A DNA stretch of 64,000 nt. Source: Asanoa ferruginea. Its GTDB lineage: Bacteria > Actinomycetota > Actinomycetes > Mycobacteriales > Micromonosporaceae. Below, piece by piece: positions 1-64,000 of this stretch (position 1 is its first letter; every line of letters starts with the position of its first letter). The position numbers were made by a program, and so were the translations under genes. Location: positions 2,418,001 to 2,482,000 of the forward strand of contig NZ_QUMQ01000001.1 of assembly GCF_003387075.1 (NCBI RefSeq). Reading direction: 5' to 3'. The notes below the pieces were generated by a model, which saw only the letters and a program-made list of their open reading frames with translations, made no database searches and had not been told where the DNA came from.

Positions 1-1
1 G

Positions 2-601
2 TTGCCGCACGACCGGTTCTCCGAGCTCGGCGCGGTCGCGGTGCTGGAGCGGATCGCCTCGCGGTTGGGGCTGCCGCTGATGGTCAAGCCGGCTCAGGGT
101 GGCTCGGGTCTCGGTGCCGCGGTCGTGCGCGACGAGAGCTCGCTGCCGGCGGCGATGGTGGGTTGCTTCGCCTATGACTCCACCGCGCTCGTCGAGCGGT
201 ATGTGACCGGCATGGACGTCGCGGTCACCGTGATCGACCTTGGCGACGGGCCCCAGGCGCTGCCCGCGGTCGAGATCGTGCCGCGCAATGGGGTGTACGA
301 CTATGCGGCGCGCTACACGGCCGGGCTGACGACGTGGCACACGCCGGCGCGGTTGGACGCTTCTGCTGCCGCCGTGGTCGCCGAGACGGCGGTGGCGGCG
401 CACAACGCGCTGGGGCTGCGCGACCTGTCCCGCGTAGACATGATCGTCGACGGGTCTGGGGCGCCGCATGTGCTCGAGGTCAACGTGGCGCCGGGGATGA
501 CGGAGACGTCGCTCATGCCGATGGCGATTCAGGCCGCCGGGTTGGACTTCGGCAAGGTGTTGGCGGCGATGGTGTCACGGTCGGCGGGACGGGCTTCCTG
601 A
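2..601 (+). CDS. ddl: D-alanine--D-alanine ligase, C-terminal part (cut by window edge)
   Basis: Ligates two D-alanines with ATP to make the dipeptide for peptidoglycan precursors in the cytoplasm. Only about 199 C-terminal residues are present; the frame is open to the left edge, so the true start lies outside and the TTG at position 2 is not a supported start. The ATP-grasp fold is visible: a lysine in LMVKPAQGGSGLG near residue 28, the acidic metal-binding stretch VDMIVDGSGAPHVLEVN, and the family signature NVAPGMTETSLMP, in which V replaces the usual T. It ends at TGA 599-601, one base from the stop of the convergent acetyltransferase gene. Confidence 0.85.
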   Translation: MPHDRFSELGAVAVLERIASRLGLPLMVKPAQGGSGLGAAVVRDESSLPAAMVGCFAYDSTALVERYVTGMDVAVTVIDLGDGPQALPAVEIVPRNGVYDYAARYTAGLTTWHTPARLDASAAAVVAETAVAAHNALGLRDLSRVDMIVDGSGAPHVLEVNVAPGMTETSLMPMAIQAAGLDFGKVLAAMVSRSAGRAS

Positions 602-1111
602 CTAGGTCGTCGGTCTGCGCATGCAGACTCGGGGCCAGCGGTCGAGGCCGTGGTCGGCTTCTTGTTGCCGCCTCTCTCTGAGGCCCGGCGTGATTTCGTG
701 CTCGTCGAGTGTTCGGAAGCGTTGGCGCTCGTAGTAGGGCGCGTTCCATGGGACGTCCCTGAAGGTGGTCAGCGTAAGTGCTGGCATCCCCTTCGCCTTT
801 GCCGTTTTCGCGGCGTGAGTGATCAGCTCGCGGCCGATTCCTTGTCGTGCGTGGGTTTGGTGTACGGAGAGCTGCTCCAGGTGGAGGTTGCCGTCTAGCG
901 GTTCGGCGAATAGGTAGGCCGTCACGTGGTCGGTGTTGGTGGTGGCTACCCAGGCTTTGCCGGCTTGCTGGTATCGCGTCAGGTCTGCCAGCGACGGCGG
1001 GTCGTCGTCAGCGATCTCCGGCATGCCGATCTCTCGGAAGAGTTCGCCGGCTGAGCGTTCGATGTCCTGGAGGCTTACCAGGTCATCGGAGTGCGCCTCC
1101 CGTATCCGCAT
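602..1111 (-). CDS. GNAT family N-acetyltransferase
   Basis: 169-residue single-domain protein of usual GNAT length. The acetyl-CoA pyrophosphate-binding motif is seen as RQGIGRELI after the beta-4 strand HLEQLSVHQTHA, and the late PYYERQRFRTL matches the C-terminal GNAT strand. The family moves an acetyl group from acetyl-CoA to an amine; the substrate cannot be read from sequence. Start ATG 1111 has a distant GGAG about 14 nt upstream, so the start is only moderately sure. A perfect parS site lies 23 bp upstream (1134-1147), so ParB spreading could touch its promoter. It converges on ddl with no gap. Confidence 0.8.
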   Translation of the reverse strand: MRIREAHSDDLVSLQDIERSAGELFREIGMPEIADDDPPSLADLTRYQQAGKAWVATTNTDHVTAYLFAEPLDGNLHLEQLSVHQTHARQGIGRELITHAAKTAKAKGMPALTLTTFRDVPWNAPYYERQRFRTLDEHEITPGLRERRQQEADHGLDRWPRVCMRRPTT

Positions 1112-1133
1112 CCCACGATTCTGAGGCTCCTTC

Positions 1134-1147
1134 GTTTCACGTGAAAC
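1134..1147. other. parS: parS site (perfect 14-mer)
   Basis: GTTTCACGTGAAAC, the ParB-binding palindrome. It sits just upstream of the GNAT gene start and is the outermost perfect site of the cluster. Confidence 0.92.
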
Positions 1148-1355
1148 GGGTTTCGATGGTGGGGATGGGTTGAGGTGTCGGGTCTCGCGGATTCGAGGTT
1201 GGTGGGGGGTGAGGTCGACCTTGCCGAGGGCCCGTGGGCTGGACAGGCCGGCAGTTGGTCGGCAGTTCGCGCTTGGCTGGCGGTTGAGAGTCTGCGTTAG
1301 TTCGTTGTGGGGTTAGGGCGGGCGATCTGCCCGTGGCCGCGGTCAGGGCCTCGCT

Positions 1356-1369
1356 GTTCCACATGGAAC
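1356..1369. other. Degenerate parS-like palindrome
   Basis: GTTCCACATGGAAC is a perfect palindrome differing from parS at three positions, including the central CG. It may be a decayed or variant site; binding is doubtful. Confidence 0.3.
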
Positions 1370-1875
1370 TGGACAGCCACGGAGCCGCGCGCCGCGCCTC
1401 GCCCGGTGCTCCGTGGTCGCCGTGGCGGCCGTGGGGTTGTGCAGGCGGAGTCGGCAAGCTAATTGACTGGGCCGAGGCGTCGCCGGTGCGGCCCGCGGAC
1501 ATCGCCTGCTTCCGCCGGGGCCGGGGGCTTGCTTCGGCCTCGAATGCTGTCGAGGCGTCAAGGGGGCGCGACCGTCATGCGTCAGTGCGATGGGCCAGGG
1601 CGCGGTTGCGTGTCCATCGGAAGGTTTGGCGTGCTCGTGCCCCCGTACCCGTGGAGGTCTCATTACAGTCGCTGGGCTCGGTGGAGCGTTCTCTCCCGCC
1701 GGAGTGCAGCCATGGTGTGGAACGACGCAGGGCCTCGTCAACCTCGCGCTATCGCGGCCAGCGTCCAACCGCGTCATCACCGATGCGCGACACGGTCGGG
1801 CCGTTGGCGTCGACATGAATGGCCGGCCCTTTGTCGCCGTGGTGTCTGGCTACAGCTGAACTGGAGCGACGTGGC

Positions 1876-1929
1876 GGTGCTGTTCTCGATCGCCTACCGG
1901 ATTCCGGGCAGCGTCACCGAAGCCGAAGA
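1876..1929 (+). pseudogene. Relic of an ECF sigma factor (region 2 fragment)
   Basis: This frame reads VLFSIAYRIPGSVTEAED, very close to the region-2 signature of SigJ/ECF41-type sigma factors (LF-IAYR-LGSV-EAED). No sigma sequence continues on either side: the upstream frame is closed by a TGA at 1857-1859, and downstream the reading becomes unrelated. I see no start, no sigma-4 and no SnoaL domain. It is best read as a scrap of a lost gene, found by eye. Confidence 0.5.
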
Positions 1930-2599
1930 CGCGTCAGGAGTCGAGTTCGACGTGAAGCCGGTGACCATCGCTATCCCCGGCAGGGTGACCGCCGAACCAC
2001 CGACTCGCTGTGGATCCGCCGGCGGGGGTCGACCCGCGCGGCGTTCTGACAGGGCGGCGGCACGGGCCATACAGGCAACGGCGCCTGCGCGGCTTGGAAT
2101 ACAACGGCGCGCCCACGATTCGAGCTCGACCGGCGCCCAATCAACGCGCCAGCGGGCGAGTGTGGCGCGGACACCGCGGAAGGCGGGTCGCCGTGGAGGA
2201 TTGGCGTCGCTGCCGTCCGGGCCACGATCGCTACGGCCGCCTCGACGACCGGCGTCTGAGGGATCGGGGGCGAGGCTCGTCGGACCCTTGCGTACTGTCC
2301 GCCGCCAAAGCCCCCGAGACCGACCCGACCGAACCTGGCATCGGGGGGACGCGCAATCAGCTCCCAGGACACAGCCGCCGGCGCGCTCGGATTCGGGGAC
2401 AGTCGGTCGGCAGACTTGGTCGAGTACGGCTCCATCGCAGTCGCGTCGCCCAGCGTCCGCCACCGCCAACACAGGCACCCGCTATCTCCAGGCGAGCCGG
2501 CTCCGGGTCATCACCCACCCCCACACGACGGGCCGCCCCCAGCGTGCTGCAAGGCTCGCTCCTGGGTGGCCTCGCGTCGCTACTCGTGCCGACACCGAT

Positions 2600-2613
2600 G
2601 TTTCACGTGAAAC
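2600..2613. other. parS: parS site (perfect 14-mer)
   Basis: GTTTCACGTGAAAC, flanked by T on the left as in the 16-bp consensus. It lies in the gene-poor region. Confidence 0.92.
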
Positions 2614-3116
2614 CTTCTCCTTGATGGTTCGGGCGCACCAGAAGATCTGCTGGGAGCGGCTCCCGTCGCGAGGGGTAGCAGCGGCCTCCGCACCGGAGCC
2701 CGACCCGGCTTCGTGTGGCGGTCCAGAGCACGTCGCCCTCGGCCGCGAGCGAGAGTCCAACGACCCTGTACTGCCAAGGGCCGAGCGAGGTGCGGCGTTT
2801 CCGCCTCGCCTACAGCGCTGCCCCGCCGGATGAACGCCGAGCGCCAGAGACCTGGCCGGTCCGCAGCTCGACGCCCGGCAAGCCCCGCGGTCGCTTCAGC
2901 GTCACAGGCGCGCCTGCCCGGGAGTTCCGCCAGCACTACCTTGCGCATCGGTCCGGGGAGCGGCTCGCGATAGGGGATTCAGCATCCGACTGCTCGGGAC
3001 GCGACGATGACCAGCCGTCTGGACGTCGCTATCGAGCGCCCCGTCAACCAGCGGCTGTCCTTACCGCCTTGATCGCCGCGCGACGCTAGTCGCCTCCTCA
3101 CCGCAGCCCCCCGCTC

Positions 3117-3256
3117 CTCGGGGCTGCCGCCTCGGGGCTGCCGCCTCGGGGCTGCCGCCTCGGGGCTGCCGCCTCGGGGCTGCGGACTCGGGGCTGCCGC
3201 CTCGGGGCTGCGGACTCGGGGCTGCGGACTCGGGGCTGCGGACTCGGGGCTGCGAC
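3117..3256. repeat. 14-bp minisatellite, 10 copies
   Basis: Ten head-to-tail copies of a 14-bp unit of two types, CTCGGGGCTGCCGC (copies 1-5 and 7 approximately as read) and CTCGGGGCTGCGGA, mixed in the array. 14 is not a multiple of three, so the array does not preserve a reading frame and is unlikely to be protein-driven. Confidence 0.9.
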
Positions 3257-3792
3257 GCGCGCATTACCGCCCAGGTGTCCCGTGCCAGCGCGCTCCCGGC
3301 GGGACTCCAACGCTCCGTCCGGTGGTCGCGTGGGTCGCTGGCCCCGAAATGGCCGGCGACGGATCCCGAGGGTGACCCCGCACTCTCGTAGGCTTGTCAG
3401 TCGTTCTGTACCGTCGCTGGACCTTCTGTCCGGCCGTGCATACTCGTTCAGACCCGCCATGACCTAACGCTGCTCGGGAGCCGCGCCCGGGCCGGGCTTC
3501 AGGCCCGCCATCGTTTCGTGCGACCAGCTGGCGCCTACCCAACCCCTTAGGCCTGCCGTGGTTTGCCATTGCGCGCTTAGCACCCGGCGACGCAGCCGGG
3601 CGGACGCGGGACGTTCATCTTCTCGCCAGCGGCGTTGGGTGCTTCAAGGTCCCGGCTTGCGACGACTCCGCGGCTACAGCGGCGCTGTCGATCCAACGTT
3701 GCCGCGCTGCGTCACCGCGCTAGCCCCGGTGTCGCGACGCTGCGGCGGGGCTTGGGTGGTGCTTCCATTCCGGCACCGCACACCACGCTTAG

Positions 3793-3945
3793 GCGCCTCT
3801 GCGGCCCGAGGGTTGCCCCGCCTACCTGTCCCGGCGGCTCTGCGGCCCGAGGGTTGCCCCGCCTATCTCTCCTGGCGGCTCTGCGGCCCGAGGGATGCCC
3901 CGCCTACCTGTCCCGGCGGCTCTGGGGCCCGGGGTTTGTGGCAGC
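3793..3945. repeat. 41-bp tandem repeat, about 3.7 copies
   Basis: A 41-bp unit recurs with CTCTGCGGCCCGAGGG cores beginning at 3797, 3838 and 3879 and a diverged copy at 3920 (CTCTGGGGCCCGGGG). The copies differ by point changes only. There is no coding context. Confidence 0.85.
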
Positions 3946-4549
3946 CTCGCTCATCGTCCCGTGCGATGGCTCCATCCGCCGGTCTATCCGGCACGCATCA
4001 GCCATGAAGCCAAATTGGTGGGCGCGCCCAGCCCGGCATCGGGAGCACGACGACGGCAGACGGCCTGGCATCGGGAGGCGCGGCGACAAGGGGGAGCGAC
4101 CAGCGTCATGGGCGGGATGACGATAGGGGTGCCTCCCAGATCGCGGGGCGCGATGGTGAGTGATCAAGGCCCGGCTGAACGCGTTCGCACGTGTGCGAGG
4201 CCCGGGGCGCCCAGGTCCCAAACGCCCGCGCCTTCGTACGACCGGGCGGCTGGGCTCGCCCCCACCGGCAGGCCTGTGGTCGAGCTCGCCGCGGGTCCAC
4301 CGCTCTCTGCATCGGTGCGGTGCACGACCCAGTTCCCGGGTCCGTGGTTCCGCTACAGGACCGGGCTCTCTGCGGACGAGCCCGAATCACCAACCAGGCC
4401 GAGGGTGTTTCCATATGTCAGGCGTCTCGCCGACGACCGGCCTACCCCTACGTCGGCGCATCAGTTCTGGCGTCGGGGGAGCCGCGGCCGGCTAGCGCGT
4501 CGCCAAGAAGCCGGGCGGCGCTTCTCGTCCCATCGAAGTGGACCTTGGT

Positions 4550-4563
4550 GTTTCACGTGAAAC
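4550..4563. other. parS: parS site (perfect 14-mer)
   Basis: GTTTCACGTGAAAC with the consensus left T. It lies in the gene-poor region between minisatellites. Confidence 0.92.
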
Positions 4564-5227
4564 CACCAGAGATTGGGGATGGTCGACACGTCGCCGTCAC
4601 CGACGACTAGACGGTGTGCGTCCGCGCGAACGGCGGCGGTCAGTCGGCGTAAGCGTGGGTGGAGTCATCGCCCGCCGATCGCTTCGAAGCGCGTTGACAC
4701 TCGCCGCCGAGAAAAGCAGCGGCGAAGCACATCTTCGAGGCGAACCGTCGGTCGGGCCGACGGAGGGGAACAGAGGGCTTCGCCTCATGAGCCGACCGAT
4801 GGGGCCGAGCAGCCGACGGGAGAGCTGCCGCGCGCCACAACCGGCCGAGAGGCTGCCCGCCCGAGGCAGCATCCGACGTTCCGCCAACTGGCCATAAACG
4901 ACGCACCGGGCTGGGGAGCCAGCGCGCCCGCTCTCGGGCCCAACCCGGTTCGGCGCTGACGGTGCCGTCGCACGGTGTAACGCTGGCGGGAGCCGTGCCG
5001 ACCGGTTCGCTCAAGCCATCACCCCATGAAAGAAGAGACCCGCCCTCACCCGCACCGAACCCGACCTATCGAGCCCGACTTCAACCGCCCGACCAACACA
5101 CCACCGTTTGCCCGCGCTCTACCGGCTAGCCCTGCGGTCTACCGCTCGAGCGATCACGCGGCTCCGGGCTCCGGGCTCCGCAGCCTCCTCGGGCCGGCAC
5201 CCCAAGTGGCCGCCGTACCGTCGGAAC

Positions 5228-5241
5228 GTTTCACGAGAAAC
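5228..5241. other. parS near-site (1 mismatch)
   Basis: GTTTCACGAGAAAC, one change in the right half. It could be a weak ParB site or a decaying one. Confidence 0.55.
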
Positions 5242-5506
5242 CGCGGAGCGCAGCGAGAACCGCGGACCCGGTCCCGCCCCCTACTAGAGGAGCCCGATAG
5301 AAGCGGCTCGCCGAGGTGGTCAACCGACTCCCTCAACCCTGCGCCCCGACACCGACGATTCGGCGCCTCTACCCAGCCAGACTCCACGTGTCGCGGTCTC
5401 CGTGCCCTTGCTCCTCATCGCCGTTGGCCGCGAGACGTTCCTGCGGGCTGGTTCTCGGAGCCGTCCGACATGGGTCAGGCATGCCATCGCCATCGCGGCT
5501 GACGAC

Positions 5507-5520
5507 GTTGCACGGGAAAC
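5507..5520. other. parS near-site (2 mismatches)
   Basis: GTTGCACGGGAAAC, two changes from the consensus. It is reported because of its place among better sites. Confidence 0.35.
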
Positions 5521-5728
5521 GAGACGTGCGCGGAACTCGAGGACCCGATCCGCTCCCGGCACCAGCCAACCGAGGCGGCGGACCGTCTCACCGCCAGCCC
5601 AACCTGAACAGGCGTCGACGGCTCCACCGCTAGCCAGCTAGGCAGAGGCAACCTCTCGGCAGGCCGAACGGCACTCGGCACCCGTGGCACCTTGGACGCC
5701 CTCGGCGTCAGCGACACCCGGCATCTTC

Positions 5729-5820
5729 AAGGCCTGCAACGATCGACCCCCAAGGCCTGCAACGATCGACCCCCAAGGCCTGCAACGATCGCCCCCCAAG
5801 GCCTGCAACGATCGCCCCTC
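5729..5820. repeat. 23-bp tandem repeat, 4 copies
   Basis: Four copies of a 23-bp unit, AAGGCCTGCAACGATCG plus a C-rich tail, start at 5729, 5752, 5775 and 5798. Two shortened copies beginning AAGCCTGCGACG follow at 5822 and 5839. Each full unit carries the palindrome CGATCG. No spacers alternate with the repeats, so this is not a CRISPR array. Confidence 0.9.
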
Positions 5821-5981
5821 GAAGCCTGCGACGCCCCCAAGCCTGCGACGCCCTCGACGCCCGAGCGTGTCGGTGCCGGTCGCCGAACCCTCGCCCCGTC
5901 ACCTACGGACTTCGGCTGCCCCCGACGCCTCCCCATCGGCCTCGACCCCGTCGGCGATGCCGAAGCGAACCCGAACCCGAT

Positions 5982-5995
5982 GTTTCACGGGAAAC
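5982..5995. other. parS near-site (1 mismatch)
   Basis: GTTTCACGGGAAAC, one change in the right half, 62 bp beyond the end of the HIT-like gene. Confidence 0.55.
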
Positions 5996-6056
5996 CAAAG
6001 AGCGCACCAGAGTCCTTGCGGACCCCGGTGCGCTCCGTTGATCGAGCCAAGAACGG

Positions 6057-7031
6057 CTACGGCTTGGTGGGCTTCCCAGAGCCCGCCACCACGACCGGCG
6101 CGGGCCCACGCTTCACCCCATCGGGCGCTGGCGCGGCCTCGCCACCGTTGGGAGCGACGCCATCCACACCCGGGGCGGCGGCAGCCTCAAGGCGCGCACC
6201 GAGCGACTCCTTCTCAGCGGGCACAGCCTTAGCCCCAGACGCGCCGGCGGCAGGCCCAGCCGCACCAACCGGCGCCCGGCCATCTCGCGTCGGCTGCGGC
6301 GGCACCAACGGCGTCGAACCCGCATCCGGCGCCGGCGCACTATCCGACCCTTCCGGCGCCTCAGCGATCGCCACAGACAGCGGCTCGGCCACCGACTCGA
6401 CGGCAGCCGCCACCGCAGCCGGGGTCGACCGGGGCGTCAGGCTCGACGGCGCCTGCCACTCGATGTGCGGCGGCTCAGCGAGCGCCGTGCCGCCGAACTC
6501 CGCCAGCCAAGCGGCCACCAACGCCAGGTTCTCGCGCCACACCGACTCGGCGATGGGCGGCAGGATGTCGTCCCACAGGGACAGGAACGTGCCGCGGAGC
6601 TGAAGCTGCCCGTATGGCCGTGCCAGGAACCACATGTGCAGGTGTGCCGAGCTGTCGCCCCACCGGTTGACGTGGACCCGGGCCACTCCGTCGAGTGATC
6701 TGACCGCGCGCTCCAGGCGGACCGTCATCACCCCGAGTTCGGCCGCCAGCAGGTTGGGGAGGTCGCCGAGGTCGAGGTGGGACCGGGCTTCGAGGATGAG
6801 CACCATCGGCAGGCCGGTCGGCCGCTCCATCGCCCGCACCCGCCAACGCTCGCTCACCCAGATGTAGGCGTCGTCCGGGGTGTTGCACGCGATGCACTCA
6901 GCCGCGTCTTCGCCCTTCCGGCGCGGTTCGGCGTCGACGGGGGTAGCGAGCTTTTTGACGCGCAGATCGCCCTCGAACGGGAAGGAGGGCCATTTGGTGT
7001 ACGCGGGGACCGAGTCGGGGGAGTGAGGCAC
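6057..7031 (-). CDS. HIT-like protein with long Pro/Ala tail
   Basis: 324 residues starting at GTG 7031. The first ~190 residues resemble the histidine-triad/GalT fold: a CIAC pair (ECIACNTPDDAYIW, about residues 46-59), then VNRWGDSSAHLHMWFLARP, where the HxHxH triad is reduced to HLH followed by MW. The last ~130 residues are Ala/Pro/Gly-rich and probably disordered. HIT proteins are nucleotide hydrolases or transferases; with the triad altered, activity is uncertain. It lies downstream of parB on the same strand, separated by a hairpin and a parS site, and is probably transcribed on its own. Confidence 0.6.
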   Translation of the reverse strand: MPHSPDSVPAYTKWPSFPFEGDLRVKKLATPVDAEPRRKGEDAAECIACNTPDDAYIWVSERWRVRAMERPTGLPMVLILEARSHLDLGDLPNLLAAELGVMTVRLERAVRSLDGVARVHVNRWGDSSAHLHMWFLARPYGQLQLRGTFLSLWDDILPPIAESVWRENLALVAAWLAEFGGTALAEPPHIEWQAPSSLTPRSTPAAVAAAVESVAEPLSVAIAEAPEGSDSAPAPDAGSTPLVPPQPTRDGRAPVGAAGPAAGASGAKAVPAEKESLGARLEAAAAPGVDGVAPNGGEAAPAPDGVKRGPAPVVVAGSGKPTKP

Positions 7032-7106
7032 GAGGGTGACCCTATCGGAGGATGCAGGCCTCCGTCCTTCCCCATTTCGGGCGGTCGCGGGGTCCTCCGC
7101 ACTTCT

Positions 7107-7172
7107 TCATCCACAGGCTGACAACGCCTCCGACACGGGGTTTCGTGGTTTTGAGGGGGTGCCTGTGGACAA
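7107..7172. promoter_or_regulatory. DnaA box pair next to parS
   Basis: TGTGGACAA at 7164-7172 is the reverse complement of the actinobacterial DnaA box TTGTCCACA. TCATCCACA at 7107-7115 has one mismatch to TTATCCACA. Both lie between parB and the HIT-like gene, 35 bp or more from the parS site at 7207. Confidence 0.55.
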
Positions 7173-7206
7173 CGCCTGTGTAAAACTTCCGCCACCCGCA
7201 GAGGGG

Positions 7207-7220
7207 GTTTCACGTGAAAC
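7207..7220. other. parS: parS site (perfect 14-mer) just behind parB
   Basis: GTTTCACGTGAAAC, 46 bp past the parB stop. Its last three bases (AAC) are also the outer bases of the hairpin at 7218-7252. Confidence 0.92.
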
Positions 7221-7252
7221 GGCCGCGAACCCGAATGGGGTTCGCGGCCGTT
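7218..7252 (-). terminator. Terminator hairpin after parB
   Basis: AACGGCCGCGAACCC (7218-7232) pairs perfectly with GGGTTCGCGGCCGTT (7238-7252) around a 5-nt loop. It begins 14 bp after the parB stop. On the parB strand there is only a short T run after the stem, where the sequence runs into parS. Confidence 0.75.
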
Positions 7253-7266
7253 GACGCCGGAGGGCT

Positions 7267-8379
7267 CTACTCCGACGGAGACTCCTCGTTCATCCCGATG
7301 ATTCCGACGATGCGTTCGAGGTCGTCGACCGTCGCGAACTCGATCGAGATCTTGCCCTTGCTGCGGCCGAGCTCCACCTTGACCCGCGTGTCGAAGCGGT
7401 CCGACAAGCGGTCGGCGAGGTCCGTGAGTGCCGGCGCCACCGCCTTGACCCGACGCTTCGCCGGGGAAGACGCCTTGGCGGGCCCATCCGCCAACGCCAG
7501 CGTCACCAACTCCTCGGTCGCCCGCACCGACAGACCCTCCGCCACGACCCGGTGCGCGAGGTCTTCCTGCGCCTGGGCGTCATCCAGGCCGAGCAGCGCA
7601 CGCGCATGCCCGGCTGACAACACACCAGCCGCAACCCGACGTTGTACGACCGCCGGCAGGTTCAGCAACCGAATGGTGTTCGAGATCTGCGGACGGCTAC
7701 GGCCGATCCGGCGCGCCAGCTCCTCGTGCGTGGCACCGAACTCGTCGAGTAGCTGCTGGTAAGCGGCCGCCTCTTCGAGCGGGTTCAGGTTGGCCCGGTG
7801 GATGTTCTCCAGCAGGGCGTCGCGAAGCATCGCATCGTCGCGCGTGTACCGAACGATCGCCGGGATGGTCGTGCGTCCGACGGCCTGCGCGGCCCGCCAC
7901 CGCCGCTCACCCATGACGAGCTCGTAGCGCCCGTCCTCGTCGGTCTCCCGCACCACGATCGGCTGGAGGAAGCCGACCTCCTGGATCGAGATCTTGAGTT
8001 CGTCGAGCGCTTCGTCGTCGAACACCGACCGCGGCTGGCGCGCGTTGGGCACGATCGCGTCAACCGGCAGTTCCGCGAAGCGCGCGCCAGGAACAGGCGC
8101 CAACTCCGGACCAGGGTCGATCGGCGCCGGCGCCGCAGCCTCCGCCGGTGGCGTCGGTTCAGGCGCTTCCTCGGGTACGGGTGGTGCCTGCGCCGGCTCC
8201 TCAGCGGGCGGTGCCGACACCTGGGCCGGCGCCGGTGGCGCGCTGGCCGGGGGAGGAGGCGGTGGCGCCTCGGTCTGCGCCGGCGGTGGCGCGACCGCCA
8301 CCGACGAAGCCGGGGTGGGAGCGGTCGGTATCAGCGCCCCGAGCCCGCGTCCAAGACCGCCCCGCGGACGGTTCTTCAT
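7267..8379 (-). CDS. parB: Chromosome partitioning protein ParB
   Basis: CTP-dependent clamp that loads on parS, spreads, and drives origin segregation with ParA. It has 370 residues. The N-terminal ParA-contact motif GRGLGALIP (11-19) is intact. Residues 20-100 are a Pro/Ala linker. The ParB/sulfiredoxin core starts near 103 with NARQPR, the CTP motif GERRWRA is at 157-163, and [14 protein letters not shown] is at 191-204. The HTH spans about 218-240, and a C-terminal dimer domain ends the protein. Start ATG 8379 overlaps the parA stop (ATGA), so the two are translationally coupled. A perfect parS lies just behind the gene. Confidence 0.97.
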
Positions 8380-11300
8380 GCCTTGCCTCCCTTGACACCA
8401 CGCTCGGCGATCTCCTGGGCCGCCTCGAAGTAGCTGGTGGCGCCGCGCGACCCCGGATCGTAGGTCATGACCGACTGGCCATAGCTAGGCGCCTCGGAGA
8501 CCCGGACGTTGCGGGGGATGACCGCGCGCAGCACCTTGTCGCCAAAGTGGTTACGCACGTCCTGCTCAACGGCGTCGGCCAGGCGGGTACGCCGGTCGTA
8601 CATGGTCAGCAGGATCGTCGAGACGTCGAGCGTCGGGTTGAGGTGCTGGCGTACCAAATTGATGTTGTTGATCAGTTGGTTGAGCCCTTCCAGCGCGTAG
8701 TACTCGCACTGGATCGGGATCAGCACCTCTTGCGCCGCGACGAGCGCGTTGACGGTCAGGAGGCCCAGTGACGGCGGGCAGTCGATGAAGACGTAGTCGA
8801 ACGTGTCGGGGTGCGCGGCGATCGCCCTGGAGAGGCGCGACTCGCGCGCAACCACGGAAACGAGCTCGATCTCCGCGCCGGCGAGGTCGATCGTGGCGGG
8901 CACGCACCACAGGTTGGGGATGCCCTCGACCGCCTGGGCAACGTCCGAGAGGGGCACGTTGTCGATCAGGCAGTCGTAGACGTCCGGGATGCCGGCGTGG
9001 TGCGGCACGTTGAGCCCAGTCGAGGCGTTGCCCTGCGGGTCGAGGTCGACCACCAGGACTCGGTTGCCATGCAGCGCGAGGCCGACAGCAAGGTTCACGG
9101 TGGTCGTGGTCTTACCCACGCCACCTTTCTGGTTCGCGACACACATGATCCTGGTGTGATCCGGACGCGGCATCGTGATCTCACCGCTCGGGTTCAGGAT
9201 CTGTACGGCGCGCAATGCCTCCATAGCCAACGGTGGATCGTCCTCTTCGCGCGTCGGGGTTTCACGTGAAACGTACGCGTCGGTCACCGCTTCCTCCGGG
9301 ATCACCTCGGGCGCCGCGGCGGGCGTGTCTGTCCGAGGCTCTGCAGGCCGGGACGGGGCAACGTCGACCCGATCCGTGCTGGGGGCAGGCTGCGGGCGGG
9401 GTGCCGGAGCCGGGGGGCGCTCAGCCACGTCTGGCCGACCCGGATAAGCACCGCTGGTGCCGTTGTCCGGGCTAGAAAATGGTACGGCCAGGGGTACGCG
9501 CGGCGCTGCCCCGGTGCCATCCGCTGCGGCATTCACCGGACCGCTCTGTCCACTCTCGACACGCGGGTGCGGGAGGCCGGGGTCAGGGACCTGCGCACGC
9601 CTGCCGACGGCCCAACCATCGGGCCCGGTTTCACGTGAAACATGAGGTGCTGTCGCGCCGGGGTCGTGGCTGCCGTTGTCATGCACGGTGTCGTCCCTGT
9701 CCGCTCGGGGTGTATCGGCTTCGCCGAAGCTCGAGGCAATCGCATCTGGCGGCAAAGTCACCTCGGCCGGCTCAGCCGGGGCACTGCGCGTCTGGTCCGC
9801 CTGCGCGGGGGAGTGCACTCCCGCCGCGCGTTCCGCGCTATTGCCGCGCGGCCAGCCTACGGCCGAACTCCGTTCAAGGCCACGGCTGTTCGGACCGTCG
9901 GCCGTTTCGGTACCCGAGTGTGGAGGGACAAACACCAGGAAGCCGTCAACCAGGCGCAGGTAACCACCCCGCCGAGGCGTCGCGACCGGCGGCCAACCCG
10001 TGCCGCCCACGGGTACGCGACGGGAACCTGACACGCCACCGCGCCGGTTGGCACCCTTCGCACCGGGCTCTTGAGCCAGGTTGTCGGGGTCGTCCTCCTG
10101 CGACGGACTCGGAGCCGGTCCCGGCCGTGGACCCTTGTTGCCAGGTCGCGGCCTGCCGCCCGCCTCGGAAGGCGGCTGATTCTTGGGCTTTTGCCGCATG
10201 TCGGGCGAACCCGGCTCTTGTTGTGGTGACCTCGCCGCCGGCGCTCGACCGCGCCCTACGCTCTCAGTTCGAGGATCGTTGGTCCGATCCACGAAGTTCG
10301 CTGCCTTACGTGCCGCCCCACCCGTTGTGTGCCGGCGGTCCGCGCCGCCCGGCTCCCCGTCCCGCATAACCGAACCAGACACCGCAGTACCTCGACTCGA
10401 ATCGCGCGTTCTTCTTCCGCCATCTGATCCACCCGACTCGCCCTTGGCCCGAGTTGGGCTGCTCTCAGCGCCCTTCCGCTGTTCCTTCGGCACTCCGCGC
10501 CGCTTCGCCACAAGGGACCCTGCCGCCGGCGCGCCAGCGGCAGGGGAGTCGGCTTTGTCCCCATCGGGTCTGGCGGTGTGCTCGCCGTCGGCGGCTCGCG
10601 TGCCGTGCCCGGTTGCGCCGCCATCCGACCGCTTGGCCTTCGCGAGGGGTCGACCGGCAGCGGCCTTGGATTTCGCGGCGGCAACCGAGGCACGTTTTCT
10701 TCGACCGGACGGAGGCTCGGCCTCGGGGTCGGTCTGCCGGACGGAGCCCGGGCCAGCCTGCTGCTGGGCCTGGGAGCCGGTCTGCCGCTCGGTTTGGCGC
10801 TCAGCCTTCCGCTCGCTCTGGCGCTCAGCCTGGCGATCCGCCTTCCGCTCGCCCTCGCGCTCAGCCTCGCGGTCCGCCTTCCCCCCGCCTTGGAGCTCAG
10901 CCTCGCGGTCCGTCTTCCGCTCACTCTGGCGCTCGCCCTGGCGCTCGCCCTGGCGCTGAGCCTTCCCCTCGGTCTGGCGGTCCGCCCGCAGCCCAGCCTG
11001 GCGGTTCACCTGCTGCTCAGCCCGGGGGTCGACTTGCGGCTCAGCCTCACGCTCCGCCTCGGCAACGAGCCTGCGCGCCGCGGGTCCAATGTCTGCACCG
11101 GCGCGTGACGCATCCTGTCGCTCTGGCTCCGCTCCAGTGAGGCGACGGCGCGCGGCGGCTGCTCCTGCACGCCGAACGGGCTTGGGTCCTCCGCTACCAG
11201 AGGACACACCGCCGCCAACAAGCTCGGGGTCCCCAGCCCGATCTGACACGAAGTCAGGTGCATCGTGCTGGGCCTCGGCCGGAGCGGTAGCGCGGGTGAC

Positions 11301-12956
11301 TCGCCCCCGCGAAGCCGGGACTCCACGCGCATCGTCCGGCTGTTGATTGGGCGTCCGCGGTGCCGACGATGACCGACTCGACGAGCGGGTCGCTTTCGCC
11401 GAAGGGGGTGCTGCCGGGGTGGCTGGCCGGCCCGACCCGGCCGTCCCCGAGCCACGCGGTGCGGAGGTGACGCGCGCGGCAGACTGCACATCGTCGCCGT
11501 CGTCAGAGTCTCGCGATGCAATCAGCGAAGTGTCGAAAAGGGGTTCCGGATCCGGCCGAGCGGAGCCGCGTCGCGAGCGCGGCGTCCCAACTACAGACGG
11601 CCTTGCCCCAGCTCGCGATGAAGCTCGACGCGACCCACCAGCCGGAACCGGAATGTCCTCCTCGGCCAGCGGAGCCTTCGCCTGTGCCCCCACGCGGGAC
11701 GACGGAGATCGCCGCGGTCTACCGGCGCCAGTTGGTTGATCACCGTCAGCCGCCCCAGCCGCGCGCGAGGCGGACCGGCGCGAAGCACCAGCGGCGGCGG
11801 GCACGTCTCCTCCGACCGCAATGGCATCCGCCGAAACCGCGGATCCCGCAGGAGGTCGCTGCCGCCCGACTGCGGAAGGATCGTCGCCGCTCGTCGAGGC
11901 GGCGTTCGACCGTGCCGCAGCCGACGGTGATGGGGATCGTCCGCGACGACCTGAGGGGGCTGCGTCGGCGCCGCCCACAGCGGCGTTCGACAACACCGCA
12001 GCCGACCGCGGCGCACGCCGCCGCTGGCCGCCTGCGGCGGCAGGGCCGCCGCTTTCGGGTACCTGGGCATCCGGTAACACCGCAGCCGACCGCGATCGGC
12101 GCGGACCAACAGAGACGGCCGACTCCTCGCGCTTGGCCGCCGCGGTAGCCGACCGCACAGCCGATCGGGACGGGCTGGGACCGGCAGATGCCGCCAACTC
12201 CTCACGCTCGGCATCCGCCGAAACCGCGGATCCGGCTTCCGATTGAGCCCTGCGCCGGCCTCTGGACGAGCCGGCATCGCGACCGGCTGCCGTAGGCGTC
12301 GAGGGTGCGGCACCGACGTTGGGTTCAGCCCTCGCCGGCTTCGACGTGGGGCGTGCCGAGGCAGTGCGCTTCCCGGTCGGGACCGCGTCGCCGCTGTCCG
12401 GCGCCGCACCCGCACGGGACTGGCGCGGTGTGCCTGTCGATCGCGCCGGAGCCTTCCGCACAACCGAGCCGGCAGCAGCGGCAGGCGCACGCTCGGGAGA
12501 CGGGTCCAGGCCGACCGGTGAAGTCTTGCTGCCACGCCGGGCACTGCCGACGGGCGGGCCCGACACCTCCTGGGCTGCGACAGCCCGAGCAGTCGCACGC
12601 GAAGGCGACGCGGCTGAGGAGGAATCCGCACCCTGCGGAGCCGCACGGCGCGAGCCCGCGCGAGGAGGCGCCGACTCGACGGACTCAGCCGCATCGGCTT
12701 TGGCGCGGGCGGCTTGAGCGCCCGGCCGCCCCGAACGGCCAGACTCAACGCGATCGGCCCGGCCAGCGACAGGCGCGCTCGCACGCTGAGCGCCGACCGC
12801 CTTGCGACTGGCCGGCTTCGATGTCGCGGCGGGTTCGGAAGGCCCAGCGGACCGAGAACCGGCCTTGCGTGCCGGACGGGCGGACTCCGCGACAGGATCC
12901 ACCGGCGACGGCGGGGAAGAAGATCCGAACTCAGGTACAGCTCCCCGCCGGCCCAT
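8376..12956 (-). CDS. parA: Chromosome partitioning ATPase ParA with ~1268-residue N-terminal extension
   Basis: The last 258 residues (from about 1269) are a complete deviant-Walker ParA/Soj: [36 protein letters not shown] and the ending [12 protein letters not shown]. It is a nucleoid-bound ATPase that moves ParB-parS complexes. Before it the frame stays open for ~1268 residues of Ala/Ser/Arg/Gly/Pro-rich sequence. This includes a charged R-Q-E-R-rich stretch (about 628-740) and one hydrophobic patch, [16 protein letters not shown] (about 995-1010). ATG 12956 follows the rsmG stop directly (TAAATG) with GGAGGGG at 12961-12967, so the long start is well supported. ParA is usually about 300-450 residues. 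A shorter internal start cannot be excluded. Confidence 0.9.
9259..9272. other. parS: parS site (perfect 14-mer) inside parA
   Basis: GTTTCACGTGAAAC within the parA extension. In the parA frame it reads Val-Ser-Arg-Glu-Thr, in the local context [11 protein letters not shown]. Confidence 0.92.
9628..9641. other. parS: parS site (perfect 14-mer) inside parA
   Basis: GTTTCACGTGAAAC, 369 bp from the previous site and in the same reading phase. It again encodes Val-Ser-Arg-Glu-Thr ([11 protein letters not shown]). CAT follows, giving a near-16-mer match on one side. Confidence 0.92.
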
Positions 12957-13682
12957 TTATCCCCTCCGCGATCTCCCGCGACCTCCGCCGCCGTCCGAGG
13001 CCGGACGGCTGCGTCCTCGGCCTGCCGGCCGAGGGTGTGCCGGCTCGACGATGCGCTCGCGGACGATTTCCACGACGGTCGTCGGCGGGTCGACCAGGCC
13101 GACCCCGCAATGCCGTACGACCGGCGTGGCTCCGCCCAGTCGACCGATCGCGGTCTGGTGTTCCGCGATCTCGTCGGAGGCCGACGCGCCCTTGAGGGCG
13201 AGCAGCCGTCCGCCGGGTGCGGTGAGGGGGAGACACCAGCCGGCGAGCCGGTCGAGCGGCGCGACCGCCCGAGCGGTGACCACGTCGGCGGGGACCAGGG
13301 CGTCCCGTACCTCCTCGGCTCGGCCGCGGACGACGGTTACGGCGTCGTCCAGGCCGAGCTCGGCCACCACTTCCGCCAGGAAGGCGGTCCGTCGTGCCAA
13401 TGGCTCGACCAGGACCATGGTCAGGTCCGGCCGCGCCACCGCAAGCACGATACCGGGCAAACCCGCCCCAGACCCCACGTCAACCACCGAAGCGCCGGAC
13501 GGGATCAATTCGGTCATAGTGGCGCAGTTCAGCAGATGGCGGTCCCAGATCCGGGGTGCCTCGCGCGGGCCGATCAAGCCACGCACAACCCCGTCGGTGA
13601 CGAGCAGCTCGGCATAACGCGCGGCCAACGGCAACCGGTCACCGAACAACACCGAAGCAGCAGCGGGCACGGGGGCGGTCAC
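12957..13682 (-). CDS. rsmG: 16S rRNA (guanine(527)-N7)-methyltransferase RsmG
   Basis: SAM-dependent methylation of G527 in 16S rRNA (E. coli numbering). 241 residues from GTG 13682, whose upstream GGGGGT is a weak ribosome site; an open frame continues upstream, but it overlaps jag and has no homology. Seen: [12 protein letters not shown] near residue 45, the SAM loop [33 protein letters not shown], and [13 protein letters not shown]. The last ~25 residues are an Arg/Gly-rich tail. Its TAA is followed at once by the parA ATG, a strong coupling. A 12-bp hairpin separates it from jag. Confidence 0.95.
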
Positions 13683-13703
13683 GAGCGGACCCCCGGCATG
13701 GAA

Positions 13704-13731
13704 CGGCCCGGGCGGATGACCGCCCGGGCCG
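13704..13731 (-). terminator. Perfect GC hairpin between jag and rsmG
   Basis: CGGCCCGGGCGG (13704-13715), loop ATGA, CCGCCCGGGCCG (13720-13731): a 12-bp perfect stem with a tetraloop. It sits 27 bp after the jag stop. There is no T tract, so it may terminate, pause or protect an mRNA end. Confidence 0.7.
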
Positions 13732-13758
13732 AAGCCGCCGCGCTGAGCGCGGCCCGTG

Positions 13759-14421
13759 TCACGAAACCGGCCGCACGATGATGCGGCGGTGCGGCTCGAC
13801 GCCCTCGGACTCACTTTCAACACCGGCAAGGGCGTTGACCACATCGTGTACGCATTTGCGCTCGAACGCCGACATCGGCTCGAGGCGCACGGCCTCGCCG
13901 TATTCCTTGACCTTCTCGACCGCGTTCTTGGCCACGGCGGCGAGTTCCTTGCGCCGGGTGGCGCGGTAGCCGCCGACGTCGAGCAGCAGTCGGCTCGGCG
14001 ACCCGGTTTCACGGAAGACCGCCAGCCGGGTCAGCTCCTGGAGCGCCTCCAGCGTGGCGCCGCGCTGGCCGACCAGCGGCTGGAGCCGCCCGCCGACGAC
14101 CTCGACGACCGGACGGCCGCCGGACACCAGCTCGTCGATATCGCCGTCGTAGTCGAGGATGTCGAGCAGGCCCTCGACGTAGTCCGCGGCGATCTCGCTC
14201 TGCCGGAACAGGTCGTTGTCGCTGGTCTCCTTGGTCTCCGCGACCGCGGAGCCCGCCGCGTCGTCGTCGCCCTCGGCCTCGTCTTCGGCCTCGTCGCCGT
14301 CTTCGCCCTCGTCGACCGCCTCGTCGTCCTCGGCCGTGTCGGCCTCGTCCACGCGCGCGGCAGCCTCGTCGTTCTCCTCTTCGAAGGGCTTGTCGGTGCG
14401 GGGGATGCTGGTGTCGGTCAC
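13759..14421 (-). CDS. jag: Jag/KhpB RNA-binding protein (KH + R3H)
   Basis: Single-stranded nucleic acid-binding protein of the SpoIIIJ-associated family, partner of KhpA-type proteins. It is linked to membrane protein and cell-envelope gene control. About 220 residues from GTG 14421, which has GGAG 8 nt upstream; an in-frame GTG at 14454 lacks that. Residues ~10-65 are strongly acidic (Glu/Asp/Ala). A KH-like domain with [21 protein letters not shown] and an R3H-type end ([17 protein letters not shown]) follow. It lies downstream of yidC on the same strand, the usual order. Confidence 0.92.
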
Positions 14422-14522
14422 GGTGTCATCTCCGTATGTCTCTCGCCGGACCACTGGGTCCGCTGGTCAGCCCGGCCGGTGAGCGCAGTCACCGGGCCGG
14501 GCACGTATGGGTGTCGCGAGGC

Positions 14523-14549
14523 GCGGCCGGCGGAGGAGTCGCCGGCCGC
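14523..14549 (-). terminator. Hairpin between yidC and jag
   Basis: GCGGCCGGCG (14523-14532) pairs with CGCCGGCCGC (14540-14549) around GAGGAGT, just after the yidC stop. There is no T tract. It may act as an attenuator or RNA-stability element in the yidC-jag operon. Confidence 0.55.
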
Positions 14550-14554
14550 AGCGC

Positions 14555-15694
14555 TCATTGACGTTTAGCGGGGCGGCGGCCGCCCTTTTTCGGGTTGACC
14601 GGTTTAGCGCCGGGTTTGGGTGCCAGCGCCTTGCCGTCGGTCGCGGGCTTGGCCTCGGGCTGCTTGCCGTTGGCCTTGCTGCTGGCCTGGCGCGACGGTG
14701 CGGCCTTGCCGTTGGTCGCGCCCTTGCCGACCGGCTTGGCGGTCGCACCCGGCTGCGGCGTGGCAGCCGACTTGGCGGCGTCGGTGAGCCGGCTGAGCAG
14801 GCCGCCGGACTTCGGCTGGGCCTCGCGGGCGGCCGCGGCGGCCCGGGCCTTCTCGCCCGCCTCGGAGTAACGGCTGGGCAGGTTGGCCTTGTTGACGGCC
14901 GGTGGCGGGAACTTGCGCAACACCCACTGCTGCTGCGCCAGGGTGAACAGGTTGTTCGTGACCCAGTAGATGATCACGCCGATCGGGAAGATCGCACCGG
15001 AGATCAGCAGCGACGCCGGGATGCCGTAGAGCATGATCCGCTGCAACATCCGCTGCTGCGGGTCTTCGGCCCAGCCGGTCTTGAGGATCATCTGGCGGCT
15101 GGTCAGGTAGGTCGTCGTGATCATGATGGCGACCAGGATGGCCGCGATGATCTTTACCGTGGTGACGCTCGAGTCGAGGACGGCGAGTTCAGAAGCGCTC
15201 GAGCCGAACCGACCGGAGATGGGTGCGGTGAACAGCGTCGCGTGTGAGGCGCTGTCGAACTGCTGCGCGGTCCACCCGTACAACTCCTTGAGCTGGTTGT
15301 TCGGGTTTACGCGTTTCAGCACGTGGAAGAGGCCGAGGAAGACCGGAATCTGGAGGAACATCGGAAGGCAGCCCATGAGCGGGTTCGCCTTCTCGGTGCG
15401 GTAGAGCTCCATGATCTCTTTTTGGAGCGTTTCCCGGTCGCCCTTGTGTTTCTCCTGCAGCTCCTTGACCTTGGGCTGCAGGGCCTGCATAGCGCGTTGT
15501 GACTTGATCTGTTTGACGAAGACCGGGAACAGGATCACCCGGACCGTGACAACCAGGAAGAAGATCGCCAGGATCCAGGACCAGGTGGTGCCGAGCACCG
15601 CGTGGTCGGGCACACCGATGGCATCCCACACCCCGTGCCAGCGCAGCAGGATCCACGAGATCGCCCAGTAGATCCAGTCAAGACTGATGTGCAC
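14555..15694 (-). CDS. yidC: Membrane protein insertase YidC/Oxa1
   Basis: Inserts membrane proteins, alone or with SecYEG. About 379 residues. Start GTG 15694 with GGAG 6 nt upstream is preferred to the adjacent TTG. The core has five hydrophobic segments: an N-terminal helix (DWIYWAISWILL), AIFFLVVTVRVILFPVFVKQ with the conserved Arg of the insertase groove, the family stretch GCLPMFLQIPVFLGLFHVLK, VKIIAAILVAIMITTTYL, and ISGAIFPIGVIIYWVTNNLF. The ~100-residue tail is Lys/Ala/Pro-rich, as expected for ribosome contact. It is the Gram-positive type without the large periplasmic domain. Confidence 0.96.
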   Translation of the reverse strand: MHISLDWIYWAISWILLRWHGVWDAIGVPDHAVLGTTWSWILAIFFLVVTVRVILFPVFVKQIKSQRAMQALQPKVKELQEKHKGDRETLQKEIMELYRTEKANPLMGCLPMFLQIPVFLGLFHVLKRVNPNNQLKELYGWTAQQFDSASHATLFTAPISGRFGSSASELAVLDSSVTTVKIIAAILVAIMITTTYLTSRQMILKTGWAEDPQQRMLQRIMLYGIPASLLISGAIFPIGVIIYWVTNNLFTLAQQQWVLRKFPPPAVNKANLPSRYSEAGEKARAAAAAREAQPKSGGLLSRLTDAAKSAATPQPGATAKPVGKGATNGKAAPSRQASSKANGKQPEAKPATDGKALAPKPGAKPVNPKKGGRRPAKRQ

Positions 15695-15706
15695 CAAGGG
15701 CTCCTG

Positions 15707-16021
15707 TCACTCGGCCAGGGGTTCCGCCGTGTTGGCGGGGCGACGACGACGCGGCTCAGGGACCGGGTCGTAGCCACCGGGGTGGAAGGGGTGGCAGCGC
15801 AGCAGCCGCCAGATCGTCAGACCGGTTCCACGGATCGCGCCATGCCGCGACACAGCCTCGAGGCCGTAAGCGCTACACGACGGATAGAACCGACAGCGAG
15901 CCGGCAGTGCCGGGCTTATCCAACGACGGTACGCGATGATGCAAAAAGCCAGCACGCGGGCGGGGAGGCTGATGTTCTTGGGTGTCGTGTTGCTGATGGT
16001 TTCCTGTGAACTCACTGACAT
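15707..16021 (-). CDS. yidD: Membrane protein insertion efficiency factor YidD
   Basis: Small membrane-associated protein that helps YidC-dependent insertion. About 104 residues. ATG 16021 overlaps the rnpA stop (TGATG); a GTG one codon upstream is also possible. The family core is clear: [20 protein letters not shown], then [20 protein letters not shown] and [14 protein letters not shown], with all three conserved cysteines. The first ~20 residues are a variable polar extension. Confidence 0.95.
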
Positions 16022-16386
16022 CACACCCCCCGAGCCGCGGCGATGGCCTTATCAAGATCAACACCGAGTCGTTGGTACGAGCGATCGGCGGCCTGTGGCA
16101 GCGCCCGGACCACAAGGGTGCTCCCGGCCGGCAAGGCGGCTAGCCGCTCCCGGGAGAGGTGTCGCAGGCGGCGCTTGACCTGGTTGCGCACCACGGCGCC
16201 GCCGACGGCCTTGGACACGACGAAGCCGGCGCGCGCCGATGGGGCGGCGGACGCCGGCTGGTCGAGATCGGGTGAAGCAGGGAGTGTCAGGTGGACGACC
16301 ACAGCGCCGCGGCCGGCTCGGCGGCCACCGCGAACGGCGGTGGTGAACTCGTCGCGGCGCCGGAGGCGCTGCGCGGCGGCCAGCAT
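16021..16386 (-). CDS. rnpA: Ribonuclease P protein component
   Basis: Protein subunit that binds the RNase P RNA and the 5' leader of pre-tRNA during maturation. 121 residues, normal length. The RNR signature is [11 protein letters not shown] at about residues 67-77. The N-terminal [17 protein letters not shown] and the central [14 protein letters not shown] also fit. The gene lies 30 bp after rpmH and overlaps yidD, forming the classic rpmH-rnpA-yidD-yidC unit. Confidence 0.96.
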
Positions 16387-16416
16387 CGCTGCCCTACTTC
16401 CATCTTGGTGCCGGAC

Positions 16417-16554
16417 TCAGGCCGACAGCTCCTTGCGACCCTTGGCCCGGCGGGCGGAGAGGATCGCGCGGCCCGCGCGGGTGCGCATGCGCAGCCGGAA
16501 GCCGTGGGTCTTGGAGCGCCGGCGGTTGTTCGGCTGGAAGGTGCGCTTGCTCAC
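16417..16554 (-). CDS. rpmH: 50S ribosomal protein L34
   Basis: 45-residue, very basic ribosomal protein starting at GTG 16554 ([15 protein letters not shown]) and carrying [17 protein letters not shown] and the ending [12 protein letters not shown]. These are the standard L34 landmarks. It is first in the minus-strand cluster and divergent from dnaA. Confidence 0.98.
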
Positions 16555-17147
16555 GTCAGGCTCTCCGTCGTCGGGCGGCCCCAGGGTCGGGCCGGTCGTG
16601 TGGTGTTCTGTGCACGGCGCGCTCCGCGCGAGCGGGCGTGGGTCGGCCCACGCAGCAAACACCCGCCACCCTACCAGAGGGCGACGGAGCGGCCGCTCAA
16701 GCCTACGCACGCACGCAATGACCGTCAAACACCGGCAGACAGCGCGTCAGCGCAGGCCGCGGCCTCTTCGACGCAGGGGCCACTGCCCCCTTTCGCGTAT
16801 GCCGAGAAGGCAGTTCTGTGGACAACGGTTGTAGGGGTGTGGACAACGCTGTTAGCGTGCCGGGTTGCTGGTCGGCGATCTGGGGGGCTCACGGCTGCCA
16901 TATGGGGCAAAACCGGGCGAGGTAGTCAATCGTTCGGCACGGTGTAGTCACACCGATGCCGGATCGGCTGAACCCGGGGTCGTCAGTTCGTATGGGTATG
17001 GCGCCACGATCGGCTAGCACACAGGCTGTGGATAACTTGTGGACAGCGGTCAGGCCAGCCGCCCGTACGCGGGGGTTGTGCCAGGTCACAGCGGGTGGGG
17101 CTGGCCCGTCTCGACCGAGCACATGAAGCGAGGGGGGTGGCAACGGG
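16555..17147. promoter_or_regulatory. rpmH-dnaA divergent control region with DnaA boxes
   Basis: The 593-bp gap between rpmH and dnaA. It holds two perfect DnaA boxes in reverse orientation (TGTGGACAA at 16817-16825 and 16838-16846), TGTGGATAA at 17027-17035, and a near-box TGTGGACAG at 17038-17046. Boxes so close to dnaA fit the known autoregulation of dnaA. I see no gene in the gap. Confidence 0.8.
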
Positions 17148-19172
17148 GTGTCCGAGACGATCGATCTCGCCGGCGTCTGGATGGCGGCGACAGATGAACT
17201 AGCGGACGAGATCGTCTCCGCCCAGCAACGTGCCTACCTCCGGCTGACCCGCCTGCGCGCGATCGTCGAAGACACCGCGCTGCTCTCCGTGCCCGACGCG
17301 TTCACCCGCGACGTCATCGAGTCCCGGCTGCGCCCGGCGATCACCGAGGCGCTGTCCCGCCGGATGGGTCGTGCGATCCAGGTGGCGGTCACCGTCCGCC
17401 CGCCGGAAGACGGCCAGAGCCGCCCACCGGGCACCGTCTACACCGGCGCGCCGGAGAGCTACGCCGCCACCGCGTTCCCGCCACACCAGCGCAGCACCGC
17501 ACCCGACACCGAGCAACCGGACGAGCCGGGACCGCCGCGGCCGGCACAGAGCAACCCGGCGCCGGCCCCCCGCCAGGCCACCACACCGCAGTCCGGCAAC
17601 CACCCCGCCCCGGCCAGCGGCGGCACGCCGGCGGGCGAGCCGATCAGCGCGCTCAACGCGCCGACCGCCCTGCACAGTGTCATCTCGCCCAAGCCCAACC
17701 CGCCGATCGAGCCGGCTCCGGTGGCGCCGACCAGCCCCGCCGCTCCGGCCCGCCCGGCCGGCACCGGTGCGGTCGGCAAGGCCCGCCCACCGTCGCCCGC
17801 GGCCAACCCCCAGCCGCGCGATGTCGACCGCGACCGGCAGGACGCGCTGTTCGCGACGCCCTACCCGCCGGCGCCGCCACCGACCATGCCGGGCTACGGC
17901 GCGGGCGGAACGACCTACGGCACGCCGGCTTCCTACCAGCAGCGGTCCGACACGCCACCCACGTTCCGCGCGGATGCCGCGGACCGCGACCGCCGCGACG
18001 GTCGCGGCCAGGCCCCCGACCACCGCGGCGGGCAATACGACGAACCGCCGACCCAGCCGATGCGCCGCGACGGCGGCTCCGACAGCGGACCGGGACGCTC
18101 CGGCGACCGGCGCGACGACCGGCGCGGTGGTGCCGACGGCGGCGGCAATCGGCTCAACCCGAAATACATGTTCGAGACGTTCGTCATCGGTTCGTCCAAC
18201 CGGTTCGCGCACGCCGCGTCGGTCGCGGTCGCCGAGTCGCCGGCGAAGGCCTACAACCCGCTGTTCATCTACGGCAGTTCCGGGCTGGGTAAGACCCACC
18301 TGCTGCACGCGATCGGCCACTACGCGCAGACGCTCGGCAACGCGCGGTCGGTGCGCTACGTCTCGACCGAAGAGTTCACCAACGACTTCATCAACTCGCT
18401 GCGCGACGACAAGACCAGTGCGTTCCAGCGCCGCTACCGCGACGTCGACATCCTGCTGATCGACGACATCCAGTTCCTGGAGAACCGCGAGCGGACCCAG
18501 GAGGAGTTCTTCCACACCTTCAATACGCTGCACAACGCCAACAAGCAGATCGTCATCACCTCTGACCGGTCGCCGAAGCAACTGGCCACATTGGAGGATC
18601 GGCTGCGCACCCGGTTCGAGTGGGGTCTGCTCGCCGACATCCAGCCGCCCGACCTCGAGACGCGGATCGCGATCCTCCAGAAGAAGGCGGCACAGGAGCG
18701 GCTCTACGCGCCGCCAGACGTGCTCGAGTTCATCGCGTCGCGGATCGCCAACTCGATCCGCGAGCTCGAGGGCGCGCTGATCCGGGTCACCGCGTTCGCG
18801 TCGCTGACCCGTTCGCCGGTGGAGCTCGCGATCGCCGAAGAGGTGCTGCGCGACTTCATCCCCGACGGCTCGGGCCCGGAGATCACCGCCGACCAGATCA
18901 TGGTGTCGACGGCCGACTACTTCGGCGTTTCGCTCGAAGACCTGCGCGGCCATTCCCGTTCCCGGGTGCTCGTCAACGCCCGCCAGGTGGCGATGTATCT
19001 CTGTCGCGAGCTGACCGACCTCTCGCTGCCCCGGATCGGGCAGGCGTTCGGCGGCCGCGACCACACCACGGTGATGCACGCCGACCGGAAGATCCGCCAG
19101 CAGATGGCGGAGCGTCGCTCGCTCTACAACCAGATCGCCGAGCTGACGAACCGGATCAAGCAGAACACCTGA
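17148..19172 (+). CDS. dnaA: Chromosomal replication initiator DnaA
   Basis: AAA+ ATPase that binds DnaA boxes, melts oriC and loads the helicase. 674 residues from GTG 17148, with an AGGGGGG run 11 nt upstream. Domain I covers about residues 1-90. Domain II is a very long Pro/Ala/Arg/Asp linker to about 330, longer than in most bacteria. Domain III begins [20 protein letters not shown], with Walker [10 protein letters not shown] near 376-384 and Walker [11 protein letters not shown]. Domain IV carries the box-binding signature [14 protein letters not shown] near 636-649. It faces oriC on its 3' side. Confidence 0.98.
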
Positions 19173-20063
19173 GCTCTGCCAGAAATCTTCTGACCCTGTT
19201 TTGACCCCGCCAGAGGTCCGCTGAACCCCTCGCCAGGGGTCGCTTGCGCGTACCCGTGTGTTCACAACCCGTAGCGGTTATCCACAGGTCGACGTCGATC
19301 CACAGACCGATCGGGTTTTCCACACGTCTACCCCCAGGCACATCCACACTGAGAAAAGTCGTTGCAGCCAGCGTTTCCAGTATTGTCCGGATTAGGTTGT
19401 TTACTATGATTGGTCTGGATCAGTCTGCGTCCCCAGGTTTCTGCACAAGTAAGGAGCGGTTATCCCCCGAACACACAGGTGACTCGCGTTCATCCACAGT
19501 TCCCACAGCTAATCCACAAGCGCTGTCCACCGTCGTGGACGGCGTGGTCGTCGTGCTCGTCGATGTCCACACAGCCTGTGGATGAAGGCTGGGGATGACA
19601 CTGTGGATGTCGCTCGCCACGTCCACAGCGACGACGCACATGTGCGAAGCGTGTTGAAGGTTCTGGGGAAAGCCGGAAGATGATCTCTAAAGCCTGGGGA
19701 GAAACCTTGGGGAAACCCCGTGGACAACCGGTGGACAACTGGGCGTCGCTGTGTGCGAGCGATCGGCTGTGGATGGCGAGCCGAGTTACCCGCAGCGTTC
19801 TCCACATGTTCGACACCGGTGGATAACATGTCTGAGCTGCGAAAACGCAGGATCTCCACAGTTCGCACAGGCCCTATGAAGACGACTAGTTATCTCTTTA
19901 GAGAGAACAAAACCAATCATCACCTCTGGGGATTTGTGCATGGACCCACAACCTCGCCAGAAACACCGGGGTCGGGCGCACGTCATCGCCCGCCTCGCCT
20001 TAAGGTGCGGTGGGGCAACTCGCATCCGACCCAGCCCCGTCCGAGCCGACCCGGAGGCAACGC
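19173..20063. other. oriC: Chromosomal origin oriC with DnaA-box array
   Basis: The 891-bp dnaA-dnaN gap. Boxes: TTATCCACA 19278-19286 (perfect); one-mismatch forms TTTTCCACA 19316-19324, TAATCCACA 19510-19518, ATGTCCACA 19563-19571, TGTGGATGA 19577-19585, CGTGGACAA 19719-19727, GGTGGACAA 19730-19738, TTCTCCACA 19798-19806 and GGTGGATAA 19818-19826. Weaker matches lie near 19298, 19340, 19490, 19602, 19618 and 19852. Two AT-richer stretches, 19380-19420 and 19875-19925, are candidate unwinding elements. Most boxes are weak variants, typical of actinomycete origins. Confidence 0.92.
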
Positions 20064-21197
20064 ATGAAGTTCCGTGTGGAGCGCGACGCGCTCGCCGACG
20101 CCGTGGCGTGGACGGCGAAGAGCCTGCCGAGCCGTCCGTCCGTCCCGGTGCTCGCCGGTGTGATGCTGCGGGTGTCCGACGGCAGCCTCGAGGTCTCCGG
20201 CTTCGACTACGAGGTCTCCAGTCAGGTCACCGTCGACATCCAGGGTGACGCCGACGGCGCCGCACTGGTCTCCGGCCGGCTGCTCGCCGAGATCACCAAG
20301 GCGCTGCCCGGCAAGCCGGTCGACATCGCCGCCGTCGGTGCGCACCTCGAGCTCGTCTGCGGCAGCGCCCGCTTCACCCTCCCGACGATGCCCGTCGAGG
20401 ACTACCCGAGCCTGCCGGCGATGCCGGCCAGCGCCGGCACGATCGACGCCGCCACGTTCGCGACCGCGGTCGCCCAGGTCGCCATCGCCGCGGGCCGTGA
20501 CGAGACGCTGCCGATGATGACCGGCGTGCGGGTGGAGCTCAGCGGCAGCAACATCGCGCTGCTCGCCACCGACCGCTACCGGCTCGCCATGCGCGAGCTG
20601 GAGTGGCGTCCCGACGACCCGGAGATCAGCATCAACGCGCTGGTGCCGGCCCGCACCCTCAACGACACCGCCAAGACGCTCGGCCCGCTCGGTGGCGACG
20701 TCACCATGGCGCTGGCACACGGCGGCGCGGGCGAGGGCATGATCGGTTTCTCGGCCGGCACCCGGCGCACCACCAGCCGGCTGCTCGACGGCGCCAACTA
20801 CCCACCGGTGCGCTCGCTGTTCCCGGCCAGCCACAACGCCGAGGCCCGGGTGTCCGTGCCGGCGCTGGTCGAGGTCGTCCGCCGGGTCGCCCTGGTCGCC
20901 GAGCGCACCACGCCGGTGCTGCTCAGCTTCGGCCCCGACGGTCTGGTCGTCGAGGCCGGCGGCAGCGAGGAGGCGCGGGCCAGTGAGGCCATGGACGCCA
21001 CCTTCAGCGGCGAGCCGCTGACCATCGGCTTCAACCCGCAATACCTGATCGACGGGCTGCAGAACCTGCTGGCCTCGACGGCTGTCCTCTCCTTCGTCGA
21101 TGCCTTCAAGCCCGCCGTGATTTCGCCCGCCGCCGACGACGGCGAGATCGTCCCCGGCTATCGGTATCTGATCATGCCGATCCGGGTAACCCGCTGA
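20064..21197 (+). CDS. dnaN: DNA polymerase III beta sliding clamp
   Basis: Ring-shaped processivity clamp for the replicative polymerase. 377 residues. ATG 20064 (MKFRVERDALADAV) has GGAGG at 20053-20057, which decides it over an upstream in-frame start. Three repeated clamp domains are recognisable by length and by LPMMTGVRVELSGSNIALLATDRYRLA in the centre. The C-terminal YRYLIMPIRVTR matches the usual PxR ending that shapes the client-binding pocket. Confidence 0.98.
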   Translation: MKFRVERDALADAVAWTAKSLPSRPSVPVLAGVMLRVSDGSLEVSGFDYEVSSQVTVDIQGDADGAALVSGRLLAEITKALPGKPVDIAAVGAHLELVCGSARFTLPTMPVEDYPSLPAMPASAGTIDAATFATAVAQVAIAAGRDETLPMMTGVRVELSGSNIALLATDRYRLAMRELEWRPDDPEISINALVPARTLNDTAKTLGPLGGDVTMALAHGGAGEGMIGFSAGTRRTTSRLLDGANYPPVRSLFPASHNAEARVSVPALVEVVRRVALVAERTTPVLLSFGPDGLVVEAGGSEEARASEAMDATFSGEPLTIGFNPQYLIDGLQNLLASTAVLSFVDAFKPAVISPAADDGEIVPGYRYLIMPIRVTR

Positions 21198-21247
21198 TCC
21201 GCGGGTAGGGCACGAGCAAGGGCACGTCAACGGGAGGGGAACCCGCT

Positions 21248-22120
21248 ATGCAGCTGGGGCTCATCGGCCTGGGCCGGATGGGTGGCAACATGCGCGAACG
21301 TCTGCGCGCCGCCGGTCACGAGGTCGTCGGATTTGACCACAAGCCAGAGATCTCCGACGCGAAGACGTTGGCAGACCTGGCATCGAAGCTCCAGGCGCCG
21401 CGAGCGGTCTGGGTGATGGTCCCGGCCGGGGTCACCGACAGCACGATCGACGACGTGGCTGCCGAGCTCAGCCCCGGCGACATCATCATCGACGGCGGCA
21501 ACTCGCGGTTCAGCAGCGACGCACCGCGCGCGGAGCGGCTCGACGCGAAGGGCATCGGCTACGTCGACGTCGGCGTCTCGGGTGGCATCTGGGGCAACCA
21601 ACTCGGCTACGCGCTGATGGCCGGCGGCTCCGACGACCACATCGCCCGGCTCATGCCGATCTTCGAAGCGCTCAAGCCTGCCGGCGAGTTCGGCTTCGTG
21701 CACGCCGGCCCGGTCGGCGCCGGCCACTACGCCAAGATGGTCCACAACGGCATCGAATACGGCCTGATGCACGCCTACGCCGAAGGCTACGAGCTGCTCG
21801 GCGCCTCCGAACTGGTGACCAACGTGCCCGGCGTGATCAAGTCGTGGCGCGAGGGCACGGTGATCAAGTCCTGGCTGCTCGACCTGCTCGACCGGGCGCT
21901 CGACGAAGACCCCGCCCTGGAAGCCATCAAGGGCTACGCCGACGACACCGGCGAGGGCCGCTGGACGGTCGAAGAGGCGATCCGGCTCGCGGTGCCGATG
22001 CACGTCATCGCCGCGTCGCTGTTCGCCCGCTTCGAGTCCCGCGAAGACGACTCACCGGCGATGAAGGCGGTGGCCGCACTGCGCAACCAGTTCGGTGGAC
22101 ACCCCGTTCACAAGAGCTGA
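21248..22120 (+). CDS. gnd: 6-phosphogluconate dehydrogenase, decarboxylating (short form)
   Basis: Converts 6-phosphogluconate to ribulose 5-phosphate and CO2 in the pentose phosphate pathway. 290 residues, the short class found in actinobacteria. The N-terminal Rossmann motif GLIGLGRMGGN (4-14), DGGNSRFSSD, VGVSGGIWGNQ and the catalytic HYAKMVHNGIEYG are present. The ATG has a strong GGGAGGGG upstream. It lies between dnaN and recF, a placement known from several actinomycetes, with only 3 bp to recF. Confidence 0.95.
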   Translation: MQLGLIGLGRMGGNMRERLRAAGHEVVGFDHKPEISDAKTLADLASKLQAPRAVWVMVPAGVTDSTIDDVAAELSPGDIIIDGGNSRFSSDAPRAERLDAKGIGYVDVGVSGGIWGNQLGYALMAGGSDDHIARLMPIFEALKPAGEFGFVHAGPVGAGHYAKMVHNGIEYGLMHAYAEGYELLGASELVTNVPGVIKSWREGTVIKSWLLDLLDRALDEDPALEAIKGYADDTGEGRWTVEEAIRLAVPMHVIAASLFARFESREDDSPAMKAVAALRNQFGGHPVHKS

Positions 22121-22123
22121 TTC

Positions 22124-23257
22124 GTGTACGTCCAGCGGCTCGAGCTGGTCGACTTCCGCTCCTACGAGCGGGTGGCCGTCGACCTGTCCGCTGGCACTAG
22201 CGTCCTGATCGGCCCCAACGGGGTCGGCAAGACCAACCTGCTCGAAGCGCTGGGCTACGTGGCGACCCTGGACAGTCACCGGGTCGCCACGGACGCCCCG
22301 CTGGTGCGGGCCGGCGCGCAAGCCGCGGTGATCCGCTGCCTGATCGTCCATGATGGACGCGAGTTGCAAGTCGAGCTGGAGATCGTGCCCGGCAAGGCCA
22401 ACCGGGCCCGGCTCAACCGATCACCGGCCCGCCGGGCCCGCGACGTGCTCGGCGCGCTGCGGATGGTGCTGTTCGCACCGGAAGACCTCGAACTGGTCCG
22501 CGGCGATCCGGCCGAGCGGCGCCGCTACCTCGACGACCTGCTGGTAGCGCGCCAGCCGCGTTACGCCGGCGTGCGGGCCGACTACGACCGGGTGGTCAAG
22601 CAGCGCAACGCGTTGCTGCGCACGTCCTACCTGGCCCGCAAGACCGGCGGCACCCGCGGCGGCGATCTGTCCACACTAGACGTCTGGGACACCCATCTGG
22701 CCCGGCACGGCGCGGAGCTGCTGGCCGGCCGGCTCGAGCTGGTGACCGCGTTGGGCCCGTTCGTGGCCAAGGCCTACGACGCGGTGGCGGCGGGCCGCGG
22801 CGCCGCAGGCATCGCCTACCGCTCCGGCGTCGAGATCCCGCCGGCCGGCGCCGACCGGGCCGAGCTGGAAGAACTTCTGCTGGCCGCCCTCGCCGCCGGC
22901 CGTTCGTCCGAAGTGGAGCGCGGCACGACGCTGACCGGCCCGCACCGCGACGACCTGACGCTGACCTTGGGCGAGCTGCCGGCCAAGGGCTACGCGAGTC
23001 ACGGCGAGTCCTGGTCCTACGCGCTGGCGTTGCGGCTGGCCGCCTACGACCTGCTGCGCGCCGACGGCATCGAGCCGGTGCTGGCGCTCGACGACGTGTT
23101 CGCCGAGCTCGACGCCGGCCGCCGCGAGCGGCTGGCCGACCTGGTCGGCGGCGCCAGCCAGCTCCTGGTGACCTGCGCGGTCCCCGACGACGTGCCGGCG
23201 GCGTTGCGCGGCGCCCGCTTCGAAGTCTCGGAAGGGACGGTCCGCCGTGCCGACTGA
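22124..23257 (+). CDS. recF: DNA replication and repair protein RecF
   Basis: SMC-like ATPase that helps load RecA at gaps and stalled forks. 377 residues from GTG 22124. Walker [10 protein letters not shown] is at residues 30-38, the ABC signature region is [15 protein letters not shown], and Walker B is [12 protein letters not shown]. The ribosome site is weak, suggesting coupling to gnd just upstream. The 3' end overlaps the start of the DUF721 gene by 11 nt. Confidence 0.97.
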
Positions 23258-24287
23258 CCCACCCGCCGGCGACCCTGGGGACGCCGGCTCCGGGAAGGCA
23301 CGCCCGCGAGCCACGTCCCGGCCGAACAAAGCCACCGCAGCCCGCGGTGCCGCCGCGTCCGAGCCGGCTGGGTCCGGCGGCAGTGCCGCCCGATCCGGCC
23401 CGTCCACGTCTGGCGGCGGTGCCGCCCGATCCGAGCCGCCCACGTCCGGCGGCGGTGCCGCCCGATCCGGCCCGTCCACGTCCGGCGGTAGTGCCGCCCG
23501 ATCGGGCCCGGCCGCGTCCGGCGGCAGTGCCGCCCGATCCGGCCCGGCCGCGTCCGGCGGCAGCGCCGCCCGATCCGGCCCGTCCACGTCCGGCGGCGGT
23601 GCCGCCCGATCCGGCCCGGCCGCGTCAGGCGGCGGTGCCGCCCGATCCGAGCCGCCCACGTCCGGCGGCAGTGCCGCCCGATCCGGCCCGGCCGCGTCAG
23701 GCGGCAGCGGGGCCGCATCCGGTCCGGCCACCTCCGGCGGCCCCGCCGCCCAAGCTGGACCAGCCGCGGCTGCTGAGGGCCTCGCCGGGCCGCAACTGGC
23801 CCGGGCGGCGCTCGACGCGGCGCTGGCAAAGCGGGGCGCGGCCGCACAGCGGCGCCGGCCGGCCGGCGGATCTGGCGGCGGAGCCGGCCAGGGGCGGCGC
23901 CTGCGCGGCTACTCCGGCCCCGGCCCCGACCCGCGCGACCCGCAACTCTTCGGCGCCGTACTCGAAAAACTGATCAAAGCTCGCGGCTGGCAGAAGCCGG
24001 CTGCGGAGGCCAAGGTCTTCGGGGTCTGGGAAAAAGTCGTCGGTCCCGACATCGCGTCACACTGCCGCCCGATCAAGCTCGCCGACGGTGAGCTCACGGT
24101 CGAGGCCGAGTCGACCGCGTGGGCCACTCAGCTCCGCCTGCTGGCCGCGTCGCTGCTCAAGCGGATCGCCGGCGAGGTGGGCCACAACGTGGTCAAGAAG
24201 CTGCACATCCACGGCCCGGCCGCGCCGTCGTGGCAGAAGGGCCCACGGCGGGTGCAGGGCCGCGGGCCGCGCGACACGTATGGCTGA
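23247..24287 (+). CDS. DUF721 (DciA-like) protein with 12-residue repeats
   Basis: 346 residues from GTG 23247, inside the end of recF. The C-terminal ~110 residues (from [18 protein letters not shown]) form the DUF721 domain; DUF721 proteins include DciA, a helicase-associated factor, so a role in initiation is likely. Residues 43-174 are eleven near-identical 12-residue units of the form SGG-AARSGP--. An Arg/Gly/Ala-rich linker follows. The position after recF is the normal one in actinobacteria. The repeat is the unusual part. Confidence 0.9.
23373..23768. repeat. 36-bp in-frame tandem repeat, about 11 copies
   Basis: This is the nucleotide array that encodes residues 43-174 of the DUF721 protein. 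Units differ by a few bases, exchanging GPST, GPAA and EPPT in the variable part. The period is a multiple of three, so copy changes keep the frame. Confidence 0.92.
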
Positions 24288-24290
24288 TTT

Positions 24291-24845
24291 TCAGTAGTCG
24301 GCGTAGACCGCGAACCCGCGGTCGGCGCAGCGCCGGTAGAACCGCGACAGCACCGCCAGCTCGCTGCGGGCGAAGCTCCACTGCGGCGCGTCGCCGGACT
24401 CGTCGCGCAGCGCGTCGAGGCGCCCGTCGAGCCAGCGCAACTGCTGCTCGGCAAGCCGGCCGCCGGACAGGGCGGTGCGCAGCACGGCGCCGACCGTCTC
24501 GAAGGTGACCGACTCGCCGTGTGGGCGATGCCCGTCGACGAAGCGCTCCAGGCCGCCGGCGATCCACGCGCATCCGTCGGGGTCGATCACCGGGTCTTCG
24601 TCTTCGGCCGCGGCCTCTGTGGCGTAAAGCACACCGTTGAGACCAAGCAGAAGATCGACCAGCTCGGTGTAGGCCGTCGCCCGGACCGTGCCGGTCTTGG
24701 CGATGTGTCCCGCGAGGGCCGCGGTCGGCGCGGAGACGTCGGGGGCGTCCGCCAGGTCGGCGAAGTCGACGAACTCGGCCGGTGCGACCGGATCGTAGAA
24801 ACGACCGGTGCGCGGCCACTGGACGGCGACGTTGTCCAGCCCCAT
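24291..24845 (-). CDS. Conserved hypothetical protein, 184 residues
   Basis: I do not recognise the family. ATG 24845 (MGLDNVAVQWPRTGRFYDP) has GGAGAAGGG upstream and is preferred to an in-frame ATG at 24881. The protein looks soluble, acidic and mostly helical, with no signal peptide or membrane helix, and ends SRFYRRCADRGFAVYADY. It converges on the DUF721 gene with 3 bp between stops. Codon use looks like that of its neighbours, so it is probably a real gene. Confidence 0.75.
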   Translation of the reverse strand: MGLDNVAVQWPRTGRFYDPVAPAEFVDFADLADAPDVSAPTAALAGHIAKTGTVRATAYTELVDLLLGLNGVLYATEAAAEDEDPVIDPDGCAWIAGGLERFVDGHRPHGESVTFETVGAVLRTALSGGRLAEQQLRWLDGRLDALRDESGDAPQWSFARSELAVLSRFYRRCADRGFAVYADY

Positions 24846-25442
24846 CGGGCCACCCTTCTCCGCTGAGCAGCATCCCGACACCGAAAGAGGTGGGGTCGCG
24901 AGCGTATGACACGTCGGGGTGCTGGCCCCGATCGGATCGCGCCGCGCAGAAACTACGGCACGGTAGCCGGTTCGCGCGACCCCCGACCGGTCACGTTTGG
25001 TGTGGGGATCATGGCCCTGATGTCTGGAATGCCGGGAACTCGGCTCCCGGTGGTCCCAGTGGCCACCGAGGCGACTTCATGATCCGCGGCCAAAAGGCGC
25101 CGGCGCGCGGCTAGCTCGCGCCGAGGGGGCGTTCGTGTGGGGGGAGTCGCGGATACCGAGGTTCGGGCCGCTGTGGCGCTTCTAGCGCTGTTTCCGGCGT
25201 GCGCCGGATGGGTGTTCGGGGCTCCGGCCCGGTAAGATTGCGGGAGACGAAGGACGACGCGCGTACGACCGTATCGGGTCATCCCCGGCCCGAGGCCGCC
25301 CGCGTGCCGCGTCCAACCGATCGTGACCGCGGGAAGGCGCGGCGAGCGGTGCGCCCCTACCCCGGTCGCGCCGGTCGCTGGTGGCCATCCCGCCATACCC
25401 GCGCACCAGCGTCAGTCAACGACGCCGGGGCGGCGCGAGAAA
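24846..25442. promoter_or_regulatory. gyrB upstream region
   Basis: About 600 bp with no convincing gene. TAAGAT at 25233-25238 is a good -10 match for the housekeeping sigma factor and would give a ~195-nt gyrB leader. No clear -35 is seen 17 bp before it. Several short frames here lack any family features. Confidence 0.4.
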
Positions 25443-27398
<1,956 letters not shown>

Positions 27399-27459
27399 CG
27401 CAACCGTTAACGGCCGGCCGGCGTCTACCTCCCGGTCGGTCGTTGACGGAGGGCGGAAG

Positions 27460-27499
27460 TTATCCACAGACAGGTCGGTTTCCACAGCCGTTATCCACA
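27460..27499. promoter_or_regulatory. DnaA boxes between gyrB and gyrA
   Basis: Two perfect TTATCCACA boxes (27460-27468 and 27491-27499) in the same orientation, 31 bp apart start to start. A weaker GTTTCCACA lies between them (27478-27486). They end 37 bp before the gyrA start. Confidence 0.8.
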
Positions 27500-27536
27500 G
27501 GACAAAGACGGCATTTAAGGCGAAAAAGGATTAATT

Positions 27537-30065
27537 GTGACGGATAACCCCGAGGCCTACGAGGGCGAGCCAGATCTCGAGGCCGCGGCCGCCGCGGTCT
27601 CCAGCCGGGACCGGATCGAGCCTGTCGGGCTCGAGGTCGAGATGCAGCGCTCCTACCTCGACTATGCGATGAGCGTCATCGTCGGGCGCGCGCTGCCGGA
27701 CGTCCGCGATGGCCTCAAGCCGGTTCACCGCAAGATCCTTTACGCGATGTACGACTCGGGCTACCGGCCCGACCGCGGCTACGTGAAGTGTTCCCGGGTC
27801 GTCGGCGACGTGATGGGTCAGTTCCACCCGCACGGCGACTCCGCGATCTACGACGCACTGGTCCGGATGGCGCAGCCCTGGTCGCTGCGCTACCCGCTGG
27901 TCGACGGCAACGGCAACTTCGGCTCGCCGGGCAACGACCCCGCCGCCGCCATGCGATACACCGAGTGCAAGCTCGACCCGCTGGCGATGGAGATGCTCCG
28001 CGACATCGACGAGGACACCGTCGATTTCCAGGACAACTACGACGGCCGGGCCAAGGAGCCGGTGATCCTGCCGTCGCGGATCCCCAACCTGCTGGTCAAC
28101 GGCGCCGAGGGCATCGCGGTCGGCATGGCCACCAAGATCCCGCCGCACAACCTGCGGGAGATCGCCGAGGCGGTCAAGTGGTGCCTCGACAACCCGGAGG
28201 CCGACGAGGCCACCACGCTCGAGGCGCTGCTGGGCATCGTCAAGGGCCCGGACTTCCCGACCCGCGGGCTGATCGTCGGCACCCAGGCGATCCAGGACGC
28301 CTACCGCACCGGCCGTGGCTCCATCCGGATGCGCGCGGTGGTCGAGGTCGAGGAAGACAAGAAGGGCCGCGCCTGCCTCGTCGTCAGTGAGCTGCCCTAC
28401 CAGGTCAACCCCGACAACCTGGCGGAGCGGATCGCCGAGCTGATCCGCGAGGGCAAGATCGGCGGCATCGCCGACATCCGCGACGAGTCGTCGGGCCGCA
28501 CCGGTATGCGGATCGTGATCGTGCTCCGTCGCGACGCGGTCGCCAAGGTCGTGCTCAACAACCTTTACAAGCACACCCAGCTCCAGGAGACCTTCGGCGC
28601 CAACATGCTGGCGCTGGTCGACGGCGTGCCGCGCACGCTCAACCTGGCGCAGTTCATCCGCTACTACGTCGAGCACCAGATCGACGTCATCCAGCGGCGG
28701 ACCGCCTACCGGCTGCGCAAGGCCGAGGAGCGGGCACACATCCTGCGCGGTCTGGTCAAGGCGCTCGACGCGCTCGACGAGGTGATCGCCCTGATCCGGC
28801 GCTCGCCGACCGTGGAAGACGCCCGTGGCGGGCTGCGCACCCTGCTCGACATCGACGACATCCAGGCGACCGCGATCCTCGACATGCAGCTCCGCCGCCT
28901 CGCGGCCCTGGAGCGGCAGAAGATCATCGACGAGTTGGCGAAGATCGAGATCGACATCGCCGACCTGAAGGACATCCTGGCCAAGCCCGAGCGGCAGCGG
29001 AAGATCGTCGCCGACGAGCTCAGCGAGATCGTCGCCAAGTGGGGCGACGAGCGCCGCACCAAGATCGTGCCGTTCGACGGCGAGGTCTCGATGGAAGACC
29101 TCATCGCCCGTGAAGACGTGGTCGTGACGATCACCCGCACCGGCTACGCCAAGCGCACCAAGGTCGACCTCTACCGCTCGCAGCGCCGGGGCGGCAAGGG
29201 TGTCAGCGGTGCGGGGCTGCGGCAGGACGACATCGTCAGCCACTTCTTCGTCTGCTCCACACACGACTGGATCCTGTTCTTCACGAACAAGGGCCGGGTC
29301 TACCGCGCCAAGGCCTACGAACTGCCGGAGGCCAGCCGCACGGCCCGCGGCCAGCACGTGGCCAACCTGCTGGCGTTCCAGCCCGACGAGCACATCGCAC
29401 AGGTGATCGAGATCGCCAACTACGGTGTGGCGCCCTACCTGGTGCTGGCGACCCGCAACGGCCTGGTCAAGAAGACCAAGCTGGAGGAGTTCGACTCCAA
29501 CCGGTCCGGCGGCATCATCGCGATCAACCTCCGCGACGAAGACGAACTCGTCGGCGCCGCGCTCGCCGGCACCGAAGACGACCTGCTGCTGGTTTCGAAA
29601 ATGGCACAGGCGATCAGGTTCAACGCGACCGACGACGCGCTGCGGCCGATGGGCCGGGCCACCTCGGGCGTCATCGGCATGCGGTTCACCGGCGACGACG
29701 AACTGCTGGCGATGGAGGTCGTCCGCGAGGGCATGGAGCACCTCGACGTGCTGGTGGCGACCAATGGCGGCTACGCGAAGCGCACCCCGATCTCGGAATA
29801 TCCGGTGCAGGGTCGCGGCGGCAAGGGCGTGCTCACGGCCAAGCTCACCGAGCGCCGCGGCGGCCTCGTAGGGGCGGTGGTGATCAGCCCCGACGATGAG
29901 CTGTTTGCTATAACGAGCAATGGTGGTGTTATCCGGACTCCGGTGAAGCCTGTACGCCGCACGCGCGATCGGAACACAATGGGGGTCAAGCTCATGGACC
30001 TTCCGGACGGCGTAACCATCGTGGCCATCGCTCGCAATGCCGACGAGCCCGACGAACAGGACTAG
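27537..30065 (+). CDS. gyrA: DNA gyrase subunit A
   Basis: DNA breakage-rejoining subunit of gyrase. 842 residues from GTG 27537 with AAGGA upstream. The catalytic tyrosine is Y141 in AMRYTECKL. The quinolone-determining stretch reads [17 protein letters not shown], with Ser102 and Asp106 at the two main positions, so it looks wild type. The six-bladed C-terminal DNA-wrapping domain follows, with a GyrA-box-like QRRGGKG. Its stop is followed at once by the DUF3566 gene. Confidence 0.98.
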
Positions 30066-30068
30066 GTG

Positions 30069-31001
30069 ATGACGGAGACTCAGGCGAAGTCGGGGACTGC
30101 GGGGGCCTCGACGAACCCGGTCGAAGGCGACGCCGCAGGCGGCGCCTCTGCGACCGGCCGCGCGGCAGTAGGCCGGGCGGCAGTCCCCGCCGATGCGCCG
30201 CAACCCAAGTTCACCAGGGCACCGGGCATGGTCCCGCCTCCCGAGAAGCCGGGTGACGGCGACAACGGAAGCACCCCCGACGAGGGCTCCGACGCCAACG
30301 GCGGCAGCAGTGCCGGCGCTTCGTCGGTCCCCGTCGGTGCGTCGGTGGGCGCGGCGAATTCGGGCTCGGCGGCGCCGGCTCCGGCGACTTCGGGCGTGTC
30401 GGCTTCCGGCGTGTCGGCCTCGGCCGGCACGCCGCCGTCGATCACCCGGCCTGGTGTCTCCCGCCCGGGTGACAGTTCCACCCGCCCGGGCGACGCGACC
30501 GCGACCGCGGCCACCACCCGCCCCGGTGCGGCCGGCAGCGCCACTGCCGCGTCCGCGTCCGCCGTGGGTGCGGCCCGGGTGACCGAGGCCGTCCGCACGG
30601 CGCGTTCGACGGTGGCCGGCGGCGCCTCCCGCGGCCCGCGCCGGGCCCGCCTCAACGTCAAGCGGATCGACCCGTGGTCGGTGTTCAAGTTCTCCTTCGC
30701 GGTGTCGCTGGTCCTGTTCATCGTGGTCATCGTGGCCACGTCGGTGCTCTACCTCGCGCTCGACGCGATGGGCGTCTTCGAGAAGGTCAACACCAGCCTC
30801 GGTGACCTGATCAGCGCCAGCGGCGGCAGCGAGGGCAGCACCTTCAAGATCACTGCCAAGGGCGTGATCGGCACGTCCGCCCTGATCGGCGTCGTCAACG
30901 TGGTGCTCTTCACCGCGCTGGCCACCCTGGGTGCGTTCATCTACAACGTCTGCGCCGACCTGGTCGGCGGCGTCGAGCTCACCCTCGCCGAGCGCGACTG
31001 A
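30069..31001 (+). CDS. DUF3566 membrane protein downstream of gyrA
   Basis: 310 residues. ATG 30069 is preferred, with AGGA 7 nt upstream; a GTG one codon earlier is possible. The first ~195 residues are Ala/Gly/Thr/Pro-rich and probably disordered. DUF3566 follows: RARLNVKRIDPWSVFKFSF, then helix FAVSLVLFIVVIVATSVLYLA, a short loop, and a second helix VVNVVLFTALATLGAFIYNV. The family is found after gyrA in most actinobacteria; its function is not established. A strong terminator follows. Confidence 0.93.
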   Translation: MTETQAKSGTAGASTNPVEGDAAGGASATGRAAVGRAAVPADAPQPKFTRAPGMVPPPEKPGDGDNGSTPDEGSDANGGSSAGASSVPVGASVGAANSGSAAPAPATSGVSASGVSASAGTPPSITRPGVSRPGDSSTRPGDATATAATTRPGAAGSATAASASAVGAARVTEAVRTARSTVAGGASRGPRRARLNVKRIDPWSVFKFSFAVSLVLFIVVIVATSVLYLALDAMGVFEKVNTSLGDLISASGGSEGSTFKITAKGVIGTSALIGVVNVVLFTALATLGAFIYNVCADLVGGVELTLAERD

Positions 31002-31013
31002 CCCTGACGGAGT

Positions 31014-31050
31014 GATACCCGGTGCGGCGCACGGCGCCGCACCGGGTATC
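31014..31050 (+). terminator. Terminator after gyrA-DUF3566
   Basis: GATACCCGGTGCGGCGC (31014-31030) pairs perfectly with 31034-31050 around a 3-nt loop: 17 bp, the longest perfect stem I found in the window. It starts 12 bp after the stop. There is no T tract. Confidence 0.85.
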
Positions 31051-31097
31051 CAAGTTGGGGGAAGCGGAAGCGATACGGTAACCTTGCCCGGTCGCAC

Positions 31098-31171
31098 GGG
31101 GCTATAGCTCAGTCGGTTAGAGCGCAGAGCTGATAACTCTGAGGTCGCTGGTTCGATTCCAGCTAGCCCCA
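31098..31171 (+). tRNA. tRNA-Ile (GAT)
   Basis: A 74-nt cloverleaf: acceptor GGGGCTA/TAGCCCC, D arm AGCTCAGTCGGTTAGAGC, anticodon stem CAGAG-CTGATAA-CTCTG with anticodon GAT, T arm GCTGG-TTCGATT-CCAGC, discriminator A. CCA is not encoded. Confidence 0.98.
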
Positions 31172-31216
31172 CTTCAGACGGTCTGGCAACAGTGAGCGTG
31201 TGAGGGGCCAACCCAA

Positions 31217-31345
31217 ATGTTGAAGAAGCTCCTGATCATCGTTGGCGTCGTGGGCGTGGCCGCCCTCGTGGTGAAGAAGGTCAAGGAGTCCAGCGACGAG
31301 CGGGCTCTGTGGCACGAGGCGACCACCGCACCCGACCTGCGTTAA
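31217..31345 (+). CDS. DLW-39 family small protein
   Basis: A 42-residue protein between the two tRNAs. ATG 31217 opens MLKKLLIIVGVVGVAALVVK, a single N-terminal hydrophobic helix, followed by a charged stretch and the family-type ending ERALWHEATT. Proteins of this size with a D/A-LW motif sit at this tRNA-Ile/tRNA-Ala position in many actinobacteria; their function is unknown. It is short, but context and pattern make it credible. A GAGGGG lies 9 nt upstream. Confidence 0.88.
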   Translation: MLKKLLIIVGVVGVAALVVKKVKESSDERALWHEATTAPDLR

Positions 31346-31374
31346 TTTTCCGACCGGCGGCTCCACCCGCCGTC

Positions 31375-31450
31375 GGGGCCGTAGCTCAACTGGCAGAGCA
31401 CTGCCTTTGCAAGGCAGGGGTTAGGGGTTCAAGTCCCCTCGGCTCCACCA
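31375..31450 (+). tRNA. tRNA-Ala (TGC)
   Basis: 76 nt including an encoded CCA: acceptor GGGGCCG/CGGCTCC, D arm, anticodon stem CTGCC-TTTGCAA-GGCAG with anticodon TGC, T arm AGGGG-TTCAAGT-CCCCT. It is the second tRNA of the usual post-gyrA pair. Confidence 0.98.
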
Positions 31451-31554
31451 GCATTGACGCCTGATCTATTCGGCGATTTAAATATGGCCGCGAGGTCACC
31501 AGTCCGCTCCTTTCGGTAACCGATTGGCGCATTTGCCCTCGGTACGCTGCGCCG

Positions 31555-31983
31555 GTGAGCTATGCACTCATGTTTATGCGGCGGCAGCCGGGACAGAGCT
31601 GGGACGAGGCCCTCGAAGCGGCCGACGACTACCACGATTTCGGCGCCGGCCCCGAGGCCGACGTCTGGCAGCGGGTGGTCGGGCGAGCGCGGTTCCTGCT
31701 CGGCGAGGTCGCGCTGCGGATGACCGACGACTGCGGGAAGCTCGACCACGAGCGCACCGGCCTGCGGCTCCTGCTCTTCGCCGATTCGGCCGAGCTGACC
31801 GTCCCCGCTGACGACGCCGCCCTGCTGCGCACGATGTTCCTGCTCGGCCAGGTCGTCGAAGAGGAGACCGGCCTCGAGGGTTACGACCCGCGGCTGGGCA
31901 AGCCGATCCGCGAGGCCGCCGCCAACCTCGACCTCGGCGCGGCCTCGTTCGAGTCGGTCGCCCGGATCCTCAGCGACCAATAG
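31555..31983 (+). CDS. Hypothetical protein, first of a tandem paralog pair
   Basis: 142 residues from GTG 31555 (MSYALMFMRRQPGQSWDEAL). The family is unknown to me. It shares with the next gene the opening MSY-LMF-RRQPGQ-W, the middle DVWQRVV-RAR-LLGEV, a DDCG turn, LLFADSAELTV, and the end VVEEETGLEGYDP followed by AAANLDLGAASFES. It is cytoplasmic and acidic, with no signal. TACGCT at 31543-31548 lies 6 nt before GTG, suggesting a leaderless mRNA. Confidence 0.82.
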   Translation: MSYALMFMRRQPGQSWDEALEAADDYHDFGAGPEADVWQRVVGRARFLLGEVALRMTDDCGKLDHERTGLRLLLFADSAELTVPADDAALLRTMFLLGQVVEEETGLEGYDPRLGKPIREAAANLDLGAASFESVARILSDQ

Positions 31984-32012
31984 CGCGTGCGCCACCCTTA
32001 TACCCTGCACCG

Positions 32013-32459
32013 GTGAGCTACGACCTCATGTTCGTCCGCCGTCAGCCCGGCCAGACCTGGGCCGACGCGCTGGACGCGGTCGAGGATGACGACGAGTTCG
32101 GTGCCGGCCCGGCGCCCGACGTCTGGCAGCGGGTGGTGGAGCGGGCCCGGCTGCTACTCGGCGAGGTCTCGCTGTTCGTGACCGACGACTGCGGCGAGAT
32201 CAACCACGAGCCCACCAACATCCAGCTCGACCTGTTCGCCGACTCGGCCGGCATGAGCGTGCCCTACGGCCCCACCGGCGACGGCGCCACCGCGATCCTC
32301 CACGCGATGTATCTGCTGGGCCGGATCGTCGAGGAGGAGACCGGCCTGGAGGGCTACGACCCGCAGGTCGACAAGCCGCTGGCGGAAGCCGCGGCCAACC
32401 TCGACCTCGGCGCCGCCTCCTTCGAGACGGTCGCCCACCTGCTGCGCACGCTCACCTGA
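32013..32459 (+). CDS. Hypothetical protein, second of a tandem paralog pair
   Basis: 148 residues from GTG 32013 (MSYDLMFVRRQPGQTWADAL). It is a clear duplicate of the gene 30 bp upstream, with a few extra residues (SVPYGPTGDGAT) in the centre. The promoter appears duplicated too: TACCCT at 32001-32006 lies 6 nt before GTG, so each copy probably makes its own leaderless mRNA. Function unknown. Its stop overlaps the convergent histidine kinase gene by 8 nt. Confidence 0.82.
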   Translation: MSYDLMFVRRQPGQTWADALDAVEDDDEFGAGPAPDVWQRVVERARLLLGEVSLFVTDDCGEINHEPTNIQLDLFADSAGMSVPYGPTGDGATAILHAMYLLGRIVEEETGLEGYDPQVDKPLAEAAANLDLGAASFETVAHLLRTLT

Positions 32460-33696
32460 CCAGCGGCAGGGTCACGTCGACGACCAGGCCACCGCCGGCG
32501 CGGGGCTGCGCCGTGACGTCGCCGCCGTGCGCGCGGGCCACCGAGCGCACGATCGACAGCCCCAGCCCGGTGCCGTGCGCGGAGCCGACCCGGTCGGTCA
32601 GCCGGCGGAACGGCTCGAACAGCCCGGCCACCTCGACCGCCGGCACCACGGGGCCGGTGTTGGCCACCGTGAGCACCGCGTGGTCCGCGGACGAGCGCGT
32701 GGTCACCGTGACCCAGCCGGCCGCGACGTTGTGCCGGATCGCGTTCTCCACGAGATTCTGCGCGAGGCGCTCCAAGAGCACCGGGTCGCCGGCCGTAGGA
32801 GCCGGGGCCCCGCCGAGGTCGAACGACAGCGCGGCACCGCGGGCGTCGGCGCCGAACTGCTCGTGCACCCGGGCCGCCACCTCCGCCAGGTCGACCGCCA
32901 CCGGATCGGCGACCGCCTGCTCGGAGCGGGCCAGCGTGAGCAGCCCGTCGATCAGCCGCTCGTGCCGGGCGTTGACCTCCAGCAGGGTCGCGCCGAGGTC
33001 GACCAGCTCCGGTGGCGCACCGGGCCGGCCCATCGCCACCTCGACGAGCGTGCGGTTCACCGCCAACGGCGTACGCAATTCGTGTGAGGCATTCGCGACG
33101 AACCGCCGCTGGCCGTCGAAGGACGCGTCCAGCCGGGCCAGCATGTCGTCGAACGTGTCGGCCAGTTCGCGCAGTTCGTCACGCGGCCCGGACAGCCCGA
33201 TCCGCTCGTGCAGGTTGCGGTCGGCCACCCGGCGGGCGGTCGCGGTGATCTGGGTGAGCGGACGCAGCGTGCGGCCGGCCATCAGCCAGCCAACCCAAAC
33301 CCCGAGCACCGTCACCACGCCGACCGCGACACCGCCCCGGGTCAGCAGCGAGTTGAGCGTGCGCTGTTTGAGGTCGTGTTGGAGCCGCTGGGCCAGTTCG
33401 AGCCGGTCCGAGATGGACTGCCGCTGTTGCTCCGTGAGCGACGGGGCGTCGAGCGCCTTGGCGATCACGTTCGGGTCGACCGCGAGGTCGGAGAGGAAGT
33501 CGCGGGCGCTGGCCGGAAGCTGCTGGCCGGTCTTCCCGTCGAAGATCACCGAGGCGTCGATCTTCTGGCGGTCGAGACTGGCGTCCATCAGCACATAGGT
33601 GACCGCGAGCAGGGCGACACCGGCGACCAGGAAGACCAGGCCGTAGGTGAGGGTCAGCCGGGCCCGGACGGTGAGCCGGGAGGTCAGCCACTTCAT
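32452..33696 (-). CDS. Sensor histidine kinase
   Basis: Membrane kinase of a two-component pair, 414 residues from ATG 33696. TM1 (about 13-35, LTYGLVFLVAGVALLAVTYVL) and TM2 (about 120-142, GGVAVGVVTVLGVWVGWLMA) enclose a ~85-residue extracellular sensor region. HAMP follows (RTLRPLTQITATARRVADRN). The phospho-acceptor box is FVANASHELRTPLAVNRTL; the N box (LVENAIRHN) and G boxes (GTGLGLSIV) are intact. Start and response-regulator stop overlap as ATGA. The pair is divergent from a lipoprotein/ABC exporter operon, which it may control. Confidence 0.95.
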   Translation of the reverse strand: MKWLTSRLTVRARLTLTYGLVFLVAGVALLAVTYVLMDASLDRQKIDASVIFDGKTGQQLPASARDFLSDLAVDPNVIAKALDAPSLTEQQRQSISDRLELAQRLQHDLKQRTLNSLLTRGGVAVGVVTVLGVWVGWLMAGRTLRPLTQITATARRVADRNLHERIGLSGPRDELRELADTFDDMLARLDASFDGQRRFVANASHELRTPLAVNRTLVEVAMGRPGAPPELVDLGATLLEVNARHERLIDGLLTLARSEQAVADPVAVDLAEVAARVHEQFGADARGAALSFDLGGAPAPTAGDPVLLERLAQNLVENAIRHNVAAGWVTVTTRSSADHAVLTVANTGPVVPAVEVAGLFEPFRRLTDRVGSAHGTGLGLSIVRSVARAHGGDVTAQPRAGGGLVVDVTLPLVR

Positions 33697-34349
33697 CGGA
33701 TCTGATACCCCACTCCCGGCACGGTCAGCACCACCTGCGGCGGGCCCAGCTTGCGACGCAGCGTCATGACGGTCACCCGCAGCACGTTGGTGAACGGGTC
33801 GATGTGCTCGTCCCACGCCCGCTCCAACAGTTGCTCGGCGCTCACTACCGACCCGTCCGCGCGGAGCAACTCCTCCAGCACCGCGAACTCCTTGCGGGAC
33901 AACACCAGCGGGAGGCCGTCGCGTGTCACCTCCCGCCGGCCCGGGTCGAGCGTGAGGCCGCCCCGGCGCAGCAGCGGCGGTGCGGCGGGCCGGGCCCGGC
34001 GGCCGAGCGCCCGCACCCGCGCGACCAGCTCGGCGAACGCGAAGGGCTTGGGCAGGTAGTCGTCGGCGCCCAGGCCCAGGCCGGCCACCCGGTCGGCGAC
34101 GTCGACGGCCGCGGTCAGCATCAGCACCCGGGTGGCCGCGCCGGACGCGACCACCGCCCGGCAGACGTCGTCGCCGTGCACGATCGGCAGATCGCGGTCG
34201 AGCACCAGCACGTCGTACTCGTTGACGCCGAGCCGTTCCAGCGCCGCGTCGCCGTCGTAGACGACATCGACCGCGAGCGCCTCGCGCCGCAGCCCCTCGC
34301 CGACTGCGTCGGCCAGCAACCGCTCGTCCTCCACCACCAGTACCCGCAC
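33693..34349 (-). CDS. OmpR-family response regulator
   Basis: 218 residues from GTG 34349 (VRVLVVEDERLLADAV), the usual size; the frame is open further upstream without homology. The receiver domain has the acidic pair ED, the phospho-Asp in VLVLDRDLPIVHGDD, and K in LPKPFAFAEL. The winged-helix DNA-binding domain shows LTLDPGRREVTRDG, LSRKEFAVLEELL and VLRVTVMTLRRKLG. It is translationally coupled to the kinase gene. A 9-bp-arm inverted repeat (34374-34418) lies just upstream, in the divergent promoter. Confidence 0.95.
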   Translation of the reverse strand: MRVLVVEDERLLADAVGEGLRREALAVDVVYDGDAALERLGVNEYDVLVLDRDLPIVHGDDVCRAVVASGAATRVLMLTAAVDVADRVAGLGLGADDYLPKPFAFAELVARVRALGRRARPAAPPLLRRGGLTLDPGRREVTRDGLPLVLSRKEFAVLEELLRADGSVVSAEQLLERAWDEHIDPFTNVLRVTVMTLRRKLGPPQVVLTVPGVGYQIR

Positions 34350-34373
34350 CCCGTCATGGTCGCCGACCAGTGG

Positions 34374-34418
34374 ATAAGGCCGCCATAAGCAGCCGGACCG
34401 GCTTGATGTCGGCCTTAT
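34374..34418. promoter_or_regulatory. Inverted repeat in the divergent promoter
   Basis: ATAAGGCCG (34374-34382) and CGGCCTTAT (34410-34418) are perfect inverted arms 36 bp apart centre to centre, between the response regulator and the lipoprotein gene. Candidate operator for the regulator. Confidence 0.5.
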
Positions 34419-34463
34419 GCGCGGACCGGTGGACTGCGGGTCAGCGAACGGAAGGAGAAACCA

Positions 34464-34976
34464 ATGACGCTCAAGCGGCGGATAGCCGTACCCCTGCTGG
34501 CTCTTGGTCTTGGAATCGGTCTTGCCGCGTGCAAGGGCCCGACGGAACCGGCCCGCGTTGCCAGTGCCGGCGGTGCCAGCAGCACGCCGAGCCCAGCCGG
34601 CGGCAAGTCCGACGAGGAACGCGGCCGGGACTTCGCGGAATGCATGCGGGAGCAGGGTGTCGACCTGCCCGACCCGCAGCCCGGCGGGAAGGTCGACATG
34701 GACGGCATCGACAAGGACAAGGCGATCGGCGCGGTCGTGGCGTGCCGCGACGTCATGCCCAACGGCGGCGAATACGGCAAGCTCGACCCGGGCCAGCTCG
34801 AGAAACAGCGGGCGCTCGCCGTGTGCATGCGGGCCAACGGGGTGCCCGATTTCCCCGACCCCGATCCGGCCGGCGAGTCCATCCGCGACTACCTGTTCGA
34901 CAAGCACGATGACGGCGTCCTCACCGCGCTCGACAAATGCCGTGACGCCGCGCCCACCCCGGGAGCCGGCAGGTGA
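34464..34976 (+). CDS. Secreted lipoprotein with two CMR-G-PDP repeats
   Basis: 170 residues. ATG 34464 has GGAAGGAG upstream. Signal peptide with lipobox LAAC (Cys about residue 23). The mature part has two related units, FAECMREQGVDLPDPQPGGK and LAVCMRANGVPDFPDPDPAG, with further cysteines in VVACRD and LDKCRD that could form disulfides. Such proteins occur beside MacA/MacB-like exporters in actinomycetes; function unknown. It is first in a four-gene operon, and its stop overlaps the adaptor gene. Confidence 0.85.
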   Translation: MTLKRRIAVPLLALGLGIGLAACKGPTEPARVASAGGASSTPSPAGGKSDEERGRDFAECMREQGVDLPDPQPGGKVDMDGIDKDKAIGAVVACRDVMPNGGEYGKLDPGQLEKQRALAVCMRANGVPDFPDPDPAGESIRDYLFDKHDDGVLTALDKCRDAAPTPGAGR

Positions 34977-36010
34977 CGCGTCGGTCCCGGGCCGTCCTGG
35001 CGGTGGCCATCGCGGTGGTGGCGGCCGGCGCCGCCGTCACCGCCGCGGTCGGTTTCGGCAGCGGCGACAGTGGTACGGCGCATGCCGGCGACCAACCGCC
35101 GCGGACCGCGACGGTGACCCGGCAGACCCTGGTCGACAGCGAGAAGGTCGACGGCACGCTCGGCTACGGCGACCCGGTGGCATTGCGCGGCACCGGCGGC
35201 ATGGTCACCTGGCTAGCGCCGGAAGGTGCCACGGTGCGGCGCGGCAAGCCGGTGTTCCGGGTCGACGGCGCGCCGGTCGTGCTGCTCTACGGCCCGCTGC
35301 CGCTCTACCGGCCGCTGTCGCCGGGCGTCGCGGGCCCCGACGTGAAGCAGTTCGAGCGCAACCTGGCCGCGCTCGGCTACCGGGGTTTCACCGTCGACGA
35401 CGACTACACCGGCGCGACCGCCGACGCGGTGCGCGAGTGGCAGGACGACCTCGGCGTCGACGAGAAAGGCACGGTCACCGCGGGCCTGGTCGCCTACGCG
35501 CCGGGCGCGATCCGGATCGCCGCCCACACCGCCCCGGTCGGCGCGCCGGCCGGCGGGCAGGTGGTCAGCTACACCGGCACGGCCCGGTTGGTGACGGTCG
35601 ACCTGCCGGTCGCCGACCGGCACCTCGCGGTCGCCGGCGCGGCCGCTGCCATCGAGCTGCCGGACGGTAAGACGGCGAAGGGGACGGTGGCCTCGGTGGG
35701 TGCGGTCGCCTCGGCCGCAGCCGGCTCGGACAGCGCGCCCACCGTCGAGGTGACGGTGACGGTCGCCGACGCGAAGGCGCTCGGCGATCTCCAGGAGGGC
35801 CCGGTCGACGTGTCGCTGACCGCGTCGCGCCGCGAAGGCGTGTTGACTGTGCCAGTCGCCGCGCTGGTCGCGCTCGCCGAGGGCGGCTATGGCGTGCAGG
35901 TCGCCGACGGCCGCTACCTGGCGGTGGAGACCGGGCTGTTCGCCGATGGCCGGGTCGAGGTCAGCGGCTCGGGCCTGGCCGCCGGAATGACCGTGGGGGT
36001 GCCGTCGTGA
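34973..36010 (+). CDS. Exporter periplasmic adaptor with peptidoglycan-binding domain
   Basis: 345 residues from GTG 34973, overlapping the upstream stop. One N-terminal membrane anchor ([21 protein letters not shown]). A MacA/HlyD-like half follows ([22 protein letters not shown]), then a PG_binding_1-like domain ([34 protein letters not shown]). A beta-rich end contains [21 protein letters not shown] and [20 protein letters not shown]. The layout is typical of the Gram-positive adaptor that works with MacB-type ABC proteins. Confidence 0.88.
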
Positions 36011-36672
36011 CGCTGGTCGCGCTGCGCGACGTGCGCAAGGAATATCCGGGTGGCGTGGTCGCCGTCGACGGCATCTCGCTGACCGTCGAGGAAGGCGAGT
36101 TGCTCGCCATCGTCGGACCGTCCGGCTCCGGCAAGTCGACCGTGCTGCACCTGGTAGGCACGCTCGACCGACCGACCTCGGGACAGGTCGAGATCGCCGG
36201 GTACGACGTCGCCGCGCTCTCCGACCGCCGGCTCTCCGCGCTGCGGGCCACCCGGATCGGCTTCGTCTTCCAGCAGTTCCACCTGGCGCCGGGGGTGCCG
36301 GCGCTGGACGCGGTCGCCGACGGCCTGCTCTACGCCGGCGTGCGCCGCCCGGCCCGGCTGGAGCGGGCCCGGTCGGCGCTGACCAGCGTCGGGCTCGGTC
36401 ACCGGTTGCGGCACCGGCCGCACGAGCTCTCCGGTGGCGAACGGCAGCGGGTGGCGATCGCCCGCGCGATCGTCGGTGGCCCGTCGCTGCTGCTGGCGGA
36501 CGAGCCGACCGGCAACCTCGACTCGGCGTCCGGCGTCGCGGTGCTGGACCTGTTGCACGGGCTGCACGCGGCCGGCACCACGGTCATCGTGATCACCCAC
36601 GACCGGGAGATCGCCGCACGGCTGCCCCGGCGGGTGGAGATCCGCGACGGAGGTGTCACATGCGACTCCTGA
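36007..36672 (+). CDS. MacB-type ABC transporter ATPase
   Basis: 221 residues, overlapping the adaptor stop (GTGA). Walker A is GPSGSGKST, the Q loop is [12 protein letters not shown], the signature is [14 protein letters not shown], Walker B is [13 protein letters not shown] and the switch His is in VIVITHD. LolD/MacB class, energising export or mechanotransmission across the membrane. It overlaps the permease gene by 13 nt. Confidence 0.95.
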
Positions 36673-37847
36673 CCGCCGCCCGTCTCGGTCCGGCCGACCT
36701 GGCCCGGCTCGGCGTCGCGGGGTTGCGCTCGCGCCCGCTGCGGGCGGTGCTCGCCGCGCTCGGGATCGCGATCGGCATCGCCGCGATGACCGCGGTCGTC
36801 GGCGTTTCCGCGTCGAGCCGGGCGGAGCTGCACCGCACCCTCGACCGGCTGGGCACCAACCTGCTGACCGTCGGCCCGGGCACCAAACTCTTCGCCGACG
36901 AGCCGGCCGAGCTGCCGGTCGAAGCGCCCGCGATGGTCGGCCGGATCGGCCCGGTGACCTCGGTCAGCGCGACCGGCCGGGTGGACGCGCGGGTCTACCG
37001 CACCGACCGGATCCCGGCCCCGCAGAACGGAAGCATCGCCGTCGTCGCCAGCTACCTCGACCTGCCGGCGACGGTCGGCGCCACGGTGGCCGACGGGGTC
37101 TGGCTCAACGCGGCCACCGCCCGGTATCCGGCGGTCGTGCTCGGCGCGACCGCGGCGGCCCGGCTCGGCGCGGTCACCGGGCAGCCCGTCTGGCTCGGCG
37201 ACCTCTGGTTCACCGTGGTCGGGGTGCTGGCACCGGTGCCGCTGGCGCCGGAGCTCGACTCGTCGGCGCTGGTCGGCTGGGACACGGCTGCCGGCTATCT
37301 GGGCTTCGACGGTCATCCGACCACCATCTACACCCGCGCAGCCGAGTCGTCGGTCGAGGCGGTGGCGGCCGTGCTCGCCAACACCGCCAACCCCGAGTCG
37401 CCGACGGAGGTGCAGGTGTCCAGGCCGTCTGACGCGCTGGTCGCGGGCCGGGCCGCCGACGACGCGTTCACCGGGCTGCTGCTCGGTCTCGGTGCGGTGG
37501 CGTTGCTGGTCGGCGGCGTCGGTGTGGCCAACACGATGGTGATCTCGGTGCTCGAACGGCGCGGCGAGATCGGGCTGCGCCGCGCGCTGGGCGCGACCCG
37601 GGGGCAGATCCGGGCGCAGTTCCTCGCTGAGTCGCTGCTGCTGTGCGCGCTGGGCGGGGTCGGCGGTGTGCTGCTCGGCATCGGGGTGACCACGGCGTAC
37701 GCGATGGCCCAGGGTTGGCCCGCGGTCGTGCCGGCGTGGGCGTCGCTCGGTGCCGTCGGCGCGACGCTGGTGATCGGCGCGGTGGCCGGGCTCTATCCGG
37801 CGGTCCGGGCGGCACGGCTGGCACCGACCTCGGCGTTGGCGCACTAG
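36660..37847 (+). CDS. MacB/FtsX-type ABC permease
   Basis: 395 residues. The N-terminal helix ([25 protein letters not shown]) is followed by a ~230-residue extracytoplasmic MacB domain. The FtsX domain follows, with three helices: [48 protein letters not shown] and [20 protein letters not shown]. The conserved link [20 protein letters not shown] is present. It is the last gene of the lipoprotein-adaptor-ATPase-permease operon; the substrate is unknown. Confidence 0.94.
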
Positions 37848-37868
37848 ATGGTTCCGCTATCTAGATGG
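37844..37868. promoter_or_regulatory. CTAGATGG direct repeat before the PadR gene
   Basis: CTAGATGG occurs at 37844-37851 and 37861-37868, 17 bp apart. The second is part of the palindrome ATCTAGAT (37859-37866). Both precede the -10-like TAGCGT (37875-37880), where a PadR autoregulatory operator could lie. Confidence 0.4.
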
Positions 37869-37888
37869 CCGTGCTAGCGTGCTGGACC

Positions 37889-38227
37889 GTGGATCAAGAT
37901 CGCCGGGCGCAGTGGTTGCGGGGCGTGCTCGACCTGTGCGTGCTCGGGCTGCTCGCGCGCGGCGACTCCTACGGCTACGAGTTGGCCCAGTCGCTCCAGA
38001 CGGCGGGGCTCGGCGCGATCCAGGGCGGCACGCTCTACCCCGTGCTGTTGCGGTTGCAGCGCTCCGGCCTGGTGACCGTCTACTGGCGCGAGGGCGGCGG
38101 CGGTCCGGCCCGCAAGTACTACCGGATCAGCGCCGCGGGCCTCGTGGTCGTCGCCGACGCCGCCGGGCAGTGGGCGGCATTCGCGGGCGGGGTCGGCGCG
38201 ATACTCCAGGAAAGGACGGCGCGGTGA
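37889..38227 (+). CDS. PadR family transcriptional regulator
   Basis: 112 residues. GTG 37889 (VDQDRRAQWLRGVLDLCVLG) is chosen because homology begins there and TAGCGT lies 8 nt before it; an ATG at 37865 is in frame. The winged helix has LLARGDSYGYELAQSL, the family signature GGTLYPVLLRLQRSGLV and the wing GPARKYYRIS. It is coupled to the ABC-2 exporter genes downstream (overlap GTGA), so it probably represses its own operon, as PadR proteins do. Confidence 0.93.
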   Translation: MDQDRRAQWLRGVLDLCVLGLLARGDSYGYELAQSLQTAGLGAIQGGTLYPVLLRLQRSGLVTVYWREGGGGPARKYYRISAAGLVVVADAAGQWAAFAGGVGAILQERTAR

Positions 38228-39030
38228 GACACGAGATCTGGCTGGCCGCACTCAGCGAAGAACTCCGGCGGCACGGCGTCGGGCCGGACCTGGCGGGTCA
38301 CGTGGTGGCCGAGGCCGCCGGGCACCTGCGCGACAGCGGCGAAGCACCGCTGCGCGCGTTCGGGCCGCCGGACGCCTACGCGGCGGCGGTCGCCGACAGC
38401 ATCGGTGGTCCGGCTCCCCGGGCCTCATCAGGTCCGGTTCGGCTGCGGGCCATCGACATCGTCAAGAGGTACGGGAAGCGCACGGTGCTCTCCGGCGCCT
38501 CGCTGACCGTCCACGCAGGACAGGTCGCCGCCGTGGTCGGTGCCAACGGCTCCGGCAAGTCGACGTTCCTGCGGATCTGCGCGGGGCTGGTCGGGGCCGA
38601 CGGCGGCCGGGTCGAGGTGCACGGCACGCTCGGCTACTGCCCGCAGGCCGGCGGCACCGCCGACTTTCTCCGTGCCGACGAGCACTTCGCCCTCATCGGC
38701 GCCGGGCGGGGCGTGTCGCGCGGCGCGGCGGTGCGGTCCGGGGCCCGCCAGGCGGCGGCGCTCGACTGGACGCCCGACGGCGCGCAGGCCCGGCAGCTTT
38801 CCGGCGGCACCCGGCAGAAGCTCAACCTGGTGCTCGCCGGGCTCGGCAACCCCGACGTGCTGCTGCTCGACGAGCCCTACCAGGGTTTCGACCGGGGCAC
38901 CTACCTCGACTTCTGGCATGAGGTGTGGCGGTGGCGTGACGCCGGCCGGGCCGTCGTGGTGGTCACCCACCTGCTCAACCAACTCGACCGCGTCGACGTG
39001 GTGCTCGACCTGTCGGGGGTGTCGGTGTGA
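38224..39030 (+). CDS. ABC transporter ATPase with N-terminal HAAS-like region
   Basis: 268 residues from GTG 38224. Residues ~1-65 (EIWLAALSEELRRHGVGPDL, then FGPPDAYAAAVADS) look like the short helical HAAS/permease-prefix module that usually stands alone beside PadR genes. A compact ABC ATPase follows, with Walker A GANGSGKST, a short QAGG Q loop, signature LSGGTRQKLNLVLAG, Walker B VLLLDEPYQGFD and VVVTHL. The order PadR, HAAS-ATPase, ABC-2 permease suggests a PadR-controlled exporter. Confidence 0.88.
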   Translation: MRHEIWLAALSEELRRHGVGPDLAGHVVAEAAGHLRDSGEAPLRAFGPPDAYAAAVADSIGGPAPRASSGPVRLRAIDIVKRYGKRTVLSGASLTVHAGQVAAVVGANGSGKSTFLRICAGLVGADGGRVEVHGTLGYCPQAGGTADFLRADEHFALIGAGRGVSRGAAVRSGARQAAALDWTPDGAQARQLSGGTRQKLNLVLAGLGNPDVLLLDEPYQGFDRGTYLDFWHEVWRWRDAGRAVVVVTHLLNQLDRVDVVLDLSGVSV

Positions 39031-39716
39031 ACCGGACCATGACCATCGCCGAGATGACCCTGCGGGAGACGGGGCGCCGCCGCGGCGTACTCGTGCTGCT
39101 GCTGCTTTTGCCGCTGGCCTTTTATCTTGCCCGGCGTGGCGACCACCTGGGCCAGTCGATCCGGTTCGTGTGCCTGGGGTTGAGTTGGGCGCTGAGCACC
39201 GCTGCGCTGTTCGTCGGCTCGGCGGCGCGGTCGCTCGAACCGCGGCTGCGCCTGTCCGGCTATCGCACGCACCAGCTTTTCCTCGGGCGATTGCTGGCGT
39301 TGTGGACGCTCGGTGTCGCCTTGTCGCTGCCGTATTTCGCGTTGATTCTCTTTGACCAGAAGAATATTCGGTACGGCGCGATCGCGGTGATCATGCTCCT
39401 TGGTGTGCTGGTCGCGCCGCTGCTCGGGCTGGCGGTCAGCGCGCTGCTGCCGCGCGATCTCGAGGGCATGCTGGTGCTGCTCACCGTCGTCGGGTTGCAG
39501 ATGATCCTCGATCCGGCCGGCAATGCCGCGCGGGTGTTGCCGTTCTGGTTCAGTCGCGAGATCGGCACCTACGCGATCGACCACACGTCGGTCGGTTATC
39601 TCGATCGGGGCGTGCTGCATGGCGTGCTGACCGCGGGGGTGTTGCTGCTGGTGGTGGCCGTGGCGTTCGGCATCCGGCTGCGCCGGCGCCCGCATGTGCG
39701 CTTCGTCGAGGTGTGA
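39027..39716 (+). CDS. ABC-2 type permease
   Basis: 229 residues, overlapping the ATPase stop. Six hydrophobic segments are visible: VLVLLLLLPLAFYLA, IRFVCLGLSWALSTAALFVG, LALWTLGVALSLPYFALILF, YGAIAVIMLLGVLVAPLLGLA, LEGMLVLLTVVGLQMIL, and VLHGVLTAGVLLLVVAVAFG. It is the membrane partner of the HAAS-ATPase gene; the substrate cannot be inferred. The last gene of the padR operon, it overlaps the leader of the hydrolase. Confidence 0.85.
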   Translation: MNRTMTIAEMTLRETGRRRGVLVLLLLLPLAFYLARRGDHLGQSIRFVCLGLSWALSTAALFVGSAARSLEPRLRLSGYRTHQLFLGRLLALWTLGVALSLPYFALILFDQKNIRYGAIAVIMLLGVLVAPLLGLAVSALLPRDLEGMLVLLTVVGLQMILDPAGNAARVLPFWFSREIGTYAIDHTSVGYLDRGVLHGVLTAGVLLLVVAVAFGIRLRRRPHVRFVEV

Positions 39717-39757
39717 CCGGGCTGAAACTGTCGGTGGGTTGTCCTAGCCTTCCCGCC

Positions 39758-40459
39758 ATGGACATCGTGCTGATTCCGGGTTTCTGGCTCGACGCGTCGT
39801 CGTGGGACGAGGTCGTTCCCGCGCTGTCGGCGGCTGGCCATCGCAGCCATCCGCTGACCCTGCCGGGGATGAATCGCGGTGACGTGGACCGGTCCGCGAT
39901 CACCGCGCGTGACCACGTCGACGCGGTGGTCGCGGTGGTCGACGGGCTCGACCCCGGGGTCGTGCTGGTGGGCCACTCCGGTGGTGGCGCGATCGCGCAC
40001 GCCGTGGTCGACGCCCGGCCCGACCGGATCGCCCGGGTGGTCTACGTCGACTCCGTCCCGATCAGCGACGGCGACAACATCAACCCCAACCTGCCGGCGC
40101 GCGACGGCGAGGTGCCGCTGCCCGACTGGTCCGACTTCGACGACGAAAGCCTGGTCGACCTCGACGACTCGTTGCGCGCCGCCTTCCGGGCCAGGGCGAT
40201 CCCGACGCCGGAGCGTGTGACGTCGGACAAGTTCGCGCTCTCCGATCCGCGCCGTTATGACGTGCCGGTCACCGTCATCGCGTGCGAGATGCCGAGCGGC
40301 ATGCTGCGCCAGTTCATCGACGGAGGGCATGGCTACACCGCCGAGTTGGCGCTGGTTCGTGACGTCAGTTACATCGACCTGCCGACCTCACACTGGCCCC
40401 AGCTCACCCGCCCCAAGCAGCTCGGGGAGGCGATCGTGCGCGCCGTCCAACCGGCCTGA
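39758..40459 (+). CDS. Alpha/beta hydrolase
   Basis: 233 residues from ATG 39758 (MDIVLIPGFWLDASSWDEV). Oxyanion region IPGFWLD; the nucleophile elbow GHSGGG gives Ser; a late SHWPQ supplies the catalytic His, and the Asp is probably near VTVIACEMPSG or before. Single-domain cytoplasmic esterase-like fold with unknown substrate. TAGCCT (39745-39750) ends 7 nt before ATG, suggesting its own leaderless transcript inside the upstream gene's 3' region. Confidence 0.85.
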   Translation: MDIVLIPGFWLDASSWDEVVPALSAAGHRSHPLTLPGMNRGDVDRSAITARDHVDAVVAVVDGLDPGVVLVGHSGGGAIAHAVVDARPDRIARVVYVDSVPISDGDNINPNLPARDGEVPLPDWSDFDDESLVDLDDSLRAAFRARAIPTPERVTSDKFALSDPRRYDVPVTVIACEMPSGMLRQFIDGGHGYTAELALVRDVSYIDLPTSHWPQLTRPKQLGEAIVRAVQPA

Positions 40460-40511
40460 CGAGCTGGTCGGCTGGTGCGCCCACTGACCGGTCGTGTCAG
40501 GATGGGTTGCC

Positions 40512-41393
40512 ATGGCGGTGGCGATGGCTCCAATCGACGATCTGACCAACTGGCTACGCAGTGACGGGTTGGAGATCGTGCTTTTCGTCACTGGCTCGGT
40601 CCTCCTGGCCCGGCTCACGCACTGGGTGAGCGGCCGCATCTACCGGCGCATCGACGCCCGGCCGTCGGGCGCCGAGCAGATCGCCGACGAGGGCGCCAAA
40701 CACCGCCACGTCGTGACGCAGGGCCTGACCTGGGTCGTGATCGTGACGATCTACTCGATCGCGGCGGTCCTGATCGTGCAGCGCTTCGGCGTGCCGGTGA
40801 CCGGCCTGGTCGCGCCGGCGGCCGTGCTCGGTGTGGCGCTCGGCTTCGGCGCACAGCGCATCGTGCAAGACATCCTGGCCGGCACGTTCATCATCTTCGA
40901 ACGGCAATACGGCTTCGGCGACGTGATCCGGTTCGGCACGCTCGGCTCGGAGGGCGGCGTGACCGGCACCGTCGAAGAGGTCACGCTGCGGATCACCCGC
41001 CTGCGCACCCTCCAGGGCGAGGTCGTGATCGTGCCCAACGGCCAGATCGCCCAGGTCATCAACATGTCGCGCGACTGGGCCCGCGCCGTGGTCGACGTGC
41101 CGGTGCCGATCAGCGTCGACCTGACCCGGGCCCGCGAGATCCTCCAGGAGGTCACGACCGCGGCGGTGGAAGACCCGGCCCTGGGCGAACTCCTGCTCGA
41201 CGCGCCAACCGTGCTCGGCGTGCAGAGCATGGAAGTCGACTCGGTCCACCTGCGGCTCGTCGCGCGCACGCTCCCTGGCAAGCAGTTCGACGTGGGCCGC
41301 GAGCTGCGCTCCCGGGTAGCGATCGCCTTCCAGCACGAGGGCATCCTGGTCGCCGCACAGGTCGACACAGCCGAGCCGATGGCCGCCTCATGA
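40512..41393 (+). CDS. Small-conductance mechanosensitive channel MscS
   Basis: 293 residues. ATG 40512 is preferred (a second ATG lies 12 nt on). N-terminal helices include GLEIVLFVTGSVLLARLTHWV and LTWVVIVTIYSIAAVLIVQRFG. The pore helix is LVAPAAVLGVALGFGAQRIVQDILAGTF with the MscS Gly/Ala packing pattern. The beta domain carries GDVIRFG, GTVEEVTLRITRLR and VIVPNGQI. The channel opens under membrane tension to release solutes. It overlaps the next gene (ATGA). Confidence 0.93.
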   Translation: MAVAMAPIDDLTNWLRSDGLEIVLFVTGSVLLARLTHWVSGRIYRRIDARPSGAEQIADEGAKHRHVVTQGLTWVVIVTIYSIAAVLIVQRFGVPVTGLVAPAAVLGVALGFGAQRIVQDILAGTFIIFERQYGFGDVIRFGTLGSEGGVTGTVEEVTLRITRLRTLQGEVVIVPNGQIAQVINMSRDWARAVVDVPVPISVDLTRAREILQEVTTAAVEDPALGELLLDAPTVLGVQSMEVDSVHLRLVARTLPGKQFDVGRELRSRVAIAFQHEGILVAAQVDTAEPMAAS

Positions 41394-41761
41394 GCCCGCT
41401 GCGCCGGCTGGGCAAGGTCCGGCTCTCCACGATCATCCTGGCGATCATCTTCGTGGTGGCGTTCGTCGCCTACCTGTTCGTGCGCCCCGATACGACGACC
41501 ACGGGCGGCCAGCCGCCACCGAAGCGGCCGGTCGCCGACCAGCGTGAGGACCCGCCGGCGCCGCGGCCGACGACCCCGCATCCGACCGCGCGGGAAACCG
41601 CCCCGACGACGACACCGCGCCCGACGGCCACGCCGTCGCGGCCGCCGACGCCGACCCCGCGCGCGACCACCGAACCGGCGGATCCCTCCGACTCGCCGGC
41701 CGCACCGTCGACCCCGCCGTCGCCCACGGCGGAGGCACCCTCGGACGCGCCGAGCGACTAG
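41390..41761 (+). CDS. Membrane-anchored Pro/Thr-rich protein
   Basis: 123 residues. One N-terminal helix (LSTIILAIIFVVAFVAYLFV, about 12-31), then ~90 residues almost entirely Pro, Thr, Ala, Ser and Asp, probably an extracytoplasmic stalk. No sorting signal. Coupled to mscS by a 4-nt overlap, so it may serve the channel or simply share its mRNA. Family not recognised. Confidence 0.7.
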   Translation: MSPLRRLGKVRLSTIILAIIFVVAFVAYLFVRPDTTTTGGQPPPKRPVADQREDPPAPRPTTPHPTARETAPTTTPRPTATPSRPPTPTPRATTEPADPSDSPAAPSTPPSPTAEAPSDAPSD

Positions 41762-42238
41762 GGCCTATCCGGCGAATCGTGGCTGGCGCTTTGCCGGAGC
41801 ATCAGCGTGATCCGTCGGGTGGGGTCCTCGGCCGCGTCCTGCGGATCATCGCGGGCTGTGTGCCTGCCGAGGTATCCCTCCCCCCTTGGGCGCCGCCCGG
41901 AGAGTGCCGGGATGCCGGGTCCTGGCACGGGCTGCGACCGCGGCTCGGCTCGGCTGGGTTCGGTCCGGTTCGCGACCGTGCCGCCGGCGAACCGCCCGGC
42001 ACGGCGCCCGACGCGATAAGCGACAGGACGCGGCCGGGTTGGCCGAACCGCTGCCCCGACTCGCATCTGGGGCGGCAGATCTGTCAACAAGAAGATCGAC
42101 TTAATAGATGTGGCGCCCCGGATCGGACTAGGCCGTGTTGCCAAAGGCAGCTGGTGCACCCCATTGTCGGGTCGGACGCCCGTCTGGTGATGGCTATGCG
42201 CACAATGACGGTTTCCCGTTGTCCCGAAGGACTGAGCC
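41762..42238. other. Intergenic stretch without a gene
   Basis: Apart from the hairpin at its start I see no gene, repeat or RNA. Frames are short and arginine-rich. The part around 42085-42110 is noticeably richer in A and T. Confidence 0.5.
41768..41798 (+). terminator. Hairpin after the mscS operon
   Basis: TCCGGCGAA (41768-41776) pairs with TTTGCCGGA (41790-41798) with one G-T wobble and a 13-nt loop, just after the stop. No T tract. Confidence 0.45.
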
Positions 42239-42562
42239 GTGGCCGACCGACCTGAGATTGTCTGCATCTGCGGCTCCGCCCGCTTCGGGGCCGAGATGAG
42301 CGCGGCGAACCGGGAGCTGACCTTCGCGGGTGTCATCGTCGTCGCGCCAGGCGTATTCCTGCGCGCCGAGGATCACGAAGCAGCCGAGGTGCTCACCGAC
42401 GAGCAGAAGACCGCGCTGGGCGCCCTCCACCTGCGCAAGATCGACCTGGCTGACCGGGTTCTGGTCGTCAACCCGGGCGGGTATATCGGCGAGTCCACGA
42501 GCAGGGAGATCGCATACGCCCGCGCCACCGGCAAGCCGATCTCGTTCACCGATCCTGTCTGA
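42239..42562 (+). CDS. Nucleoside 2-deoxyribosyltransferase-like protein
   Basis: 107 residues from GTG 42239 with AAGGA 9 nt upstream. Opening IVCICGSARFGAEMSAANRELTFAG, then VIVVAPGVF and ADRVLVVNPGGYIGESTSREIAYARATGKPI. This is the pattern of the small N-deoxyribosyltransferase/DUF4406 superfamily, where GES-SREI lines the nucleotide pocket. The reaction is not known for these short forms. Monocistronic, with an IS relic immediately downstream. Confidence 0.75.
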   Translation: MADRPEIVCICGSARFGAEMSAANRELTFAGVIVVAPGVFLRAEDHEAAEVLTDEQKTALGALHLRKIDLADRVLVVNPGGYIGESTSREIAYARATGKPISFTDPV

Positions 42563-42594
42563 GATGAACCCGCTGATCACGCGATCGGCCCCGC

Positions 42595-42955
42595 CCGTGG
42601 CGGGTTGACCAAGACGCACCTGGTCGCCGACGGCAAGGGGCGGGCGCTGCGGACACGACCATGCACAGAGCCGCGAGCCGGCTGCGGACGGGCCACAGGG
42701 CGGCTGGTCTCGACGTTGAGGTCGACGCCCGGCGGCACGTCGCGTTCGGCATCGACTGAGAGCCGGCCCGACACGCTCGAGAAGATCCGCGTGCCCGGCG
42801 CGACCGGGCAGCCACGTCAGCCCCCGGCCCTGCGGCTGGTGGACAGGGGCTACCCAGGGCTAACCGGCCTCGTGTCGCGAGCGCGGCATCGCCACGACGA
42901 TCCCGGAACGTGACGACCAGATCGCTCACCCGCCCGCGGTGGCGCCATCGCCGCG
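42595..42955 (+). pseudogene. Degenerate IS5-type transposase remnant
   Basis: Three pieces of an IS5-family DDE transposase in changing frames: GG-TKTHLVADGKGRAL (about 42602-42650), DTLEKIRVPGATGQPR (about 42770-42820) and RERGIATTIPERDDQIAH (about 42878-42932). In intact members these read in order in one protein. Here frameshifts and deletions separate them, and no stretch is long enough to be functional. Inverted ends were not identified. Confidence 0.65.
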
Positions 42956-42970
42956 AACAGCGGTGCCAAC

Positions 42971-43320
42971 GGCCAGCGGCGGCGCGACGCGGTCGGTCCA
43001 GCGGCGGCGCGACGCGGTCGGTCCGGCGGTGGCGCGACGCGGTCGGTCCGGCGGTGGCGCGACGCGGTCGGTCCGGCGGTGGCGCGACGCGGTCGGTCCG
43101 GCGGTGGCGCGACGCGGTCGGTCCGGCGGTGGCGCGACGCGGTCGGTCCGGCGGTGGCGCGACGCGGTCGGTCCGGCGGTGGCGCGACGCGGTCGGTCCG
43201 GCGGTGGCGCGACGCGGTCGGTCCGGCGGTGGCGCGACGTGATCGGTCCAGTGGTGGCGCGGCGCGGTCGGTCCAGTGGTGGCGCGGCGCGGTCGGTCCA
43301 GTGGTGGCGCGGCGCGGTCG
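42971..43320. repeat. 25-bp minisatellite, 14 copies
   Basis: Fourteen head-to-tail units of 25 bp, core GTCCGGCGGTGGCGCGACGC plus GGTCG. Units start at 42971, 42996, 43021 and so on every 25 bp to 43296. The middle ones are identical; the last three carry GTCCAGTGGTGGCGCGGCGC. 25 is not a multiple of three, so all frames stay open through the array but none is favoured. No spacers, so not CRISPR. Confidence 0.95.
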
Positions 43321-43356
43321 GCCCTGCCGCGGTAGGTGCCGTCCGGATAGGGATCG
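43318..43356 (-). pseudogene. Copied fragment of an SGNH hydrolase gene
   Basis: On the minus strand this reads DPYPDGTYRGRAD and matches the plus-strand 54012-54050 of the SGNH hydrolase gene at about 36 of 39 bases. No homology continues on either side, so it is a short relic or captured fragment at the edge of the minisatellite. Confidence 0.6.
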
Positions 43357-43474
43357 CCGAATGCGACCTCGCCCCCCGATCGACTGTGGTCACGAGCAGC
43401 GGCAGCGGTACCGAAGCCGTAACGTCGTCGAGCGCTGCTCGCGATGCGGTCAAACAAGACCGCCCGCAACCCGG

Positions 43475-43912
43475 CTAGTCGGTGCCGTCGAGCATGCGGG
43501 CGTAGTAGGTGATGTTCGAGACGTGCTCGACCACCGCGCGCAGGCTCCACGCGTCGTCGGTCTTGCGGTCGAGGGCTTCCGGGTCGAGCGCCAGCAGCCT
43601 GGCCCGGTAGCAGGCGGCCAACCGGGTCAGCCGGCTTCGGGCCTCGTCGAGGTCGACCTCGGTGAAATGGGCGAAGTCGGCGTGCGTGGTGACTGTCCGG
43701 CCGTGCCACTCGTCGGGGATGGTCGGCAGACCGGCGAGTCGGCAGTCGATCTCGGCGAGGTGGTCGACCAGGTGGTCGGCTACCCGCCGGATCGCCTTGT
43801 GCGGGGTCCAGGCGTTGCCGTCGCGATAAACCGGGCGGCCGTCCCATCCCAGCCAGCTGGCCGCGCGGGCCAGCACCTCGTCGACCGCCTGCGGAATCAG
43901 TTCAGTGATCAT
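43475..43912 (-). CDS. DinB-like protein
   Basis: 145 residues from ATG 43912. Helical-bundle pattern of the DinB/YfiT superfamily: DHLVDHLAEIDCRLAG, then the late WSLRAVVEHVSNITYYARMLD. His residues at about 47, 51 and near 130 could bind a metal. The family includes thiol-dependent transferases, but the reaction here is unknown. Divergent from the ArsR gene over a 64-bp promoter with a long palindrome, so the regulator may control it. Confidence 0.8.
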   Translation of the reverse strand: MITELIPQAVDEVLARAASWLGWDGRPVYRDGNAWTPHKAIRRVADHLVDHLAEIDCRLAGLPTIPDEWHGRTVTTHADFAHFTEVDLDEARSRLTRLAACYRARLLALDPEALDRKTDDAWSLRAVVEHVSNITYYARMLDGTD

Positions 43913-43929
43913 GGAAGGACCGTAGGTGC

Positions 43930-43959
43930 GGAACAGTTCGGGCCGGGCCGAACTGTTCC
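43930..43959. promoter_or_regulatory. 30-bp palindromic operator (12-bp arms)
   Basis: GGAACAGTTCGG (43930-43941), 6-bp spacer, CCGAACTGTTCC (43948-43959); arms are perfect. It sits in the dinB-like/arsR divergent promoter, directly before the arsR -10-like TAGTGT (43965-43970). Confidence 0.75.
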
Positions 43960-43976
43960 CGGCCTAGTGTTGGCCG

Positions 43977-44669
43977 ATGACCACCGATGTCGACCTGACG
44001 GCGGTCGCCCGGCTGATCGCCGAACCGGCCCGGGCGGCGATGCTCGACGCTCTGCTCTCCGGCCAGGCCCTGGCCGCCGGCGAACTGGCCCGCGCCGGCG
44101 GTGTGCGGGCCTCGACCGCGAGCGGCCACCTCAGCCAACTCCTCGACGGCGGCCTGATCACGGTCACCCACAGCGGCCGCCACCGCTACTTCCGGCTCGC
44201 GTCCGCGGATGTGGCCCACGCGCTCGAAGCGTTGGGTGCGATCAGCCCGCCGCGGCCGATCCGCTCGCTGCGGCAGTCGCGCACCGATGAGGCGATGACG
44301 TTCGCCCGCACCTGCTACGACCATCTGGCCGGCGTCGTGGCGGTCGCCCTGGTGGACGCCTTCGTCGACCGGTCGGTGCTGGCCGCGGGCGGTGACGGCT
44401 TCACGCTCACCTCGGCCGGCGCCGAGGCCCTGACCGACGCCGGCGTCGACATCGCCGGGGCGCAGGCCAGCCGCCGGGCGTTCGCCCGGTCGTGCCTCGA
44501 CTTCACCGAGCGCCGGCCACACCTGGCGGGCGCGTTGGGTGCTGCGGTCTGCGACCACGCGCTGGCGGAGGGCTGGTTCGTCCGGCGGGCGCCGGGCCAC
44601 CGCGCGCTGCGGATGACCGACGAGGGCCGCCGTCAGCTGGAGAAGCGCTGGGACATCACGCTCTCGTAG
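43977..44669 (+). CDS. ArsR-family transcriptional regulator
   Basis: 230 residues from ATG 43977, 6 nt after TAGTGT (leaderless). The N-terminal winged helix has ARLIAEPARAAMLDALLSG, AGELARAGGVRASTASGHLS and a wing HSGRHRYFRLAS. The C-terminal ~130 residues are helical, as in the longer ArsR proteins; no CXC metal motif is present, so it probably senses something other than soft metals. It ends 37 nt inside the 3' end of the convergent glycosyltransferase gene. Confidence 0.9.
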   Translation: MTTDVDLTAVARLIAEPARAAMLDALLSGQALAAGELARAGGVRASTASGHLSQLLDGGLITVTHSGRHRYFRLASADVAHALEALGAISPPRPIRSLRQSRTDEAMTFARTCYDHLAGVVAVALVDAFVDRSVLAAGGDGFTLTSAGAEALTDAGVDIAGAQASRRAFARSCLDFTERRPHLAGALGAAVCDHALAEGWFVRRAPGHRALRMTDEGRRQLEKRWDITLS

Positions 44670-45778
44670 AGGTCTTCCAGCAACCGGGTCTGCGTCGCCA
44701 GGTCGAAGTGCGCTTCCGCGTTGCGCCGGGCCTGCGAGCCCAGCCGGACCCGCAACTGCTCGTCGGCGAGCAGCCGCCGGATGCAATCCGCCAACCCGGC
44801 CGGGTCGCCTTCCGCCACGAGGAGACCGGTCTCTCCGTGTGACACCGCCTCGGGGATGCCGCCGTGATAGGTCGAGACGACCGGAACGCCGAGGCGCTGC
44901 GCTTCCAGGATGGTGGTCGGCAGTCCTTCGGCGTCGCCGTTGGCCGCCGTCTTGGACGGTGAGGCGAACACGTGCGCGGCGGCCAGGCTCCGGCTGACCG
45001 CGGCCGGATCCTGCGCGCCCAGGAACGTCGCGTCCAACCCCAATGCCGCCGCCCGCCCGCGGACCGTCGCCTCCATCGGGCCGCTGCCGATGAACAGGGC
45101 CCGGACTCCGTCGAGCTGGCCGAGCGCCTCGACCAGGTCGTCGATACCTTTCTTCTCCACGAAACGGCCGACGAAGACGACGTCCCACTCCTTCTCTGCA
45201 GCCGCAGCCGCAGCCGCTGCCGCGGCCGCCGGCGCGGTGGGTGCGGGCACACCGATGTGGTGTACGCGCACCTTCGCCGGATCCGCGCCGAGCTCGATCG
45301 CGCGCTGGCGGATATGTTCGGAGACCGCGAGCACCAGGGCCGCGCGCGAGAACGCCGAGCGCAGGTTGCGGCGATAACGGAAGCCGCGTGCGCCGCGCGC
45401 GTTCGCCTGGCGGGTCACGTCCTGCCCGTGCAGGGTGATCACCAGCGGCACGCCGAGGCGCACGGCCGACCGGCTGATCAGCCAACCGTCGCCGCCGAAG
45501 TGGGCATGGACCAGCCCTGGGCGCATTCCGGCCAGCAGGTGGTGCACCCGCGACGACCGGCCGAGCGCGCGGAGCCGCAGGAACGCGCGCCGCCCGCCGG
45601 CCGAGTTCGGGTAGGCCGTCACGTCGGTGTCCCGGGCGATGACCGAGTCGAACTTGAGCGCGCCCAGGAACGCCGGTCGCCAACGGGTCAGCGCGTCGGC
45701 CTGGTTCCGGATGAACGTCTCGGAGCCGGGCAGCAGAAGACTCCGCCAGATCACGACGACCTGGTCGGCGGCCGTCAC
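44633..45778 (-). CDS. GT4 glycosyltransferase
   Basis: 381 residues from GTG 45778, overlapping the stop of the upstream GT2 gene. GT-B fold. The N-terminal half has LVHAHFGGDGWLISRSA and ITLHGQDVT. The C-terminal donor half has VVFVGRFVEKKGIDDLVEAL, LFIGSGP and the EX7E-type stretch EGLPTTILEAQRLGVPVVST. A run of 11 alanines joins the halves (in APTAPAAAA onward). Probably adds a sugar to a cell-surface glycan; donor and acceptor unknown. Confidence 0.92.
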   Translation of the reverse strand: MTAADQVVVIWRSLLLPGSETFIRNQADALTRWRPAFLGALKFDSVIARDTDVTAYPNSAGGRRAFLRLRALGRSSRVHHLLAGMRPGLVHAHFGGDGWLISRSAVRLGVPLVITLHGQDVTRQANARGARGFRYRRNLRSAFSRAALVLAVSEHIRQRAIELGADPAKVRVHHIGVPAPTAPAAAAAAAAAAAEKEWDVVFVGRFVEKKGIDDLVEALGQLDGVRALFIGSGPMEATVRGRAAALGLDATFLGAQDPAAVSRSLAAAHVFASPSKTAANGDAEGLPTTILEAQRLGVPVVSTYHGGIPEAVSHGETGLLVAEGDPAGLADCIRRLLADEQLRVRLGSQARRNAEAHFDLATQTRLLEDLYESVMSQRFSS

Positions 45779-46734
45779 GACGACTGCACGAGCGGCGCGG
45801 GACTCCGGCGCCCGAGCACGAAGTCACGCAGGCCGCGCCGGACCCGCGGCGGAACCGCCCAGATCTGGAGGAAGGTCAGGTAGTCCAGCGGACCGGGTCG
45901 GCCGTGCGCGCGCGCCTCGGCGAGGATCTCGCGGAATACCCGGTAGCTGCGGGTGGTAGCCGCCATCGAGCTCAGGACGCTCATCGTGAAGGCGGCGTAC
46001 GCCCGCGGTGTGAAGATCTCGCGGTTGGCGCGCAGCCACTCGAGCTGCGACTCCCACGGCATCTCCAGGCTGATCCGCTGCCGGCTCTCGTCCTGGTGCC
46101 AGACGACCAATGGCTCGGCGGCAATGATCAGCTCCACGTCGCTGTGCCGCACCGCCCGCAGGGTCCAGTCCAGCTCCTGCTGGCGGCGCAGTCCGATGGA
46201 GAACGGCACCCGGCGCAGCAACTCGGTCGGCGCCAGGATGGTCGAGGTCTGGATGAAGCCGTCGCCGTAGAACAGCCCGCGCCGCACGGTCAGGTATTCG
46301 CTGATCGGCTCGCCTTGGGCCGGCAGCCGCCTGGGCATGACGGAATCCGCCCGCGGCGTGCGGTTGATCAGCCGGCTCGCGATCACCGGCTGTGCGGCCC
46401 GGGCCTGCTTGGCCAGCCCGAGTTGCACTTCGAGCTTGTTGGGCAGCCACTCGTCGTCATCGTCGAGCAGCGCCGTCCATGCTGCCCGGGCCGCGCCGAC
46501 ACCGACGTTGCGGGCGTTCTGCGCGCCACCCTGCGCGGTCAGCGGCACCACCCGCACCCGCCCGTCGTCGATCACACCGAGCGCGGCGCAGGTCGCGTCG
46601 TCGGGACCGTCGACGACCACCACGACCTCGAGGTCGGGCACCGTCTGCGCCAGGACGCTACGCACGGCGCGGGTCACCAGGTCCGGCCGGGCGAAGGTGG
46701 GAATGACGACACTCACCTGCGGAGAGTGGGACAT
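45775..46734 (-). CDS. GT2 glycosyltransferase
   Basis: 319 residues from ATG 46734. GT-A fold with VSVVIPTFARPDLVTRAVRS at the start, VVVDGPDD for the nucleotide, GGAQNARNVGVGAA, and LLDDDDEWLPNKLE as the metal-binding DXD region. No membrane helices. First gene of a two-gene minus-strand unit with the GT4 gene, divergent from a second GT4-GT2 pair. Confidence 0.92.
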   Translation of the reverse strand: MSHSPQVSVVIPTFARPDLVTRAVRSVLAQTVPDLEVVVVVDGPDDATCAALGVIDDGRVRVVPLTAQGGAQNARNVGVGAARAAWTALLDDDDEWLPNKLEVQLGLAKQARAAQPVIASRLINRTPRADSVMPRRLPAQGEPISEYLTVRRGLFYGDGFIQTSTILAPTELLRRVPFSIGLRRQQELDWTLRAVRHSDVELIIAAEPLVVWHQDESRQRISLEMPWESQLEWLRANREIFTPRAYAAFTMSVLSSMAATTRSYRVFREILAEARAHGRPGPLDYLTFLQIWAVPPRVRRGLRDFVLGRRSPAPLVQSS

Positions 46735-46947
46735 GAAATACCTGCTATCTCAAATATGAAGAGATACGGTTCCGGCGTACGCGAAGAATGTCGCCGAACG
46801 TTATTCGGCACGTGCGACCTGAAGGTGTACGAGCGGCAGCGACAACGTTTACGAGACAAAGACGCCGCACTGCACCAGCGGTCGGGGCGAAGATCCGACG
46901 TACACTCACCGACGTTTCGGGCCGGGACAAAGACGCCGGAGAATTGG
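46735..46947. promoter_or_regulatory. Divergent promoter region of the glycosyltransferase pairs
   Basis: 213 bp with clearly lower GC than its surroundings, starting with an A/T-rich stretch (46735-46770). It must hold promoters for both units. No operator is obvious. Confidence 0.5.
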
Positions 46948-48276
46948 ATGACGAACCCCAGCACCGCGCGCCGTGTGGTCATGCTCGTGGACAACGGCGT
47001 CGAAGGCGACTCCCGGGTCCAGAAGGCCGCCCGGTCGGCGGCCGACGCGGGGTGGGACGTCACGCTGCTGGGCTGTTCGACGACCGGCGCGGAGCAGAAA
47101 TGGCTGCTCGACCCGGCGCGGGTGCGGCTGCTCCCGATGGGCGGTGGCCAGCCGGCCCAGGGCCGTGGGCTGCGGGCCCGGCTGGTCGAGCGCGGAGGGC
47201 TGCCGTTGCGGGCGGCCCGGCTGGCGCGGCGGCCGGTCGAGCACGCCCAGGTCCGGTTCTGGCGTCGCGTGCACGGAGATGGCGCGTGGCGCCGGCTCGA
47301 ACCTGGACTGTGGACCTACGAGCGGGTGTTCGGTCCGGTGATCGACGAGCTGGCGCCGGACCTCATCCACGCGCACGACTTCCGGATGCTCGGTGTCGGT
47401 GCGCGCGCCGCGCAACGCGCTCGGGCCGCAGGTCGCCCGGTCAAGCTGCTCTGGGACGCGCACGAGTTCCTGCCGGGCGCCAAGCCGAGGCGCGACAACG
47501 CCCGCTGGCTGCCGGCCCACCTCGGCTACGAGCGCGAATACGTCCCCTACGCCGACGCCGTGGTCACTGTCTCCGACACCCTGGCCGAGCTGTTGCGAAC
47601 CGAGCACCATTTGGCCGAACTGCCCGCGGTCGTGCTCAACGCGCCCGCGACGACCCCCGCCGGCCCGGTGCCCGACCTGCGCGCGCTCTGCGGACTCGAA
47701 AAAACCACCCCGCTGCTGGTGTACGCCGGTTCGGCGACCGTCCAGCGTGGTCTGGGCACCGTGGTCGAGGCGTTGCCGCTACTGACCGGCGTACACCTGG
47801 CGCTGGTGGTCGGTGATCCGGCCAGCGCCTATGTGCGGCAGTTGCGCGCCACGGCCGGCCGGCTCGGGGTGGCCGACCGGGTGCACGCCGTCCCGTATGT
47901 GCCGCACGGACAGGTCTCCGCGTTTCTCGCCACCGCCGACGTCGGGCTGATCCCGATCCACCACTGGCCCAACCACGAGATCGCCCTGATCACGAAGTTC
48001 TTCGAGTATTCGCACGCCCACCTGCCGATCGTGGTCAGCGATGTGAAGACCATGGCCGAGACCGTGCGGACTACCGGGCAGGGTGAGGTGTTCCGGGCGC
48101 AGGACCCGGCCGACTTCGTGCGGGCGGTGCGGGCCGTACTCGCCAACCCGCACCGCTACCGGGCGGTCTACGACAAACCGGATGGGCCGCTGGCCGGGTG
48201 GACGTGGGAGGCGCAGGCCGCGCGGCTGGACTCGATCTATCGGCGGCTCTTGTCGGTCGAGGCCGGCGCCCGATGA
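46948..48276 (+). CDS. GT4 glycosyltransferase
   Basis: 442 residues. ATG 46948 with GGAG upstream (MTNPSTARRVVMLVDNGVEG); the frame is open much further left only by chance, opposite the GT2 gene. GT-B landmarks: DSRVQKAARSAADAGWDVTL, DLIHAHDFRMLGVGA, LWDAHEFLPG, LVYAGSATVQRGLGTVVEAL, YVPHGQVSAFLATADVGLIP and a late FFEYSHAHLPIVVSD. Probably involved in surface polysaccharide. Its stop overlaps the next gene (ATGA). Confidence 0.92.
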   Translation: MTNPSTARRVVMLVDNGVEGDSRVQKAARSAADAGWDVTLLGCSTTGAEQKWLLDPARVRLLPMGGGQPAQGRGLRARLVERGGLPLRAARLARRPVEHAQVRFWRRVHGDGAWRRLEPGLWTYERVFGPVIDELAPDLIHAHDFRMLGVGARAAQRARAAGRPVKLLWDAHEFLPGAKPRRDNARWLPAHLGYEREYVPYADAVVTVSDTLAELLRTEHHLAELPAVVLNAPATTPAGPVPDLRALCGLEKTTPLLVYAGSATVQRGLGTVVEALPLLTGVHLALVVGDPASAYVRQLRATAGRLGVADRVHAVPYVPHGQVSAFLATADVGLIPIHHWPNHEIALITKFFEYSHAHLPIVVSDVKTMAETVRTTGQGEVFRAQDPADFVRAVRAVLANPHRYRAVYDKPDGPLAGWTWEAQAARLDSIYRRLLSVEAGAR

Positions 48277-49844
48277 GCACGCCCGAGGTGAGCCTGGTGG
48301 TGCCGGTCTTCAACACCATGCCCTACCTGACCGAGTGCCTGACCTCGCTGGTCGAGCAGACCATCGGTCTGGCCCGGATGCAGATCATCGCGGTTGACGA
48401 CGGTTCGACCGACGGCAGCGGCGCGGAGCTCGACCGCTTCGCCACGCGCTACCCGGGCGTCTTCACCGTCATCCGCCAGGCCAACTCGGGCGGTCCGGCG
48501 GGGCCGTGCAACCGCGCCCTCGACGCCGCCACCGGTCGCTACGTCTTCTTCGTCGGCTCCGACGACCATCTCGGCCGGGAGGCCCTGCGCCGGCTGGTCG
48601 ACGCGGCCGACGCCAATGACGCGGATGTGGTGCTCGGGAAGGTCGTCGGGGTGCACGGGAGGCACATCTACCAGGACATCTTCGCCGGCAACCAGACCGA
48701 CGTCGACCTCTTCGACTCGCCGCTGCCGCGTTCCCTGGCCAACACGAAGCTCTTCCGGCGCGAGCTGCTCGAGCGGCACGGGATCCGCTACGACGAGGGT
48801 CTGCGGATCGGCAGCGACCTGCCATTCACGCTGGAGGCCTGCTACCGGGCGCGGCGGATCTCGGTCCTGGCGGACTACGACTTCTATTACGCCGTACGGC
48901 GGTTCAGCGCCACCAACATCACCTACCTCAGCCGGCATGCCCAGCGGCTGGCGACCGTCGAGTCGGTGGTGTCGTTCGTGGCCGACCTGATCGAGCCTGG
49001 CAAGCAGCGCGACGCCATCCTGCTGCGCCGGTTCGACCACGAGATCGCCCGGCTGCTCGAAGACGACTTCCTGCGCCTCGACCGGGACACCCAGCAGGCG
49101 GTGCACGCCGGCATCGGGCGGATCGTCGCCGACCATCTCACCGACGAGATCGCCGCCGGGTTGGGCGCGGAGACCCGCATCCGGCTGGCGCTGACCCGCG
49201 ACGGCCGGCTCGACGACCTGCTGGCGGTGATCCGGCAGGACGCGGAGACCGGCGTGCCCGCGACGTTGACCGAGGACGGCCGGTCGTACGCGAGGTATCC
49301 GGGGTTCCGGGACGGGTCGCTCCCGGACGCCTGTTTCGACGTGACGACGTCGCCCGACTGGGGTGCGAAGCTCGACGCCACGGGGCTGGCCTGGGAGCGC
49401 GACGAAAACGGCGATCGCGTGCTGACCATCACCGCGCGGTCGCCCGCGCCGGACCTGGAGCTGCTGAGCGTGAGCGCCGAGGAGATTCCGGCCCGGGTGG
49501 ACATCATCGCCGGGCCCGGCACCGTGCGGATCCGGCTGCGGGCAGCGGAGCTGCTCGCCGGCAGCGACCCGACGGGGCAGCGCAGGATCGTGTCGGCGCA
49601 GCCGGGGCCGCTCGACCCTGGGCGGGCGTTGGGCGCGTCGAGCGCGACCGGCGCTGCCGGGGCGGCCGCGGTGCGCGTACCGCGGCCGGTTCGGATGGTG
49701 CCGTTGTTGCGGCGGCGTGGTGCCCGGCTTTACGTGCTCACGCCGGCGTTGGACGCGTCCGGTCGGCTGATGGTCTCCGTCGTCCCCTTCACCGCGCAGC
49801 GGATCGCGGCGCAGCTGCGGCGGTTGCTGCGGCGCCGCCGGTGA
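48273..49844 (+). CDS. GT2 glycosyltransferase, teichoic-acid-like
   Basis: 523 residues from ATG 48273. N-terminal GT-A domain: VSLVVPVFNTMPYLTECLTS, IIAVDDGSTDGSG, QANSGGPAGPCNRALDAATG, VFFVGSDDHL. A helical section and a C-terminal beta-rich region (from ~370) follow, the layout of larger cell-wall polymer GT2 enzymes. The acceptor is unknown. It forms a unit with the GT4 gene just upstream. Confidence 0.9.
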   Translation: MSTPEVSLVVPVFNTMPYLTECLTSLVEQTIGLARMQIIAVDDGSTDGSGAELDRFATRYPGVFTVIRQANSGGPAGPCNRALDAATGRYVFFVGSDDHLGREALRRLVDAADANDADVVLGKVVGVHGRHIYQDIFAGNQTDVDLFDSPLPRSLANTKLFRRELLERHGIRYDEGLRIGSDLPFTLEACYRARRISVLADYDFYYAVRRFSATNITYLSRHAQRLATVESVVSFVADLIEPGKQRDAILLRRFDHEIARLLEDDFLRLDRDTQQAVHAGIGRIVADHLTDEIAAGLGAETRIRLALTRDGRLDDLLAVIRQDAETGVPATLTEDGRSYARYPGFRDGSLPDACFDVTTSPDWGAKLDATGLAWERDENGDRVLTITARSPAPDLELLSVSAEEIPARVDIIAGPGTVRIRLRAAELLAGSDPTGQRRIVSAQPGPLDPGRALGASSATGAAGAAAVRVPRPVRMVPLLRRRGARLYVLTPALDASGRLMVSVVPFTAQRIAAQLRRLLRRRR

Positions 49845-49878
49845 CCCGCACCGGGCGGGGCGTGCGAGGATCGGCGCT

Positions 49879-50424
49879 GTGATGGGAACGCTGAAGACCG
49901 AGGCGGCTCTGGCACGGGCCGACCTGCTGGCGAAGCCGGTTGTCGAGGCTCTGGAGAAGTGGCCCACCGATGCCGCGGTGCCGGTCGACGAGATCCTGGT
50001 CGCGCCGATCGATGCCGACCTCGCGGACACCGCCGCTTTCTGCGATGCCTACGAGGTCGGGCTCGACGTGTCGGCCAACTGTGTGATCGTGGCCGGCAAG
50101 CGCGGCGGCGACGTGCGTTACGCCGCCTGCCTGGTGCTGGCCACCACCCGGGCCGACGTCAACGGCGTCGTGCGGAAGCTGCTCGACGTGCGCAAGGCGA
50201 GCTTCGCGCCGATGGACGAGGCCGTGGAGCTGACCGGCATGGAATATGGCGGCATCACGCCGATCGGGTTGCCGGCCGACTGGCCGATCCTGATCGACTC
50301 GCGGGTCGCCGCCACGGCGCAGGTGATCATCGGGTCCGGGGTGCGGCACAGCAAGATCGAGCTGCCGGGTGCGGCGCTCGCGTTGCTGCCCAACGCCCAG
50401 GTGGTCGACGATCTGGCGCGCTGA
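49879..50424 (+). CDS. YbaK/EbsC family aminoacyl-tRNA deacylase-like protein
   Basis: 181 residues from GTG 49879 (ATG 49882 equally possible). The family hydrolyses mischarged tRNAs such as Cys- or Ala-tRNA-Pro. Seen: FCDAYEVGLDVSANCVIVAGK, YAACLVLATTRADVNGVVRKLLDV and the late GGITPIGLPADWPILIDSRV, which matches the YbaK core. A lysine (KASFAP) fits the conserved catalytic position. proS lies about 1.7 kb away, a functional but not operonic association. Confidence 0.82.
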   Translation: MMGTLKTEAALARADLLAKPVVEALEKWPTDAAVPVDEILVAPIDADLADTAAFCDAYEVGLDVSANCVIVAGKRGGDVRYAACLVLATTRADVNGVVRKLLDVRKASFAPMDEAVELTGMEYGGITPIGLPADWPILIDSRVAATAQVIIGSGVRHSKIELPGAALALLPNAQVVDDLAR

Positions 50425-50430
50425 TGCCTC

Positions 50431-50448
50431 ATGTTCCACGTGGAACAT
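50431..50448. other. parS-like 18-bp palindrome
   Basis: ATGTTCCACGTGGAACAT is perfect with no spacer. Its inner 14 bases match parS at 12 positions, with symmetric changes. It lies between the stops of two convergent genes (ybaK-like and dsbA-like). It could be a diverged ParB site or part of a bidirectional terminator. Confidence 0.5.
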
Positions 50449-50453
50449 GAAGA

Positions 50454-51092
50454 TCAACTAGCTGAGGCAGCCTCGCGCTTCTCGACCTCGGCCAGGACCT
50501 CGAGCAGGGTGGCCGGCTCCTGTGCGCCGCTGACGCCGTATTTGCCGGCGAAGACGAACATCGGCACCGCGGTGACGCCGAGGTCGCGTGCCTCGGCCAG
50601 GGCCGCGCGCGTCTCGTCGGTGCCCTCACCCGAGTCGAGGTAGGCCTTCGCCTCGGCCTCGTCCAGGCCGACGGTGCCGGCCAGCCGGGCCAACTCATCG
50701 TGTGAGCCGACGTCGACGCCGTCGACGAAGTGGGCCTGGTAGAGCGCCTCGACCAACGCTTCGGACTTGCCGACCTGGTCGGCCACGCGGACCAGCCGGT
50801 GCGCGTCGAACGTGTTGGCCGTCAGCGACTTCGCGAAGTTGAGCTCCAGGCCGTCGCGGAGAGCGGTCTGGGTGGTCTGCTCGGTGATCTGGCGGGCCCG
50901 CTCCGGGCCACCGAACTTGCGTGCCAGCGCCTCGATGGTCGGTTCCGGCCGCGGCACGGGGGAGGGGTCGAGCTGGAACGGGCGGTAGCGCACGGTCACG
51001 TCGCCGGGGTAGGACTCGAGGGCCTTCTCCAGCCGGCGCTTTCCGATGAAGCACCAGGGGCAGACGACGTCGGCGTAGATTTCGATCTCCAC
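50454..51092 (-). CDS. DsbA-family (FrnE-like) thiol oxidoreductase
   Basis: 212 residues from ATG 51092. Thioredoxin fold with the redox pair in VVCPWCFIGKRRLEKAL (CPWC about residues 11-14) and the cis-Pro loop GVTAVPMFVF. No signal peptide, so cytoplasmic, as for FrnE-type members, which act in disulfide exchange or isomerisation. It lies 19 bp from sufE upstream on the same strand. Confidence 0.93.
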   Translation of the reverse strand: MEIEIYADVVCPWCFIGKRRLEKALESYPGDVTVRYRPFQLDPSPVPRPEPTIEALARKFGGPERARQITEQTTQTALRDGLELNFAKSLTANTFDAHRLVRVADQVGKSEALVEALYQAHFVDGVDVGSHDELARLAGTVGLDEAEAKAYLDSGEGTDETRAALAEARDLGVTAVPMFVFAGKYGVSGAQEPATLLEVLAEVEKREAASAS

Positions 51093-51111
51093 GCCAACGG
51101 CAACCCGCGAC

Positions 51112-51531
51112 TCAGGCGATCTGTTCCCGCACCTGACGCTTCAACCTTGCCAGGATCGCGCTGCCGCCGCGTACCCGCAGCGGGCTGATCGCCTGCGCCA
51201 GGCCCATCTGCTGGTAGAGGTCGTCGGGCACCGAGAGCACCTCGTCGGCGGTCGCGCCGGCCAGGCCTTCGGACAGGATGCCGGCGAAGGCCCGTGTCGT
51301 CGGTGCCTCCGGCGGGCAGTCGAACCAGGTGGTCACCGTCTTGTCGTCGGCCACTTCGACCTTGAGGAAGAACGGCGTCTGGCATTCGGGGACGGGCTCC
51401 ATGCCGGCGTGGTCGGCCAGTTCGGCCGGCAACGGCGGCACCGCGTCGGAGTATTCGAGCAGCATCTCAAGCACGACGTCACGCGGCGCGGTGCGGAACT
51501 CGTCGACGATCTCGGCCAGCTTCGGTGGCAT
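51112..51531 (-). CDS. sufE: SufE-like sulfur acceptor
   Basis: 139 residues from ATG 51531. Accepts persulfide sulfur from a cysteine desulfurase or sulfurtransferase. The acceptor cysteine is in VPECQTPFFLKVE (about 50), and a second in TWFDCPPEAPTTRAFAG, with the family end LSPLRVRG-like ISPLRVRGGSAILARLK. A sulfurtransferase gene of the SseA type lies about 4.5 kb away; in many actinomycetes the two are neighbours. Confidence 0.92.
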   Translation of the reverse strand: MPPKLAEIVDEFRTAPRDVVLEMLLEYSDAVPPLPAELADHAGMEPVPECQTPFFLKVEVADDKTVTTWFDCPPEAPTTRAFAGILSEGLAGATADEVLSVPDDLYQQMGLAQAISPLRVRGGSAILARLKRQVREQIA

Positions 51532-51548
51532 GGCCTCTACGTTAGGCC

Positions 51549-51613
51549 CTGTTTCAGGACTGCGGTCAGGCGGCGCCTGGGCCCGCCGCAGCCCGGCCTC
51601 AGTCCTGAAACAG
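51549..51613 (-). terminator. Long stem-loop after the CBS gene
   Basis: CTGTTTCAGGACTG (51549-51562) and CAGTCCTGAAACAG (51600-51613) are perfect inverted 14-mers around a 37-nt GC-rich loop with its own inverted part. It lies 6 bp past the CBS gene stop and before sufE. Confidence 0.6.
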
Positions 51614-51618
51614 CGCCT

Positions 51619-52023
51619 TTAGTTGCGTTGGACGGAAACGGCCGTCTCGTGGATCACGGCCAGGTCACCCATCGCGATGATGCCGACGAGTTGGCGGTCG
51701 GCGTCGGCGACCAGGACCCGCCGGACGGCCCGCTGGCGCATCAGGTCGGCGGCCTCCTTGAGGGTCGCCGACTGCTCGATGATCACGATCTCGCGGACCG
51801 CGACCTCGCCGAGCGTCACCGCCGACGGCTTGCGGTTGGTGGCCACCGCGCGCACGACGATGTCGCGGTCGGTGGCCATGCCCGCCAGGTTGGCGCCCTC
51901 GGTCACCACGACGTCACCGATGTCTGCTTCGGCCATCGCCCGGGCGGCCTCGTCGAGAGGGGTCTCCGACGGTAGGTAGACGATCCGCTTGGTCATCACA
52001 TCCGAGACACGCACAGTCCCCAC
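51619..52023 (-). CDS. CBS-domain pair protein
   Basis: 134 residues from GTG 52023, with GGAGGGG upstream. Two CBS motifs: VRVSDVMTKRIVYLPSETPL through GMATDRDIVVRAV, and VREIVIIEQSATLKEAADLM through LVGIIAMGDLAV. Such stand-alone pairs bind adenine nucleotides and are often stress- or redox-linked; the partner is unknown. It appears monocistronic, followed by a strong stem-loop. Confidence 0.92.
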   Translation of the reverse strand: MGTVRVSDVMTKRIVYLPSETPLDEAARAMAEADIGDVVVTEGANLAGMATDRDIVVRAVATNRKPSAVTLGEVAVREIVIIEQSATLKEAADLMRQRAVRRVLVADADRQLVGIIAMGDLAVIHETAVSVQRN

Positions 52024-52074
52024 GGCCCCTCCCGGTCCCCCTCGTGTAGCGGCGGTAGACCGGCCGCCGCTGCG

Positions 52075-53841
52075 CTAAGCCGACGGTACGCCGGAAATGC
52101 CAGCGCGCGACGCAATCGCCTCAGCAAGCGTCTCGACGGGAATGTCCTCCCGCTCGCCGGTTGCCCGGTCTCGCACCTCGACGTATCCCTCGGCGAAGCG
52201 GCGGCCGACCACGACCGCGATCGGGACGCCGATCAGCTCGGCGTCGGTGAACTTGACCCCGGGCGAGACCTGCGCCCGGTCGTCGACCAGCACCCGCACG
52301 CCCAGGCCCGAAAGCCGCGACCCGAGCGCCAGCGCGCCGGCGATCTGGTCGCCCTTGCCGGCGGCGATCAGGTGCACGTCGACCGGCGCGATCGAGGCCG
52401 GCCAGACCAGGCCACGCTCGTCGTGATGCTGCTCGGCGATCGCCGCGACCGCCCGCGAGATGCCGATGCCGTAGCAGCCCATGGTCGGCCGGACCGGCTT
52501 GCCGTCGGCACCCAGGGCGTCGATCGAGAACGCGTCGGTGAACCGGCGGCCGAGCTGGAAGATGTGGCCGATCTCGATGCCGCGGCGCATGGTCAGCACG
52601 CCCGTGCCGCACCCCGGGCAGGGGTCACCGGCCCGCACCTCGGCGGCCTCGATCGTGCCGTCGGCCACGAAGTCGCGCCCGTGTGTGACGTGCACCGCGT
52701 GCCGGCCGGCCTCGTTGGCGCCGGTCAGCCAGGCCGTGCCGACGGCGACACGGGGGTCGACGAGGTAGCGGATGCCGAGCCCGGCCAGCACCTGCGGCCC
52801 GATGTAGCCGCGGACCAGCGACGGAAGCGAAGCCCAGTCGTCGAACATGTCGACCGTGGCGGGCGCGATGACCGCGGCGAGGCGCTTCAGGTCGACCTCA
52901 CGGTCGCCGGGCACGCCGATCACCAGCGGTGCCGGCTTGCCACCGGGTGCGGTGACCGCCAGGACGACGTTTTTGAGGGTGTCGGCGGCGGTCCAGTCGG
53001 CGCGGTCGCCCAGCCGGCGCTCGTTGGCCAGCGCGACCAGCGACTCGATGGTCGGGGTGTCGGGCGTGTCATGGCTGGTCGCCGCCGGTTGCGCGGCGGG
53101 GTCGCGGGCGGGCGCCGGCGGGGTCACCACGGCCTCGGTGTTGGCGGCATAGCCGCAGTCGGCACAGCCGACGTAGGTGTCTTCGCCAACCGGCGTCGTG
53201 GCCAGGAACTCCTCCGACGCCGTGCCGCCCATCAGCCCGGACTGCGCCGCGACGATCGTGTAATCCAAACCCAACCGATCGAAGATCCGTTGGTACGCGT
53301 CGCGCAGCGCCGCATACGCCGCCTCCAGGCCGGAGTCGTCGAGGTCGAACGAGTAGGCGTCTTTCATCAGGAACTCGCGCCCGCGGATCAGCCCGGCCCG
53401 CGGCCGCGTCTCGTCGCGGAACTTGGTCTGCACCTGGTAAAGCAGCACCGGATAATCGCGGTAGGAGCTGAACAGGTCGCGCACCAGCAGCGCGAACATC
53501 TCCTCGTGGGTGGGCGCCAGCAGCAACTCGGCACCGCGCCGATCGGTGAGCTTGAAGATGTCGTCGCCGTATTCGGCCCAGCGCCCGCTCGTCTCGTAGG
53601 GCTCGCGCGGCAGCAACGCCGGGAACTGCACCTCCTGGCCGCCGACCGCGGCCATCTCCGCGCGGACCACCTCGGTGATCCGGTCGAGCACGAGCTTGCC
53701 GAACGGCAGCCAGGTGAAGCCGCCCGGCGCGGCCCGCCGAATGTAGCCGGCCCGCAGCAGCAGGCGGTGGCTGGCGACCTCGGCGTCGGCCGGGTCTTCG
53801 CGCAAGGTGCGCAGAAAGAGCGTCGACATGCGGAGCAGCAT
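52075..53841 (-). CDS. proS: Prolyl-tRNA synthetase (bacterial type, with editing domain)
   Basis: 588 residues from ATG 53841; the opening [20 protein letters not shown] is the usual start in actinobacteria. Class II motif 2 region [21 protein letters not shown], motif 3 [20 protein letters not shown]. The INS editing domain lies between about 225 and 390 ([24 protein letters not shown]). A C-terminal anticodon-binding domain ends the protein. A YbaK-like editing factor is encoded about 1.7 kb away. Confidence 0.96.
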
Positions 53842-53958
53842 TTTCAGAGCCTAGGAGAGTGATGGAAATCGAGTCGAGCCGTTTTCTCCCAGCGCACGCG
53901 AGTGACGTTGCCGACAACGGCGGGTACACGGGGGTAGGCACGATGCCAAAATGCGGTC

Positions 53959-54735
53959 GTGCAGTGGCGCAGTTACGTGGCGGTCGGTGACAGCTTCACC
54001 GAGGGGATGGACGATCCCTATCCCGACGGCACCTACCGCGGCTGGGCCGATCTCGTCGCCTCGCGGTTGGCCGTCGACGCGCCCGAGTTCCGCTACGCCA
54101 ACCTGGCGATCCGCGGCCGGCTGTTTCCCAACGTGGTCGCCGAGCAGGTGCCGGTCGCGCTCGCGATGAAGCCCGACCTGATCAGCTTCGCGGCTGGCGG
54201 CAACGACGTGCTGCGCCGGTCGTTCGACCCCAACGTGCTGGTCGCGCGCTTCGACGCGGTGATCGGCGAGTTGCGGTCGACCGGCGCCGACGTCGTGGTG
54301 TTCCGGTTCGCCGACGTCACCGCCCGGCTGCCCGGCCAGAAGATCATCGGTCCGCGTACGGCGTTGCTCAACCGCGCGGTCGGCGAGACGGCGGAACGGC
54401 ATGGCGCGCATCTGGTCGACCTGTTCGTCGACCACGAGTTCTACAACCCGGTGATGTGGGGCCCGGACCGGCTGCACCTCTCGCCCGCCGGCCACCGCCG
54501 GGTGGCCGGGCACGTGCTCACCGCCCTGGGTGTGCAGTCGGATCCCGAGTGGATGGTGCCGCCGGAGCGGCTGCCGTCGGCGCGCTGGCTGGCCGCCCGG
54601 GCCGCCGACGCCGCCTGGGCCGGCCGGCACCTCGCGCCGTGGGTCAAGCGCCGGCTGACCGGGCGCTCGTCCGGCGACCTGATCACCGCGAAGCGACCCG
54701 ACCTCACCCCGTTTGGCCTGCGCAACGCCGAGTGA
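53959..54735 (+). CDS. SGNH/GDSL hydrolase
   Basis: 258 residues from GTG 53959. Block I YVAVGDSFTEGMDD (nucleophile Ser), Gly block LAIRGR, block III FAAGGNDVL and block V GPDRLHLSPAGHRRVAGHVL are all intact. No signal peptide, so probably a cytoplasmic esterase or lipase-like enzyme. A 39-bp piece of this gene recurs in reverse near 43318-43356. Confidence 0.93.
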   Translation: MQWRSYVAVGDSFTEGMDDPYPDGTYRGWADLVASRLAVDAPEFRYANLAIRGRLFPNVVAEQVPVALAMKPDLISFAAGGNDVLRRSFDPNVLVARFDAVIGELRSTGADVVVFRFADVTARLPGQKIIGPRTALLNRAVGETAERHGAHLVDLFVDHEFYNPVMWGPDRLHLSPAGHRRVAGHVLTALGVQSDPEWMVPPERLPSARWLAARAADAAWAGRHLAPWVKRRLTGRSSGDLITAKRPDLTPFGLRNAE

Positions 54736-54770
54736 CCCGCGTGTGATGTTGGCGGTGTTCACTGTGCTCT

Positions 54771-56051
54771 ATGGCACAGCTCAGCCGCCGGGGTCTGCTG
54801 GGTGCTACCGCCGCGGTCGGCCTCCTGGGCGTCGCGGCGTGTGACGGCCCGGCAGCGCCCACCGCGCCGCGACCGTTCGATCCGGGCGACTGGGCCAGCG
54901 TGCGGGCCCAGTTCGACCTCGCACCCGACGTCGCACACCTGTCGACGTTCGTGTTCGCGCCACACCCCGCGGCCGTCCGCGCCGCGATCGAGCAGCACCG
55001 GGCCGGCCTCGACCGCGACCCGATCGGCTACCTGCACGCCAACGAGGCGACGGCCGAGGCCCGGGTGGCCGGCGCGGCGATGAAATACCTGGGCACCGGG
55101 GTCGACCGGGTGGCGTTCACCGACTCGACCACGCTGGGCCTCGGGCTGCTCTACGGCGGGCTGCGGCTCGCCGCCGGTGACGAGGTGCTGACCAGCAAGC
55201 ACGACTTCTACGCCACCCACGAGGCGCTGCGGTTGCGGTCCGAGCGTGACGGGGTCACCGTCCGCCAGGTCGAGCTCTACGCCGACCCGGCGACGGCGGG
55301 CGTCGACGAGATCGTCGGCAAGCTGGTGGCCGCGGTCGGGCCGCGCACCCGGGTGGTCGCGGTGACCTGGGTGCACTCCAGCAACGGGGTCCGGCTGCCG
55401 ATCCGGGCGATCGCCGACGCCCTCGCCGGCCGCGACGTGCTGCTCTGCGTCGACGGCGTGCACGGGTTCGGCGCCCTCGACGCCGCGCCCGAGAGCCTGG
55501 GCTGCGACTTCCTGGTCTCGGGCTGCCACAAATGGCTGCACGGCCCGCGCGGCACCGGGCTGATCTGGGGCTCCGAGCGCGGCTGGGCCCGGTTCAGCCC
55601 GAGCGTCCCGTCGTTCGACGGCCGCAGCCTGACTGGCTGGATCACCGCGAGCCGGCCGATGGTCCCGCCGGGTGCCGCGGCGACGCCCGGCGGCTATCAC
55701 AGCTTCGAGCACCGCTGGGCCCTCGCCGAGGCCTTCCAGCTGCACGACAGCATCGGGCGGGCCCGCGTCGCCGGCCGGGTCCGCGACCTCGCCACCCGGC
55801 TCAAGGCGGGGCTGGCCGGCATCGGCGGGGTCACCCTGATGACACCGCGCGACCCGGAGCTGTCGGCCGGGGTCGTCTGTTTCACCGTGGGCAACGTGAC
55901 CGCCGACGAGGCGGTCGGCCGCCTCGCCGTGGCCAAGGTGGTCGCCAGCGTCACCCCCTACCGCACCTCCTACGTGCGGCTCGGCGCGAGCATCGCCAAC
56001 AGCGAGGATCAGGTCGACGCCGCAGTGCGCGCCGTTCGTGACCTGGTGTGA
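54771..56051 (+). CDS. Exported class V aminotransferase-fold enzyme
   Basis: 426 residues from ATG 54771. The N-terminus reads [20 protein letters not shown]: a Tat-type twin-arginine signal ending in a lipobox, so the mature enzyme may be a lipoprotein outside the membrane. The PLP fold is complete: [51 protein letters not shown], and the PLP lysine in [15 protein letters not shown]. Closest in style to isopenicillin-N-epimerase-like or EgtE-like enzymes. An exported PLP enzyme is unusual. Confidence 0.85.
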
Positions 56052-56076
56052 CGGCGACGGGTATAGCGTTGCGCTT

Positions 56077-56985
56077 ATGTCCGTTTCCAACGACCCGGAC
56101 CCCCGGCTCCAGACCTACGCCGACCCGCACTCGCTGGTCACCACCGAGTGGCTGGCGGAAAACCTGGGGCGCGACGGCCTGGTGGTCGTCGAGTCCGACG
56201 AAGACGTGCTGCTCTACGAGTCCGGGCACATCCCCGGCTCGATCAAGGTCGACTGGCACACCGAGCTCAACGATGAGCTGACCCGCGACTATGTCGACCC
56301 GGAGGGCTTCGCCGCCCTGTGCTCGGGCAAGGGGATCAGCCGCGACGACACCGTCGTCTTCTACGGCGACAATTTCAACTGGTGGGCGGCGTACGCCCTG
56401 TGGGTGTTCTCCCTTTTCGGCCACCCCGACGTGCGCCTGCTCGATGGTGGCCGGCAGAAATGGGTCGCCGAAGGGCGCGAGCTGACCCGCGACCGCACCC
56501 AGCGGCCGCCGACGCCCTACCCGGTGCCGCGCCGCGACGACGCCCGCATCCGGGCCTTCCGGGAGCAGGTGCTGGCACACATCCAGGCCGGCCGGCCGCT
56601 GGTCGACGTGCGCTCGCCCGACGAATACACCGGCAAGCTGCTGGCCATGGCCGACTACCCGCAGGAGGGTGCGCTGCGTGGCGGCCACATCCCGGGCGCG
56701 GTGAGCAAGCCGTGGAAGGCGGCGGCCAACGACGACGGCACCTTCAAGTCGGCCGACGAGTTGCGCGGCATCTACGCCGACCAGCTCGGTCTGTCCGAAG
56801 GGGACGACATCATCGCCTACTGCCGGATCGGTGAGCGCTCCAGCCACACCTGGTTCGTGCTGCGGCACCTGCTCGGCTACACGCACGTGCGCAACTACGA
56901 CGGCTCGTGGACCGAGTGGGGCAACCTGGTGCGGTCACCGATCGTGCGTGGCGAGGAGCCCGGGTCGCTGAAGCGCGGAACGTGA
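56077..56985 (+). CDS. sseA: Thiosulfate sulfurtransferase (rhodanese), SseA type
   Basis: 302 residues from ATG 56077, chosen because homology starts there and TAGCGT lies 7 nt before (leaderless). Two rhodanese domains: the inactive first ([39 protein letters not shown]) and the catalytic second ([41 protein letters not shown] with the nucleophile Cys). It transfers sulfane sulfur from thiosulfate to an acceptor such as cyanide or a SufE-like protein. Confidence 0.93.
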
Positions 56986-57096
56986 CGTGCGGCACGCGAA
57001 ACCGTCGGACAAATCACCACACAACCCCCCTAATTACTGGACAAAATTCAAGATCACGCCACCTTGTTGGTCTTGACAGCTGGCTAGGCTGGCCAC

Positions 57097-57711
57097 GTGA
57101 CGCTGGAACAACAAGCGGACCCCGCCACCCCGAGTGCCGCGTCCACCCCGCCGAAGCGCCGATCCCGGCGCGACGAGATCCTCGAGATCGCGGTCGGGCT
57201 GTTCGCCGCGCGGGGGTATCACGGCGTCTCCATGGACGACATCGGGTCGGCGGCCGGGGTCACCGGCCCCGCGCTCTACCACCACTTCGCCGGCAAAGAG
57301 GCGATGCTGGTGGCCGCGCTGATCCCAGTCAGCGAGGGCCTGCTGGCCGGCGGCCGGGAGCGGGTCGCCCGACACCCCGGCGAGGCCGCCCTGGCCTCCC
57401 TGGTCGAGTTCCACGTCGACTTCGCGCTGGCCAACCCGGCGGTGATCGCCCTGCACCTGCACGAACTCGACCGGATGCCCGAAGACCCGCGCCGGCAGAT
57501 CCGCCGGCTGCAGCGGCTCTACGTCGAAGAGTGGGTCAAGGTCCTCACCCGGATCCGTCCCGAGCTCACCGCGCCCGAGGCCCGGGTGCTCGCCCACGCC
57601 GCGTTCGGCCTGATGAACTCCACCCCGTTCCTGGGCGGCGAGGTCAACCGGGAGCGCCTGGCCGACCTGCTCCGGGTCGCCACGATGGCCGCCTTGCGCG
57701 ACACCGCCTGA
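57097..57711 (+). CDS. TetR-family regulator, probably of acyl-CoA catabolism
   Basis: 204 residues from GTG 57097, 6 nt after TAGGCT (leaderless). HTH: RRDEILEIAVGLFAARGYHG, VSMDDIGSAAGVTGPALYHHFAGKEAML. The C-terminal ligand domain is helical (LVEFHVDFALANPAVIALHL). It sits 64 bp before the biotin carboxylase gene. By analogy with actinobacterial accD1-accA1-fadE clusters that start with a TetR gene, it is probably the local repressor. Its own operator is not evident. Confidence 0.9.
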   Translation: MTLEQQADPATPSAASTPPKRRSRRDEILEIAVGLFAARGYHGVSMDDIGSAAGVTGPALYHHFAGKEAMLVAALIPVSEGLLAGGRERVARHPGEAALASLVEFHVDFALANPAVIALHLHELDRMPEDPRRQIRRLQRLYVEEWVKVLTRIRPELTAPEARVLAHAAFGLMNSTPFLGGEVNRERLADLLRVATMAALRDTA

Positions 57712-57775
57712 GCAACCACCGCAGGACCATTTATCCTCCAGCCGGGCAGTGCCGCCCGCCGAAAGGGGAGTCCTG

Positions 57776-59113
<1,338 letters not shown>

Positions 59114-59165
59114 GTCACAGGATGACCAATTTTTCCCATTCACCTGCGTGACCCGCTCCAAGCCA

Positions 59166-59232
59166 GTTCGTTACCTAGAGCAGTGGCGGTCATAACCGGT
59201 CAAATCAGGCCGGACCGCCACTACTAACGAAC
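59166..59232. promoter_or_regulatory. Nested inverted repeats before the secreted protein gene
   Basis: Outer arms GTTCGTTA (59166-59173) and TAACGAAC (59225-59232); inner arms AGTGGCGGTC (59182-59191) and GACCGCCACT (59213-59222). All are perfect. It lies 53 bp past the biotin carboxylase stop and 21 bp before the next ATG. It could be a terminator for the former or an attenuator for the latter. Confidence 0.6.
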
Positions 59233-59252
59233 CGGCGAGCGGAAGGCCAACC

Positions 59253-60389
59253 ATGATTCGGTCGGGGGTCGAGCGCAAGCAGCGCACGGCGCCGCGGCGG
59301 GTCCTGGTCCGGACGCTCGTCGTTGGTGGTCTCGCGGGGGCGGCTTGGCTGCTGTCCGCGTCGGCGGCGCAGGCCGCTGGTGCGGAACCGGTCGCCGATC
59401 ACGGTGCGGGGTCCGTCCTCGCACCGCTGACCGGGGTACTGGAGACCGCGAAGCCGGTGTTGAGCACGGCGACCGGCCTGCTCGGCGACGCGCTGGTGCC
59501 GGTGACGGCACAAACGCCCGTCGAGCGACCGTTGTCGACCGGCCGGACCACCGCACAGCGGGTCATCTCGGATCCCGCCGCCGTCGTCGCGCCCAGCACG
59601 ACGGCACAACGCTCCATCGTCATCGCGGGCGCGGCACCGGCAGCGAAGCCGGACCACACCGCCGCCCGTACGGCCGTCCGCCTCAGCGCCCCTGACCGGG
59701 CGCCGAGCCGCTCGGCGGACCGGCCCGGACCGCGCACCAGCGGCCTGGCCGGCACACCTGGACTGGTCGCTCCGCTCGGGGTAACCCGTGCGCTGGCCGT
59801 CCCGGGCGCCCTGCTTACCCCGGTGGCTCAGGTCGCCCTGCCGGTTCTCGCGCCGGTGACCGCGCTTCTCCGCCCGTTGACATCGATGCTGCGGCTTGTC
59901 GCGGCACCGCTGTTCAGCACGGTGGGCGCGGTGACCCGGACGGTGACCGGCACCCTGTCCGGCCCTCGCGGCCGGCCAATCCCGGCTGTCACGCCCGTCG
60001 GCGTCGTCGGCGTGCACGGACGCGTGTCATCCCGCACGCCCGGCACGACCGCTGCTGGTTCGGCCAGCGTCGCTGAACCTCGGGCCACTCACACCGGGGC
60101 AAGCACCATCCGGCAATACGTCGGCCTGCCGGAGCGGGTGGCTGCGGCCGCGTCGCACCGGAAGAACGGCGAGACGCCCGGCCAGCCCTATCCCGCTCCC
60201 ACGCGGGGCGAGGGCAGCGCGTCGGGTACCCCGGCCAGCGGGTCGGGGTCGCCGGCGGGAGGTGGTGCGTTCGCCACCGTTCCCTCGTCGGTCGTGGGCA
60301 GCATGGTGGCCTTCCAACTGTTGCCTAAGCCGGCCGACAGTGCGGTTCCCCGGCACGACGCCGAGAAGCCGACCGTCTCACCTGACTAG
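59253..60389 (+). CDS. Secreted hypothetical protein upstream of the chaplin gene
   Basis: 378 residues from ATG 59253 with GGAAGG upstream. Basic N-terminus and hydrophobic core (LVRTLVVGGLAGAAWLLSAS) ending in SAAQAA, a signal peptide with cleavage near residue 41. The mature part is Ala/Thr/Pro-rich with a hydrophobic central stretch (LAVPGALLTPVAQVALPVLA onward, about 190-235) and no cysteines. Family unknown to me. Its position before a chaplin gene suggests a surface role. Confidence 0.75.
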   Translation: MIRSGVERKQRTAPRRVLVRTLVVGGLAGAAWLLSASAAQAAGAEPVADHGAGSVLAPLTGVLETAKPVLSTATGLLGDALVPVTAQTPVERPLSTGRTTAQRVISDPAAVVAPSTTAQRSIVIAGAAPAAKPDHTAARTAVRLSAPDRAPSRSADRPGPRTSGLAGTPGLVAPLGVTRALAVPGALLTPVAQVALPVLAPVTALLRPLTSMLRLVAAPLFSTVGAVTRTVTGTLSGPRGRPIPAVTPVGVVGVHGRVSSRTPGTTAAGSASVAEPRATHTGASTIRQYVGLPERVAAAASHRKNGETPGQPYPAPTRGEGSASGTPASGSGSPAGGGAFATVPSSVVGSMVAFQLLPKPADSAVPRHDAEKPTVSPD

Positions 60390-60468
60390 TGATGAGGACC
60401 TGCACCGTCCGCGACGGGCAGGAGCCACAGCCCCACCCGGGCCACACGGTCCGCGGTAGCGCGGCAGA

Positions 60469-60511
60469 CCAGGAAATCCGATGACCGCTCTGACTAGCGG
60501 TGAGTTCCTGG
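60469..60511. promoter_or_regulatory. Two-part hairpin in the chaplin leader
   Basis: CCAGGAA (60469-60475) pairs with TTCCTGG (60505-60511), and inside it ACCGCT (60484-60489) pairs with AGCGGT (60496-60501). It lies in the 257-bp gap before the chaplin gene. Terminator of the upstream gene or leader structure. Confidence 0.45.
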
Positions 60512-60646
60512 CCGGACATCACGAACGACACCTGGGCGCAAGTCGACAGGCGGAGTCAGGACCCATCACGGCACCGTCGCGCCCGGACAAGGCGACACCA
60601 CAGCAACACCCTCTTACTGACATTCCTTGAAAGGTCACTTCACCCA

Positions 60647-62176
60647 ATGAAGACTTGGGTTCGTAAGTCCATCAGCGTTGGCGTCATGGCCGCGGGTGGT
60701 CTCCTGGCGACGCAAGCGGCGGCGCAGGCCGACGTCGTCACCACCAACAACTACGGCGCACTCAACGGCACGCAGGTCGTGGTTCCGATCCAGGTGCCGA
60801 TCGACGTCTGCGGCAACGCCATCGCCATCATCGGTGGCGCCCAGGCAGCCTGCGACGGCGGTGCGATCGCGGTCAACGAGAGCGCGCACACCACCGAGGC
60901 CGACATCGTCTCCGCCAACAACTTCGGTGCCCTCAACGGCACCCAGGTCGTGGCCCCGATCCAGGTCCCGATCAACGTCTGCGGCAACGCGGTCGCCCTG
61001 ATCGGTGGGGCGTTCGCGTCCTGCGACGGCGGCGCCGCCGCGATCAACGGTGGCGGCTCGGACGACGACCGCGACCCGCACCACGACGGCTACGGCTACG
61101 ACGACAAGAAGGGCCACGGGGGCGGGGAAGACTTCGTCGCCATGGCCGAGGGCAAGTACAAGGACGACCAGGGCAAGAAGCACCACGGCAAGGGCGCCTT
61201 CGCCGACGGTGGCGGCAGCAACATCGTTTCGTCCGGCAACTACGGGCTGCTCAACGGCACCCAGGTCGTCGTGCCGATCCAGGTTCCGATCGACATCTCG
61301 GGCAACGCCATCGGCCTCATCGGTGGGGCGTTCGCGTCGTCCACCGGCGGCGCCGCGGCGATCAACGAGAGCGCTCGGGCCGAGGGCTACGACCGTGGCC
61401 ACGACACCGAAGTCAACATGATCAGCGCGAACAACTTCGGGCTGGGCAACGGCACGCAGATCTACGCGCCGATCCAGGTGCCGATCAACGTCTGCGGCAA
61501 CGCGATCGCCCTCATCGGCGGTGCGTTCGCGGCATGCGACGGTGGGGCGATCGCCTTCAACGGCGAGAGCGCGCACGCCACCGAGGGTGCACACGAGACC
61601 GAGGCCAACCTGATCAGCACGAACAACTTCGGGCTGCTCAACGGCACTCAGCTCTACGCCCCGATCCAGGTTCCGATCAACGTCTGCGGCAACGCGATCG
61701 CCCTCATCGGCGGCGCGTTCGCGTCCTGCGACGGTGGCGCACTCGCGATCAACGAGAGCGCCAGCGCCCAGGAAGAGGCCCTGCCGCTGGTCGGCTCGCT
61801 GCCGCAGCTGCCGGTCGTCAACGGCCTCCCGGTCGTTGGTGGGCTGACCCAGAGCGCCGCTCCGGCCGCCCCCAAGATGGCCGACGCTCCGGGCGCCCGC
61901 TCGGGCGCCACCGAGGGTGACGACTACGACAACGACGACAACGACGGTCGTCACGGCAAGCACGGCAAGAAGCACGACGACCGCGGTCCCCGTGGTGGCG
62001 CCATCGCCGCCAACGGTGGCGGCAACATCGTCAGCTCGAACAACTTCGGCGCCCTCAACGGCACCCAGGTTGTGCTCCCGATCCAGGTCCCGGTGAACGT
62101 CAGCGGGAACGCGATCGGCATCATCGGTGGCGCCTTCGCGCAGAGCACCGGTGGCGCGCTGGCCCTGAACGGCTGA
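60647..62176 (+). CDS. Secreted protein with six chaplin domains
   Basis: 509 residues. ATG 60647 opens a signal peptide (MKTWVRKSISVGVMAAGG, cleavage after AQA at about 28). Six chaplin repeats follow at nt ~60734, 60904, 61222, 61418, 61610 and 62028, each of the form NN-G--NGTQ----PIQVPI-VCGNAI--IGGAFA-C-GGA. Repeats 1, 2, 4 and 5 carry the Cys pair; in 3 and 6 both Cys are Ser. Two charged linkers (His/Asp/Lys-rich) precede repeats 3 and 6. No sortase signal. Chaplins are amyloid-forming surfactants coating aerial hyphae and spores. Confidence 0.93.
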   Translation: MKTWVRKSISVGVMAAGGLLATQAAAQADVVTTNNYGALNGTQVVVPIQVPIDVCGNAIAIIGGAQAACDGGAIAVNESAHTTEADIVSANNFGALNGTQVVAPIQVPINVCGNAVALIGGAFASCDGGAAAINGGGSDDDRDPHHDGYGYDDKKGHGGGEDFVAMAEGKYKDDQGKKHHGKGAFADGGGSNIVSSGNYGLLNGTQVVVPIQVPIDISGNAIGLIGGAFASSTGGAAAINESARAEGYDRGHDTEVNMISANNFGLGNGTQIYAPIQVPINVCGNAIALIGGAFAACDGGAIAFNGESAHATEGAHETEANLISTNNFGLLNGTQLYAPIQVPINVCGNAIALIGGAFASCDGGALAINESASAQEEALPLVGSLPQLPVVNGLPVVGGLTQSAAPAAPKMADAPGARSGATEGDDYDNDDNDGRHGKHGKKHDDRGPRGGAIAANGGGNIVSSNNFGALNGTQVVLPIQVPVNVSGNAIGIIGGAFAQSTGGALALNG

Positions 62177-62197
62177 TCTATCGCACATCGCACCACA

Positions 62198-62224
62198 GGG
62201 GCCCCCGCTACCCGCGGGGGCCCC
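62198..62224 (+). terminator. Terminator after the chaplin gene
   Basis: GGGGCCCCCGC (62198-62208), loop TACCC, GCGGGGGCCCC (62214-62224), followed by TT, 21 bp past the stop. Confidence 0.88.
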
Positions 62225-62249
62225 TTCGCATGCCCGGGTGTAGTAACCT

Positions 62250-62259
62250 AACGATCGTT
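62250..62259. promoter_or_regulatory. Palindrome AACGATCGTT before the carboxyltransferase gene
   Basis: A perfect 10-bp palindrome 25 bp before the GTG start, of a kind recognised by several TetR regulators of acyl-CoA catabolism. Candidate operator for the TetR at 57097, although no copy is seen before that gene. Confidence 0.45.
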
Positions 62260-62284
62260 CAGTAGCGTGGGCGAAGGGGTCGGT

Positions 62285-63814
62285 GTGGCACTCGACGACG
62301 AAGAGCTCGAGCAGCTCGGCAAGCGGGTCCGTGCCGGTGGCGCGGAGCGCTACCACGCGGCCAACGCCGCCAAGGGCAAGCTGTTCGCCCGCGAGCGGGT
62401 CGCCCGCCTGGTCGACGAAGGCTCCTTCGTCGAAGACGGGCTCTACGCCAACGCGCTGGCCGAAGGGCTGCCAGCCGACGGCGTGCTCACCGGCCAGGCC
62501 ATGATCGACGGCCGCCGGGTCTGCTTGATGGCCAACGACTCGACGGTCAAGGCCGGCTCCTGGGGCGCCCGCACCGTCGAGAAGATCATCCGGATCATCG
62601 AGCGGGCCTACCAGTCCGGCCTGCCGATGGTCTACCTGGTCGACTCGGCCGGCGCCCGGATCACCGACCAGGTCGACCTGTTCCCCGGCCGGCGCGGCGC
62701 CGGGCACATCTTCTGGAACCAGGTCCGGGCCTCCGGCTCGATCCCGCAGGTCTGCGCGCTGTTCGGGCCGTCGGCGGCGGGCGGTGCCTACATCCCGGCG
62801 TTCTGCGACGTGGTCGCGATGGTCGACGGCAACGCCAGCATGTATCTGGGCTCCGACCGCATGGTCGAGATGGTGACCGGCGAGAAGACCACGCTGGAGG
62901 CGATGGGCGGCGCGGCCGTGCACACCCGTGAATCCGGCGTCGGCCACTTCCTCTGCAAGACCGAAGACGACGCGCTCGAGACGGTCCGCCGCTACCTGTC
63001 CTACCTCCCGGGCAACTACACCGAGCAGCCGCCCGCCACCACGGCGGCCAGCGCGCCCGACGTCGACCTGGCCGCGCTGGTGCCGGCCAGTGAGCGGCAG
63101 GCGTTCGACATGCGCCGGTTCGCGAAGGGCCTGCTCGACGAGGGCTCGTTCTTCGAGATCCAGGCGCTCTGGGCCAAAGAGCTGACGATCGGTTTCGGCC
63201 GCCTCGACGGCCAGGTGGTCGGCGTGGTCGCCAACAACTCGATGTTCAAGGGCGGCGTGCTCTTCGTCGACTCGGCCGACAAGGCCACCCGGTTCGTCCA
63301 GCTCTGCGACGCGTTCAACGTGCCGCTGCTCTTCCTCGCCGACGTGCCCGGCTTCATGGTCGGCACCGCGGTGGAGAAAGAGGGCATCATCCGGCACGGC
63401 GCCAAGATGATCACCGCGATCGCCGAGGCCACGGTGCCGAAGATCTGCGTGGTGGTGCGCAAGGCCTACGGCGCGGGCCTCTACGCGATGGCCGGCCCCG
63501 GCTTCATGCCCGACGCGACGATCGCGCTGCCCACCGCGAAGATCGCCGTGATGGGCGCCGAGGCCGCGGTCAACGCGGTCTACGCCAACAAGATCGCCGC
63601 GATCGAAGACCCCGAGGAGCGGGCGGCGTTCGTCAGCGAGCGCCGCGACGCCTACGAGCGCGACATCGACATCGTCCACCTCGCGAGCGAGTTGGTGATC
63701 GACGCGATCGTCACACCCGACCTGCTGCGCGCCGAACTGGTCGCGCGCTACGCGGCGGCCCACGGCAAGGACCGCCATTTCTCCCGCCGTCGCCACGGCG
63801 TAACCCCCGTCTAA
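62285..63814 (+). CDS. Acyl-CoA carboxylase carboxyltransferase subunit
   Basis: 509 residues. GTG 62285 has AAGGGG upstream; a GTG at 62267 is in frame but less likely. Crotonase-fold halves: the N-terminal half with VYLVDSAGARITDQ, FGPSAAGGAYIPAFCD and YLGSDRMVEMVTGEKTTLE; the C-terminal half with GVVANNSMFKGGVLFVDSAD, LLFLADVPGFMVGTAVE and RKAYGAGLYAMAGPGFMPD. It resembles AccD1/MccB proteins that carboxylate methylcrotonyl-CoA or related branched acyl-CoA. The acyl-CoA dehydrogenase follows after 21 bp. Confidence 0.93.
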   Translation: MALDDEELEQLGKRVRAGGAERYHAANAAKGKLFARERVARLVDEGSFVEDGLYANALAEGLPADGVLTGQAMIDGRRVCLMANDSTVKAGSWGARTVEKIIRIIERAYQSGLPMVYLVDSAGARITDQVDLFPGRRGAGHIFWNQVRASGSIPQVCALFGPSAAGGAYIPAFCDVVAMVDGNASMYLGSDRMVEMVTGEKTTLEAMGGAAVHTRESGVGHFLCKTEDDALETVRRYLSYLPGNYTEQPPATTAASAPDVDLAALVPASERQAFDMRRFAKGLLDEGSFFEIQALWAKELTIGFGRLDGQVVGVVANNSMFKGGVLFVDSADKATRFVQLCDAFNVPLLFLADVPGFMVGTAVEKEGIIRHGAKMITAIAEATVPKICVVVRKAYGAGLYAMAGPGFMPDATIALPTAKIAVMGAEAAVNAVYANKIAAIEDPEERAAFVSERRDAYERDIDIVHLASELVIDAIVTPDLLRAELVARYAAAHGKDRHFSRRRHGVTPV

Positions 63815-63835
63815 CAGGATCAAGGGAGCCGAGCC

Positions 63836-64000
63836 ATGCTCAACGAGGAGCACGAGGCGCTGCGCGAGAGCGTGCGCGAGTTTGCCCAGAACGTGGTCGC
63901 GCCGGTGATCGCCAAGCACTACGACAACCACACGTTCCCCTACGACATCGTCGCGGCGATGGGCAAGATGGGGCTGTTCGGCCTGCCGTTCGCCGAGGAG
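63836..64000 (+). CDS. Acyl-CoA dehydrogenase, N-terminal part (cut by window edge)
   Basis: 55 residues are present from ATG 63836 with GGGAG upstream: MLNEEHEALRESVREFAQNV, then VAPVIAKHYDNHTFPYDIVA and AMGKMGLFGLPFAEE. This is the N-terminal helical domain of acyl-CoA dehydrogenases, which oxidise acyl-CoA to the 2-enoyl form with FAD. The position after the carboxyltransferase matches the fadE gene of actinobacterial leucine-type clusters. Confidence 0.85.
   Translation, partial: MLNEEHEALRESVREFAQNVVAPVIAKHYDNHTFPYDIVAAMGKMGLFGLPFAEE

Follow-up and report, generated by a model that had tools for sequence, protein, structure and literature searches.

Organization of the locus

The window analysed here, a stretch of 64,000 nucleotides from Asanoa ferruginea (Micromonosporaceae), belongs to a 9.07-Mb genome assembled as a single contig. 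It carries, at 60647-62176 of the forward strand, an open reading frame whose 509-residue product consists of a signal peptide and six PF03777 repeats of about 46 residues each. The features discussed below are listed with their coordinates in the window.

57097..57711, + strand: TetR-type regulator, SACE_7040-like (226 bits, below the model cut-off of 250), a conserved neighbour
57749..59113, + strand: biotin-carboxylase subunit of acyl-CoA carboxylase, a conserved neighbour
59253..60389, + strand: P0002, an Ala-rich secreted protein of 378 residues, conserved upstream of the chaplin gene in Asanoa
60534..60548, + strand: 15-nt element GGGCGCAAGTCGACA, starting 113 nt upstream of the start codon and conserved across genera
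60647..62176, + strand: gene of the six-repeat chaplin-like protein, 509 residues (open reading frame; Pfam ChpA-C, six stretches)
60647..60730, + strand: signal peptide MKTWVRKS...AQA, residues 1-28, with a putative cleavage site (inspection and conservation)
60734..60871, + strand: repeat 1 (R1), residues 30-75, Cys55 and Cys69
60905..61042, + strand: repeat 2 (R2), residues 87-132, Cys112 and Cys126
61043..61222, + strand: linker before R3, 60 residues, 43% charged
61223..61360, + strand: repeat 3 (R3), residues 193-238, Cys-less, Ser codons TCG and TCC
61418..61555, + strand: repeat 4 (R4), residues 258-303, Cys283 and Cys297, with R5 as its nearest relative within the protein
61610..61747, + strand: repeat 5 (R5), residues 322-367, Cys347 and Cys361
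61748..62026, + strand: linker before R6, 93 residues, containing a hydrophobic ALPLVGSLPQLPVVNGLPVVGGL stretch similar to the last linkers of three-repeat relatives
62027..62164, + strand: repeat 6 (R6), residues 461-506, Cys-less, Ser codons AGC and AGC
62267..63814, + strand: carboxyltransferase subunit of acyl-CoA carboxylase, a conserved neighbour

The initial annotation described a chaplin-type protein with six repeats, and the reading frame, its coordinates and the repeat count were all found to be exact. The Pfam ChpA-C model (PF03777) matches the protein with 116.7 bits in six stretches, against a curated cut-off of 21 bits, which places it in this family; taken singly in the genome profile search, R1, R2, R4 and R5 pass the cut-off, and R3 and R6 are not listed. 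No NCBIfam family matched the six-repeat protein, and a PDB sequence search with it returned no match. The AlphaFold models had a pLDDT of 38.8 for the whole protein (11 alignment rows) and of 44.0 for R4-R5 (79 rows); because these values are low, the models suggest only a series of short strands, give the fold no structural support, and were kept out of fold searches.

All repeats are hydrophobic (GRAVY 0.79 to 0.94), and the linkers are polar (GRAVY -1.10). As had been noted before, two positions are both occupied by Cys in R1, R2, R4 and R5 and both by Ser in R3 and R6, which gives the order C-C-S-C-C-S; the protein contains no further Cys. The hydrophobic core and the NGTQ and GN positions are retained in R3 and R6. 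Each repeat has a single GN motif (C/S-GN); at the first position the sequence is NGTQ in this protein and NGNQ in many relatives, and the third is absent. The linkers preceding R3 and R6 comprise 60 and 93 residues, those elsewhere 11-19. Their charge, to which the initial annotation drew attention, is indeed present (43% before R3, 26% before R6), but it does not set them apart, as charged residues make up 42% of the short linker before R4; since short linkers are charged too, it is length rather than charge that marks the two. The absence of a sortase signal was borne out, with no LPxTG-like motif anywhere in the 509 residues, which end in ALALNG. By inspection and comparison, the signal peptide is near-invariant in Asanoa, Dactylosporangium and others.

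Conserved neighbourhood and upstream element

The gene order tetR, biotin carboxylase, P0002, chaplin, carboxyltransferase (57097-63814 of the window) is conserved in Asanoa. It is also kept, with other genes replacing P0002 or lying beside it, in Dactylosporangium, Virgisporangium, Planosporangium, a Micromonospora isolate and metagenome bins, and the carboxyltransferase gene adjoins the chaplin gene in further genera too. Because many of the fetched loci are devoid of it, the carboxylase neighbourhood marks one subfamily. In Saccharopolyspora erythraea, SACE_7040 acts as a repressor of morphological differentiation (PMC3825060). P0002 had no Pfam or NCBIfam match; part-length relatives, corresponding to its C-terminal part, recur next to chaplins in the g29 and g31 loci.

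The upstream 15-mer, GGGCGCAnGTCGACA, is apart from n invariant in 16 aligned upstream regions, save for one letter in one of them. With one mismatch allowed, it has a sole forward site in the whole genome, and each of 38 fetched loci (several of which are overlapping copies of one place) has a single copy, always at a multi-repeat chaplin gene. Such an element may function as a promoter, an operator or a part of the leader. A search of the upstream region against Rfam yielded no match worth keeping, and the leader folds little better than its shuffled versions (z -1.4).

A second, anchored chaplin

The host genome has two PF03777 loci in all at E<=0.001. The second, at 4.30 Mb (G000:C1:4302609; L003 1156-1899), encodes a chaplin with one Cys-bearing repeat, a proline-rich stretch and an ELPKTG sorting signal followed by a hydrophobic segment and a basic tail. 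An anchored single-repeat gene of this kind, with ELPKTG or ELPRTG, is found in six of six Asanoa genomes, each of which has this gene and the multi-repeat one as a pair. A class E sortase (225 bits, cut-off 160) is present among the ten sortase matches in the genome. Since about 1.8 Mb separate the LPKTG chaplin gene from the six-repeat one, a partnership of the two proteins is something that we infer.

Occurrence of multi-repeat chaplins

PF03777 matches were found in 76 of 121 Micromonosporaceae genomes, representing 27 of 44 genera. Many of them are reading frames of three to six repeats, and the high-scoring loci fetched from this family were all multi-repeat except L067, which has one repeat. 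Both kinds of unit are mixed in 39 of 46 multi-repeat proteins, and 28 of the 46 end with a Cys-less repeat, in a set drawn from best-scoring and pattern-found loci that is not an even sample. Taxon names given for relatives are those of the nearest named records. Of 396 genomes drawn from across the phylum, 15 gave a match, most of them belonging to one genus with Streptomyces-type chaplins of one or two domains.

Proteins of three to five repeats (in Dactylosporangium, Virgisporangium, g5, g10, g12, g17, g18, g29, g31 and g42) are like the Asanoa protein in repeat type, in mostly mixing the two kinds of unit, and in often having a long linker before the last one; they differ in unit number and order. 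One subfamily of them also shares the MKTWVRK signal peptide, the neighbouring genes and the upstream 15-mer. More distant are L079, L080 and L081, PF03777-like proteins from three genomes of other actinobacterial families, which likewise have six or more tandem repeats with a GNxI/VxVxG core; all three are entirely free of Cys, and L079 and L080 have a hydrophobic segment at the C-terminus. Long chaplins with two domains and a sortase signal, with which the protein had originally been contrasted, are correctly ascribed to Streptomyces, but multi-repeat forms are common in Micromonosporaceae and occur elsewhere.

A review from 2013 that covered 100 actinobacterial genomes lists no member of the Micromonosporaceae among the chaplin-bearing genera (PMC4255298), and in the literature searched for chaplins together with Asanoa, Actinoplanes or Micromonospora we found no description of multi-repeat chaplins. 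Judged by its sequence, the protein is one of a widespread, little-described group of Micromonosporaceae multi-unit chaplins.

Paired cysteines and the Cys-less repeats

Among the distinct repeats of the fetched loci, 133 have both Cys residues, 71 have neither, and five appear mixed; on inspection, the second Cys of these five looks shifted by an insertion or deletion, or seems to lie beyond a truncated end. The Fisher value for this pairing is descriptive only, since the repeat rows are related. Joint retention or loss of the pair is the pattern that an intra-repeat disulfide would give. The spacing of the two residues is 14 here, compared with 18 in the Streptomyces domain.

The Cys-less repeats of four Asanoa species have more residues in common than the missing pair. 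They have, for example, Gly rather than Ala after GNAI in eight of eight cases, compared with none of 13 for the Cys-bearing ones. A separate observation concerns Dactylosporangium, Virgisporangium, g17 and g18, where an outer Cys pair encloses the Cys-less last repeat (for example GGCSDW...AVAYSC), one residue lying just before this repeat and the other being C-terminal (loci L025-L029, L031-L033, L112 and L113), as if the disulfide had been relocated.

Origin of the repeat order

The order of the units had been taken to suggest duplication of a three-repeat module, in which case R1 is expected to be sister to R4, R2 to R5 and R3 to R6. This was not what the comparisons gave. The closest pair within the protein is R4/R5 (87% identity in protein, 89% in DNA), with R1/R4 at 72% and 76%, and in a tree of 21 repeats from four Asanoa species the R4 and R5 types cluster with support of 94/94. 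On the same 21 repeats, the AU test rejected both R1+R4 (p-AU 0.002) and R2+R5 (p-AU 0.001).

The third predicted pair is R3 and R6, and the earlier proposal was to fall if these were not sisters; on this point the trees count against it only in part. On all columns the R3 and R6 types form one clade in the Asanoa DNA trees (100/99 with 33 rows, 83/98 with 21 rows), as was foreseen, but this clade vanishes after removal of the two Cys columns and 12 others that separate Cys-less from Cys-bearing repeats; R3 then falls weakly (81/75) with R3 of A. ishikariensis and A. hainanensis, repeats that have both Cys residues. Repeat trees rest on 138 columns. The omission costs much of the information, so that this result reveals dependence of the grouping on the trait columns and does not disprove it. 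R3 and R6 are 78% similar as proteins, and their synonymous similarity is the lowest of all pairs (55.6% identical among same-residue codons). The Ser codons are TCG and TCC in R3, AGC and AGC in R6, and sister-species orthologues of R3 have Ala (GCC and GCG). Because few synonymous codons are shared and the Ser codons differ (TCN versus AGC), the two Ser pairs probably arose separately.

Orders found in relatives vary. Sister species have C-A-C-C-A (iriomotensis, genome G005; siamensis, over two contigs) or C-C-C-C-C-S, and Dactylosporangium has C-S-S-C-S or C-C-A-C-S; position R3 is labile within the genus, with Ser, Ala or Cys. No second example of C-C-S-C-C-S was found among the fetched family members. 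As a sign of duplication taken alone, the order was set aside, three of the 15 possible placements of two Cys-less units among six having a period of three. Free-standing three-repeat proteins of the form C-C-long linker-S exist in several genera (L038, L043, L045, L055, L059, L060 and L066, and further L110, L112, L113 and L116), and this arrangement looks like a recurring unit. The last linkers of these proteins mostly contain hydrophobic LP-rich stretches, as does the linker before R6; the one before R3 does not.

Single columns may also change in all repeats of one species at once (loci L021, L022 and L023). NGTQ is replaced by NGNQ in all five repeats of iriomotensis, and the choice of I or V (GI or GV) is uniform in all six repeats of ishikariensis and hainanensis. 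Such changes in unison are a sign of concerted evolution; they mean that the evolution of one repeat is not independent of the others, and every repeat tree is the weaker for it.

Discussion

The neat CCS-CCS order is real, and its origin by copying of a three-unit block is not supported by the comparisons presented above. Most likely, the present order arose by local tandem duplication, which produced R4 and R5, and by repeated events in which individual repeat positions lost their Cys pair or had it replaced.

In Streptomyces, anchored chaplins have two domains and free chaplins one (PMC7766987), and a chaplin domain in this sense has three GN motifs, 12-13 residues apart (PMC13251363). With the short chaplins ChpD-H the Asanoa protein shares a signal peptide, hydrophobic domains and the lack of a sortase signal (PMC3079736, PMC7766987), as well as the coexistence of Cys-bearing and Cys-free kinds, ChpE being Cys-free. 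It departs from them in having six domains and long charged linkers instead of one domain per protein, and in its Cys spacing (14 rather than 18) and number of GN motifs (one rather than three), so that it is not a short chaplin. It resembles the long chaplins ChpA-C in carrying more than one domain per chain, a Cys-less one among them, as the second domain of ChpB has no Cys (PMC13251363); those proteins, however, are two-domain chains ending in a sortase signal, whereas here there are six domains and no such signal, and the protein does not fit this class either. Of the Streptomyces-type features, then, it possesses the secretion signal and domains with two Cys residues or none, but not three GN motifs per domain. 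It is best described as a divergent multi-repeat chaplin-like protein, whose mode of action is probably that of a chaplin.

The reading that we favour, with reasonable though not high confidence, is that the product of the gene is secreted and unanchored, a multivalent and surface-active chaplin-like coat protein which combines ChpH-like and ChpE-like units. Fibril formation is common to all short chaplins, whether disulfides are present or not (PMC3079736; PMC7766987); loss of Cys from ChpH blocks aerial growth but not fibre formation in vitro, and the Cys-free ChpE is also able to form fibres and is believed to have a coordinating role in assembly (PMC3079736). It is on account of these precedents that we propose intra-unit disulfides and a mixture of units. 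Each repeat would serve as an assembly unit of the chaplin kind; R1, R2, R4 and R5 would each contain a closed internal disulfide like that of ChpH, and R3 and R6 would behave like ChpE, with the linkers acting as hydrated spacers. Joining of the units would fix the ratio of Cys-bearing to Cys-less ones at 4:2 and make the free protein multivalent. The protein would cover the hyphae or spores with a hydrophobic layer, for which the single-unit LPKTG chaplin may act as a nucleus.

Other explanations can be weighed against this one. R3 and R6 might be degenerate copies with no role of their own, and the lability of the Cys state at a given position in the genus (Ser, Ala or Cys in R3) would agree with such decay. 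We consider this highly doubtful, since the hydrophobic core and the NGTQ and GN positions persist in both repeats, the last repeat is Cys-less in most of the multi-repeat proteins, the Cys-less repeats of four Asanoa species have further residues in common, such as the Gly after GNAI, and a new outer Cys pair brackets a Cys-less last repeat in Dactylosporangium, Virgisporangium and others. As to the history of the gene, because C-C-linker-S proteins stand alone in other genera, an old duplication of such a module, later blurred by conversion between neighbouring repeats, retains some probability. Residues that change together throughout a species make conversion plausible, and R3 and R6 are alike as proteins and are each preceded by a long linker; these linkers have a weak protein similarity, with a score reached by one of 500 shuffles, in sequence of low complexity. 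Nevertheless, rejection of R1+R4 and R2+R5 by the AU test, the low synonymous similarity and different Ser codons of R3 and R6, confinement of the hydrophobic LP stretch to the last linker, and the orders C-A-C-C-A and C-C-C-C-C-S in sister species render this history improbable.

A different objection concerns function. The protein could belong to the surface or spore matrix and yet not assemble as amyloid, for example as a cell-wall or matrix adhesin built of chaplin-derived modules. Its divergent domain with one GN motif and its long charged linkers would suit such a role, and a comparable task falls, in the related Actinoplanes missouriensis, to hydrophobic wall proteins that lack chaplin domains (PMC13251363). 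However, the repeats keep the hydrophobic, Q/N-rich character of chaplins and the paired Cys residues, and the mixture of two kinds of unit parallels ChpH and ChpE; we therefore regard the adhesin as unlikely, and prefer the multivalent coat protein.

In Asanoa, as predicted from the encoded proteins, the anchored chaplin has one domain and the free protein has five or six, which is the reverse of the arrangement in Streptomyces. It is tempting to extend this to a chaplin system of Micromonosporaceae with reversed valency, composed of a free concatemer in which disulfide and disulfide-free units have a fixed ratio and order, and of a wall anchor of one unit, with the concatemer gene placed in a conserved acyl-CoA carboxylase locus that has an upstream control element of its own and a TetR regulator of the differentiation type. 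We put this forward tentatively, as a possibility on the doubtful side.

A single chain with both kinds of unit, together with the natural exchanges of Cys, Ser and Ala, provides a test set for the role of the disulfide, and bears on the unsettled question of why Streptomyces needs Cys-bearing plus Cys-free chaplins. Chaplin-like proteins being common in Micromonosporaceae, the finding also bears on how such actinomycetes form hydrophobic surfaces.
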